This document shows, piece by piece, positions 1 to 64,000 of a stretch of DNA of 64,000 nucleotides. Both the position numbers and the translations under genes were made by a program. Location: the NCBI GenBank assembly GCA_016758965.1, contig JAEPRB010000061.1, positions 62,001 to 126,000 on the forward strand, in the 5' to 3' direction. Every line of letters starts with the position of its first letter. The first letter of the stretch is position 1. This DNA comes from Circinella minor. Taxonomy: Eukaryota; Mucoromycota; Mucoromycetes; Mucorales; Lichtheimiaceae. Under the pieces are notes generated by a model. It did no database searches, was not told where the DNA came from, and saw only the letters and a program-made list of their open reading frames with translations.

Positions 1-1104
1 CTTTTAGGTCATACAACAAAAAGTGACGTCTTGCTCAACAATTATGCAAGTGATTTAACAAACTTCGATCTGGTATCATTTATTTTAGACGGCTCGGAAA
101 TATCAACAACAACAATCGATCCTAATATCAATCCAAATAAAATGAAAATACCGAATCCTCCCATGATTAATCAAACGGACATAACAAAGGTTGATGAAGA
201 TCAACTTGTAAAAGAATACAATCAACTGGCAAAAGAATTTCGAAAAAAAATGGAACAAACATATGGAAAATCATTCGTTCCTAAAATGAATGAAAACGAA
301 TTAAAAACGTACCGCGAACTGCACAAGCAACTCGAATCGCGACGTCGACATATGAAACGAATTATAATTAAAGAAAAAATTGCGACATTGGAAAAAGATT
401 TTACAAATACAATGGTTTCCAATCCAGAAGACGGAAAATTGAAAATTATAAATAATGAAGTAAATACTGTTGATGATATCGACGATCAAGAACAACAAAA
501 TGAAACATTTGGACTTGGTCAACAGCAACAACAACAACAACAAACCGAACTGCAAATATGTCCTCAAGAATTAATACCTCGTTCTCCAAATGACCAAAGA
601 TATAAGTTTATGGTGGAAACGTTAGCGACAAAAATAATCAATCCTCCCTATCAATGTATCATCTGCTTGGAAGATGATACGATTCCAGATACCGATGTTG
701 CTCAGTATAATTACCCTTCACAACTGGCAAGACATCTTTATAAATCGTTCTCATCAAAAAACTGGGATGATGTCACAATGTATGGAAAACACGCTTTTCC
801 GCAACAATACCTCCGACAACACCCCCCCATCAAAGTGCCTCGATTTTTAACAAAATATAAATGTCCCTTTGAAGATGAAACTACTGCCGCAGGAAAGGAC
901 GCTGTAAATATAATAAAGAAGCACATTATACAAAACCACTACCAAGGACCTGATTTATCAGAAAACGAATGTATTGAATTCATTCGTAATTATATGAAGA
1001 TACACGTCGGTCATAGTATTTCTGATCAAGAAGTAGAAAGCTTGAAGCGAAAGCATAAGAATGACAAATTAGCTGCTGCAGCTTCAAATCGAAAAAATAA
1101 ATAA
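1..1104 (+). CDS. DUF3435 / FluG-domain tyrosine-recombinase relative, C-terminal part
   Basis: The frame is already open at base 1, so only the C-terminal 367 residues are present. At the edge it reads LLGHTTKSDV followed by LLNNY, which fits the Gly-His ... Tyr end of a tyrosine-recombinase catalytic core (His at 10-12, candidate nucleophile Tyr at 43-45). After it come the lysine/arginine-rich helices (bases 210-390) typical of fungal DUF3435 proteins, and a Gln tract (520-545). Two zinc-finger-like segments follow: Cys-x2-Cys with downstream His at about 655-740, and Cys-Pro-Phe ... His-x4-His at about 865-940. This order (core, helical region, terminal CxxC/H fingers) is the layout of the DUF3435 family, which includes the Starship captain recombinases of filamentous ascomycetes. 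No intron is seen and it ends at TAA. Catalytic Arg/His residues lie outside the window, so activity cannot be judged. An inactive host FluG-domain protein remains possible. Confidence 0.7.
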   Translation, partial: LLGHTTKSDVLLNNYASDLTNFDLVSFILDGSEISTTTIDPNINPNKMKIPNPPMINQTDITKVDEDQLVKEYNQLAKEFRKKMEQTYGKSFVPKMNENELKTYRELHKQLESRRRHMKRIIIKEKIATLEKDFTNTMVSNPEDGKLKIINNEVNTVDDIDDQEQQNETFGLGQQQQQQQQTELQICPQELIPRSPNDQRYKFMVETLATKIINPPYQCIICLEDDTIPDTDVAQYNYPSQLARHLYKSFSSKNWDDVTMYGKHAFPQQYLRQHPPIKVPRFLTKYKCPFEDETTAAGKDAVNIIKKHIIQNHYQGPDLSENECIEFIRNYMKIHVGHSISDQEVESLKRKHKNDKLAAAASNRKNK

Positions 1105-2129
1105 AGGTAATAAAGATCATATCAGATGGTATCAGACTGACATAATTATACACAAATTTATATCAATGGTTCACAATATCTAACAAAAAAAAAGATACTA
1201 TATAGTGTATTATCGTTATGAAATTGCTACCAAAACTTATAGGATTCAAATAACAGTAAAACAGAAAAAAAAGAAGAAATAATAATGGCTATGTAAATGA
1301 ATATAAACATTGCGAAAAAAAATTTATAGTAATACTATACTTATAAAAAATGATGAATATAATTTTTACTACATTCAAACAATAAAAAAAGTCACTGCTC
1401 ATTAAACAAAGAACCCAGAAAATGTAACTACATCGTTTTACAATCATGATTAAAAAGAACAGAGTTAGATGTGTGCTATTAAGAATGAATGAAGAAAAGG
1501 GAGAATAATGGCGTAATAGTCAGTAGTCTGTTTATCTCAAAAAAGAAAAAAATCGAAAGTCAAAAGCCAAACCTTTTTGCTTTCCAGTTGGTTATGGTAT
1601 TCTTTTAATCGTCTTTTTTATTTTTAGGAAATAGATAGGCCGAAAAATGATAAACGTTTTTCACCTAAAAAAATGGGTTAAGTGTGTATATTCAACTGGA
1701 ATTACCTCCTTTTTTCACCAATTCATTAATTTTTTTTCTGCACTTTTTAACCTATTTTACCCACAATGCTAACTAATTAATATATAAATATACTACCTTT
1801 ACAAGGTCTTTTAATCTCACTCATGATACCCCAAAGAAGTATTTAGTTTATTCAACACAAGTATTTCGATTTGATGTACGTAAAACACAGAAGCATTTAA
1901 TTATCACATAATAAGCGACTACTTAATGTTTTTGATAAAATATACTTTATATGTCTGAATCTTTGAATTCACTAATTTGGCCAATTTAATAACGTTCTTT
2001 GTTCTTCTTGGTTTTCTTGGTATTGTAGCTTTCTTCGTCTTATTTTATTCCCCAATAATATTAAATGTCAAAAAAAGTAAGCCAATGTACAGCAAAAATT
2101 AAATTGATTTGCTGCATATACTTCTTTAT

Positions 2130-2640
2130 TATCGTTAGATGCTTCTCCATCTCTTTCCATTGGGCTGCTTGTATCGCTTGATCCATAACTTGATGTGATT
2201 TTTGTGGAAGATAATTATAAAGATAATAAAATAATAATGTAAAAAATATAATAAAATAATAAACAAACCTTTCCTTTTTATTATAATACTTGCTTTTGTC
2301 GCCAGGATGCGTAAACAAGAAGATTGACAAAACAATCATTACTTCAGCGGTTGAATGGTAATTTTAATTTCAGTGCTTCTTCCAATAATCCATTTTTGTA
2401 TTTTCGATCCATCTTGCGCCATGAAGGTAACTTTTTATTACTACTATCCTTAATAAATGTCTTTGCAGTGTCGTTTGAGGTCCAGTGTATCTTTGTAGTT
2501 CTTTTATTGTTGTTTTTATATCATTCTCTTTAATGCCAGGACCGTAATCGCGAATAAACTCCATGAAGTGTTCTTTCGTGAGTTTCACATTTTTGTTGTT
2601 ATCATTTTGTGAGTGGTGAATAATTGCAATTGGTTCTTTT
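2130..2640 (-). pseudogene. unidentified broken coding fragment
   Basis: Reading the minus strand, a stretch from about 2640 to 2440 encodes a charged, helix-like peptide (contains KEHFMEFIRDYG and IKELQRYTG). It then shifts frame near 2425, continues as a second charged peptide (WRKMDRKYKNGLLEEALK) to about 2345, and a third patch near 2200-2135 reads HQVMDQAIQAAQWKEMEKH. No gap between the first two is long enough, or bounded by the right signals, to be an intron of the size used elsewhere in this window. A frameshifted relic is therefore more likely than a spliced gene. I do not recognise the family. Confidence 0.25.
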
Positions 2641-5600
2641 TTCAGTTACTGGTTCACTTGTAACATTCAAAGTTTCCTTTAAGTTCTGCCATACAATCAT
2701 ATATATAAATTAGGAATGTAATAAACCTCTTGATTAAACTACTTTGAGAGAACGTGATAGTGATGTATGCTTCCTAATGGTGATTGATGGAGTAGAGTTC
2801 AAGATCAACTATATCCTTGGGTTGATCGTATAGATTCATGGCTTGCTTATGTGAATCAATATAAAAAACAACGTTTTCATTCAGATCCGCAAAAGCATTG
2901 GTCAACCATTCAATTGTTATTGTTAATTTCTATAGTTGCTTTTTTTAAAAGGCAACTAAAAAAAAATAAAGTTAAAAAAATATTAATAAATTACTACAAC
3001 CCCCGTCTTTAAAAGCATTTTAAACATGTTTGAGAATCGTAAAGAGTAAAAAGTAGAAGATTAATAAAAAAAAGTTGACAGGAGCAAAGAAGCGCGTGGG
3101 ATCCGATTTCACCATTTTTTTATTTTATTTTGCCAGGTAAAAAGTAATTTATCATTTTGACAGGCAATTTTTTCAAACTGTATTGCCACGTGAAGCGACT
3201 CTTCTACTATTTTCTCATTTAAATCAATAGCGGCGAATGATTTTCTTTGTTGTAGGGGTGGAAATTGATACAAAAGCAGCGTAAGCAACCAATATTCCTA
3301 TTGGATTTTATCAACGTTCAAGTATTTAGGTCACGGGGTGTATCTCATCTTGATTGCCTTGGTATGCAGCCGCCATCACTACATGTAAAGAGCAGGAATT
3401 ACTACATATATCCCAGAATGATAAAGCACATGTTCCTTAATACAACAAGAATATAATATTCTTTTAATTAGTTAAATCAGACCAAAAGTAACATATATCT
3501 TCTATAGCAATAAATAGATTGTTAAAAAGGAGTAAATAATGTGTGGAAATCTTTTAAAAAAATAAGCAGAGAAAAGGGATGAGTTATAAAAGGGCAAATG
3601 ATGAATGAATATCTCTTACAATAAAAAATTGTTAGTTAAAATCGGTTAAAATAAGAGGAAATTTTTCCTCAATAGATGGGAAATATAAAATAAAAACATA
3701 TATAAAGACTTACATTAAATTATAAATAATAATAATTATTCATTCTTTTTATTACATCTTTTATAATCAATCCATAATAAAGGACGTATATGATTCTCAC
3801 AATACCTATTCTTGTTATCCATTTCTTTCTATTTACTTGATTCTATTTAACCACTTATCTTTTTATCCATATATATTATTCATCTTACTGCCATTTTTTA
3901 AGCTTTTTTTTCCAACCACTTTCAGAGAAAATTTTCTAATCATCCTCTTTTTAACTGGTACTTCTCCCTTTTTATCGATTTTTAACTCAAACCGTTCCTA
4001 CATTGTTATGTTTAATACGAACATTGATTTTTTTTCATTTTATTAACTTACGGTTATAAAATGAGATAGAGGAGCAATGGTAAAGCGCTGAAGAGGAACA
4101 GAGCTAAAAAAGGACCTTATTACTTAACACCTCTGAAGAGAAAATACAGAAGTAAAGTCAAAGTGATTTTTAGTTACTCAATGTTTTGAGATTGTATAGA
4201 ACTGGAAACGTTGAAATAAGGGGAGATAGACAAACTTTTATGAACTTAATAATAAAGATACACAAAAGAAAAGAAAACATATGAGATTTATATAGCATTT
4301 ACTTCTTTTACGGAACACGATGCTTTTTGGATTGTCAAATCAGCAACGCACTTCGAAAAAAGGTAAAAAAAAATATTTGCCTTAAGTATGTAGTCCGATC
4401 CGAAAAAGAGAACATGTTTTGGTGCATATGCATATGTATATTGAAATTCTCCTTCATTATGATCATCTCTATTTGCACGACCACATATATAATAATAGTC
4501 ATAAGATCTTGTGAATTGATCTTTTTACCGATGAGTTACAATCATCCACGCTTAAGTTGATTTCGTCAAAACACATGCCACTTTATTATAAACAAGTGCT
4601 ATCCCTGTTGGTCGATAATACTTAGATCCTTGTTCATCCCTCCCCAAGTTTCTTTTTTAATTTTACAATCTGATTATGTACCAGAATCCAAGATATCGTT
4701 ATGCTCGATTATATGACTGTATGATGAGAGAAAATCCGAATCATTGATATGATGTGCTGATGTAAATTTATATAGTTGTCTAAATATATATTTTATTAAA
4801 AGAACGTCTAAAACGGATTTTACTCCAATGAACAAAACCAAAGAAAAAATACTCCATTATCTACACCTTAAAACATGACTTGCACAGTTCAACAAATAGG
4901 GGTCTTCCTAATTATCCAATTAGATAGTTGTAATAAAAATTCAAACAGCAGTTTATGACTATTTCGTTTATGAGTAGCATTATAAGAGAGATCTTAATCG
5001 TTTATTATTCCATTCTTCAATTTTAATAATTAAGCTTTATTTGTTGTGGGTTTCTTTGGTTTGGACCCGAAGGAAAGTATCAATATATGGTAAAGGCGGA
5101 GAATTTGAGAAAAAAAAAGATCATTGCAACAAAATCAGGAACTGTGGCATAGTATTATGCAAATGGTGATGTAATCGATAATAACCAACTTGTGTTTAAA
5201 CATAGCACTTGGTTGGCTCTAAACGAGTTACAATTAATAATATTATCTGAACACAGCAGAAACGTTCATTAAACCTGAGGTTGTGGTACAGGATCATAGT
5301 TACTGCTTTATTCATTTACTAAAAAATAGTATCTTCACATATTTTTTGTAATGTACAATTGTACATAGCATTATATACTAACATATTCCACCCAATCCTA
5401 TTAAATGTTATTATTTCATGACATTTATTACTATCAGTCTATATAGATATTTTTATATTCGTACCGCCAGTATATCATATGATGAATACACTATACACTA
5501 GTAGACATGGTTTCTCGTTAGTTAAATAAATTGTATATGGAGAAATAAAAAGAACAAAAGCATTAATGTCATACTTATACTTATACTATTAGTTATTAAT

Positions 5601-6909
5601 AATAAAATAAAATGATATAAATATTTTTATATATTGGATAATATGAAAATACGCTCAATTGTTAAAAGAGTAAATAAAACGAAAGGAAAGAAGAAGAGTA
5701 TAGCATGGTAAGTTGTCATCTACCATGGTGCTACGTAAAAAAAATCGATAATGCATATTGGCTATATATTGAACGGCCAATTGATGTTGGCATGACAAAA
5801 ACATATGTCGCTCCCATTTTCCAGAACGAGGCATGATGAAAATAGTGGACCAGTGGTATTTTGTTGATGTAATAATTTATGAACAAATGAAGCGGATACA
5901 AACTTTTGTTTATAAAAACAAGATCATCACTGATAAACAGTATAAAGAAAAATAGCCTCTGACCACATAAAAAATGTGATGAAACTAATATGGCTGGTGT
6001 CTCTTTACACAGTTACGAATGGTATGCAAACAGTTAGGATAATTTTTTCTTGTTAGTATAAATTAAATATAATAGTAATGCGTAATAAAATGATTTCAGA
6101 GAACTGAAAAAGTCGGGGATGCATATCTAAAAGAGTAAAAATGAGGTGTCAGTTATGTCATCTTATGCATTACGTATCATTGAATAAAATTACCATTTTT
6201 TTTCTCTCCTGTATCTTTTTTTACGTAGTAAGCTCGATAGTTGCATAATAATACACAAATCTCCATATATAAACCCCAGTCTTGTTTTCATGCCGCTTTT
6301 GCGGATGAGTTTTCTTTCTAAGTCCGAGTACGCATTGTCTAGCACATATATCATTCGTTGTAACTGCTCATTGTTGGTTTTGATTTTTTTTTTGTAACAT
6401 GATTATAATACTTATTAGGAGCTTGAGTCAATAGCAGTTGTAAATCTTGGTTTTGTCATTCGTGTCAATTCCTTTAACTGGGACAGAAATAATAGGACGC
6501 CTTCGAAGATGAATCTTCTTGCCATGATTGACCAGAAACATATGCTTGCAAATGTTGGATAACAAATGGAAACCAGGACAAGTACTTGAAGCAATAATGA
6601 GTTATGCAGAAGCAGTTTGTTCTAAAGATAATAAATACAAGTAGCTGACGTGAGAGAGTTGCATTTGACCATATTACCATCAACTGTTATTATGTCTTTC
6701 GCACCATCCTCAGACAGATCAAGAACAGCTGGTTTTTTTTTCTGTTTGTAATGAGACAGGTTTGACTACTGTTCTATTTTAGATGCTTTTCGGCTATAAT
6801 TTAACCCTACTTTTTCAGCTAATATATATTTATATAGAAAAACGATCAACAGAATGATCACAAGAATTACACAGATAGATGGTTTTTAAATAATTATGTC
6901 AACTCTCTA

Positions 6910-7257
6910 TCAAGTTATTGGTGTTGAACATAGCATTAGGTCTCCATATTTTACATTCTTTTTCTCTACAGAATACCAATGTTGATTGAAACCATTATTG
7001 GATGGCACATACCCATCTTTATCGCAGTATGTCGTTTTGCTACACTGATCCCATATGACGTCAAACATATCACTACCACCACATTGCATGAAAAGATGAA
7101 AGTAGCATGGATAAAATCGATAGATATGTAATATATATCTGTTAAAGAGTTGCTTTTTTCCCTTTCGATGCTCAAACAGTTGTGATCTATTAAATCCTTC
7201 ATCAATCTGTGGAGCTACATCGTATCCTTTATTAACTAGATACTTGATCAAAGACAT
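6910..7257 (-). pseudogene. ankyrin-repeat-like relic
   Basis: A 115-codon minus-strand frame begins MSLIKYLVNKGYDV, which resembles the second helix of an ankyrin repeat. It later has CGGSDMFDVIWDQC followed by CDKDGYVPSN, resembling the start of the next repeat. Spacing between the two is irregular, and no continuation is found up- or downstream. The call rests on these two weak matches. It could equally be an unrelated short frame. Confidence 0.3.
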
Positions 7258-7479
7258 ACAATGTCTTTATTGAGAGATGTTTTCGCTAGTTGAAAAATTA
7301 ATGACTGAATGAGGTTTTGAACGTTTTTATAATGGATGGTTTCTGACACATCTGAATTCTCATTGAGGTAGTCTCATTCTTTACGCGTTAAACACAATAC
7401 ATTCTGTATAACTCCCCAATTCATGTTTCATCGACATGTTGCGTGATCTATTTGCGAGCTTTTTCAGGTAAACGGGGGT

Positions 7480-7964
7480 AACTATTTCCGCTGAATTTGC
7501 AGAATCACAAATAAAGTGACAGTAATGATAAACAGTATAGATCAACCTTAGCAATACAGTTGACTGTGGTAATTTTGTTACAGTTGGTACACTTGCGTTT
7601 TTTTAATGAGGGGTTGCTGAAGATTAGTTGTGGCTTCCAACTATAGTTACAAATAAAACGTCACTTCTTTTTTTTTGATCAGCAGGACGACTCTATGTTG
7701 CTGGTTTATTATTCTTATCATTTTTATTATCATTGCTATTGGTATTCGATTTGAACGACATACAACCATTACTGTTCCATGATGTATAATTTTAGAAACT
7801 GCTTCAACCCATGAGCACTTTCTTTTTTTGCTTTTAAATTTTATAGAATAAGCATGTTGAGCATAGATGGGTGATTGTTTGCAATATAACTTAGTTCTGC
7901 AAGAACTTGAAGTGTTGATAAATTTTGGGTTCGTAATCTGTGAAGAAAGAAATTCTTGGTTCAA
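7480..7964 (-). pseudogene. cysteine/lysine-rich relic, family unknown
   Basis: A minus-strand frame (7964-7647) contains scattered Cys residues and a basic segment (KFKSKKRKCSWVEA). About 60 bases further on, in another frame, there is a zinc-ribbon-like CTNCNKITTVNC (around 7545-7590). Such Cys pairs occur at the ends of several transposases, but no catalytic domain is visible and the pieces are out of frame. I report it only as a possible transposon remnant. Confidence 0.15.
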
Positions 7965-8311
7965 GTACTAAGGAAACTAAATAAAAAATAAAAAAATAGA
8001 GGTTTTTATGAAGTTGTCACGACCCCAATTTAGTTTCATACTTCTTTCATGACATCTTTTATAAATATGTGGAACTGACAATCTCACCAGTACATCACAT
8101 ATATTACATTTTAATATATGTTACACCTTTTTTTCATGTATAAATGTTTTTACACAGGTTAAGGGAAAAAAGGATCTTTATAAAAAATAGAAGAGTTGTT
8201 TAGTGACGTATCTTTCATTGCTAAGGGGTAAAATGAACTCGCTTATGGGGTAGCGTCGGATACTAAATTGTTTTTGGACGTTTGTACAACGTTACACAGG
8301 TGTCAACGTAC

Positions 8312-8340
8312 GGCGCCTTATCCATTTGGCCACATGCCCC
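8312..8340 (-). tRNA. tRNA-Arg-like 5' half (relic)
   Basis: On the minus strand, starting at 8340, there are 29 bases with the layout of a tRNA 5' half. They comprise an acceptor strand (GGGGCATG), the TG at positions 8-9, and a D-arm reading GCC-AAATGGATAA-GGC, then G. The D-arm/A-box matches that of eukaryotic tRNA-Arg genes closely. Past this point the sequence does not form an anticodon stem, and there is no intact B-box (GGTTCGANNCC) or complementary 3' acceptor strand. It is therefore a fragment, not a working tRNA. The LTR retrotransposon starts 11 bases upstream of its 5' end. Confidence 0.5.
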
Positions 8341-8351
8341 ACTTGTTGTAT

Positions 8352-8830
8352 TGTCGCGTCTGAAGCGGGTTTTGTTCCCAGTTCCGCGTCAGCTCCAAAT
8401 GTGACGTCGAAGCGACGATTCCAACCCAGGAATCCGGGTCGTCGCCGGGTAAATACTTCTACCTAACGTATTTATCCGTTGGTTACTTTTATTCATCACC
8501 CATCTGTTCCTCCTATATTCTTTCATACATTGTCTCCCTTATTTCCATTTATATTATTTATTATTATTACCTCCGTCGTCTCTCCCGTTTATAATATCCT
8601 TTTCCTTTTATGTTATTATGAAAGATCATCTTTATGATCTTTAATTAATTCTTTTGTGTTGTCTCGTATGGATCATATTGATCCATATTCTGTTTTTAAT
8701 TTATTTATTTTTGATTTTCATTATTTCTTATTCTTATCAAGACAACGATCATGTCGTTTGCATAATATTATTATTTTAATAATATTATCATGTTCATTTC
8801 ATATTTGGAAATATTATTTTTATTTTGTTT
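8352..8830 (+). repeat. 5' LTR, truncated at its 3' side
   Basis: Begins TGTCGCGTCTGAAG and matches the right LTR from 13237 to 13765. It stops abruptly at 8830 after TATTTTGTTT, where the right copy continues for another 254 bases to its GACA terminus. The last part of the LTR and everything up to the foreign segment is lost. It contains three consecutive imperfect palindromes: GATCATCTTTATGATC near 8625, ATGGATCATATTGATCCAT near 8670, and an A/T palindrome near 8762. Confidence 0.85.
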
Positions 8831-8891
8831 AATGACAGGAAGGTACTACACCGCTAAACCTGTTTCGATTAATGTGCCATCTGACACGCAT
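8829..8891 (-). CDS. start of a second cistron overlapping the viral-like frame, cut by the LTR junction
   Basis: An ATG at 8891 lies three bases after the TAA of the protease-bearing frame (the sequence reads TTTTAAATATG). It opens a new frame of 20 codons that is closed by a TAA whose first base is foreign and whose last two bases come from the LTR. So the frame is cut by the junction, not naturally terminated. A downstream cistron beginning next to the stop of an upstream one is a common layout in RNA viruses that use stop-restart translation. The fragment is too short to identify. Confidence 0.4.
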   Translation of the reverse strand: MRVRWHINRNRFSGVVPSCH

Positions 8892-8893
8892 AT

Positions 8894-10930
8894 TTAAAAC
8901 CACGCTCTCACTTTACTTCCGAACGAAGTAAACACCAGACTCTTCTTTGTAGGATTCTTACGATCTTCCGTCACGGCTTGAACTAATCCTAACGGTTCGA
9001 GACCATCGCATGATACTACCAAAGATCCGCTCATTCCCAAATCAACCTCACAATCTGAAACAATGCCTCTACCCGATAATCCATCGTACACTGCAGTCCC
9101 TCGCGTCGAAAAGACCTTCACAAAATGATCGCTACTGTCCGTCATGACTGACACGATCTTGACTGACTCGACCCGCGAACATTCTCTCGAAGTCGCACCC
9201 TTGTAATCATCGTACGGCACTCGATCAGGAACGCAAATATACATGTCACCGCGAACATCCTCATGAACTACTCGAAAATTGAATCGGACACCCTCGATGT
9301 TTTCAGCCTCAAATCCCGGCAGATCGTGCAACGACACCGATCCAAACGCACTGTGATCGTCGATCAACGCATGAACAATATGTCGAGGCACGAATAAATA
9401 AGTGGACATGAAACCAAAACCTCTGACTACTTCACCATTCCGAAGCGTCTTCGATATTCGAAAAATATTGACACCGAAATACGCGTCGCACATCTTATCA
9501 AATTTCCAAACACCTTCATCTGACAAACACACAGGAAACAGAGGTTGTTTTATCATGTCTAGCCAACTGCTCAAACGACTTATTCGACTCGCAGTACTAA
9601 CAGACTTGACAGGCACCATGATCAAGTTCTTTGGTCTTAGAAATTTCGCGTAAAATTCCGACATTAGCGCCAATTCAGCGCTACAATATTCGAATGTTTT
9701 ACAAGCCTGTTCGTAAGTTCTTCGTTTTCGATTGAACGGAAAATAGAATTTACCTTCGCGATTATCGTTGTTAGATTCGATGACGACACTTGCCACTGTC
9801 ATTTTTTGTGACAGAGTATTCCAGACCTTCACAAAATCATCGAAAGCCTTAAGCGACGCATCCATCGGTCCCGAGTAAAATCGCAGAGGATCTTCAATGG
9901 ACGCTTTCACTCGACTCTCTTGTTTCCCGTCAGCAGTCCAGTAATTCTCAGTTGCGCTCGTTGACAATAGCGGCGAATAGCATCGGAACGTATCTAAAGA
10001 CGACATGAACATCTCGCGCAATCTTCGACCATCGAGCGACGGACACCTCTTGACTGAATAAATGTCTCTGTAACCCGGAGCATCGCCATATAAAGTCATA
10101 AAAGGTATACACATATTCTCAGATAAAACCATCGAATGCGACAACGCTTCAAGAACATAACGATTGAGAACCCTATACGATAAGTCGATACCCGAAAAAC
10201 CTCCTTCAATGAAAGAAGCCCCTCGCGACGTCACGACTGTCGACAAACTTGGAACTTCCGTGGTCGAATGTGCATCGTAACGTACGACCTTCAAATCGTC
10301 AGCACGATCTCTCCAACTCACATCTCTGATCTTCTGAAGTGCCGCAGTACCGCAAGAAGCCGTCGTCGAAGTATCAACTGACGCTTCGTTAGAATCGTGA
10401 TAAACGGTCGTCGTCGGCTCGGGTAGTTTGAAACTACTGGACGTGAATACATTATGCGTCGATTTGCTAACGCCTCTCTTGTCATGTTCAATTTCGTCTC
10501 TGAGATTCGAACGTAAAGGTTTTGCTTCCATGTGTTCAACACGTCGTTCGTGATTCGATGTATTCTGAGCTTGATCGACCGGAACCTCAAAGACGTCATT
10601 CATCGTCCCGAGTCGCGGCACGCTGATGGGAGGTTTTTGTACAGTGGGATCGAACACCGCGCAAACTAGACGATTGTACTCCGTAACATTTCGAATGGGG
10701 AATTTGTCGTGATAATGATAAGCGAATGACGGTTTCTCAAAATCGACATGAACATCATGATTCATCGAAATTTCCCATGAAACGTTGACCGACATAGAAT
10801 CACCATACCAAAAAAGATGTCGGGCATTTTTAATGAACCTATGAATTTTACCCTCGTCATTTATGAATTCCGAAACAACAGAAGACACAAATTTTGCATT
10901 GAGAAGTTTACTTGCTCGCTCTTTCGAATA
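8894..10930 (-). CDS. RNA-virus-like polyprotein fragment with C-terminal chymotrypsin-like serine protease
   Basis: One uninterrupted frame of about 680 codons. It is open at its 5' end where it meets pol sequence near 10930; the first possible ATG (10954) lies in antisense pol and is fortuitous. The last 170 residues look like a trypsin-fold protease. His is in VPRHIVHAL (about residue 525, counted from that ATG), a candidate Asp in RGDMYICVPD (about 570), and the nucleophile Ser in LGMSGSLVV (about 642), with a downstream GLV strand. This spacing fits viral 3C-like/P1-like serine proteases. The upstream 500 residues have no transmembrane segments or domain I recognise; a Ser/Thr/basic stretch lies around residues 120-240. 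Codon use is much more GC-rich than in any neighbour, there are no introns, and the segment is bounded exactly by retrotransposon sequence. I infer a piece of a non-retroviral RNA virus, probably of fungi. No polymerase is present, so the virus family is open. A captured cellular protease gene is the alternative. Confidence 0.6.
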   Translation of the reverse strand, partial: YSKERASKLLNAKFVSSVVSEFINDEGKIHRFIKNARHLFWYGDSMSVNVSWEISMNHDVHVDFEKPSFAYHYHDKFPIRNVTEYNRLVCAVFDPTVQKPPISVPRLGTMNDVFEVPVDQAQNTSNHERRVEHMEAKPLRSNLRDEIEHDKRGVSKSTHNVFTSSSFKLPEPTTTVYHDSNEASVDTSTTASCGTAALQKIRDVSWRDRADDLKVVRYDAHSTTEVPSLSTVVTSRGASFIEGGFSGIDLSYRVLNRYVLEALSHSMVLSENMCIPFMTLYGDAPGYRDIYSVKRCPSLDGRRLREMFMSSLDTFRCYSPLLSTSATENYWTADGKQESRVKASIEDPLRFYSGPMDASLKAFDDFVKVWNTLSQKMTVASVVIESNNDNREGKFYFPFNRKRRTYEQACKTFEYCSAELALMSEFYAKFLRPKNLIMVPVKSVSTASRISRLSSWLDMIKQPLFPVCLSDEGVWKFDKMCDAYFGVNIFRISKTLRNGEVVRGFGFMSTYLFVPRHIVHALIDDHSAFGSVSLHDLPGFEAENIEGVRFNFRVVHEDVRGDMYICVPDRVPYDDYKGATSRECSRVESVKIVSVMTDSSDHFVKVFSTRGTAVYDGLSGRGIVSDCEVDLGMSGSLVVSCDGLEPLGLVQAVTEDRKNPTKKSLVFTSFGSKVRAWF

Positions 10931-13351
10931 CTGTGGGATAAACATAAAGAGCATGTAAAAATGGTGTTAGATAAATTACGTGATAATGAACTGTATGCAA
11001 ATTATAAAAAGTGCGAATTTGGTAAAGAAGAAATTACCTTCTTGGGTTTCCGTGTCTCCGCAGCCGGTATCCTTCCTGCATCCGATAAGGTCAAGGCCAT
11101 CCAAGAATGGAAACCACTTAATAATGTTCAAGAAGTACGTCAGTTCATCGGTTTAGCCCAGCATTTTAGACGGTTCATTCCTAACTTCGCTAGCATGGCT
11201 GCTCCTTTGACTGATCTGACTCGTGGTACTGGCCCAAAGAAGCGTAAAATCCAATGGACTGAGGAATGTCAAAGAAGTTTTGATCTGATAAAAGAAAAAT
11301 TAATTCAAGCTCCAGTGTTGCAAGCTCCTGACCCGAAAAGACCATATCGTGTAGAAGTGGATGCATCTGATGTCGGTGTTGGTGCCGTATTACTACAAGA
11401 AGGAGACGATAAACAGTGGCATCCATTAGCATATGAATCAAGGAAATTGTCATCAGCAGAACGTAATTATCCTACGCAAGAAAGAGAACTTTTAGCAATA
11501 TTACATGCATTACGTACCTGGCGTTGTTTTCTCGAAGGTAGTCAATATGAAGTTCGTTCGGATCATCATCCGTTGAAATATTTACGTTCTCAGTCCAAGT
11601 ATACTCCTCGGCTGGTCCGATGGATGAACGAACTAGAGTTATATGATCCGACGGTAATTTCTTACCAACCTGGAAAAACCATGCATGTTCCCGATGCTTT
11701 GTCTCGTCACGATTATTCTGGTGCTCCTGGTAAAGATACAATGGAACCACAATTTTTGTATGCGGTGTCACCCCAATCGATTCCACCCGAGCATCGTAAT
11801 GATTGGCCTAGCTATTATGTGGATCGTCCATTTGATTTGCCCGAAACTGTTGTCAACTTTTTGGATCAAGAAAAAGAACATTTCGTGGTAAAGGATAAAA
11901 AGGTGTACCGATTAATTAAACTGAAACATGAAGATGGAACCGAAGAAATAAAAGAAGTACGATTTTTACCCTTTGTTCAACGCGCCGATAAGGTAAACTC
12001 GTTTCATGAGGCTTTTGGTCATTCAGGCTCTGCTACTCTTTTTGATTTGCTTCGTTTCCGTGTATGGTGGCCGTCAATGAAGGCTGATATTAAGGAATGG
12101 TTACAACGTTGTCCTTCTTGTCAGGTGAATTCTCGTCGTTCTCGTGCTCACCATGATGTTATGCATCCGTTGCCTGTTCCTGGTGCTTTTGAACGTTGGC
12201 ACCTTGATTTTATTGGTGAACTTCCTAAGTCAACAAAAGGAAATCGGTGGATCTTAGTTGCCGTGGATTATGCAACAAATTATCCAATCGCGCGTGCTGT
12301 TCCTGTTGCATTGAGTAAGGCGGTTGCTGACTTCTTGTATGAAGAAATTGTTATGCATTTTTCTTGTCCGAAAGAAATTGTTACTGATCGTGGTGCAAAT
12401 TTTATGAGCAAAGTTGTTCGTTTTTATACTGAATGTATTAAAATCGCTCATCGTTTCACAAGTACTTTTCATGTAAGATCAAATTCAAAATGCGAAAGGT
12501 ATAATGGCGTCTTAAAACAAATGTTACAGAAGTATACCAATGGTGCTCTCCATATTTGGGATCAATACTTGGATGCTGCTCTTTTTGCTTGTCGGATACG
12601 CACTCATACTACTGCAAAATATAGCCCATATTATTTAACTTATGGTCGTGATCCTGTTCTTCCTGGTGATTTTTTGCGACCATATATTCCTGATCATGCT
12701 TTACAAGATCCAAGGGTGATTGCTGAATTGACCGCACAAGAATTAGAAAATTTGGATCAAGCTCGTGCTGCTGCAAAGACTAAGATGGAGGCAATCAGCC
12801 AATATGATAAGGATCGCTGGGATAAAGCATTAAATATTCGCGATTTTGATATTGGTGATTATGTGAAAATGACGCACGAAGGTCGTTATGGTCTTGAGCT
12901 GGTGTATAAAGGTCCTTATGTGGTAGTCGATAAAAATTCGGATTTTGGTACCTATCAGCTAGAAACAATTCAAGGAAAATTGTTAGATTCATGGGTACAT
13001 ATTGATCATTTGGCCAAGGTGAACTTTGACACTGAGCCTACCACTCCATGGTTTGACCCTACTGCTAGTCGTCGTGCATGGCGTAAGGCTATGCATTTAC
13101 CTGACGAAGACGGTATTGTTGACAAGGCGAAGGCGCCCTCTGTTGAACTGAACCCCGTGGTGCCCCCCTTGGTGGAGTCTGTGCATGGTCATTCCGACGA
13201 TGTTCGAGGGCGAACATCAAGCAAGGGAGGGGGTGTTGTCGCGTCTAAAGCGGGTTTTGTTCCCAGTTCCGCGTCAGCTCCAAATGTGACGTCGAAGCGA
13301 CGATTCCAACCTAGGAATCCGGGTCGTCGCCGGGTAAATACTTCTACCTAA
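10931..13351 (+). CDS. Ty3/Gypsy pol, 3' part: RT thumb, RNase H, integrase
   Basis: The frame is truncated at its 5' side; pol homology starts about WDKHKEHVKMVL (near 10933), the connection after the reverse-transcriptase palm, whose catalytic YxDD is missing. Next is FLGF ... FIPNFASMAAPL, then a Ty3-type RNase H (VEVDASDVGVGAVLLQ, ERELLAI, RSDHHPL, HVPDALSR). The integrase follows, with an HHCC zinc finger (HEAFGHSG ... CPSCQVNSRR) and a DDE core: Asp in WHLDFIG, Asp in VTDRGANF, Glu in NSKCERYNG. No chromodomain is visible at the C terminus. The frame is otherwise intact and ends 115 bases inside the right LTR, so its last 38 residues are LTR-encoded. It is non-autonomous because RT, gag and protease are gone. 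Confidence 0.9.
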   Translation: MWDKHKEHVKMVLDKLRDNELYANYKKCEFGKEEITFLGFRVSAAGILPASDKVKAIQEWKPLNNVQEVRQFIGLAQHFRRFIPNFASMAAPLTDLTRGTGPKKRKIQWTEECQRSFDLIKEKLIQAPVLQAPDPKRPYRVEVDASDVGVGAVLLQEGDDKQWHPLAYESRKLSSAERNYPTQERELLAILHALRTWRCFLEGSQYEVRSDHHPLKYLRSQSKYTPRLVRWMNELELYDPTVISYQPGKTMHVPDALSRHDYSGAPGKDTMEPQFLYAVSPQSIPPEHRNDWPSYYVDRPFDLPETVVNFLDQEKEHFVVKDKKVYRLIKLKHEDGTEEIKEVRFLPFVQRADKVNSFHEAFGHSGSATLFDLLRFRVWWPSMKADIKEWLQRCPSCQVNSRRSRAHHDVMHPLPVPGAFERWHLDFIGELPKSTKGNRWILVAVDYATNYPIARAVPVALSKAVADFLYEEIVMHFSCPKEIVTDRGANFMSKVVRFYTECIKIAHRFTSTFHVRSNSKCERYNGVLKQMLQKYTNGALHIWDQYLDAALFACRIRTHTTAKYSPYYLTYGRDPVLPGDFLRPYIPDHALQDPRVIAELTAQELENLDQARAAAKTKMEAISQYDKDRWDKALNIRDFDIGDYVKMTHEGRYGLELVYKGPYVVVDKNSDFGTYQLETIQGKLLDSWVHIDHLAKVNFDTEPTTPWFDPTASRRAWRKAMHLPDEDGIVDKAKAPSVELNPVVPPLVESVHGHSDDVRGRTSSKGGGVVASKAGFVPSSASAPNVTSKRRFQPRNPGRRRVNTST
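13221..13236 (+). promoter_or_regulatory. polypurine tract
   Basis: A purine run (GCAAGGGAGGGGG, then TGT) directly precedes the right LTR start at 13237. This is the position and composition of the plus-strand primer of LTR retrotransposons, and it supports the LTR boundary chosen. Confidence 0.7.
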
Positions 13352-14019
13352 CGTATTTACCCGTTGGTTACTTTTATTCATCACCCATCTGTTCCTCCTA
13401 TATTCTTTCATACATTGTCTCCCTTATTTCCATTTATATTATTTATTATTATTACCTCCGTCATCTCTCCCATTATTTCCATTTATATTATTTATTATTA
13501 TTACCTCCGTCATCTCTCCCATTTATAATATCCTTTTCCTTTTATGTTATTATGAAAGATCATCTTTATGATCTTTAATTAATTCTTTTGTGTTGTCTCG
13601 TATGGATCATATTGATCCATATTCTGTTTTTAATTTATTTATTTTTGATTTTCATTATTTCTTATTCTTATCAAGACAACGATCATGTCGTTTGCATAAT
13701 ATTATTATTTTAATAATATTATCATGTTCATATTCATATTTGGAAATATTATTTTTATTTTGTTTTTATATAAATACCATCCAAAATAATAATAATAAAA
13801 TAAGAAATCAATTAACGAATTAACAAACTATCTAATTGTCGAGTTATCTATCTAATTATCAACTAGTCTACTTGTTTCTTATTTTACCTTCCTCACCTTC
13901 TTTATTATCATTTCCCTTGTGGCATAGTTTATTGTGTTTCATCTACCGAAGAATCCTGGTTATTATTGTTAACGTTAAGGTGCGGCGATTAGTCATATAA
14001 ACTTACAACGGATCTGACA
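13237..14019 (+). repeat. 3' LTR, complete (783 bp)
   Basis: Starts TGTC directly after the polypurine tract and ends GACA directly before GTAT, the same four bases that precede the left LTR. The first 529 bases match the left LTR; the remaining 254 have no counterpart in the window because the left copy is truncated. It carries the tail of the pol frame and a 49-bp internal tandem duplication. Confidence 0.85.
13424..13520 (+). repeat. 49-bp tandem duplication inside the 3' LTR
   Basis: Two adjacent copies of a 49-bp unit (TTATTTCC ... ATCTCTCCC), present once in the left LTR. It is a private change of this LTR copy, arisen after or during the last round of replication. Confidence 0.8.
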
Positions 14020-14023
14020 GTAT

Positions 14024-16021
14024 ATTTAACTTGAATAAAGTTGATAAAACAATAAATAAAACAATAAATAAAACAATAAATAAAACAATAAATTAAATAA
14101 TAATAGTTAATATTAAACATTTTAGTATATAATTAATAGGGTAAAAACCAGTTATTTTAATAAATTAAATGGTAAAAAATAAATTTACCGACTGAAGCTG
14201 TTTAATGAGCATTTAAATATGTAAAATGATTTTTAATAATTTTTTAAATGTTTTTTTTATATATTTTTTCTTGTATTTGAATTGACTGGCGGAGTCCATG
14301 GTGATTGATTTTTTAATTATAATACCGACATATACAGCTATAATAATGGTAACCATGGTAACCAGGAGTGAATCATGTTTGATTGGACTAAGAACCATTC
14401 TTTTTAGGTGTACAATAGATGGACTTATTGATAAACAAAAAACATATGGCTAGAATAAAAAGGTTATATTATTGTGCATATACTATACTCTATATACGCT
14501 TTAAAAACAGAATTAACTTTGTTTTAGACAACATTATAATAAGTTATTCAAAGGAGTACAAAAAGAAATATTTTTATTTGATACATGAGTATAGATTCTT
14601 TTTTCAAACCACATTATTATAAGTATGTTTTAATAAAGGTAAAGCTCTAAATATGCTATATTATATCAGTAACAAAACAGTCATTAAATTATAATTATAG
14701 TGGTATGATAAATCTTTAATATCTTTTTACTAAATAGTAATAAAATAAAGTACTCAAGGAAAAGTTTATATTTATATATATATCAGTACAAATGTATTTT
14801 CTCTATTTTTTTTAACGTATATAGCTTTTGTGTTTTTTACTATTATCTTTTTTTCTCTCTTAGTCTAAAAGCTCACACCCAGATGATATAATTATTTAAT
14901 AGCAATCATGTTATTCTGTGTATTTTTTAGAAGGCTTATATTGAAAATATGCATACTTTAGTAAATAATATAACACATCATTTTACCTCTAAGATAATGT
15001 GCTTTTTTTTTATCTTAATAGTCCTAAAATTATGTACTCTAAGGCATAGTTTTCTTTTTCTTTTTTTTTTTCATTACTAAATATGACCGGCACCTGCATA
15101 ACTTTCCAGATTTTTTCAAATGGGACAAGTTGATGAAGAGCTTGTTTTTTGTACTAACCATTACCTTGATTAGTGACCAAGATCTCTGTTCAACGCCTGT
15201 CTACACTAGTATTCCATTATAAAGTATCCTTATTATGGTATTAATTATGCAGGACAAATCATTGGATATATAATATTCTTTTAAATATTACGCAGCAAGT
15301 AAATATCAACTGATATATATTTCACACTAACACAACATGCTATGATAATTGATAATCTAGCTTAGGTTTGCACGCACAGCTGTATATTAAATAATAACAA
15401 TCTTTATTGTCATTCTTATTCTGTCGCTTTAAAATGAGGTCAATTTTCGATCGAAACATCAAAAGAACGTTTTATTTTATTCTTTCGTGAATAAAATAAA
15501 ATTTATCAATATACTCTTTTTTGTTTATGTACCTATACTAGTTTATTATATGTTCTTTTTATGTGCGGTAAAAATAAATATATACAAACTATGATTTTTT
15601 TGTGTTTGATATACTTTTATTTTTGACGGGTTAGATTTGACGCGAATATTATTGATTCAAAATTAAAAGTAATAATAGTTCTTTTGAATTTTTTTTTAAA
15701 AAAAAAACCACCGTGTAAAAAAAAAGTATATGTTGTATTTAGCAATATTTTTTTCATAACCCACCTCGGAATAGATATATAATGTAAGATAAAAAAAATT
15801 GAACCGATTGACAAGCGCAACAAATTAATAACCACTAAACTTTTATGATAAGAATCAGAAATAGCAATGTTGCTTTTTAATTATATGGTATAGAATATAC
15901 AACTTTTCTTTTTTTGAGTTATGTAACAATATGATATATATATATATATATATAGTAAAATGTATGGGGTTATAAATATGCAAATAAAAATGTTATGTTT
16001 TGTTGTTGTTTGTTTTTAAGA

Positions 16022-16053
<32 letters not shown>

Positions 16054-16097
16054 TAAAGCTAATAAAATATGTACATGAAAAAAAAAAGAATAACCAC
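14024..16097. other. intergenic, no gene seen
   Basis: A/T-rich spacer between the retrotransposon and the 3' end of the DUF2828 gene. Apart from the 12-bp repeat, a T9A10 palindrome (15689-15707) and (TA)n tracts at about 15932-15954 and 16023-16053, I see nothing in it. The second TA tract lies in the presumed 3' untranslated region of the DUF2828 gene. Confidence 0.6.
14046..14093 (+). repeat. 12-bp tandem repeat, four units
   Basis: Four head-to-tail copies of AAAACAATAAAT, beginning 23 bases outside the retrotransposon target duplication. It is a simple A/T-rich minisatellite with no evident function. Confidence 0.85.
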
Positions 16098-18455
16098 TTA
16101 ATCATAGACAACCAATCCTTCGAAACTCTTGTGATAAATAGTCTTGACCATTTCCTTAAGTGGTGTCTTTTCTTCGTTCTCCTCCTCCTCCTCTTCTTCT
16201 TCTTCACCATTCTTGTTAACCACCACAGTATCATCTTTTCCTTCCACGGTTCCTTCAAAGAAGCTCTTCATTAATGCAGCTGAGAAACCAGAAATCATGG
16301 TACAACCCGAAGCATCCTTGTCCACTGGCATAGGAGCACCTTCTTCAGAATCAGGACAGTCATAGACAGGGCGTGTTTGAGCTAAATTCCACCAGACCAA
16401 CTCAGGCATCTTGTATCCAGCTTCTTCATATTTGCGCTTAATTTGTTCATAAATAGTTTCCCATTCAGAAATGCCAAATCCTTCATTAAACTCCATATCC
16501 GAAAACACAAATAATCGTTTGACCATTTCTTCTTGCTTGAGTTTATTTTCTTTAGCAATAGGTAACAACAAGTCGAGAAACACTGACAAGAAATTAGTTG
16601 AGTAACCCACAGGTGCAGAAAAGATCTTGCACACATTCTCGGATAATTTGCCGCCGACCTCAAGGTTTACCACAGTAGGGTTGTCCGAAAAAGTAATTAC
16701 TGATCCATTAAACGGAGGAGAAGCCATTTCAGCAAGTACCAACGATAATCCAACAGCTGGCCAGAGTGGAACTGGATCGCCACCATAATTACCCATCATT
16801 GAGCCAGATAAATCGCACACAGCAATAGAGCTTCCCAGCGTCTCATTACCAGGACCGGCATCTTGTTTAATTGAATCAATCAAGGTTTTCCATTGGGCAT
16901 TGACCAAGTCGGTATCCATGGCGTATACTTCCTTTAATGCTTCAGGAGACATCTTCTTGGCAAGCTTGTCATCACCTCCTACATAGCCGCCAGCAGCTCG
17001 TTGTGCGCGAATGATCAATTCATGAGGCTGTAAAGTAGCACCACTGACTGACTTTTTACCAAGAGCCACATCTTTCAAATAATTCAAGAACTCCTCCTTG
17101 GCATGAGTGAAGAAGCGAGTACTGTTGGCTTGCATACATTTGGATGGTACATGTGAGAAATCAATCTTGGTCCATTGTCCCGATGACATTTTGCATTCAG
17201 TCACATCCAATGCTTGGCGTAATGGAGATATATATGTCTTGCGATACAATTCACGAACCTTATTAATATAATGCTCTCGAGATTCATCCTTATCTTGATA
17301 AGTGGTTGGAGGATACAATAATTCGGCAATAGAAGTAGCCATCAAAGTGTGCTTGTCATGAGAATGATGAAGAGTAGGAGCCCATTTAGCAGCTAAACTG
17401 ATACCTTCAGCCATGGCATATTTGTTCTTGCTATCAGTCTTACGATTTTTTTCCAACTGTTCCAAATCAGCCTTTAATTGTGTAGCAAACAGACGAGCAA
17501 CCGTAAAATGGAGGGCACGATAACTTGGATCAGAATTCAATAGTTGGGTGACACGAACATGGCGTTTGGCTCTTTTTTGTTCCTTATCGGCTTGCTGTTT
17601 TTCCATTTGTTCTTTTTGCTTCTTTTCGGTAGCCGCATTACGTTCCGCACGTTTTTTGACTTGTTCTTCTTCTGGTAACGTCTTGAGACTCTTGTAAAAT
17701 TGTCTTGACAAATGACGATGATCTTCATAACCATTCCAAGGGCGACGTTCTTGACGAGGACAATTGAGTGCCCTGAATTTACCCTCAAGATCACCTTTAT
17801 TGGTTGGACCATTTAATTCATTACAAACATAAATCTGACAAATGTTGACAAGATCTTTCCAATAACCATGACTTTTCAAGTGAGTCTTGTCCTTATTATC
17901 TTCATTATTGGCAGACATAAGTTCCCAGTCTTGATCCTCTTTCTTGTTATTCTTTTTCTCTTTGTTGACAGAAACCACGTTGGCAGTCAGCTGTTGCAAG
18001 TTACGAATTGCCGTTTGAGGATGATGTAACAAGAGCCAACCAAAAGCTGTATAAAACTTGTCGTTTGCACTTTTTCCACGATGGATAGAGCGTGTATGCC
18101 AAATAATATGTAATGTCATATCAGGATCTTGAGTCCACGCCTTTTCAAGTAAAGAATGCACCAAATCAGCGTCCCTTGCAACACCAAGTTGATAATACAA
18201 GTCTAAACAGGTATCTTCGGTAGTCTTCAAAGCGTTTGCATTATTAGCAGTTTTTTTCAAGTTGCCGATACGTTGCAAAGCGTTCATAAACTTGTTTTCA
18301 CTCTTTTCCGGAGCACCTTCCGAAGTAGGCGACGCGATCTTGAGGTCCTCAAGTGATAAAGGTTTGGATAGAGCAGCAACTTCAGCTTCAAGAGCAGTGG
18401 CATCATGCAACGAGGCAAAATAGGGCAAGGAAGCATTGAAAGTATGGAAAGACAT
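16098..18455 (-). CDS. DUF2828 family protein with vWA-like domain
   Basis: Intronless 785-residue protein. The N-terminal two-thirds is helical and holds a highly charged Lys/Glu/Gln segment around residues 265-300, probably coiled coil. From about residue 540 it has a von Willebrand A-like fold with the MIDAS-type motif VCDLSGSM. After that come ITFSDNP, a long helical part, and FVFSDMEFNEGF, then ELVWWNLAQT. This series is diagnostic of the DUF2828 family (related to the vWA part of TROVE/Ro proteins). A run of Glu residues lies near residue 760. Members occur in fungi, plants and slime moulds; their biochemical role is not established. The ATG at 18455 is preceded by an A-rich leader and is the first in frame. 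The gene is divergent from the membrane-protein gene. Confidence 0.85.
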   Translation of the reverse strand: MSFHTFNASLPYFASLHDATALEAEVAALSKPLSLEDLKIASPTSEGAPEKSENKFMNALQRIGNLKKTANNANALKTTEDTCLDLYYQLGVARDADLVHSLLEKAWTQDPDMTLHIIWHTRSIHRGKSANDKFYTAFGWLLLHHPQTAIRNLQQLTANVVSVNKEKKNNKKEDQDWELMSANNEDNKDKTHLKSHGYWKDLVNICQIYVCNELNGPTNKGDLEGKFRALNCPRQERRPWNGYEDHRHLSRQFYKSLKTLPEEEQVKKRAERNAATEKKQKEQMEKQQADKEQKRAKRHVRVTQLLNSDPSYRALHFTVARLFATQLKADLEQLEKNRKTDSKNKYAMAEGISLAAKWAPTLHHSHDKHTLMATSIAELLYPPTTYQDKDESREHYINKVRELYRKTYISPLRQALDVTECKMSSGQWTKIDFSHVPSKCMQANSTRFFTHAKEEFLNYLKDVALGKKSVSGATLQPHELIIRAQRAAGGYVGGDDKLAKKMSPEALKEVYAMDTDLVNAQWKTLIDSIKQDAGPGNETLGSSIAVCDLSGSMMGNYGGDPVPLWPAVGLSLVLAEMASPPFNGSVITFSDNPTVVNLEVGGKLSENVCKIFSAPVGYSTNFLSVFLDLLLPIAKENKLKQEEMVKRLFVFSDMEFNEGFGISEWETIYEQIKRKYEEAGYKMPELVWWNLAQTRPVYDCPDSEEGAPMPVDKDASGCTMISGFSAALMKSFFEGTVEGKDDTVVVNKNGEEEEEEEEENEEKTPLKEMVKTIYHKSFEGLVVYD

Positions 18456-19438
18456 GATGATAGTGCGATTGAAATGAGGAATGAAAAAAAAAAGAACCCA
18501 AGTTTAAAGAAGAAGAAAAAAAAGGGTATGAAAAAAAAAAATTAAAAGCTGCAGTCTATTTATATATGCAGATAAAAAACGCGTTGCGGGAGTATATTTT
18601 TAATGACAGACAAAAAAAATACTGCGGTTCCTGTATATGTGCACTGCGCAACATCATAATTACCATTTAGGTGAGTTCGTCCTTTTTCTTTTTAACACTA
18701 CAAAAGGATGTCGCAGTAATAACAGAGAAGAAGAAGTTGATCAAATGTAAAAAGAATTTAGCATGTTGCATTATTCTTTTTTTTTTGTGTTCCCTTTATT
18801 ATCTACTTTCGGCTCTACTTTTTATTAGCAATTCAAAGTTGAAAAAAAAGGGTTGGTTGTTTTGTGTGACATTCAGTCATATTATAAAATAAGTATGGCT
18901 GTGCTGTTTTTTTTTTCTATAAAAATTTATCCATTTAAGGTTAACTTTGTTTTTTTTCTGTTTTTGTGATAACCAATTTAACTTTTTCCTTTGACTATTC
19001 ATCATCTTTTTCTTTTTCTTTTTCTTTGGTTTGTTGATTGTTGTATAACAATATATTAATAGTGCTTGTTAAAGTAAAATATAAAAAACAAAAAACAAAA
19101 CTAGACATATACATGTTTTTAGGTGTTACTCTTCTTGCATGAAAATCTTATTTTACCTCGGGAGTAACTTATTAAAACATTTTGAGATAGATCAAGAAAA
19201 TATTGACTTGCCATACATTTAAATACACTACTTACATCACACACAATAATCAATTCGAGAAGTAAAAAATCATGGTTAGACAAAAAATAGATATAGCTTT
19301 TTAGGCTTTTTCTTTTTTTCAGTGTAGTAAAATATTGAGAAGAATGTTGTTATTTTTTTATTTTTCTCTTTTCTTTACCTTCCCACACTTTTACTCTTAT
19401 TTATTTTTCTTATTACTTATATACATGAATATTACATT
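18456..19438. other. shared upstream region of two divergent genes
   Basis: About 1 kb between the starts of the DUF2828 gene (minus) and the membrane-protein gene (plus). It is rich in T-runs and CTTTTT-type tracts. I see no coding potential and no clear TATA or CCAAT arrangement that can be assigned to either side. Confidence 0.5.
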
Positions 19439-21406
19439 ATGCTATGTAGTCCAGTGGTAAATAAGAATAAGAATATTTTTTTGTTATTTATCGCTTTTTT
19501 TTTACTTAACAACAAAATATTCTTAAATTAGAGAGAAAGATTATTTGAATCCAAATGGTCGAAATGGTTTCTTGCTCTTGCCTTGATGCAAGTCATTGTC
19601 ACTGTTCCCATTCTTATAGTCACATTGATCAAAGTGGAAACTAGCACACACATTAACGACATAGCATCTCCTGAACATATTTTTGGCTCATCAGATGCCT
19701 CCTCCTTTAAAAATTATTTAAGAGATAAAGTTATCCGTGTTCGGATGGAAAATATATGGTTTATTCTTTATGAAATATGGAAGCTCTGGCTTGTATTTGA
19801 TGCGGTAAATATAGAGTCATTTTAAATATGTGTTGTTATTATTTCAGAAACAATAATGATGATACTAAATATAATGAAAAAAACAATAAATAGATATTGC
19901 AAGCTAATTCGTTAACTGTAATAGCTTCAGCAGCATTTACATGTTTTTCAGGGGCATTGGGTATAATGGTAAATAATATTATTATATCAACACATGGATT
20001 AACTAATATTATAAAAGAAACATGAATAACTATTTACTTAATATATAATTCTCTACTATAGCAAATTGTTGAATCGATCAACTGTCTCAATTCGCTTACT
20101 TCCGAGTGTCCTGATTCGCTTCCTCTCAATTTATATTTACAAATTGCCATGACATCGGTTGTTTGGCTGATCGCCATACCAACGGCTTTTGTGGCATTCA
20201 TGTTATATAAAGATTATGGATGGAATTTAGTTGAACGCACTGGTCCTGATAAGAGACTACAAGGTAATAATCCCATCATAACACTATCGACGAGGAATTT
20301 ATTTACTGAATGAATTTATTTAATATATAGATATGTATTATACTGTACAATGCTTTACATTAATGATAAAGATTGATATTTTCTTTGAAGTTTTATTGTT
20401 GGTATTTTATGCTGTATGTGCCAATCAAGTCAAAGCACTTTGGATTGCTGCTACAGTATTGACTCTTATTTGTTTAATTACTCTACTTCTGGGAAGAGAA
20501 GCGGTAAGCTATTTTAATTTTATTTGAGAGTAAAAGTAAAGCAAGCATAGAACTAATAGATCATTTGAAATAAATAACTAGATTGCTAAAGAAAAACATT
20601 GGATGATGTCTCTGTTTTCATTATTTCAAGGAGGAATTATTTTTATAAATTTGGGGGTCATGGCAATGGTCACGGACACAAAGGATGTGTGGTATACCTT
20701 GTCAATTTATGGTTAGTATGCTATCTTTTTTTATATAGAATTAACATGTTCTTTTCTTTTTCTGGATTTTATCTATATTTATATGCTCATAATATAATTA
20801 TAAATTAGGTTGTGCATCCGTTGTGATTGTTGTGGTAAGTTAACTTGTCAAATAAAATTATGAGTGTTAATACTCTGTTTTCCGTACGTATCTAAAAAAA
20901 AAAATATTCAATAGTTTACGCTTGTCATGGCTGTTCGATGTCAACGCAACTTTGGTCGTGGTTTACAACCTCATGGTAAGGGAAAAAAAGAATATACGTT
21001 TATTATTATTACTACTATTATGGCTAACATATTTAATATAGTGAACTGGTCATTATATCGTAAGGCATCTAAAACATCGACGAATCTTGAAGGAGGCAAT
21101 AGTCATCAACAAGAAAGACATCATCGCCGTAGTAATCGAAGGCGACAACGAGAACATCATCATACAGTTACGATACCAGCCCCACTTCCACCACCACATG
21201 CTAGCAACAATAGTCATATCTCGATATATGAAACATTACCTGAAAGCAACAATATGACCGAGAACAAAAATGATAGCAGTGACAACAAGAACAATGACAA
21301 CAAGATCGAAGATGAACCTTCTTTGACCAGTACCAGTAGTGCAACACGGGTACCACCTTCGGTGTTTACCGAATATTATCGTCTGCAGTATCAAGCAAAA
21401 CGATGA
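19439..21406 (+). CDS. multi-pass (7-8 TM) membrane protein
   Basis: Spliced gene, predicted 440 residues. Exons: 19439-19456, 19532-19804, 19894-19968, 20062-20263, 20331-20503, 20582-20711, 20809-20834, 20915-20975 and 21042-21406. All junctions keep frame and use GT/AG; the first, six-codon exon is the least certain. Hydrophobic segments include WFLALALMQVIVTVPILIV, ENIWFILYEIWKLWLVFDA, the stretch after it, AMTSVVWLIAIPTAFVAFML, FFEVLLLVFYAV, ALWIAATVLTLICLITLLL, a segment near GGIIFINLGVMAMV, and a last one before MAVRCQRNFG. A basic, His/Arg/Asn/Ser-rich hydrophilic tail of about 130 residues follows, likely cytosolic. The layout recalls fungal UPF0658-type Golgi membrane proteins or a GPCR-like fold, but I cannot decide between them and assign no function. 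The 26-nt exon is notably small. The gene converges on DHFR, 273 bases away. Confidence 0.75.
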
Positions 21407-21679
21407 TAATAATACATGCTAAATTTTCATGGCTCTTCTGTTCCTGATTTTGTTTTTTTTTCTATTCAAATTTGTGTACTATATCAACCCTTTTCACTCT
21501 TTTACTACAACTCAAATCAGCAAAAGATTGTACATTTCTTTTTCTTCTACCTTTATTTTGTATTCGTTTCTTTATTATTATTTACAAACACCTTACTATT
21601 ATTATTATTATTCAACTTAACTATTATTATATTCTTTTGTCACCACCCTGTTACTATTATCATCACTAGTTTTCTACTA

Positions 21680-22392
21680 CTAACTATCATCACTTTGTCG
21701 TCGTACATATAGTAAAAACTCATATTCCAATTCACCACATAATTGTATTCCTTTGGGTACTTTTTCCTGTACAAAAGCTTCCAATTCTTCGTGACTTGCT
21801 TGTACAAATAATGATGTATTGACAGGCGGCATGAATACATCACAAACAATTTGTTGTTTTGGATCATGGATACGAGTCAGTAAAATATGGGTACATACAT
21901 CCATAGCTTGTTCATAAATTTGTCCACCACCTAATACAAAAACCCTTCCTTGAGATTCTTCCATTAATGTTTTAGCTTGTTCGATGGCATCATGAATGGA
22001 TATGGCTAAACTTGTATGTGGAAATGGTTTCATTCTATTTGTATCAAATATTAGTTATATATATTAGATGGTAAACCAGAGAAAAATATATAAGATATTT
22101 ACTTGTAAGAAGGATTACGAGAAATAACAATATTGAATCGATGTGGCATTGGACCATTCTTCATTGGAATGGATTCCCACGACAATCTTCCCATGACAAC
22201 AGCATTATGCCATGGTCGATCTTTTTTTAATGTTGCTATTGTTGTACTGTTGTAATATACTTTAGAAGTAATTTGTTCCAGATACTCACTATCTTTTGGA
22301 ATTTTCCATGGCAAGTCTTGTTCTTTACCAATACCCCAGGTAGTAGCAGTAGCTGCTGCCATCAATATAATTGATGTATCACCAAACGTCAT
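21680..22392 (-). CDS. dihydrofolate reductase
   Basis: Reduces dihydrofolate to tetrahydrofolate with NADPH, for thymidylate and purine synthesis. Two exons (22392-22103 and 22034-21680) separated by a 68-nt intron give 214 residues. Family motifs in order: the N-terminal strand ending GIGKEQDLPWKIPKD (active-site loop Leu-Pro-Trp, Asp at the substrate site), then VVMGRLSWESIP (NADPH binding). Next come RFNIVISRNP just before the intron, and VFVLGGGQIYEQAM after it (Gly-Gly cofactor turn). A 14-residue insertion between the Asp helix and the MGR motif is of a size common in fungal enzymes. The start is the first ATG of the frame. The gene is tail-to-tail with the membrane-protein gene. Confidence 0.92.
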
Positions 22393-22799
22393 GCTTTTGT
22401 TTCAGGAACAGGAAAGCGAGCGAAAGATTTGTGAGTATATTTTTTTTTTCTCATCTCAGATTAAAAAAGTATGTTATGTGGTTTCTTTTTATTATTTAAA
22501 AAATGCAATTTATTTATTTACTATTATTTGTTTGTTGTATGGTTCGTGCAAATTGTGGCATGGTTGTTGTGTATAATATATTGTTAGTGCGTGCAAAAAA
22601 GAAGAAAAAAAAGTGTAAGGAAAAAGTTGCAAATGAGAAAGAAAGAAAAAAGTCATGTAAGAGAGTAAGAAAAAAAAATAGGGAGATTCTGATAGTTTAT
22701 GGAACTTTGAAAGAGAGGTAGGTTTTCGAGTGAATGAAGCGGGACTGGACAGATTGATATATATTTATAGAGAGAAAGAGAAGGGAAGGGTGTTTTTAA
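22393..22799. other. spacer upstream of DHFR and downstream of the RBR ligase gene
   Basis: About 400 bases, purine-rich on the plus strand (AAGAAAGAAAAAAG tracts near 22640-22680). It must hold the DHFR promoter and the 3' untranslated region of the RBR gene. No coding or RNA feature is seen. Confidence 0.5.
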
Positions 22800-25081
22800 T
22801 TACATAAAGTTCCATCGACCATCCAATAAACCCTTTGCAGTATCTTCTAAAAGGATTTCTCTACGTTGCTTGACATAAACTGATTTATCCAAGACATTTT
22901 GTCGTAATTGAGCAATTTTTTCACGTTCCAATGGTTTTTCTAATAATTCTGATAGTTGTTCTGTAGCCATTTCTAAATCACGTTGGTTATCTTCAAAGAT
23001 AGCGGTTTCATTGCTCTTGGCCAAATAGAAAGCAAAAGCATAAGTCCATTTCAAGGTCATACGACATTGGACAGTGACATCAACAGCCTTTTTCAAAAAT
23101 TGTACTTCAATCCATGATAAGTCGCTGGTTTTTTGCATTTCTTCCATTTTCTTTTCTGTCTTGTGATACAAATCTTGATCTAATCGAGCAGATTGCTCAT
23201 GGTTTGCATAACGGTTATAATACTAATAATAATAATTACATTAGAAAAGCTAATCATATTTTTGTTTATAATATTACATCACTATTATAATTACTAGAAT
23301 AAACAAAAAAAAATCAAATCACTTACATGAAGGTATCGTTCTAAGCTTACACGCGATTGAGTTTGACTTTCTCGAGCATCAGCACTACTTTTTTCATCAA
23401 ATCGGTTACAGTTATACCATGAAGTGCCATGTTCTGACCATGGACCCATACACACCCAACAGAATTCATGACGACACTTTCGGCAAGTCATATGGTTACA
23501 ACCACCGTTTTTCTCAATAGTGGATTGACAACGTGGGCATTCTTTTGTGTGTGCAGAAATCCAATTTGCTGTTTCGGAATCATCCTCACATTTTTTGAGC
23601 CATTTTTTAACAATTGCACAAATTGCAGGCTATTTAAATGGAACAAATAAATTCATACTGTCAATAATTTCTTTAAGGAGATAATTGTAAAAGGAGGAAA
23701 AAGGGGAAGCGGAAGGGATAATAACCAAAAAAAAAAAAAAAAGGCGCAGTCCCATCCCACCTCACTCCCCCTTTTTTTCCCCACTTATTTTTTGTTATTA
23801 ATGGAAAGAATTTTATTATTATTTTACCTGATGATCGGCAACACCACAGCCAAAACAAAATTTATAGCTACATTGGCACTGGACGGTAGGAACAATCGAT
23901 GTAAGAGAAGTACTTGGTATATGACATTCGATTGCATATTCACAATCCGGAGCAGGGCACCATCGTAAATAATCATTATCATCCACAAAGGTACGATTCA
24001 GCAAAGTACGATATTTTTGATTGGTTTGAGAATCTACCAATCGCTGAACAGTTTTTTCATCTACAATGACATTACATTTATCTTGAGGACATTCGATCCG
24101 CCTTGATTCACCTTCCTCTCGGATTTTTTGGCGGAGATAATGTTCATAACAACCTCTGCAGAATCTATGACCACATGCCACACATACAGTTTCCATCTCT
24201 GGATCATCATCACAACAAATTTCACACATGAATGGTTGTTGTGGTAGATCTTTAGCCAATACAGTGATCTTATTTTGTTGTTGTTGAGATACACCGGCAT
24301 CTCTTAAAACCTTTTCAGGTAAATCCATATATCTTTCAAATAATTTTTCCTTGTTCCATCGAAAATATCGTAATAATGTTGCAGAATCTTCATTAGAAAG
24401 ACCTACAATATATTTGAATAAAGGGGAGAGAGAGAGAAGGAGGAGGTAAGTTATTATCATTATACATATATACAATAATTTAAAATCACCCAAAAATATA
24501 CAAAAAACCCCTAAAATGGGTCATTTTCTTTTTTATTCGTTTCTTACCTAGAATTGTTGATACTTGTTCAATTTCTTTGTCTTGCATACGCATAAGGTGA
24601 TCAGTACTTTGTACACTAAATTCAACTTCATAGGCTTTCATTTGTGGTTTTTCAGAAAATGCTCCATCGAATGCCATGTCATTTTCTACATAGTTTTCGT
24701 CATTATCTAATAAGTTTTTTTATTTTTTATTTTTTTATTTTTCCATTTATAAACTTTAACGGTATATTTCATATACACACACACGTATATATATATATAT
24801 ATATATACATAATAAAATCTCATATACAAAAATTGTTAAAAATTACCTGAATCACCTATGGAACTAGCAGATTCTGCAATGTCCAAGTCGCTATCTTCAT
24901 CCATAGTGTCTTCTGCATCGAGCTATTTAAATTGGAAAGGGAAAAAAAAAGAGAAGATTCCAGTTTAAAGCAAAAGTCTTAGTAAGCAAAAGTATGCTAC
25001 TATTAATGTTATTAATGTATACACTAAAATGTTTCCTATTATTACCATAAAATTATCGTCGAGATCACTATCATAAGCCAT
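22800..25081 (-). CDS. Ariadne-type RBR E3 ubiquitin ligase (HHARI-like)
   Basis: Six exons (25081-25046, 24922-24847, 24706-24548, 24402-23828, 23629-23327, 23222-22800) join into exactly 523 codons. The N-terminus is acidic ([19 protein letters not shown]). A UBA-like helix pair follows ([18 protein letters not shown]). RING1 runs CEICCDDD ... CGHRFCRGC ... CPQDKC. The IBR runs [13 protein letters not shown] ... [13 protein letters not shown]2 is [19 protein letters not shown], whose Cys in GGCNHM is the expected thioester-forming residue, followed by [12 protein letters not shown]. The C-terminal helical region (exon 6) matches the Ariadne domain that keeps the ligase inhibited until it meets neddylated cullin complexes. 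It should accept ubiquitin from an E2 on the RING2 Cys and pass it to substrates; the substrates are unknown. Confidence 0.93.
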
Positions 25082-27638
25082 TTATATTAAATTTATAATA
25101 AAGAATAATTAAAGAAAAAGTATAGAAAAACGAAAGAGAAAAGAAAAAAAAAAGAAAAGAAAAAGGGGTTTTTTTGTATGTTACCACACAGCCATACAGA
25201 TCGTGGTCACTGCGGATGGCGGGGTTTCTCTCCATTAAGGAAGCATCAAGTTTTATGCGCATCATTGTGTAGAGAGACACAACTATGGAATTTTTTTTTC
25301 CTTTTAAAAATTTGTATCGTCTTTATTACTGCCCTTGGGTATTATAATTGTACATGTATGGCAAATAGAAATAATTGCTGCGTAGAGTACAGGAACAACA
25401 GAAAAGTTGAACACAGTTGGACAAGAAGATGATGTATGTCACAATATATACTAAGCCTAAATTTTGTTGTTGCTGCGAGACATTAATAAAAAGTGGCACA
25501 GCCCACTAATTATTATTCTCATCATTATGTGTCCTATATATATATAAACAGTTACTTGAATAACACTATTATTTGTTAATTTTTTTTTATAGTAAAAGAA
25601 TAAACAATAAAGAAAAATGCCAAGATATGATTTATGCAACCTGCATGAAGAAAAACTTATTCTTAAAAATTTGTCGTTGTTCCTGATATACGTAATTGTT
25701 TTGATGTTTTTTTTTTACTCATATGCAAACAAAATACAATACATTATGTTTTTTTTTCTATTATACCAAATTAGTACAAAATGGCGGGTAAATTATATCG
25801 TCATGATGCAGTACGATATATCAATAATTTTGATGTACACTTTTGTGGATTATTTCTTATAACTTATTACCATAGTAACCCAATACCTATTTATATCTCA
25901 TATCCTATGGCAACATATATTTAAGCTAAAGATGTCGATTTATTTTTGCCAGTAAGAAAAAAGAAGAAAAAGACATTATATGTATTTCTAACTGGAGCTT
26001 CAACACTACTAGGCGCTCGTTCTACTACATAAATCCGATGTCTCCTCGTTTTTAAAATTGAGCGGAGGAATCAACAGTACCGTTTTATAAATAACGTTGT
26101 CAATATCAATATTTTCAAATTGAATGGTTTTTTTTTGTTCTTTGAGCAGAAAATCCTTGTGGTGCAATAAAAAATAACATCCATTATTATTCTTAACTAC
26201 GTTATACTAAAATATATGAAGACCTTTCTTCTTGAATAATAAACGGTTTGAAGCGGTTTTGGGCCTCTCAAAACTGTTTGGATCGTGCTTGACAATTTTC
26301 TAGTACCTTTTATTGATCTAACATAATCAATGTGACAGTAGGAGCGGGTGTATACAACAGCGTTACCAGCGTATGTTCCACACATGGACCCAAGAGGGTG
26401 CCGATCCATTAATAATTTACGTGATACAATGGTGAACGCGAGCATCTCCTATTTTTTCTTTACCACCACCAAGATTTCTAGTGTAACAACACAATATTCT
26501 ATGACATCTTACCTTCGCTACAACCAAACTTTATTAGCAGGCAAAAATATCCGTCTATCACATATTTCACCCAAGTCTTACATAGACGATATGTATGTGT
26601 TAAATATGTTGTATAACTATTAACAAATTGCATAAATTAGAAGTCATATAATGATGTGAAAAAAAATGGTTACCCTTCGATGGGACTATATTACTCCATC
26701 TTTAACTTGGCAGTGTCTTTATAAATATTACAGCTGTACGTATCCTTGGTTTCTGTTTGTTGTTTCATTGTTTGATATATAAAAAGAAGTCATAAATATC
26801 ACAGCCATTAATGGGTTACATCCTGCACTATAAATCATTCTGGAGATTGTCATGGTTATTATTCTAAATAATCTACCAGAACAAGAGTTGGGTTGCACGG
26901 GGTGTAAATTTGATGGAAGTTCAAAACAAATAAAGAGATATCCCCCACAATAATGACCCTCACCCGTCATTTATAATATATCTGACTAGCCTCTACAGCT
27001 TCTAAACCGGAGTTCTGAAAGAAAAACGTATCCAAAGTGGCAGATGATATATATGATTTTAATCTTTCTGTCAATTGTATCATTCATGAAACGCTACATT
27101 CTTAATTTGAATATGAGGTACTTCAGCTCGGTGTTCTTCTACAGCTTTGACAATTATCTTCGCTGAATGACCGTGTCTCTATTGTTTTGATAATAATAAG
27201 CAATTGTTCACATATAATTTTACTTTGTTTTATTATTTCATTGTGAATATATATAAAAAGCTTTATTTGTATTGATACCGTTGACATCAGTTGTCAAATT
27301 ACCATCGGGCTGTGTAGACAAAAGCCCTTTTGGCTTTTTAATAATAACAACTTGATATTAAAGCTAATAGCTTTATTAGTATGGAATCTAATGTATTGCG
27401 CAAGTGTATAAGCCATTATTATAAAAACAAATAGAATACTTTTAAGTAATGAAAATAAATGAAATAATATGCAGCCAATATTGTGGTCGAAAAAAATTCA
27501 GAAATCCATTCGTTACAAAAAAGGAAATCAGGCGGTCACGCAAGCCAATTGCACGCAAGCCGCCATGATCCTTTTTTAAAGAAAAAAAAAATTCGTGTTT
27601 TTGGAGTGAATCTCAACTTTCAAATAGCATTATTAGTA
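25082..27638. other. long spacer between divergent genes, with possible relics
   Basis: About 2.5 kb between the RBR gene and eIF3h. Minus-strand frames at 26197-26445 and 26728-26970 have somewhat protein-like composition but no recognisable domain or splice context. I treat them as chance or decayed sequence. A hairpin with stem AAAAGCC/GGCTTTT lies at 27320-27338. No RNA gene is seen. Confidence 0.45.
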
Positions 27639-28993
27639 ATGGCTACCAGTTTGCCCGCATCCGAACCTTTAAACGCCGTGCAACTCGATGGCTTGGTAAG
27701 ATGTCGCTTTTAAATATACAGTATATCTATATCAAATAAAGAAAATGTCGTACTAATGTGATTCCGCCATTATTATTATTATTGTTTTATGTTTATAGGT
27801 CGTTCTTAAGATCATTAAGCACTGTCGTGAATCGTACCCTAACGATGTTACTGGCCAGCTTCTTGGTTTGGACGAAAAGGGTACTTTGGAAGTTACCAAC
27901 TGTTTCCCTTTTCCATCCGATTGTGATGAAAATGCTAGTGGTAATTATTTATTTCGTATATAATATATATAGACAATCACACAATAATAAACAGCAAGAA
28001 ACGACAATAACAAAGAAAATAAATCGAAATTCTAAATAATTATTATTACTGTTATTATTTAGCTCAATATCAACTTGACATGATGCGATGCTTGCGTGCA
28101 GTAAATGTTGATAACAACACAGTTGGATGGTACCGATCAGCACACTTGGGTAACTTTGTGGATTCCAACTTGATCGATACTCAATACAGCTATCAAAAAT
28201 CCTTGAGCGCTCACTCGGCCGTTATTATTCACGACGTTTCCAAGAGTGCTGCTCAGGGCAACCTTAGCTTACGTGCTTTCCGATTGACTGATGCTTTCAT
28301 GAAGCAATACGAATCTAAGAAGTTCACCACTGAAAGGTAAAAGAAAAAAGCACAATAAAAGGGATTATTATTATTATGCTATTGTTATGGAGAGAGAAGC
28401 AAATACATGATAGCTAATATGATTATTATTTTAGTCTCGCCAAAGCCAAATTGTCATTCTCCACCATTTTTGAAGAATTACCTATTCAAGTTCACAACTC
28501 TCATCTTGTTACATTGATGCTTCATAACATTGAAATGCCCAAATTAGATGCCAGTCGTCTTCGATCGCCTGCTACTTTTGCTCAACATACCGAATTGGAT
28601 GATGCTAAACCATTGTCTCCTAACTTTGATGTTTTGGATTTGGAGTTGGATCCTTTCATGCAAAAGAACTTGGAATATCTTTTGGATTGTTCGGATGTAC
28701 AACAACAAGAATTAAATAACTACCAATACTGGCAACGAAGTGTCGCTCGTGAACAAACCAAGATGCAAGCTTGGTTGACTAAGCGAAGACAAGAAAATCA
28801 AATTCGTGTTGAAAAGGGTCAACAACCTTTACCTGAAGATGAAGTCAACACATTGTTCAAGTTACCAACTGAACCAAGCCGTTTGGATAATATGATTTTG
28901 ACTGCTCAAATGCATAATTTCACCAAGCAATTGAACCAGTTTGCTGGACCTAGTCTGGCACGATTGTACAGTATTCAAGAATTGCAAAAGTAA
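27639..28993 (+). CDS. translation initiation factor eIF3 subunit h
   Basis: MPN-domain subunit of eIF3, the scaffold that recruits mRNA to the 40S subunit. Exons 27639-27695, 27799-27940, 28063-28336 and 28435-28993 give 343 residues with every junction in frame. The N-terminus has [17 protein letters not shown] and [10 protein letters not shown], hallmarks of eIF3h, then an MPN core with [12 protein letters not shown] and YQKS. The catalytic JAMM His-x-His motif is absent, as in other eIF3h proteins, so it is structural, not a peptidase. The second half is the helical region used for packing into the eIF3 octamer ([23 protein letters not shown]). The start ATG gives MATSLPAS and a short first exon. 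Length matches the family (about 340-350). Confidence 0.95.
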
Positions 28994-31255
28994 AAAAAAA
29001 AAAAAAAAAAAAAGTAGAAGCTCTTTTTTTTTTCTCTCTCTTTCCTCTCTCTCTCTCTCTCTCTCTCTCTTATCCCTTTCTTATTGTTTTCTAGTTACAA
29101 ACACATTCACGTCGCTTCCTTTTTATATATATATATATATAAAACCTTTTCATTTTTCCCTCTATTCTCTTTATATATAATTTTCTTCCTTGCTCGTTGC
29201 ATATTTATGTAGAGAGAATGAATGGTTAAAAAGAGTAGATTTAATTATTCCACTTTTTTTTTTCAATGTGTGTTATCCATTTTATGTTAGATCGTTGTAC
29301 AATTTTATTTGATAGTTTTTTTTTCCATGTGTGTGTGTTTTTTACTTATTTAGTTAAAAAAAATCAATGATGTAGCAGTAAAGTATTTTTACTCACGTCA
29401 AACCAAAAATATGAGAATACCAAGTTATGAAATTTCTTCTACCATAGAATTAAAATAATATATATATAAGTATAAACCTGCCTTTTCCCTATTTATATAG
29501 AGTCTCGAAAATCATAGTTGGTATTAACGTCACTATCAAACGTTATCAATAAAGTGTCATCATCAGAGTTACTCGACGACGAGTAACTATTGTGTTTTAT
29601 AGGTGTTGTTGATTGTAAAGCATTACATATAGAAAATTAGTTTTAATCTCCATGGTGATATGCTATTGAAATGTTGAAAAGCTATTTTTTTTCGTTCCTT
29701 AATTAAAAGAGAGAAGACAAGAAGCTTTAAGATGGCGCTAGAGTACATATGATAGCAGTGATAAAGAGTAACTGATTAATATAAGTTATACATATAATAG
29801 ATGATGAAAGAATTTTGTTACACATAAGAAAAATACCACCTTTTTTCTTATATTGCACTTAAAGGGTGTCTTTTCGCTATTATTATATTTCTTCCCTGTA
29901 GTGAACTGGTTTGACTTAAGCTGTGCTTATACAAAAACTGCTTACTTTTATTTTTCGAACACTCATGCAAATTTTCAAACAATATTTTTGTAAAGTGTCG
30001 AACAGGTTGATCAACTTTTGCTTTCTTGATTTAAAAATATTCAAAACTAGAATAATGAGTATATATTTCGTCATACATATCATTATTTTTTTTTTAAATT
30101 ATCACGTTTTTTTTTTTTTTATATCTGTTTATCTATTTTGAAAAAAAAAAGTTTCTTAATACAACAGTTGATTCAACATACAGCATAGTACTGGCTTTTA
30201 TTAAGGATATGTGATGTTCTGCATCATATTATTCATATGGAACACAAATTTTGTCACTTAGTGTAAGTTAACGTATTTAATATTGGTCTTAAATGAATGA
30301 AAATCTAGTAATAGCATATAAATGATCCAATAATATAAATTATATTCGATTGTTTATATTCATAACATATAATTCTTTACTGTTTCTTCCTCTTTATAGA
30401 TAATATTATGAAAAAATATATTTCTATGTGCAAAATGAGTATACTGTAAGTATAGTAGAAATTTAACTATACCAACAAAAAAAAATTTATATAGTTCTAA
30501 ATCTTACAACGAAATAAAAGATTGTATAGTGGCCACAGAAAAAAAAATATGAGAAGCATGATATTAAAAAAAGATAATAAAAAAAATTGAACAAAAACGC
30601 CAAGATCGAATGTGCGAATATATAGCTGCCGAAAAAGGAAGTCCATACGAACAGACAACTGCTTCAATGCCACGTATGATGGCAGAGTATCTATGGTTGC
30701 ACCAGATTTCGGTAGGGCGAGAAAACAGGAGGAAATAATGTTGATACTTTACACGCTTCGTACAAAAAAAATGATTTATCTTTTTATCTAATTCTTCTCC
30801 CCTGATTATCCCTTTCTTATTCTTAATTTATAGAAAAAGAAAAAAAAAAAAGGGAAAATAATAAAACAATCATTTATAGCGGGTAAAAAACAAGGAAGGG
30901 TAAGAAAAAAAAAACAAAAAAAAACAAATGAATTAAGGTTCTGATTAATTTCATTGGCGAAGCGGAGCAACACCGATTGGTATTCCGTTCTTCTTTTCCT
31001 TTGACTTTGTTACCTGGGCTTTCTCTTTTCTCTCTCTCTCCTAGCTCACCTAAACACTTCAAAACGGCTTCTTCCTAACTCTCAAACATCCTCCCCCCCT
31101 TCTCACCTTTAAACGCCCTCCTATTAAAAAACGAAGTTTGAGCTAACGCGCTTTATAATCTTTTGGGCTAATTTTTTTTTAATAATAATATAATTTTTTT
31201 TTATTTCTTTTATAATCTACCTTTCCTTTCAAAAACCTATTAAAAAAATAATAAA
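28994..31255. other. intergenic, no gene seen
   Basis: About 2.3 kb between eIF3h and the vigilin gene. The first 200 bases hold a poly-A stretch, a (CT)n tract and a (TA)n tract, presumably the eIF3h 3' untranslated region. The last 350 bases are pyrimidine-rich, as expected for the leader of the vigilin gene. A perfect 9-bp hairpin lies at 29567-29588 (listed separately). Otherwise I see nothing. Confidence 0.5.
29567..29588. repeat. perfect 9-bp inverted repeat, 4-base loop
   Basis: AGTTACTCG, loop ACGA, CGAGTAACT. It is unusually GC-containing for this spacer and about 570 bases past the eIF3h stop. Its function is unknown. Confidence 0.7.
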
Positions 31256-34200
31256 ATGGAAACGACCGACGCATCACAACAGCAACAACAACCTGCTGCT
31301 ACTACTTCTTTGGATAGTCTTCCACCATCCGCTAAGCTTGCACTTTTGCATGCTCAACAAGCCAACAATAACGCGCTCGACGCGAATGAACCTGCTGTTC
31401 CAAGTGCTGAAGATCCAGTCGTTGTTAACAACGCTGCTTTTGCCGAACCCATCATTGCTGGTGATGTTCCCATGCCTATTGGTCATCACCCTCAACAACA
31501 AAAAAAGAAGGAAGTTTCCACAAAGAGAAATAATGAAAAACTTGATTTAGCTTCTGAATCAGCATTCCCTTCATTGTCATCCTCAGGAACAAACAATCGA
31601 CCTCCAGCTTTGTCTGCCTGGTCATCATCAGGTGCATCGCGTGTCAAGGCATCGCAACCCATGGCTCGTGCTGCATCATCCCCACGCGCTACTTCTAGGG
31701 CCAATAGTAGTTCAAGTACCGCAACACCTATTACAGATATGCTCGAGTTGCCAGCAAATCAACAAATTGCTAATATGCCAAGTAAACCATTGGGTTTCAA
31801 GAGTAGTGCTGATGTGATCCAACAAGTGATGAACAAGACTGGAACAAATATTATTGCTTCAACAAATCGATCTGGTACTACCACATTTTTGATTCAAGGT
31901 TCACCTGTTGATGTTGCCAAAGCAAAGCGTGAATTGGTTGCTGGTCTTGTTGTCAAGGTAACATAAATTAGTTTTTATAAGTAAAAAAAAAACAGTTTGT
32001 ATATTATATAGGGTTTAATTAATCATAAATATATATATATATATATGTGGGGGGTGGATTTTATTAGCGTACAGTGGAAATTGCTGTTCCCGCTATCACT
32101 CGTCGATTTATCATTGGAACCAAGGGTAAAAACTTGCAACAAATTGAAAGTAAATCTGGTGTTCGTATCAATTTCCCACCTCGTTCTAAGGAAGAAGATG
32201 ATGTTGAATTGGGTGAAGACGAAAAAGTGAATGTAACCCTTGTAGGTGATGCTACTGGTATTGCAATTGCAAAGGCTGAAATTGATAAGATTGTCGGCGA
32301 AAAGGTAAAGAAAATAGTTAGATGAAGAAGAGAGAGAGCGAGAGAGAGAGGGGAGAAGAAACAAGGGGAGCTTTCGATGTGCTAAAAAGAGGGGAGAAAC
32401 CCAGGGGGGGGACAGGAGAAGGAAAGAAAGTGAGATAGAGAGCCAGAAAAAAAAACTGAGGCTTAAAAACAGAACTTGAAAGGTTATCGAAGACACTAAC
32501 TAATTATGATAATGGTAATATAAAAAATAAAATAAATCAGACTGCCAAGCAAACTATCAAGATTGATAACATCGATAGTAAATATTATTTACATTTAGCT
32601 GGACCTCATAACCAAGCTATTAAGGGTTTGGAACAAGAATTTAATGTAAAGATTCAAATGCCTCCTCTTGTTGGTGAGGAAGAAAGTGCACCCATTATTG
32701 TTTCGGGTGACAAGGAAAAGGTACAAACTGTTAAGCAAGCTTTGGAGGAACGATATGCACAACTTCAAAACAAGTGTCGAACAGCTGCTATTGGTATTCC
32801 CAAGCGTCAACACAAGTATTTGGCTGGTAAAGATGGTGTAACCCTTGTGGAAATTTTGGAAGAGTCGGGTAAGTTTTTTTATTTTTTATTTTTTATTTTT
32901 GATATGAATGTTATATATATATATATATATATATTTGGAAGTGGGGGGGGGTTGGGGTTGGGGAAAACTATATGGTATAGTTATCTATATGAATAGTGAC
33001 TTAAATATTTGTTTATATTCAATTAGGTTGTACCATTGAATTGCCCCCATTGGAAGATCCTTCTGAAGATATCACAATCCGTGGTCCCGATGAACGATTG
33101 ATTGAAGGTTTATCATTGGTCATGGCCAAGGCGCGTGCCGTTCATGTGAATGTTCTCGATTTAGCCGACATGCACAAGAATGCTTCAAACCCATTAGAAC
33201 ATGGCAAGACTATGCTTAAATATTTGCGTAGCCGTGGTAAATTTACTAAAATTGAAGCCGAACATAATGTTCAAGTAGGTGTCCCTACCAACTTTGCTAC
33301 ATTAAGCAAATCTGTCCCTGTTGAATTTGTTAGCAAAGAACAAAATGATGCCATGGAAGGATATAAGGCTGGATATGAAGCATGCCGTGCTTTGACCCCT
33401 GAATTGTTCAGTACGGTCGATATCGAACCTCATTTGCATCGTCATATTGCTGTACGCCACGCTCGTCAGTTGCAACGCATCAAGTCGCGCCACGCTGTCG
33501 AAATTTTCATTCCTGACGAAAAGGAAGAAGGTGGTGAAATTGCCACAATTTCTATTGTATATGAAGGCAAGGAACCTGAAACAGCCAAGGAAGCTCTTGA
33601 AGCAGCTATTAATGATATCAAAAAAATTGCTGCTGATTCATCCGATTTTGTCAGCAAAACGCTTACTATTCCTGCTGAATACCATTCAACAATTTCTGGT
33701 CCTAACGGTACTACCTTGAATGCCATTATTGGTGGATCAGATTCTGCTGTCGCCGTGCGATTTGGTTCCGCCGATAATGCCAATGCAGTCAATGTACGAG
33801 GTCCCGCTGACGAAGTTAATAAGGCTATTAGTGAAATTAACAAAGTATATGATGCTGCCAAACATAAAGAATTTGTCAGCTCTTATAGTACCAACTTTAC
33901 TATCCCAGCTGCTTATTCAGCACATGTTATTGGTAAGGCTGGTGGTAATATCAATAAACTCAAGGAAGAATTGGGTGTTAAGATTGATATTTCGGATGTT
34001 GCAGCCAATGGTGATGGTGATTTCAAGACAAGCAGCAGTAAAAAGAACAAGCATTTGCAACAAAAGGTTAATGTTGTTATCCAAGGTATTCAAACTAACG
34101 TTGAAGCTGCTAAAAACCGTATCCTTGTCTTGGTTGAAGAATTAGCAGATCAAATTACTTTGAATTTGAATGTACCCCGTGAATTCCATCGACATCTTAT

Positions 34201-34474
34201 TGGACCTAATGGTCGATATGTTCGTAAACTCGAAGACAAGTATAATGTTTATGTTAAGTTCCCTAAGACTGCCAATGGCACTGCATCACCCTCTGACGAA
34301 AATACCATTACCATCCGTGGACGCAAGAAGGACGCTTCATCAGCTAAGGAAGAACTTCAAGAGTTGTATGAATATGAAAATGATGAACAAAAGAAACGGA
34401 AAGAACGTGAAGCAGCACATGAACAACGTAAAAAACAACAACAGGAAAAGCAACAAGCAGCACAAAGTTCTTAG
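31256..34474 (+). CDS. vigilin / Scp160-like multi-KH RNA-binding protein
   Basis: Exons 31256-31957, 32068-32304, 32541-32868 and 33027-34474 give 904 residues. The first 170 residues are low-complexity (Gln, Ala, Ser) and disordered. Then follow about eight KH domains. The best have intact GxxG loops: IIGTKGKNLQQI in exon 2, VIGKAGGNINKL and LIGPNGRYVRKL near the C-terminus. Others have degenerate loops (LAGPHNQAI, LAGKDGVTL, ISGPNGTTL), as is normal for vigilins. The C-terminus is a charged Lys/Glu/Gln helix. Vigilins bind mRNAs and polysomes at the endoplasmic reticulum and influence translation and heterochromatin. This one is shorter than the 14-KH yeast and animal proteins (about 1220-1270 residues). 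All three introns contain G-runs on the sense strand. Confidence 0.92.
32943..32963 (+). other. intronic G-quadruplex-like motif (third vigilin intron)
   Basis: G9-TT-G4-TT-G4 on the coding strand inside the 158-nt third intron, in otherwise A/T-rich sequence. The motif satisfies the usual pattern of four G-runs of three or more with short loops, since the nine-G run can supply two of them. Confidence 0.6.
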
Positions 34475-34902
34475 AAAAAAAAAACCCCCCATTTTGTAAT
34501 TTCCTTCCCTCTCTTTGTTTTTTATCTTTCAGTATTTCCCCCATTCCATTGAACTCTTCTTTTCTCTTATCACAACAACTACAAATACACAACACACGCA
34601 CAATCACACACATTTATTTTCATATATATATATATATACTATATAAAAAAAAAAACAAAATATTTCCTTTTTAGGCCTCGAGATTTGTTTTAATATTTTG
34701 TATGAATTCAGCGGAAAATGATTTTTCCACCGAATGGAATCGTTGAATGATGGTATCATAGCAATATTTTTCTCTGATTTGATAAGGCGGGGTAGAACAA
34801 AAAAAGTTATTAGATTAAATTTGTCATCTTTTCCCTTTATTTTTTTTTTTTTTTAACTTATTCCCAAAACATAAAAAACACACTGCATAACATAATATCG
34901 TA
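34475..34902. other. spacer between vigilin and serine O-acetyltransferase genes
   Basis: About 430 bases. It holds the vigilin 3' untranslated region (CA-rich, then a (TA)n tract at 34622-34640) and the T-rich upstream region of the next gene. Nothing else is seen. Confidence 0.5.
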
Positions 34903-36595
34903 ATGACCTTACCTCGACATTTACTACGTTTTCGTTCACCTTTTTTAAAAACACGATGGTCTATAGCTTCACGAAGTATGCGTGTTGCTTATCAACATAC
35001 TTCAGCCACATGTGTACCAGCAACCAATAATAAACATATTTCAACGTCTACTACTACTTCTTCTAATCCTCCAATGTCATTTCCGTGTGTTGACAAACTT
35101 GCCTCACGTACTGTTGAACTAGACGACAATGGTCCAGAACCTAGTTACGATCGCGTTGTCACAGGCTATGAAACTTTTAAATACCCTAAGCCATTCCTTC
35201 TTGATCACGGTGGCATTTTACCCAAAGTCGACATTGCTTATGAAACGTGGGGAAAATTGAATGCGAAACGTGATAATGCTATTTTAATTCATACGGGTCT
35301 TTCTGCTTCTTCTCATGCCAAATCGCATGCCAAAAATACAAAGCCTGGATGGTGGGAAGAATTTATCGGCCCTGGACGTTATTTGGATACCAACAAATTC
35401 TTTGTAATTTGTACAAACGTTATTGGTGGTTGTTATGGATCAACAGGTCCTTCTTCTATTGACCCAGCAGATGGTGAACGATATGCTACACGATTCCCGA
35501 TAATTACTGTTTTTGATATGGTGCGCGCACAATTCTTATTATTGGATAATATGGGTATTGAAAAATTACATGCTAGTGTTGGAAGTAGTATGGGTGGTAT
35601 GCAATCTATGGCGGCTGCTTCTTTATTCCCAGACCGTGTTAAACGATTAATTAGTATTTCTGCTTGTGCACGATCACATCCTTATTCCATTGCTTTAAGA
35701 CATACTCAACGTCAAGGTAATTTTTTTTTTAAAAAAAAGGGTTTTAATATTAATATTATGAAGGAGAAAGGTGTTACAAACAATTTTTTTTCTGTGGTAT
35801 ATTGTGGGAAAAAATTCTTTTGATAATATAACTAAAAAAAAAAAAAAAAAAAACCCAACAGTATTGATGGCAGATCCTAATTGGAACAAGGGCTTTTATT
35901 ATGATGGTGTTCCCCCGCATGTGGGAATGAAACTTTCTCGTGAAATTGCAACTATCAGTTACCGATCAGGCCCTGAATGGGAACTCCGGTTTGGTCGTAA
36001 ACGAGCCCAAGAAAATCAAACACCTGCACTATGTCCTGACTTTTTAATTGAAACTTATCTGGATCACCAAGGTGAACGGTTCTGTCTTCAGTATGATGCT
36101 AACTCCTTATTATACATTTCCAAGGCCATGGATATTTTTGATATGTCTAAATCAGCTACCGATATATTAAAAGAACAACGACGACGTAATCTTCCAAAGA
36201 TTGAAAATATTTTAAATGAAAAACAAACTTTTGCTGAAGTGGTGGGTGATCAATCTGCTTTGGAAATGCATGCAACAAGTGCTCCTACGTCTGGTTCTCA
36301 TAATAATGATAAGAAACGTCCTACATTGACTACGTTGTCAGAAACGGATCCAGCTGTTCAAGATCTTATTGATGGTGTTAAAAATATCAAGATGCCTACT
36401 TTGATTCTTGGTGCTCAATCAGATATTCTTTTCCCTGTATGGCAGCAAAAGGAGATCGCTGAATGTCTTCGCGTGGCTGGTAACAAGCGTGTAACATATT
36501 ATGAATTGGATGGCATGTTTGGTCATGATACTTTCTTAATTGATCGTGTTAGTGTAGGAGGAGCCATCAAAGGTCATTTAGAGTTATTAGATTAG
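34903..36595 (+). CDS. MetX-type serine O-acetyltransferase (cysA/cys2-like), probably mitochondrial
   Basis: Two exons (34903-35716 and 35862-36595) give 515 residues. The protein is an alpha/beta-hydrolase acyltransferase of the MetX family. Oxyanion and substrate loops read [24 protein letters not shown] and [16 protein letters not shown], a combination typical of the fungal serine acetyltransferases, not of homoserine acetyltransferase MET2. Nucleophile Ser is in VGSSMGGMQ, Asp in GAQSDILFP, and His in MFGHDTFL. It should make O-acetylserine from serine and acetyl-CoA for cysteine synthesis. The first 50 residues are rich in Arg, Ser and Thr with almost no acidic residues, like a mitochondrial presequence. 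A Ser/Asn-rich insertion (about residues 415-445) precedes the Asp. The intron has a T10A8 palindrome and a 20-A run. Homoserine specificity cannot be fully excluded. Confidence 0.85.
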
Positions 36596-36797
36596 TTGTA
36601 CAAACACAAAAAACACCTTATTACTTTTTACATAAAAACACGCACACACAATAATAATAATAAATCCATTCTCTCTCTCTCCCCTCCAGTAACAAAAATA
36701 AAAATAAAAACTACATTGTAAATTATATAAAATAAAAATAGATGTAAAATATAATATGAACACAACACAACCGCACAAGGCTTCTTTTTTTTTTTGT

Positions 36798-37667
36798 TTA
36801 TTTGAGAGGAACAAATCGAGAAGAGTGGGTGGCACCAATACCAGGACGACCGTGACGAACGGGCTTGTAAGAGATGCTATATTATTAAATGAAAAAAAAA
36901 ATTTCCCCAATCAGTAAAAAAAAAAAAAAAAACTCTTCTCTATATCTTTTTATCTGTATATATACAAGAATAATAATAATTAAAAAAACTTACGAGAATT
37001 CACCAAGGTAGTGACCAACCATTTCAGCACGGATATCGACTTGGTTAAAGACCTTGCCGTTGTAAACACCGACGACAGAACCAATCATTTCGGGAACAAT
37101 GATCATGTCACGAAGATGAGTCTTAACGACAGCAGGCTTTTCATCAGAAGCAGCTTCCTTCTTTGCCTTGCGAAGCTTCTTGATAAGACCCATGGGCTTA
37201 CGCTTCAAACCACGTTGGAAACGTCTGCGAGCACGGGCATGGACCAATTCCATGAATTGTTCGGACGACAAGTCCAAAAGTTGGTCGAGGTCGACGCCAC
37301 GGTAGGTAAACTTACGGAAAGTTCTCTTTCTCGAGGTCTGTTGTTCAGCCTATTATATGTTTTCGTTTCGTATAATAATAATAATAATAATAATTAAAAT
37401 TAATATAATGTGTTATTGATAATTCATTTTCGATTCCAAATGAGAATGAATGTATAAAATTATATATTTTATAAAATGTATATATTATTATATCCATATT
37501 AAAAAAAATATATAAAATTAAATCCATTCATATATATTCATCCATCCATGTCGTTTTAATATCCATCTATTCGTCTTTTCGTATGTATGGATATTTATAT
37601 TCCTTTTCTCTTTTTTTTCTCTCCCCCTTTTTCATCCATCCATTTCATTTATATGATTACATACCAT
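36798..37667 (-). CDS. 40S ribosomal protein S15 (uS19)
   Basis: Component of the small subunit head near the decoding centre and A-site finger. Exons 37349-36994 and 36876-36798 encode [20 protein letters not shown] onwards, through [22 protein letters not shown] and [20 protein letters not shown], to SSRFVPLK. Neither contains a suitable start. An upstream ATG at 37667-37665 is followed at once by GTATGT, and joining it gives M-AEQQ and exactly 145 residues, the normal eukaryotic length. The first exon thus carries only the start codon, and the 315-nt intron is by far the longest of this gene. Initiator-codon introns are frequent in ribosomal protein genes. Convergent with the serine acetyltransferase gene. 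Confidence 0.93.
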
Positions 37668-40600
37668 ATTGGATTAGGAAGGGAGATATGATCGGTACAG
37701 CTTCCAAGAGGGCATTAAACTTCGATTCAGCCAATGAATCAGCGCCCCCGCCAGTCGGTGTTTTTTTTTTTTTTTTTTTTACTTTTGATAAATCCTACTT
37801 ATTGAAAATGAATAGTTGTATATCGTTGAGATTTTATTATATTTTGCTTATCAAGAGTTTATTATCTATAAAGTTATCATATATATTCATCACTTGGAAC
37901 GTATGTAATTGTAATAAAACCTGTTGAATCATAACTATTATTCAAACCTCATTTTGATATGTTTTATTTGCTGTCATACAGATAACACTATGGAAGACCT
38001 CCTTTGAAAAAGCCATTTCTTTCTTCAACACTATTTTAATGTATCTTTCTTTTCTTGTTATAAAAAAATTAATTCATACTTGGGTAATAATAGTAGTAAT
38101 AAACTATATATATTATATTATTTCGAACGTTGAGTTCCTGTTAATTGAACGTTATAGCCTTTAAGCATTTATTATAATGTAATAGTTCTCTTATTACTAT
38201 AGTCTATATATATCAACAAATATTAATAGATCAATATATATGTCTAAGTCTGAATAGATAAAAGAGAGTACCAAAAAAAAAAAACTTGTACTTAATAAGT
38301 GATAAATATACAGTTCTTCTATTGTTATTTATTTTTGTAAACAAATATAAAATACATTAGATGCCAAAAATGGTTAAAAAAATGAGATATTTGAGTAAAT
38401 AACCTTATCAATACTTACCAAAAAAAAAAAAAAAATACTATCGTGTTCAATATATAACTAATCTACAAATTAAAATGTGAATCCAGCTTTTAAATTTTAT
38501 CAATGAACTTTTTAGGTTGTCAATCAAAAAATAATGTGACATTGCATGCACCCCAATTCTAGTCTTGTGTATCCACTCATATAAGCACATGAATCACTTC
38601 AATAATGTAAACCTTTCCATCAATATATTGAAAACATTAATGAACGGAATGTTTCTTCTAATAAAGCCATAGGAATGATAAGGGGGAAATAAAGATCAGT
38701 ATTATCAGAAACAAACACTTTTTATTTCGAGAAATATCGTTTTATGTAAATGTTGAATATACTATTACTGTTCTTACAATAATTAGAGATATTTAATTTA
38801 TACGTACGTAATTATAAAGTTCAAATATATAAAGGTATATTCGTTCATAAGGTAAAGGATTGGATGGGCTATTATAATTGTGCATGACACGAAAACTAAA
38901 ATTTTCCATAAATTCGATATCTTTTAAAATTTTACAGATGAATTTATCATGTTAAAGAAAAATGTCACTTTTAATATTTAACTTCTTCTTCTGAATGTAT
39001 TTTCGAGTATTACGATTTATTAGGATCTCTACTGCTTGTTCAAGTCAAAATGACTAGACTACTGATATCATCGATCATGTTGTCATCACTGCTTCTTTCT
39101 GATATCTAATGTACGACTAAGTTTAATATAACTAATGATAATATTAAGATGAATGCATCATTTTCTGATATTTTATGTATCAATGATATGGTATCAACAA
39201 GTGTCACGTATTACCCAATAAATTTTATTGGGTTCTAAAATGGTGATTTCTTCATGTTAATTAAAGGTAGTTTTTTTTTTTTCATGCTTATCTACTAATT
39301 AGCGTAAAGACAAGATGACTGCTATATATATTTTTAATTAGATATTCAAAGTAAATGACAACAAGAAAAATAGAGCAGGTGTAGCAATCCAAAAAATATG
39401 TGTACATTTATTTCATGTTAAACTTACCCATATACTGTAGTAGATGAAGTAACCTCTTAATAAAGGATGAATTATTTGCATATATATTTGAGAAAGGAAG
39501 TAACAATATAAACTACTTTGCTTAGTACTTAAATATAAAGCATTGATTCTTTCACACACAATCATAAGAAAACAATAATAATATGGAGGACCTCATTTCG
39601 GTCAACACCTTTATTTCACAAGAAGCACCTCAAATTATAAGATATAGTATTCTATTACGTAAAGATTAAAGTTTTAGAAAATCTATTCCAAAAAGTTTAT
39701 ATATAAGAATGAGGCTTTTCAAAATGTTTGCCAGACGTACCCAGGAGCATCAGAAACAACTTGATAAAAATATAAAGACTATATGATATTATCACCTAAT
39801 ATTTTCAAAACAAAATCTTAATACAGCAATGATTCTATTGCAGATATTTATTACTAAGCAACCAAAATGTCACCACTTTTTTTTTTTGCCTCACTCAGTT
39901 ATCTTTACTGGTGGATTTAAACCAATAATGAAAACTCTAGGGTTATATATTAAAGTTGTTCTCATCCTTCTCTTATTATTTATCATTAGAAATAACTTAC
40001 CAAAAAAAAAAAAAAAATTACAATATAATTTCAGTTGTAATGTGTGATGTACTCTCTGTAATAAAGTACAATAAGTTAAAGAAAAAAGGAAAAATTATGA
40101 TTCCCCAGTTCAAATGTGTAACAATTTAAGCTCGATTAAGAAAAGATCATGAAAGTGAGGGGGGGAAAAAAAGAAAAAATGTAACATTAAAGTGCTACGA
40201 GACAACTGCTATAAATGGTTGTTATGATCCTGTTTATTTACCTCATTTTCTTGCAACCCTGGGAGTTATTATCAATTTTTTTTTTTTTTTAAAAAAAAGA
40301 TTCATTTATCATTGTTAACAATAAGATAATAATTACTAAATAGTTTGTTTGTTTGTTCGTGTTTTTTTATTTATTAAAAAAAAAGAGAGACAGTAAGTAG
40401 ACTTTATAGTTCCCTCAAGATTATAAATGATTAACTATGTAACCCAAGAAACAGACCGAAAAAAAAAAAAGGTGTATCATAATAATGTATCACACAGTTA
40501 TAAAAATAAAGATCCATCTTTATACCCACAAAACACATTAATGTTTATTGTTTATTGTAATAATAATAATAATAATAAAAAAAAAAATCGTTTCCCTTTT

Positions 40601-40908
40601 TTTTCTTTTTCTCCCCCTCCCTCCCACCATTTTTATTGTTATAGAAGAAAAGAGTGTCATATAAGTTATGATAGTTATTACCCAAGTTAAAAAAAAAAAA
40701 AAACTTTATCCCAAAAGCCTTTATATATATATTTTCAGTCACGAGTGAGTGTCGGCTGTTCAAGTAATAAAAAAAAAAAAAAAAAGGGCGTCGTACTTTA
40801 TTTTTGTATGCTGTAAAAAATTATTATCCACATATTACACATAATTTTTTTTTTTTTAAACCTCTTTGTTTCTTTCCTTTCTTTTCTCCATTCTTCTTCA
40901 ATAGATCG
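37668..40908. other. long intergenic region, no gene seen
   Basis: About 3.2 kb between the divergent RPS15 and Cdc20 genes. The RPS15-proximal part (37670-37780) is less A/T-rich, holds ATTGG/CCAAT-type boxes on the proper strand and a T20 run, and is the likely RPS15 promoter. The rest is unique A/T sequence with homopolymers, a T15A8 palindrome at 40276-40298 and an AAT repeat at 40558-40576. No coding, tRNA or snRNA feature recognised. Confidence 0.5.
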
Positions 40909-42931
40909 ATGCCAAAACAAAGTTCACTCGAGGGACCTAATGAGGGAACTTCCACTCAAAAACGATCTACCATGGTGAATGGTAGACTACCTTTTAAACC
41001 TATTAACGCGGCATCACCCAAACCTTCTTCTTCTTCTTCTTCGACGCGTCCATTATTAACGTCGTTAGGTTCATCCATTGGAAATAAACAACAAAAAGAA
41101 CAACGAAATCCTTTAAAAACACACATACGAACGGGTATTAAAAAAGCCAAATCAAGTTCAGCAACATTACAACAACAAAGTCTTTATAGTACTTTACGTG
41201 CACGTACTATTAAAACAACAACAACAACAACGGAACATGAAAAAGATATTCATATAAAAAAAAATTCAACGACACATACACCTTCGTCATCACAAGATAC
41301 ACTGGCCCATGGTAAAAAAACAACAGATCCACCTTCATTACTTAGACGATCGCTTTCTATTAATCAAGACTATTATGATAAAATTGGTCGTGGTTGGCTT
41401 AAACAACCGACTCAACAACAAAAACCAAAGACCAAGGAAATTTCACAGGTAAAAAAAAAAAAATCGGAATTAGAGAGTAAAGAGTTCGCAGGAAATGAGA
41501 GAGAAAATTTACCGAAATAATTATATGTTTCCATATGAAATATCAAAAAAATTTTTTTTTTAGTATGATCGACATATACCTAATCATAATGGTATGGCAT
41601 CACTCAATTATCATTTTTCTAAAAATTCTAAAGAAACATCACAATATTTGGAACATGGTGCACAAACCTATCGTGAACATATTGCAGAAGTGGTAGGTGT
41701 GACACCTAATCAACGTATTCTTAGCTTTGGTCCTGAACCTCCATCAGGAGATAAACATAATCCTTCTTCCTCTACATCTTCCTCTACCTCTTCTTCTCTG
41801 AACAACAATCATACCAAGAATTTAAAAAATAAAAAAAAAACAACAACAACAACAACAACCCATTCAACTGTTATTCCACCTTCACGTCGTATTCTTACAG
41901 CCGCTGAAAAAATTCTCGATGCACCTTATATGGCAGATGATTTTTATTTGAATTTACTCGATTGGTCAAGTCAAAATGTAGTTGCTGTAGCTTTAGATAA
42001 ATCCATTTATCTTTGGAATGCAGATTATGGTACCATTAAAATGCTTGATTATCAAAGTGAAGAATCGATTACATCTTTAGGATGGGAAACCCATGGTCAA
42101 TTTCTTGCTGTGGGTACAGATTCAGGTGATACACAAATTTGGGATGTAGAAGCAAATACAAAACTTCGATCGATGCGTGGTCATCAAGGACGTGTAGGTG
42201 TTCTTTCATGGAATAAATATACAGTTTCTTCAGGTGCTCGTGATGGTAGTATTTGGCATCATGATGTACGTGCTGCCAATTTTAAACAAGCAGAATTGAT
42301 GGGTCATGTAGATGAAGTATGTGGTTTAGAATGGCGTTCGGATGGTGGTATGTTAGCCAGTGGTGGTAATGATAATGTGGTTCATCTTTGGGATGCACGT
42401 TCAACAAAACCTAAATTTACTAAAACAAATCATTCGGGTGCTGTCAAGGTAAAATAATTATAAATAATCATCATTTTATATAATTATGTATCATCTAATT
42501 TTTTTTTTATAAAAAAAAAGGCAATTGCTTGGTGTCCTTGGGAAATGAATTTAGTTGCTACAGGTGGTGGTAGAGAAGATACACATATTCATTTCTGGAA
42601 CTCTTCTCATGGTGGTAAAGTGAAAAGTGTCTATACAGGTTCTCAAGTGACTTCACTCTTATGGTCAAGGCATCATAAAGAAATTGTATCTACTCACGGA
42701 TATCCAAAAAATCAATTAAGTGTATGGGGTTATCCAGCATTAAATAGAATTGTTGATATTCCAGGTCATGATTCAAGAATCTTACATTCAGCTTTAAGTC
42801 CAGATGGTCAAGTCGTAGCTACTGCTGCTGCTGATGAAAATCTTAAATTCTGGCGTATCTTTGAACATGATGGAAAGGAATTAGTTAGTAAAGATCGACT
42901 TCTTATGCGACGAAGTAATAGTCTTCGATAA
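40909..42931 (+). CDS. Cdc20 / Slp1, APC/C activator
   Basis: Binds and activates the anaphase-promoting complex and recruits securin and cyclins. Exons 40909-41448, 41564-42448 and 42521-42931 give 611 residues. The N-terminal 180 residues are Ser/Thr/Gln-rich and basic. Exon 2 opens with the C-box, here DRHIP (consensus DR-F/Y-IP), then SLNYHFSK, a KILDAP-type motif (AAEKILDAPYMADDFY) and seven WD40 repeats (SIYLWNADYG, DTQIWDVE, SIWHHDVRAA, VVHLWDARS, IHFWNSS, LSVWGYP, LKFWRIF). KILDAP and the first blade distinguish Cdc20 from Cdh1. The C-terminus ends Leu-Arg, close to the Ile-Arg tail used for APC/C docking. The chosen ATG is the first after a TTCAATAG that may be the end of a leader intron. 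Confidence 0.92.
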
Positions 42932-43034
42932 AAAAACAAACAAACAAAAAAAAAACCATACTATAAATATATATAAATATAAAAATCATTTAGTAATTTC
43001 ATAAACCAATTTATTTTTTACATATTCACATCAC

Positions 43035-43074
<40 letters not shown>

Positions 43075-43254
43075 TATTATTTGTTTATTATTTGTTTATT
43101 ATTACATTATTATTACATTATTATTATTATTATTATTATTTTTACAAATATATTCATGCCCTTTTTTTTTTTAAAGCTAGTTAATAAGAAATGAATATAT
43201 ATATATATATATATATATGAAAAAAGAAAGAAAGAAATAGTATGAAAAAAAAAT
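42932..43254. other. convergent 3' spacer
   Basis: About 320 bases between the stop codons of Cdc20 and the C2H2 gene. Two (TA)n tracts (43040-43070 and 43195-43218) and AAT/TTA repeats make up most of it. No gene seen. Confidence 0.6.
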
Positions 43255-44219
43255 TTACAATGGTATATGGGAAGGAAGAAGTTCACATGTAGAACGTAAA
43301 GTACTTTGATGATAAGTACTGCCAATAGGAGGTAATCGTACAGAAGAAGAAGAGGAAGAAGAAGAAGAAGTTGTTGGTGTTGGATATGAATATACAGTTG
43401 TTGTGTTCTTTTCCATTGGATAGATGTAAGGATATTGATATTGTGTTTGTAAAGGAGGAGATGAAGGAGATGTTGCAATACCAGTACTAGCAGGTGATAA
43501 CGAACCAGTCGATGCCCTATTTTGAAATTCATTTTTAGTTTTATTGGGGGAGGAGGAGGAAAGGTTTATAAAGATTCATTGAAGAAAACTTACGAGCTAC
43601 TTGTTGTAGTATGATGAGTACGTTGATGTCTTAATAAAGTTGTTTTACGAGTAAATGATCTACCACAATCATTCATATCACATACATAAGGACGTTTTCC
43701 ACTATGCGTACGACGATGACGAGCCAATGAAGAAGACTGAGTTATATATATATATATTATTTAGTTAAAACTTCTTTACAATGGGAGGAGGGGGGGAGGG
43801 AATTCTAAAATACTTACATCACTAAATGATTTACGACAATTAGCATCTTCACAAACATGAGGTCTTTCTCCAGTATGGGTACGATAATGAACAGTTAAAG
43901 CCGAACGTTGAATAAATTGTTTATTACATTGTGGCCAATCACATCGAAAAGGTCTTTCACCCGTATGAATACGTTGATGTCTTGCTAAATCTGAACGTCG
44001 TGTAAATTTTTTTGGGCAACCAGGCCATTGACAAATATGCATTTGTCCATGCGTGTTGTTACCACTTGTGGAAGTGTGTGGCTGTAATTGTGGCGGTGGC
44101 TGTGGCTGTGGTATGACTACAGTCTGTTGTTGATATTCTTGATGTGGATAATGATAATACTGTTGTTGTCTTTGTTGTGAATCACTTTGATTATTATTTA
44201 AAAGAGCGTTGATATCCAT
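43255..44219 (-). CDS. C2H2 zinc-finger transcription factor, four fingers
   Basis: Exons 44219-43818, 43736-43594 and 43516-43255 give 268 residues. A Gln/Pro/His-rich N-terminus (residues 1-60) is followed by four Krueppel-type fingers of the C-x4-C-x12-H-x3-H form. They start [30 protein letters not shown] and [10 protein letters not shown], joined by THTGERP-like linkers. The third finger is completed across the first intron. The C-terminus is Ser/Thr/Pro/Tyr-rich with a run of ten Ser. Tandem fingers with these linkers bind DNA sequence-specifically in the nucleus, so a transcription factor is the natural reading. The target genes cannot be told, and I do not equate it with a named fungal regulator. 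Confidence 0.88.
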
Positions 44220-44344
44220 GGGGATTATTATTTTTTTTTTTTCGTTTTTTTTTTTTCGTTTTTCAAAGATATTTAAAAAAAAAAAGGAAAGGAATAGTGG
44301 ATTTGAAATAAAGAAAACAGAGGTTCTTTTTTTTTTTTTTTAAA

Positions 44345-44394
44345 GAAGTATTTATTGAGTGGAAAAGAAGAAGTATTTATTGAGTGGAAAAGTA
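44345..44394 (+). repeat. 25-bp direct repeat, two copies
   Basis: Two adjacent near-identical copies of GAAGTATTTATTGAGTGG plus a short A-rich tail, in the presumed promoter of the C2H2 gene, about 125 bases upstream of its ATG. Confidence 0.7.
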
Positions 44395-44531
44395 AAAAAA
44401 AAAAGAAAAGGATTAATTAAATAAGTTTTTTTTTTGGGTTTCTTTTATTTTTATAGGTTTTTTTTTTTTTTTTTTGGGAAATAAATAAAAGGGATCTGAT
44501 CGTCCCCGACAACCAAGTTTTATGTAGGTGT

Positions 44532-44546
44532 GCGCGCGCGCGCGCG
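44532..44546. repeat. (CG)n tract
   Basis: Fifteen bases of alternating C and G preceded by GTGTG, standing alone in very A/T-rich DNA about 310 bases upstream of the C2H2 gene start. Alternating purine-pyrimidine of this kind is the classic Z-DNA-prone sequence. Confidence 0.7.
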
Positions 44547-46954
44547 GACCTTTTTTTTTCTTTTGCCACGTTGGACTTATCATTACGTAGTTGAGTTTAC
44601 TACCCTTTTAACTCAGTGAAACTTAACCATTGACAGTTTTAATTCGCACAGACAAATGTGGAAAAGTATCTTTGACAGGTTAAAAAAGAGTACCACCACC
44701 CTTTCCATCCACCAACCCAACCTAAATAATTCCGCAAAACCCATCCCACCCTTTTGGTCTTTTTTTTTTTTAATTTATTGAAACATTTTGAGGGGGGGGG
44801 GTTAAAACATACATATAAACATTTAGCAACAAAACATGCAGAAATCATGCCTTTTTTTCCTTTCCCCCCCCAATTTTAAATAGTAAATTTCTTTTTGAAA
44901 GAATAAAAACAAGTTATTTAACTCAACAAAAAAGAGTAAAAAAAATTCCGAAAAAAAAAGATCGTCACCTACTTTTTTTTTCACGGACCCACGCGAGAGA
45001 GGTGATCGGGACACACGCACAAACTTTTTTTTGATCGAGAAGGAGAGAAGAGGGGGGGGGAGGAAGGGTTTAATTTTGATACTTTACCAAATTTGGTTTT
45101 ATCTTTCGAAAAAAACGCTTATATAATTTACCGTTGATATAAAATGGGGTATAGTGTTGTCTTTTTTTTGAAAAAAAAAAAAACAAAAAAGACCCTTTTT
45201 TTCTTTCTTAGTATTGTTAAAAGTTTAAAAATAGTTAGGAGAGGGAGGGGGGGGGGAGAGGGAGAGAGAGTAAGTTTTATTATATGTCATTAAGAACTGT
45301 GTGGTTTGTTTTTATTCTTATGTTCCCCAATACATTCATCCCAAAGATGATTGTTACGCAAAAAAAAAAAAACTTAAAAAACTTTTTTGGTCAGTGGGGG
45401 GGAGGGGGGAAATGTCAAAAAAAAAAAAAGCATCTCTCTCACTACTGAAACTTTCAATAAAAATCATCCGCGCGGACGGACCATGGATTTGCTCAGACCA
45501 ATTATTATAATCTTTGGATAAAAAAAAACCGATCACCCACTTTGATCTAAAATATTTATAATATTGAATATGAACTATTTTTTCCCATCATTTTCAAATA
45601 TTTTTTTTTTTATCTGTTATTCAATAATAATATTCGTATTAGATAAAAAACAAAAAGAGGAAAAAAAAAAAAAAAAAAAAACATAACCAAGCATAAGACG
45701 GTAAATATTACTATAAGGGATAAAAAAAAAATTCCCGTTTGAAATAGAAGAAATTATGTCGGTGTATTGAGTTCTTCTATTTCATTCTTATCTCCGTCAA
45801 AAAAAAAAAAAAAATCCCCACCTCCTGAACAAAAGGGCTATATAGTATTGGTCAAGAAAGTTGAATGTTATTATACGAATGAACGGAAATTGGGAATTTA
45901 TTTGATTTTGTTAAATGTCATTGACTTGTTAAAAGATTCAATAATAAATGTTAGGACAGTTATCAGAGCGAGAGATATTTATTTTATCAAATAACTTAAA
46001 TCTTTCCAACGATTAACAAAAAAAAAAAAAAAAGTAACTAGAAATGATAATAATAAGTGAGATTCAAATAAACTTTTTCTATTTTCTAAAATTGATATAT
46101 AAAAATATACAAACTTATATATATATAATATAACTTGGTCACTTATTCAGACTTATGGTAAAATAATGGTGGTATGGTTTATTAATATAAATGTTACAAA
46201 AAGAGGAAGGTTGATGGTAGTAATAACTGGAACCTTTGGGATGGGGGAGTATCATGGAGGGGGGGGAATAAATGGGAATCCTCCCCCTCTCCAAGAGTCA
46301 AGTTATAATAACTTTACTAGGATTATTCTTTGGAAATGGTTATTTTCTCTAACTCCCCTCTCTCTCCCTCCTGTTTTCATTTTTACAATTTAGAGATAGT
46401 TTCTTCGTCAAAAAAAAAAGGTGCGCGTACAACCTTTCTTTTTTGCTTCCATCATTCAGTTTAGTAGTTGTAGTAATAGTTGAATTATTTTTACTCATGA
46501 TTAAAGTCCCTCAAATCTTCTTCAAGAATAATATGATCTTCTTGTCGTATTTATCAACCCTGCTCGCCGTTAGTTTCTAATCCATGCTTTATATTTATTT
46601 GTATTAAATAGAATAGAAACTATATTCCCAGTAGATGTTCATAAATTATTGACATAGTGTTTATAATTTATAATTTTTCTAATAAATTTAATACCCCAGT
46701 TAAAATATTTACACATATTGAAAAATCTGTAATACCTTATTATGGGAATTTAGACAATTTTAAATAATCATCAGTATGGATACAAAATAGTTAAAAAAAC
46801 TATCGAATTCCCTCAAATGTTATGTTGGGGAAAAAAAAGTAACACAGACCTGAAAAAGAATAGTAAAAAGATTTTTTTTTTTTTTTTTACCTGCCTCTTT
46901 TTTTTTGTTTTTTCCCCGCACAAACTTTTGTTGGAGAGAGAGAGAGAGAGAGAG

Positions 46955-48813
46955 ATGACGTTATTGCCAGTGCATTGCGCATTACTTGCATGTACAACAG
47001 CTCTCGTGAATCATCATGTTCCTGATCCTTACATGGTAAAACGCATTTCAATTTCGTAGATAACTTTTTTTTTTTTTTTTTTTAAATAAAACCCACTCCA
47101 TTACTCACCTTTTTTTTTTTTATATAAATAGGACGAAATATTTCATATTCCACAAGCTCAACGTTATTGCGCAAATGATTTTGCCACGTGGGATCCAAAA
47201 TTGACAACACCACCTGGTCTGCATGTATTTTACTCCAATTTTTTTCCATGATCCGAAACTTGTATATGTATATCAATGTGTGTGTGTGTGTACTTCATAT
47301 AATATACTAATCCATTGGAATGAATATATATATATAAATAGATACTTGATCAGTCGTCTTTTTTCATTATGTCACACACCTATCCATTTACGTACCATGA
47401 ATCTAGTATTTGCCATATGTTTATATCCAATCATTCGTCGACTGGTCGCTTTACATCATCCTCATACCCATCCATGGTCACAACATTTATTTACATTAGC
47501 CTTAGTTTGGTTTCCTGTAGGATTTTTTTATAATTTTGTTTATTATACTGATCCTGGATCCACCTTATTTGTATTATTATGTTATTTATTGGCCAAAGAG
47601 AAACATTACACATTGTCTGGATTGGTAAAGTGTGGGGGAAAACTAAGGATATAATATATACAAAAGCCTATTTATTAATTTCCTATCTATTATATAGAGT
47701 GGATTTGTATCTTTAATGTTTCGACAAACCAACATTATCTGGGTGTGTGTTACTATGGCAATTTCTATAATGGATATAATTTCATTTCAAGATCATACCA
47801 TGACAACCCTCTTTGAACAACAAAGGATCTTTGCATCCATACAACAATTGATATATCAAGTATTCCATCAATTACCGTTATTAATCAAAAAGCTTTTCAT
47901 GTTTTTATTGACCCTTGTGGGATTCGCTGGATTTCTTGTATGGAATAATGGCATTGTTCTTGGGGATCGATCGAACCATATCGCGGGTTTACATTTTCCA
48001 CAATTATTTTACTTTTCATCCTTTTTATCCTTTTTTGCAGCACCTTGGTTACTCACATCAGATCATTTAGGTGCTTTCTTTTGTCGTCGTCCAATGTTAA
48101 AACATTGGATCATGATCATGATAATAACGGTCATCATGATTTATCTTATTCATCATTACACGTCAGTATAGATACTATTTAATCACAAAGATAAAAAGTG
48201 AAAAAAAAGGGGCGGGAAAAACTCATTTGGATTTTTATATTTATATATATATATATATATTTTAGTTATGAACATCCATTCTTACTCAGCGATAATCGAC
48301 ATTATACATTTTATGTATGGAAAAAATTGTATCGACGTCATTGGAGTATACGTTATTTACTTGTTCCATTTTATATAATCAGTGGTTGGTTCAATGTGCG
48401 TCCATTAGGTAAAAAAAAATAAAAAAAAAAATAAAAATCTTTTCATGTGTGAAATAGTGGGGGGAAAGGGAACGTTTTTTTTTGATGTGTATAGAACTAA
48501 AAAAAAAAAAAATGGGGGGTGGGGGTTGTTCAATTTTTTTTTCATAGTCCATCGAACCGGATTCTTGGTATGCCTTGGATATATGTTAGCCCTTTTATTG
48601 ACATTGGTACCATCTCCATTATTGGAATTTCGGTATTTTATTATCCCGTTTTTATTTTATTGTATTCAATTGGGTCCTCCTTTAAAAGTATGGCGAACAC
48701 TACTTGTCATTATTTTATATTTAATGATTCATGTGATGACTATGTATTTATATTTGTATAAACCTTTTGAATGGTCCCATGAACCTGGTTCTCTTCAACG
48801 TTTCATGTGGTAA
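46955..48813 (+). CDS. ALG10: ALG10, dolichyl-phosphoglucose alpha-1,2-glucosyltransferase
   Basis: Adds the third and last glucose to the lipid-linked oligosaccharide in the endoplasmic reticulum, before transfer to protein. Exons 46955-47035, 47132-47220, 47342-47624, 47698-48161, 48266-48408 and 48548-48813 give exactly 441 residues. The lumenal N-terminal motif [16 protein letters not shown] (acidic catalytic Asp-Glu) leads to [18 protein letters not shown], both hallmarks of ALG10. Some ten hydrophobic segments follow, and the protein ends RFMW, another family signature. The second intron (47221-47341) must start with GC: only that choice restores PPGLYLIS; its end is a normal TAG with a CTAAT branch site. 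The others are GT-AG. The start is immediately downstream of a (GA)n tract at 46934-46954. Confidence 0.92.
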
Positions 48814-49399
48814 AAATTTTTTTTTAAATAAAGATGATATAGTATATATATATATTGATGGATGATGGAGTAGATAAAGTATAGTTCAATTTAATAATGA
48901 CAAGTAATCACGAGGATAAACAAGAAGTACCAATTTAAGATCGTATTTTTACTGCTAATTTTCTTTGCATAGTGCGTCGTTGGATAAAGTTTTTTTTTTT
49001 TTTACACATAAGAATTAATCAAATAAAATGGCGAAGTTATAGATCAATGGCTAGTTATTGTTGTGTTGAATAAAACAACAATGATACGTAGGAAAATATT
49101 TATAACCATGACAGCCTTAGTACAGTACTCATTTTTTTTCCCGCATCAAACCCCCCCCACCCCCCGAGACCGAACATTAATGCTATTATTATTATTTACA
49201 GATCGACAAAACAAAACAAATACACCTCTTCCCTCATGTTTTTCTTTCAAATCAATAAATTTTTATTGTTTTCGTTCCGTTTTCTTTTCATAAACGCAAA
49301 AACAAAAAAAAAAAAAAAAACAAAAAAAAAAAAAGTAAGGTTTGATTATCAGACAGTCACTTTTATACAAGTATTTAAGATATAGATAGAGAAAGAGAG

Positions 49400-49440
<41 letters not shown>

Positions 49441-49540
49441 AATAAAAGAATAAAAAAAACCTTGAGTAAAATATTTTCCAAACTCTGATACCCATTATTT
49501 CCTTTTTTCTTTCTTGTATTTTTTTTATTTGTTGGCTTTT
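48814..49540. other. spacer between ALG10 and methyltransferase genes
   Basis: About 730 bases with a C8-A-C7 block (49151-49166), long A-runs (49301-49335) and a GA/GAAA repeat (49388-49440) just upstream of the methyltransferase start. No gene seen. Confidence 0.5.
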
Positions 49541-50606
49541 ATGGATCAAGAACAAGTAACATTGCAAGTACTTGATGATTTGGCTGTACGTCAATTTTAT
49601 ACCCATTATGTTGGCATTGATAATGAAGACGAACTTGTTCGTCATTGGCAAACCATTCGTTCCCGATTAAGCGAGGTATATATAAGAAAAAAACCGTTTT
49701 ACCTCTTTTTTTTTTTTTTCCCTCCTTCCCCTTGCTGGTTCTCTTATATATTAAAAAAGATACATTTCCTCTTTCCTTTCCTTTTTCAATAAAACGTTAC
49801 CCCTTCCACTTTTTTTTTTTACTAATAGCTATTCAAAAAAAAAAAAACTTGAATTTTAGTATGGTCCATTATATAAGTGTATTAATTATTACAAGTTTGT
49901 CAAGTCTCGATTATCAAGTCGATTTTATTATCATGAACTTCTTGATATGAAAAAACAAGGTAATCAAGCACCTATTGTCATGGACCTTGGTTGCTGTACA
50001 GGTAAAATTTGAAGAAAAGAAGAGAGAGCTTTAAAACATTCTGTTTTTGGGTACAACACACACACACACCCCTATGCTGCTGAGCTTTTCAATTAATTCT
50101 TTATTTTAGGTACTGATTTACGAAAATTAATGTTTGATGGATATCCTGGTGATAAATTATTTGGTATTGAATTAAATCAACATTATATTGATTGTGGTTA
50201 TGATTTATTTCGTGATCGTCAACAGTGTCCTATCACATTTATTACGGAAGATATATTTACAATCACTCCTCATACGACTATGATACCACGTGCGGGTGTT
50301 ATTTATACTGGCAGTATGATCCATTTATTTTCATTTGATCAACTTTATCATTTCATTGAATTTATTATAACCCATTTAATACCTGGGGGACTATTTATGG
50401 GTACCCATGTAGTGGGTGATATAACCACATCTATTACACGAAGAGGGAATACCAAACATTTTATTGGAATGCAAGATTTTAAGGATGTTTTGGAACGACA
50501 TCAATTTGTCGATATAAAATTTTGTAAAGAACCTCGCCAAAAAGATCCAGATGAAGATATTATGTTGAATACATATTGGCTTTCGTTTCAATGTCGATTG
50601 GGGTAG
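49541..50606 (+). CDS. class I SAM-dependent methyltransferase
   Basis: Exons 49541-49675, 49860-50001 and 50110-50606 give 257 residues. Motif I is IVMDLGCCTGTDLRKL, split by the second intron after the first Thr. The acidic post-I position is FGIELNQ, motif II-like TFITEDIF, and the end of the core fold LIPGGLFMGTHVVGD. This is a normal Rossmann methyltransferase fold for S-adenosylmethionine. The N-terminal helix (VRQFYTHYVGIDNEDELVRHW) probably closes the active site. The substrate cannot be inferred; small-molecule and protein methyltransferases share these motifs. Convergent with BUD31, with 65 bases between stops. Confidence 0.85.
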
Positions 50607-50671
50607 TTGAATGGATGGATGGTTTTTTTTTTTGTTTTTGTTTATTTTATATATATATATATATGTTTTTT

Positions 50672-51396
50672 TTAATCACCACTAGCACAACCACGACATC
50701 CACAATGTACACATTCAATTACTTTGCCTTCTTGTAATCTAGTTTTTGGTACTCGACAAACACATGTTGTACCGAAATTCGTGTCGCGTGGTTGAATACA
50801 ACGCAGACAACATAATTTTTCGAATCCAGGCTATATTATTTATTATTAAAACAAAATGATTAGATTCCCTTTATTCCTTTTTTTTTTTTTCTTTCATAAA
50901 GTATTTTTCACCCTATCGCAATGGGATTTTTAATACACCCACACCACCTTCTTTTTTTTTTAAATGAAATAATTCCCCCCCCCTCCTTCTCACCTTTTTC
51001 CATTTAGCAATAAGATTGGCATCGGCATATTTGTTTTTAAGTAAATAATCATAAAGTTCTCTTGAAATGGCTTTACGTTTATAATATAAATCATAAATAT
51101 AACGTGATCGTTGATGATGAATTCGAAATACTGGCCAAGATCCTTCTACTATTCGTTTTCCTTCATGAGGTTCATTTTCAACTATAAATAATTGAGAATC
51201 GATTATTAGAGAGATTCCACTTTTTTTTTTTTTTTTTTTAAAAAAAAAAGAGATCAAAAAAAATAATAATGAATGAATGAATGAAAAAAATAACTTTACT
51301 TTCTTTCATCTTTTTTGCAAATTCTTCCAATGTAGGTTCAATATCATCAAAACCTTCTGGTGGTCGTTTTGTTCGTTGTGTTCTTATTTTTGGCAT
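50672..51396 (-). CDS. BUD31: BUD31 (G10) pre-mRNA splicing factor
   Basis: Small zinc-binding protein of the activated spliceosome. Exons 51396-51300, 51181-50994 and 50830-50672 give 147 residues, the family length. It begins [21 protein letters not shown], continues [20 protein letters not shown] and [18 protein letters not shown], and ends with the Cys cluster [20 protein letters not shown] ... [10 protein letters not shown], which binds three zinc ions in the orthologue. Nearly every position of the G10 signature is present. The first intron contains a T19A10 palindrome. The gene is divergent from the carrier gene. Confidence 0.96.
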
Positions 51397-52267
51397 TATA
51401 GATTTTTTTTTTTTTTTTTTGTAAGAGAGGGTTGTTGGGTTTTTTTTGCAGAACTCCCAAAAAAAATTATTCCTTCTCTAATAAAATTAGACTACGCTAA
51501 AACCTTATTGGCTATAATGTCTCTCCTCCCCTTTCTCCAAAGAAACTGATAGAGGGTTTAAATAAGGATTAAAGAACTTTTTCCCTCTTTCATTTTATAT
51601 AATTAGTTCTTATTAGTACCCCATTATTTAATGAAATGGAAAACTGTTATCCAATTTTTACTAATATAGTAAAATGATATTTATGAATACAGACTTGTTA
51701 GAAAGAGGTTGAATTCTCTTAATACGTTGACCATTTTTAATATCTTTAAAATCATAGACTTTTATATTCATTCAAATATAAACCTACTTTTTTATCTTTA
51801 CCTATTCTTATTTCTAAACATAAAGAATTTCTTTTCATAGTTCGTTTAGTTAAAAAAAAAAACAAAAAAAAGCCTCTTTTTTTTTCTCAACAACTTTTAC
51901 TTATTCAAAAAAAAAAGGAGCAAGTTGTTTAAATGTAGAACCAATACAATTGAAATAAACTTACTTTGAAACAATTCAATCAATGGGTTTTACCGTTTTT
52001 CCCCTTTTTTTTTTCGGATAATGGATAATGGATAATGGATAAAAATGGGGGAAAAGTTTCTGCAAAAAAAAAAACGCTGAGTTTTTTTTTTTCAACCATG
52101 TTTATAGTTGGACCTTTTTTTTTTTTTTTTCTTTTTCTTCTTTTAGAGTGTTACAAAAAAAAAAAAAAAAAAGAAAAACTTGTCAACCTTTTGTGTGTAG
52201 TTTTTCCCTCTTTTTTTTTTTTTTTTTTTGTTGTTGTTGTAAATAAAAAAAGAAAACTTATTATACC
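51397..52267. other. shared upstream region of BUD31 and the carrier gene
   Basis: About 870 bases with many T and A runs and a short triple repeat ATAATGGATAATGGATAATGG at about 52018-52040. No coding capacity is seen apart from homopolymer frames. Confidence 0.5.
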
Positions 52268-53707
52268 ATGACAACTACCACAGCAACAGCAACGACTTCT
52301 TCATTAAGTTCATTTTCAACACAATTAGAATCAAAACCAAGAAAAGTTTCAATGACTTCAAAAGATTCACGATCTTATATTCACTTTATTGCAGGAGGGT
52401 AAAGTTAAAAAAAAAAAAAAAAAAAAAAAAAAACTTTTTTATTATTATATACAAAGATATTCATATTGCTTCTTTTTTTTATATTTATTAGAGTGGGTGG
52501 TTTAATAGGTGCAGTATGTACATCTCCTTTAGACGTTGTTAAAACTAGGTTACAGGTAAAAAAAATAAAATAAAAGGATTATATATATATATTAGATTAA
52601 ATGATAATACATGTTGTTAATAATAAATTGTTTATTATATATTATAGTCAACTTTTTATCAACAAGCCATACGATCGCCGTCTAAAAAAATTACAACGCA
52701 TAATATTTTGAGTCATTTTGCGGAAACAGGTCGATTATTAATGTAAGTTTAAAAATATTTTTTTTTGAAAAAAAAAAAAAAAAAAAAGACAAATAGAACA
52801 ACATTATTTATTATTTATTATTATTATATTAGACGTATTAAACAAGTAGAAGGTATTCGTGGTTATTTTAAAGGTCTTGGACCTAATCTTGTTGGTGTTA
52901 TTCCTGCAAGGTACATAAAAAAAAAAAAGAAGGCGGGGCGGGATATAGACAATGAAAAGGAGAACAAAAACTCATTTATTTATAATGATTTTTAGATCGA
53001 TTAACTTTTATACATATGGAAATGGAAAAAAATTATATACTGAATTAAATCAAGGAAAAGAAACCGTTGGAGTACATCTTATTTCTGCAGCAACAGCGGG
53101 TATTATTACATCCACAGCAACAAATCCAATTTGGGTTGTTAAAACACGTTTACAATTACAACAACCTGTGGGTACAAAGAATGGAATGATGACACGTCGA
53201 TATACCAATAGTTTGGATTGTACATTACATATATTAAAAGAAGAAGGTATTCGAGGTTTATATAAAGGCATGAGTGCTTCTTATTTAGGTGTTGCAGAAG
53301 GAACAATTCAATGGGTTACCTATGAACATTTAAAAAAGAAATGGATTGCACCTCATCATCATGATGAAAATAGTATTGGTGGTAAAAGTATTGAAGGTTG
53401 GATTGGTAATATTGGAGCAGCAGCTGTAGCTAAATTAGTAGCAGCTTGTATTACATATCCTCATGAAGTGATTCGAACAAGATTAAGACAACCAGCTGAA
53501 AATGGTATTCATAAATATACTGGTTTAGTTCAATGTTTAAAATTAGTTGCAAAAGAAGAAGGTATAGGTGCACTTTATGGTGGTATGACAGCACATTTAT
53601 TACGTGTTGTTCCCAATGCTGCTATCATGTTCTTTTGTTATGAAGCTATTGTACATACGTTTGGTGATCAACAACAACAACAACAACAACAAAAGGTGAC
53701 ATCTTAA
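52268..53707 (+). CDS. mitochondrial pyrimidine nucleotide carrier, RIM2-like (SLC25A33/36)
   Basis: Inner-membrane carrier, predicted to import pyrimidine (deoxy)nucleoside triphosphates for mitochondrial RNA and DNA synthesis. Exons 52268-52398, 52492-52555, 52648-52742, 52833-52910 and 52996-53707 give 359 residues. Three solute-carrier repeats are marked by SPLDVVKTRLQ, NPIWVVKTRLQ and YPHEVIRTRLRQ, each followed by a GIRGYFKGLGPNL-type motif (GIRGLYKGMSASYLG, GIGALYGGMTAHLLR). The Trp in the second signature (NPIW) and the YPHEVxRTRLRQ in the third are typical of the RIM2 and NAD carrier branch; the third favours RIM2. The N-terminus is Thr/Ser-rich and the C-terminus has a Gln run. The start is the first ATG of exon 1. 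Confidence 0.9.
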
Positions 53708-54283
53708 AACCCCTTTTTTTTTTCCCCTTCTTTTTCATTGTTCCTTATTCAATAACATAATTGTATATAAATATACACCACACACATTCATTTCCACACA
53801 CACACACACACACATATCTCACATATAAATTTTAAAACATCTAAAACCCCCTCTCCTTTTTTGCATATTCATTCTTAATATATAAAATATATTATAGACT
53901 AAAAAAGAAAAAATTTTATTTACAAAGGATAATTACCCATTATTATTATTATTATTATTATTTTCCCCTCTCTCTTTCTCTCCATTCTTTTAATCAAAAT
54001 GGAATAATAAAATTTTTCTATATATATAATCCTCTCAATCCAGTACATAACCAAAATATATATATACATATATATATATTTTTATTTTATTTTATTTTTT
54101 TAATTCATTGGAAAAAAATGAAGAAAAAAAAAAAAGAAAAAAGGTAATTTTTTTTTCATGTTAAAATTTTGTTAAAAAAAGGGTGGAGGGGGGAAATAAA
54201 AGAAAAAGATGTACACAAATATGAAAGAAAGAAAGAAAGAGAGAGATGGTGGATTGGGATGGAAGGTAAGAAAAAAGAAAAGT

Positions 54284-54478
54284 TTATTTGGCATCAGCAG
54301 TCTTTTTCTTTGGGTTTTCGGGAGCAGTTCCCCAGTTTTGAGCCTAAAAAAAAAAAAAAAAGAATGATTTAGTATATAATGAAAAAAGAAAGTCACAAAA
54401 AAAAATTATTAGGGCCGTTCTTCTTTGGAAGTTAAAGAAAAAAAAAATAATAATAATACTTACAGCCTTCTTGAAAGC
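54284..54478 (-). CDS. possible two terminal exons of an unidentified gene
   Basis: On the minus strand, TTATTAG is followed by 15 bases encoding AFKKA (54478-54464). Next come a GTAAGT donor, an intron ending in a pyrimidine tract and TAG, then a 60-base exon (54343-54284) encoding AQNWGTAPENPKKKTADAK and a TAA. Splice signals, frame and higher GC content make this look real, but no upstream exon could be found across the adjacent homopolymers. The peptide is not one I can place. It may be the tail of a small basic protein. Confidence 0.35.
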
Positions 54479-54621
54479 CTAATAAGGGATAAAAGGATGA
54501 CCGGATTAATATATATAATAGAAAAAAAGATTAGTTTGTTATTTCAACGCGTTTCATTATTTTCTTTTTTTTTTTTTTTAAAAAAAAAAAGGGCGCGTTC
54601 AATTTTTTTTTCTCTCTCTCT

Positions 54622-54624
<3 letters not shown>

Positions 54625-54674
<50 letters not shown>

Positions 54675-54675
54675 C

Positions 54676-54712
<37 letters not shown>

Positions 54713-54757
54713 AAAAAAAAAAAAAAAAAAAAAATTAAAAAGCTTGAAACAAAGCTG

Positions 54758-54789
<32 letters not shown>
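54625..54789. repeat. giant homopolymer block T50 - A27 - A25 - T29
   Basis: Runs of 50 T (54625-54674), 27 A (54680-54706), 25 A (54710-54734) and 29 T (54761-54789), separated only by a few bases. The T and A runs can fold on one another into long hairpins. Exact lengths are uncertain in any assembly. Confidence 0.8.
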
Positions 54790-54791
<2 letters not shown>

Positions 54792-57700
54792 ATAAAAAGG
54801 GATCAACCATCTAAATAAATCCCCAGATCTTTATTAAAAAGTGGTCCTCTCCTCCCCACCCCCCACGTCCCTTTTCTAAGACCAAAAAAAAAAAAAAAAG
54901 AATTTCTATAACAACTACATAAAGAATTCTCTTAATATCTTTATGAATGATTTGGGTATTTTTTATTTATTCTATTTAGTTTTTCATTAACTACGATAAT
55001 AATGATATATCATAAATGATTTACATTCAAATTACATAATCTTTGATTGTTTTTAATTATAATACAAAAAAAAAAATCAAACAATGAATCGCTGTAATAG
55101 GAGTACAAAAAAAAAAAACCAAACTTGGATTTTGTTATTTGGGGGGTGGGGATGGAGGAAAGGAAAGGAAGAAAGGAATGAATTAAAGACAGATAAAATA
55201 ATTACGTACTAATAATAGAAACATTACTACATAGAGAATTTAATTCAGGGTTTTTGTGTTATAAAGAAGAAGATTCTTAAAAAAAAAAAAAACAATCGAT
55301 CATCACTTCAACCGGCATTCATCGTCGTCAAGGTACAACTGAAACAAGGGGTTTATTCTCCAACAACAACAACAACAACAAAAGAAAAAAACCGCCTCTA
55401 CGTATTACGTACATTAGAAACTGAGCATATTACATACTTTTTTATTTTCTAAGAAGGAAATATATAATCCAATAATACATGTAATACTATTTTATTAAAA
55501 CAAGGTTGATCAAATATTCATGTACCAGAGAGACCAACACATAAAAAAAAAAAATGTTATATTTTTTTTTCTCAGGAGACAACGTATTTGTTATTTGTTT
55601 TTTCGTACGCACGTCATATATCTTCATTTATCGTTTTTTTATTATTTTTTTTGATCATTTTACTAACTGTGTAAATACACACACCTTGTCCTTACAATCA
55701 AAATGAACATATTTACGTAGTAGAAATTTGGATTATATGAAGTGAAAAGAATATATTATATTTCTCTTTCTTTAAATTATTTCAAAATGAAAAATAGAAT
55801 TTCAACTCGTTCTGTTGTTGATAATGATTAAATACAATAATAATGGGTTTAAAATTTGGGATCATAAACGTACGTACACTATTGAAAATGTATGTTGTTA
55901 ATAATGTAAAAAAAAAAATACATTATATACGTACCTACCAAGAAAGAAAAACACTTTTTGCTCATGATTTAATATATTATTGAAAAGAAAAAAGAAGCCG
56001 CTAGTTTTTTTTCGACTAGCTTAGTAATAGAGAAAAACAAACGCCATGTGCCTGGTGGTGTGATAAGTGTAAAACTTATTATTGTCTACATTTAGTACAT
56101 TGACAATATATATATATTGATCGAGTAAATAATAATATATAGGGTGGCTAAATCTCACTTCTGAAATGCTCAAGAGTCAGTATAATCTATTGCTATCGTC
56201 TGAAAAAGAAGTCTTGCTGTATTGACTAGTAGTTGGATCTAAACCATATCCATGTATGATCAAAGTAGTGAAAGATCTCAAAAAATAAGTAAACAACCTT
56301 TTAGTACAAAACAAAATGTCAACAGTACGTAGTCTCAGCCTACTTTTGCAGAAAAATATAATTCTGATAATTATCAGGATAATTGCTATGCTATTATATT
56401 ACTTTAACAGGCTCTCATACTATCGAACCATACACGTATTTCTACTCTCTCTTACAGCTAATGGAACCAGTCAATATATATAATTTTTTTAAAAATAAAC
56501 AACAATTATTAAAATTTTTACAAAGGGGCAAAAAAAAAAAAAAAAAAAAAAATTCTTGCAGAATGTCATCATGTTTTTTTTTTTTTTTTTTGAATAATCG
56601 ATCTACGTATAATGCGATCCAGCATTTGCAACTACTACTACTGTACTACATTTCATTTATTTTTTCTGATTTATATTTATCGATACATATTTAAATGTTA
56701 CCTGATTAAACAATAGAGAACAAGTAAGTTATGAAACCTTTTACATGGAAAAAAAAAGCCAACATTTACAAAATATAATACAATTCCCAAATTATCTTGC
56801 AATTAGTGGGGGAGGTGAATACTTCATATATAGATGGGTTGAACTTTTGGCAACCCCAAAGGTAATTAAAATTACCATATTAGGGAAGTAGAACGAATCA
56901 CGATTTTTTTTAGGCATCGAGTAGGTAATTGTGATACCTATAGGAATGGTCTCACTGCACAAAAAAAAAAGACCCAACATGAAAAGATGGATTACCAAAA
57001 TCATAATATACGTAAAATGAAATCTTTCTAAATTATAATATAGTTCTATCTGTATAATAGAGTATTATATATATATATATCCCCCCCCTCCCCTTATTTT
57101 TATTATTATTATGATTATTATTTCCAATTCGTTAATAGTAATACGTAAAGTTTCTATGGATGCTCATTTCCATTTTTTTTTTTCGTATATCTGGATAATT
57201 TTCATACGTACATCATAAATATATATATGGAATAAAGATATAATAAAACCAATAAATTATAGCACTTGTCTACGTACATATTATTAAACTCCCTCTTTTT
57301 TTTTTATTTTATTTCTTCAAAATAATATCTTTTGACTTTTTTTTTTTTTTTAAAAAAAAAAAAAGGATCATAAGTGATCAAGGAGAAGGAACAGTTTATT
57401 TCAATTAGTATAATAGTGTATTTTGAGATACCTACGATGATCTGATATATTATTAATCTTTCCTATTCAGCGGAGAATAAAAAAAAGTAATAAAGCATAA
57501 AACAAAGCTGAGTGAGTTATATATATTATGGTATGCTGCATACCAAAAGAAAAAAAAAGCTGATTTTTTTTTTTTTAGACTACCGCGAATTTGTGTAGCA
57601 TATACACATAAACTTTCTTTTTTTTTTTTTTTTTTTTTTTCTCCCCTTCTCCTCTCTTTTTCACTTTTTCACTTTTTTTCCCTTTAAGCTACTCTTTTTT

Positions 57701-57803
57701 ATTTTTATTTTTATCTTTTAAAAAAAAGAAACAAACTTTTATATTTATTTTTTTTTAGATTCAAAAATCATTATTATTGAAAAAGATAAAAGATAAAAAA
57801 AAA

Positions 57804-60247
57804 ATGACGACCACTGATGCTATTATGAATAATAATGACGATACCATAACAACAACAACAAAAAACTCAGTAACAGAAGAAGAAAATAAACATAGTGGTA
57901 GAGATCGTTCAGGGACTATTACTGCACCACCTCCACCTCGTTCACTTCAATCCCATAGTTCGATTTCATCTGGATTTTCACTTGATGATGGTCAAAGTCA
58001 TACTTCTTCTGTAGATACAAGTGGAACCGAGAAAGATGAAGATAATACCAAGAAAAAACAACCGCCGACACGGGTCCGACGACAGCGCGGATTGACTGTA
58101 ACACAAAGCTCACGCCCATTAGATCCTCAACAAGATGAACAAGAAGAAGAAGATGAAGATAGTTATAGTACAGCAGATGATGATGATGATGACGACGATG
58201 ACGACAATGACAATGATCATACCAATAAAAAAGAATCATCCAATCAACAAGAACAAAATAAAAATGATAACAATGAAGAACTTTCTAAACAAATTCAAGA
58301 TTTAATGGTACAAGATCGACCTTCATTAGAAGATGATTTTATACATGAAAGCAATGATGATGAAGATCATATGGATGATGGTCGTTCGAGTCCAAAAAGT
58401 ATTCATTCGACTGTGTCTTCTTCTTATAGTGTTGTTTCAAGTGCATCCAATTATGATTTATTATTAGCACGACTTGGTACTCCACAACAAAGTAGTGGAG
58501 TAACAACGGGTCGAACTTCTTCTTCAACATCATCTTTTGATCATCATTTTATAGTACCTGGTGGTGGTGGTGGTAGTAGTAGTTCAATGGATCCAATATT
58601 ATTAGAACAAACAGATATTGGAAATCATGGAGAAGAAGAAATTGATTGGGGTAAAAAATTTGATGAATTAATGTGCATATTTTTTTTTTTAAGTTGCTTT
58701 ATTAAGGTACCGAGATCTAACTATTTTAAACACTTCCCCCCCTCCTCTTCTCTTTCTCCGCAAATAGAGTTTTGGTCCAAGGTAGTATCGGATTTTAAAG
58801 GTGTTAAAGCACCTACTTTAAGACATCATCTTCAAAGAGGAGGTGTTCCACCTTCATTACGTGGTACTGTTTGGCCATTATTAGCTAAATCCAAGGATAA
58901 TCGATTGGAACAACAATATATGCGTTTGTTAAAAAGTGAATCTGTATATGAAAAAGCAATTATTCGAGATTTATCAAGAACATTTACAACTGTTGACTAT
59001 TTTCAAACAAAGGATGGTCAAGATGCATTATTTAATGTTGCCAAAGCTTATTCTCTTTATGATGCAGAAGTAGGCTATTGTCAAAGTGTTTTATTTATTG
59101 CTGGACCTTTGTTACTCAATGTAAGAATTTATATCATATTTTATATATATATTAGTTAACAACAAATAAACGCATCTTTTGACTCACTATTCTATATTTC
59201 CATATGAATAAATATATATATATATATATATATGATAATTAGATGCCTGAAGAAGAAGCATTTTGTGTACTTGTACAAATAATGACACGATATGATTTAC
59301 GTGGTCAATTTAAACCTCAACCTGATCTTTTATCACAACGACTATACCAACTTACATATTTAACCAAAGATCATTTACCCCATGTACAACGCCATTTCGA
59401 ATCTCAAGGCATTCAAACGAATATGTATGCTTCTACATGGTTTATATCATTATTTGCATACAAATTTCCATTGGAAGTTGTATTTCGTATCTATGATATT
59501 TTTCTTTCGGATGGTATTGAAGCACTTTTCCGTATTGCTCTTGCACTTTTAGAAAGAAATCAATCCAATCTATTAGTTTTAGAATATGATAAATTACTTC
59601 GATTTCTTAAACATGATCTTTTACTGATATATACGGTGAGTTGAATTATTTTTGAATCCCCTCCACCCACCGATTACTTTCTAACCTAAAAAAAAAAAAA
59701 TATGATATATTATTAGGATGCAACAAGTAGTCTTATTTATGATGCGTATCGTATCACTATACCAGCAAAACGACTCGATAAACTAGTAAAACAATTTCAA
59801 GCTGATGTAGCACGTAGTAATTCAGAAGTAGAAGCCATTGATAAATTAAGAAAACAAAACAAGGCATTGAATGATATGGTGAAACAATTAAAAGGCAATC
59901 TGGATGATATCAACAAAGAACATGGCATGGTAGCCAAAAAATTAATAGAATCCAAAATGGAAATTGCTCGTGTTCATGACGAAAATGATGCTCTTCGACA
60001 ACAATCTTATGATTTAAAACGTGCCTTGGAAACATTACCAACCGAAGTAGAAAATAGAGTCAAAGAAGAAATGGAAACGTTGACTGGAAAAAATGCAGTA
60101 TTAGTAAAACGTAACACATCTTTGGAAGATCAATTGGGCTATATGGAAACAATGGTGATGGAAATTAAAGCAAAGTTTGCAGAAAGTGAAAATGAACGTG
60201 TTAATTTACAACAACGATTTGATGATTTAAAACGACTTATGGATTAA
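57804..60247 (+). CDS. Rab GTPase-activating protein, TBC domain with C-terminal coiled coil (GYP5/EVI5-like)
   Basis: Stimulates GTP hydrolysis by Rab GTPases in vesicle traffic. Exons 57804-58650, 58768-59120, 59243-59635 and 59717-60247 give 707 residues. The first 280 residues are disordered, Ser/Asp/Glu-rich, with an Asp run. Exon 2 begins the TBC domain (EFWSKVVSDFKG, GGVPPSLRGTVWPLL). The arginine finger lies in AIIRDLSRTF and the glutamine finger in VGYCQS. Exon 3 continues ALFRIALALLERNQ. Exon 4 (residues 535-707) is a long heptad-like coiled coil. The first ATG of the open frame is at 57804. The first intron (58651-58767) is 117 bases with no in-frame stop. Using its GTAAAA donor restores EIDW-EFWSK, as expected for the family. 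Confidence 0.9.
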
Positions 60248-60305
60248 TACATAATAAAAAACGTTTATTATAATAATAATACGTAGAGGCGTATACGTAT
60301 TGTAA

Positions 60306-60343
<38 letters not shown>

Positions 60344-60813
60344 CTATCTATCTCCTTCAATTCACATACATACATATATAATATATACACAGAGAAAGAG
60401 TTAAATAGTCATTGTCTTTAATATGACTCATGTAGATAAAAGTTTCTTTATTTTTTTTTATAATTAAGAATGTTAATATAATAACTTTCCCAATTATATC
60501 TCTTACAAGAGAAAAGAAACGGTTCTGTGTTATTTAAAAAGAAATGTTGTATTGAATTAATTCCACAAATATAAGAAATTAAGAATATTGGAAATATGTA
60601 TTAAAAATTTTGTTATTACAATCTAGCTTTTTCATGCATGTGTTTTTATGAACATTACCCATTGTAAAATTAAATACAGTAAGCACATCATTTCAGAAAA
60701 AAAAAAAAAGAATACAAGTTAAATATACTGGTTGTAAATTATCAATAAAAAAGTTACAAAAAATAAATAAATAATAATAATAAAAAAAAAACCTGAATGC
60801 TATTTACATATTA
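60248..60813. other. convergent 3' spacer
   Basis: About 570 bases between the stops of the Rab-GAP gene and the amidase gene, with a long T-run (about 60318-60343) and A/T-rich unique sequence. No gene seen. Confidence 0.55.
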
Positions 60814-62703
60814 TTATAAAGAAGCATTATCCAACACATGTTGACCAAACCATTGTTTTTCAGGATGTTTACGTTCAATACCAGGTGTTTTTTCACACAC
60901 TTTGGCCATACGTAACAATAATGCTTCATTCCACCATTCTCCAATAAGTTGCATACCCACAGGTTTATTATGATGAAATCCAGCTGGAACACTTAAAGCA
61001 GGAAGACCTGTAAAATTGGCCAATGTAGCATATGTCATTGTGTGAATCGTTTTGACAGTATCAGACATACCATAACGAAAAGCATTTTGAGGAAGTTCTG
61101 GAGATGTAATTGCCGTTGTAGGTAATAAAAACAAGTCAATTTTATCTTGTTTAAAGATGCGATTGATTTGATCGATTACTTGAGTACGGACTTGTTGCGC
61201 TTTATAATAATCGGTTGCAGTAAGTTGGTTTGCTATGCTCATCATTATTTGAGTGGATGGTGTATACTTTGATTTAGAAGTGTTGGTTTTTAATAATTCT
61301 TGTTGAGCAAAGGTGTTCATTTCCGTACAAATAGTGATGGAATGGGCTAAATAGAATAATTATTAATGATAATAAAATAAAACAGATTAGAAATTATATA
61401 GTATATATAATCAAATGATAAACAAAATCATACGTTCTTAGAAGTAAAACACTAAGAAAAAATAAAAAGACAAAAGTAGATATATATATCAATTGGATGA
61501 TAGGTTACCATTTCCAACAAGATCAATACTTGGAAGTTCAATTTCTACTATTTTTGCACCAAGATATTCAAAGTGTTTTTGAAATCGACGTATATGATCT
61601 AATATTTCAGGTTCACCAATTTTTGATTCCCATTGAGGAATAGTAGCAATTGTAAGACCTTTTAAATTTTCTGTTAAATCATAACCAGTGAGAGATACAG
61701 GAGGCTGATACAAAGTATTTGGATCTTTTGAATCAGGACCAGCAGTAATTGCATAAGTCATTGCTAAATCATCTGCTGTTGCTGCAATAGGACCATATAC
61801 ATCAAGTGTTTGTGTAAGAGTTACTAAAATAATAAAGTTATAATAAGTAGATAGAAGCAAGTTAATATATATATATATATATATATATAATATTTGACAA
61901 GTGATATTATACTATACAACATTTACAAAAATAATAAAAAAATAAAAACTTACATCCACCATATGAAGAGAGACGACCAAATGTAGTTTTTAAACCATAT
62001 AAACCACAAAATGAAGATGGAATTCTATATAAATTTCATATATTATAAAGTAGTGTTAAAAAAATTTAATGTTATATAAAATAACTAAAAAAATATTTAT
62101 TTACCGAATAGATCCACCTGCATCTGCACCAATGCTAATTGGAACAAGACCAGCAGCTACAGTAGCTGAACTTCCACCACTCGATCCACCACAAGAACTG
62201 ACCAAATCATAAGGATTTAATGGAGTACCCGTATTAGGATTCACTGTAAATACACTAAAAAAAAAAAATGGGAATAGTATTAAAAAAATTTAATAAATCT
62301 AGATAATTAAAGAAAAAAAAAAAGATACTTTACTCCCAACCAAGTTCTTGCATGACAACATGACCCAAAATAATGGCACCAGCATTTCGAAGTCGTTGAA
62401 CAACTTCAGCATCATATTCAGCTGATTTTCCATCATTAATAAAACAAGTACCTCCTTTTGTTTCAAAACCTTGAACATTCATTTCTTCCTTGATAGAAAC
62501 GAAAACACCATCCAATGGACTGATAGGATTACCTTGCTTATATCTTTCAGTGGATGCAGCAGCTTCTTCTAATACTTTCTTAGGATTTATCGAGCGCATC
62601 CAATGATATTTTGAGTTTGATTCTTCCAAGATTTTGAGTAACAATTGTGCTACCTTTATATAATTCATGTTGAGTCAGCAAAAAGGTGAAAAGAGTTTCA
62701 ATT

Positions 62704-62734
<31 letters not shown>

Positions 62735-63174
62735 TACCTTGGTAGGGGTCATTTTTTGTTCATTATAGGCTATATGATAATCCCAAAACGAATAAAAAGG
62801 CGAATTACTTTTGTTTTCATATTTAAGTTGTGCCACTAAACTAATATTATTTTCATTATGATTCCTTGAAAAAGAATGTTTATGGTCATGAGGAATGGGT
62901 AAAAGTGTAGGCATTTCTACTAAGTTATGATCACGTAATTTGAATAAACGAGCATCTTTAGCAAGTTTATAGGGTACATAGGGTAACCAATCAACCCATT
63001 TAGCAGCTATTGCTAGTGGCCACCCATATAATGCTGGCGCATCAAACTTATATATATATATATATACATATATATAAATTATATTTATATTAGATAATGG
63101 ATCAATTATGTCTATTGGATATATATATATATATATGTTACAAAGTTTTGTACATTACCTTATCATCATCACCC
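60814..63174 (-). CDS. amidase-signature-family hydrolase (acetamidase/fatty-acid-amide-hydrolase-like)
   Basis: Seven exons (63174-63157, 63046-62738, 62653-62334, 62254-62105, 62024-61954, 61823-61509, 61346-60814) join into exactly 571 codons. The amidase signature is intact. Catalytic Lys lies in FVSIKEEMN. The cis-Ser is in [17 protein letters not shown] and the nucleophile Ser in [11 protein letters not shown], which spans an intron. The C-terminal half has [12 protein letters not shown] and [11 protein letters not shown], typical of the family. The N-terminus ([17 protein letters not shown]) has a weak hydrophobic stretch that could anchor it to membrane, as in fatty acid amide hydrolases. 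The substrate is unknown. The six-codon first exon MGDDDK is the least certain part; the third exon's AG lies just after ATATAA. Confidence 0.88.
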
Positions 63175-63704
63175 ATATTTTATTTTATTTTGAAGAAGAA
63201 AAAAGCAAATAAAATAAAATCAGAAAGAAATGGTTTCTTTTTAATTAAAAAAAATCTCAGGCTACTTTTTTCTAGTACAAGAGAGATTTTTTTTTTGTTT
63301 TCTTTGACGACATGTGCTTTGTGCAACCTCAAGTATCTTTTTTTTTTTTAAAAAAAAAAGAAATTTTATATATTATGCAGCAAAAATTAGAAGGTGAGAA
63401 AAGAAGTTAAAATTCTATGGTCAACATTTCGATACATATCCAGAGCGATAAAAAATAAAAATATATTACGTTGATTATCCATTTTCATTCTATACTTATT
63501 AAGGTAGTAGGTATTTTTGATTTTTTTTTTTTTTTTAATCCTTCCAAATCTTATTGTTTCTATAATGTAACATTCCTAAAAGTTACACAAATTTGACAAG
63601 CGAAAAAATAGAATACAATTCGAATTTAAAGGAACAAAATAATCAAAAGAAAATAGACTAATCATACTTATTTAAAACAACATGGACAATTAATGAACGA
63701 TATG

Positions 63705-63735
<31 letters not shown>

Positions 63736-64000
63736 ACCTTTCATATCTTCCAAATAAAAATAAAAAATAGACAAAGAGAGAGAGAGAGGCTTCGGGGGAA
63801 ACAAAATTATTGTTCAAAGAAGTTGGTTTCAGATAGCAGCTTTGGAGCGGAGTTAATTGAACCAATTTTAACAAAATTGGAAATGTGTCGTGAAGCTCAA
63901 GTACTTTCTCTTTTGTTATTAGTTCTTTAAAGATGGTAAGGAAGGGTTGTGTGTGGCAATCATTTAGATAACGAGACGATATATACAACTATACATCATA
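63175..64000. other. window end; possible coding piece of undecided strand near 63.8-63.94 kb
   Basis: Upstream region of the amidase gene, with a T12A10 palindrome (63338-63359) and a 26-A run (about 63707-63732). Between 63830 and 63935 both strands are open and protein-like. Plus reads FGAELIEPILTKLEMCREAQ and ends at TAA, after a TTTCAG acceptor-like site. Minus reads ELHDTFPILLKLVQLTPLQS. One may be a terminal exon of a gene continuing past the window. The evidence is not enough to choose. Confidence 0.25.

Follow-up and report, generated by a model that had tools for sequence, protein, structure and literature searches.

Anatomy of the locus

The window, meaning the whole 64,000-nucleotide stretch of Circinella minor DNA that was analysed, contains a Ty3/gypsy retrotransposon in which a long open reading frame, antisense to the element, lies between the left LTR and what remains of pol (Table 1). 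As read from the sequence, this is one gypsy insertion in which a single internal stretch, beginning in U3, taking in gag and protease and ending in the middle of RT, has been swapped for about 2,099 bp of other DNA.

Table 1. Features of the disrupted gypsy element and its insert, in window positions
Feature	Position	Strand	Basis
Truncated tRNA-like target: exact match to the opening 28 nt of the tRNA-Arg gene beside gypsy copy L014	8312..8339	-	
Target-site duplication GTAT, left copy	8348..8351	.	LTR starts TGTCGCGTCT in other copies
Left LTR of the Ty3/gypsy element, cut off in U3 a few bases short of the TATA box	8352..8830	+	
Foreign insert, probably cDNA of an RNA virus, in antisense to the gypsy element	8831..10929	-	Locus alignment and codon usage
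63 nt past the stop codon: probable 3' untranslated end, less likely the start of a second ORF	8831..8893	-	
686-codon ORF, N-terminally truncated by the junction	8894..10954	-	ORF list and locus comparison
Serine-protease-like region, about residues 500-686, with H525, D570 and S642 (GMSGS)	8897..9457	-	Motif only, no profile match
Remaining gypsy pol: end of RT, RNase H, integrase	10930..13351	+	Profile matches and locus comparison
Right LTR, complete (TGTC...GACA), with a tandem duplication of about 50 bp	13237..14019	+	
Target-site duplication GTAT, right copy	14020..14023	.	Directly after the right LTR

The junctions were defined by comparing the window with 37 other loci. On the left, the matches of 17 of these loci (16 places, L020 and L029 overlapping) end exactly at 8830; L006 extends to 8833, L016 stops at 8797 where its contig ends, and some partial copies end earlier. 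On the right, all four loci whose match reaches the edge of the insert start at 10930, while the match of L025 starts at 11157 and those of more distant copies start further in. A 1-nt difference at this edge (ACT-GTGGG vs ACTCGTGGG) means that gypsy sequence resumes at either 10930 or 10933. The original prediction that Ty3/Gypsy sequence bounds the segment on both sides to the base is thus borne out as read from the assembly, where non-element sequence abuts LTR element sequence precisely at both edges, with the 1-nt ambiguity on the right.

What the insert replaces is 2,685 bp of the element, from late U3 to mid-RT. The two breakpoints lie 2,685 bp apart in both C597 and C420, copies that retain both points (neither is complete as seen), and this equal spacing indicates a single replaced block. 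The window copy accordingly has no gag, no protease and no first half of RT; in three other gypsy copies RT continues upstream at the point where the insert's right breakpoint lies. The LTR of the element spans TGTCGCGTCT to GATCTGACA, with termini as in other copies, and the intact outer LTR ends together with the GTAT duplication imply that the element went in as one unit. Repeats of 4 bp also flank L003 (TATT) and L005 (TTGT). The locus is probably inert now, as it has lost gag, protease and the TATA box of its left LTR.

Like Ty3, the gypsy element seems to favour tRNA genes as targets. ARAGORN called no tRNA in the window. Among 20 scanned loci of the gypsy family (two of them the window's own copy) it called one in 11, and in 10 of these 11 no more than about 15 bp separate the tRNA from an LTR end. 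The loci concerned are L004, L005, L008, L009, L013, L014, L015, L017, L019 and L020, together with window positions 8312-8351.

A foreign, single-copy reading frame

The insert, from 8831 to about 10930, is present once in the 46.6-Mb genome (619 contigs) by protein-level comparison. Its intronless frame, originally put at about 680 codons in a 2.1-kb segment, proves to have 686, of which 677 lie inside the insert, stop-free and antisense to the element; the first 8-9 codons, 25 nt at 10930-10954, come from gypsy RT read in antisense. Over 300 mononucleotide shuffles of the insert, stop-free runs in the six frames reached at most 196 codons, against the 677 observed. The insert has a GC content of 44.4%. 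To its right the gypsy part and LTR have 38.6%, while the left LTR has 31.9% and the 5-kb flanks 31-32%; the segment is richer in G+C than its surroundings, as first remarked, though the margin over the gypsy body is modest.

Codon usage also sets the frame apart. NCG codons make up 71 of its 154 NCN codons, compared with 55/699 in nine host ORFs (Fisher p = 5e-27) and 18/170 in gypsy (p = 7e-13). The excess is even over the four quarters of the frame (15/34, 26/54, 13/32 and 17/34), which favours one origin for the whole. The CpG observed/expected ratio is 1.64 in the insert and 0.79 in eleven host ORFs pooled (0.51-1.31 singly), and under a host codon model the mean log-likelihood per codon is -1.31 for the insert, while host ORFs, each left out once and then scored, give -0.83 to -1.05. 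The host baseline here consists of mechanical ORFs of the window rather than confirmed genes; the NCG test used nine of the eleven, two hand-trimmed ones being left out. The insert is foreign, single-copy, not found in other gypsy copies and unlike host ORFs in its codons, and this much is well supported.

Three smaller features of the neighbourhood may be recorded. An ATG on the minus strand at 8889-8891, 2 nt past the stop codon, opens a frame of 20 codons to the edge of the insert; this may be a second ORF reached by stop-restart, or a chance occurrence. The NCBI gene model INT45_001748 (P0001) of Circinella minor covers the locus and is identical to the ORF where it follows it, beginning at ORF residue 54 and tracking the ORF to residue 682. 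The model looks wrong, because its last 55 residues leave the ORF for antisense LTR and flank. Further along, a 785-codon ORF on the minus strand at 16098-18455 has a GC content that is high for its surroundings, at about 36-45% in steps of 500 bases; it is possibly a host gene that includes a VWA/TROVE-like part.

Age of the insertion and upkeep of the frame

The LTRs are nearly identical, as had been predicted: 5 of 480 sites differ, apart from one 1-nt indel and the tandem duplication of about 50 bp in the right LTR. Among 20 aligned rows, which represent 19 places and include one that is much diverged, the left LTR carries the majority base at 4 of the 5 differing sites. The unit motif of the duplication (window 13415-13520) occurs once in 15 of the 20 other aligned LTR rows, is absent from 5, and occurs more than once in none.

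The original prediction held that the event was recent or that the frame was maintained. In a neutral simulation (substitutions only, 1,500 runs per divergence) the frame was still open in 63% of copies at 0.5% divergence, which is about half the LTR divergence and so the figure per copy, in 36% at 1%, in 14% at 2% and in 7% at 3%. The frame is indeed open over its 677 codons, but selection is not needed to keep it so, because most neutral copies stay open at LTR-like divergence. That the ORF is a domesticated viral gene under selection, a reading to which the intact frame lends itself, is for the same reason very improbable.

The protease-like region and searches for relatives

The C-terminal chymotrypsin-like serine protease of the original prediction is retained as a motif: His, Asp and GxSG stand in the right order, with H-D and D-S spacings of 45 and 72, and the ORF ends 44 residues past S642. 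Three GxSG strings occur in the ORF protein. The triad pattern was found in 0 of 200,000 shuffles, a figure that carries little weight, the pattern having been written after the sequence was seen. Neither a Walker A nor a DExH string occurs in the ORF as it stands, truncated on its N-terminal side. Profile searches and structure prediction had been proposed as checks. The ORF has no profile match in Pfam, NCBIfam or PHROGs, and the two AlphaFold single-sequence models, with mean pLDDT of 32.8 and 31.5, are unusable.

Three protein searches, which compared candidates of about 377-1199 aa with shared 5-residue words (one scored only the 7,998 sharing most words), found no homologue and matched only the NCBI model of the locus itself; an ORF that took up the whole of a 3.8-kb segment may fall outside this candidate range. 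Sequences of solved structures gave three chance-level matches only (best E 0.67), and tblastn gave none among phage and plasmid records. Peptide-pattern scans matched 0, 2, 4 and 0 stretches in IMG/VR and 5 in prokaryote genomes, none of them a relative by tblastn. A profile search of the genome with three viral RdRp families and one methyltransferase family found no second virus fragment (a positive control was obtained for one of the four, in one genome).

Origin of the insert

We consider it likely, though unproven, that the insert derives from an RNA virus. The inference is drawn from the serine-protease-like triad, the compact frame and the antisense capture, no homologue having been found. 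In the original prediction the segment was an endogenous mycovirus fragment; that it is foreign, single-copy and set base-precisely in an LTR element stands, while its RNA-virus origin is probable rather than proven. Against capture of an RNA virus are the lack of a match in sequence or structure to any virus in these searches and the lack of a polymerase in the insert, together with the negative profile searches of the genome for viral polymerases and a viral methyltransferase. Foreign DNA of another kind (a DNA virus, another fungus or microbe, an unknown mobile element) could have been caught in the gypsy element instead, as its composition is foreign without pointing to a source and no viral homologue was found. 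The CpG excess of 1.64 may be counted on the same side; to our knowledge it is no marker of RNA viruses. We regard such an origin as distinctly unlikely, since phage and plasmid records gave no match and prokaryote genomes none that was confirmed, and since the triad with a stop soon after it, the intronless frame and the short 3' tail fit a segment of an RNA virus. That the frame is a cellular gene, or one that normally belongs to the gypsy family, is scarcely credible despite the existence of an NCBI model at the locus: the sequence is single-copy, three other gypsy copies have RT at the same place, the codons are unlike those of host or gypsy, the model itself is faulty, and the protein searches, over candidates of the lengths given above, found no orthologue. 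A gene of the gypsy family was rejected on the absence of the insert frame from other copies of the element.

If the insert is viral, a tentative possibility is a virus of the virga/vivi-like kind, and specifically a third segment with helicase and chymotrypsin-like protease in one ORF. These mycoviruses are plus-strand and segmented, and both FaVvV1 and AfVlV1 have a chymotrypsin-type serine protease, the third segment of AfVlV1, BED98334.1, joining it to an SF2 helicase in a single ORF (PMC12282112). Poly(A) tails are given for RmVV1 and FaVvV1 in their reports (PMC11351042; PMC12282112). PMC11351042 describes RmVV1 RNA3 as most similar to AfVlV1 and to the C. minor protein KAG2223442.1 (22.8%), and names a DEXDc helicase there, not a protease. 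KAG2223442.1 is possibly the protein of our ORF (INT45_001748), but could equally belong to another C. minor locus, with a helicase. DEAD and Helicase_C searches of the genome gave at least 40 and 103 matches (36 of 81 DEAD candidates scored), and the codon signature of the insert is absent from the longest frames of 16 helicase regions chosen by eye, where NCG counts run from 0/9 to 8/38. Beyond that one line in PMC11351042, which may concern it, literature searches for the species or the locus found no published work on the locus. The original suggestion of an undescribed virus may be too strong, as the published BLAST match hints at virga/vivi-like kinship. By analogy, the look of the insert (a middle region, a C-terminal protease, a stop and a short 3' end) would fit a 5'-truncated segment of the AfVlV1 type.

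The triad spacing of FaVvV1 VP3 is 43/75 (PMC12282112), near that of our ORF, a likeness generic to the fold and so weak. Vivivirid VP3 has further domains after the protease, reaching in FaVvV1 up to 380 residues past the catalytic Ser and including a second protease-like and an RNase III-like domain in the same ORF (PMC12282112); these are absent here, where 44 residues follow the Ser. The sobemo-like HuSRV1 shares a serine protease with GxSG, but its spacing of 37/68 (PMC6722724) is further from 45/72. A sobemo/barnavirus polyprotein (TM, protease HX36DX62TXXGXSG, VPg with WAD) was tried and rejected: the spacing differs, V stands for T, there is no WAD, and the ORF ends 44 residues after the Ser. 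The remaining ORF has no strong hydrophobic stretch (best 19-residue mean 1.13), and a TM segment could have lain in the lost N-terminus.

Non-retroviral integrated RNA viruses of fungi likewise consist of open frames derived from RNA viruses in a fungal genome; those described by Taylor and Bruenn in 2009 (PMC2805616) and the Lipomyces element (PMC7290986) have recognisable viral relatives and some are transcribed or under purifying selection, whereas no relative of the present insert was found. Elements of this kind sometimes adjoin transposable elements (PMC7290986). A search of the literature by title and the beginning of the abstract, mostly outside subscription journals, found no chimera of a fungal LTR element and an RNA virus.

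Route of capture

Geuking and colleagues reportedly described in 2009 a recombination of an IAP retrotransposon with LCMV, in which the reverse transcriptase of an LTR retrotransposon joined sequence of an exogenous RNA virus to the element. The present case differs in that the element is a fungal Ty3/gypsy, the foreign piece is internal and antisense, between U3 and RT, and both the outer LTR ends and the target duplication are present.

It is quite plausible, if somewhat short of probable, that the gypsy reverse transcriptase copied the 3' portion of a plus-strand mycovirus RNA segment with a poly(A) tail and that the resulting insert was integrated together with the element. The plus-strand DNA of retroelements begins at the 5' end of U3. 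It would here have stalled within U3 at a T-rich 3' end, which would have paired with the viral poly(A) tail and been extended on the viral RNA, giving antisense viral cDNA fused to U3. The strand would then have returned to the gypsy minus-strand DNA in RT and run on to the 3' LTR, and integrase would have placed the chimera beside the tRNA-like target, giving the GTAT duplication. We hold this course of stalling, poly(A) priming, return and integration to be conceivable, a little less than an even bet. The left junction does fall where the sequence is rich in T (ATTTTTATTTTGTTT), immediately ahead of the TATA box, and from there the insert reads away as the complement of the coding strand with 63 nt before the stop is reached, the order expected if priming took place at a poly(A) end. 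The viral 3' end would then lie at 8831, and the overlap with the tail, in a region rich in T, comes to three A/T pairs at the most. The same product would result from DNA repair, or if the minus strand had jumped onto viral negative-strand RNA.

Capture during reverse transcription has one main rival, in which a break in an older gypsy copy was repaired. Viral cDNA would have been caught later, when end joining used it to fill a double-strand break in a resident copy that had lost 2.7 kb there. One deletion and one filler account for the whole anatomy, the 1-nt loss and the short ACT/GTGGG match at the right edge resemble end joining, and the LTR differences, with the left LTR so often on the majority base, resemble ordinary later changes. 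We nevertheless find it somewhat unlikely, since it requires a separate reverse transcription and leaves unexplained why the break in U3 should fall at a T-rich site adjoining the probable viral 3' end. Capture during reverse transcription in its most specific form, in which plus-strand strong-stop DNA was primed on the poly(A) of a segmented mycovirus and integrase inserted the antisense chimera beside a tRNA target, leaving the fossil of a lineage not yet isolated from Circinella, is unlikely as a whole.

Significance

The locus is most likely a chimera of an RNA virus and an LTR retrotransposon, of a kind already known, with junctions that are unusually clear. Endogenous RNA virus fragments often bear no marks of their route of entry. 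Here the sequence shows both junctions, the two outer LTR ends and the target duplication, which makes rival routes of capture testable. If the virga/vivi lead is true, the insert would be a record of a virga/vivi-like virus infecting a mucoralean fungus; if priming at the poly(A) tail is true, it would represent a route of RNA virus endogenisation distinct from minus-strand template switching.
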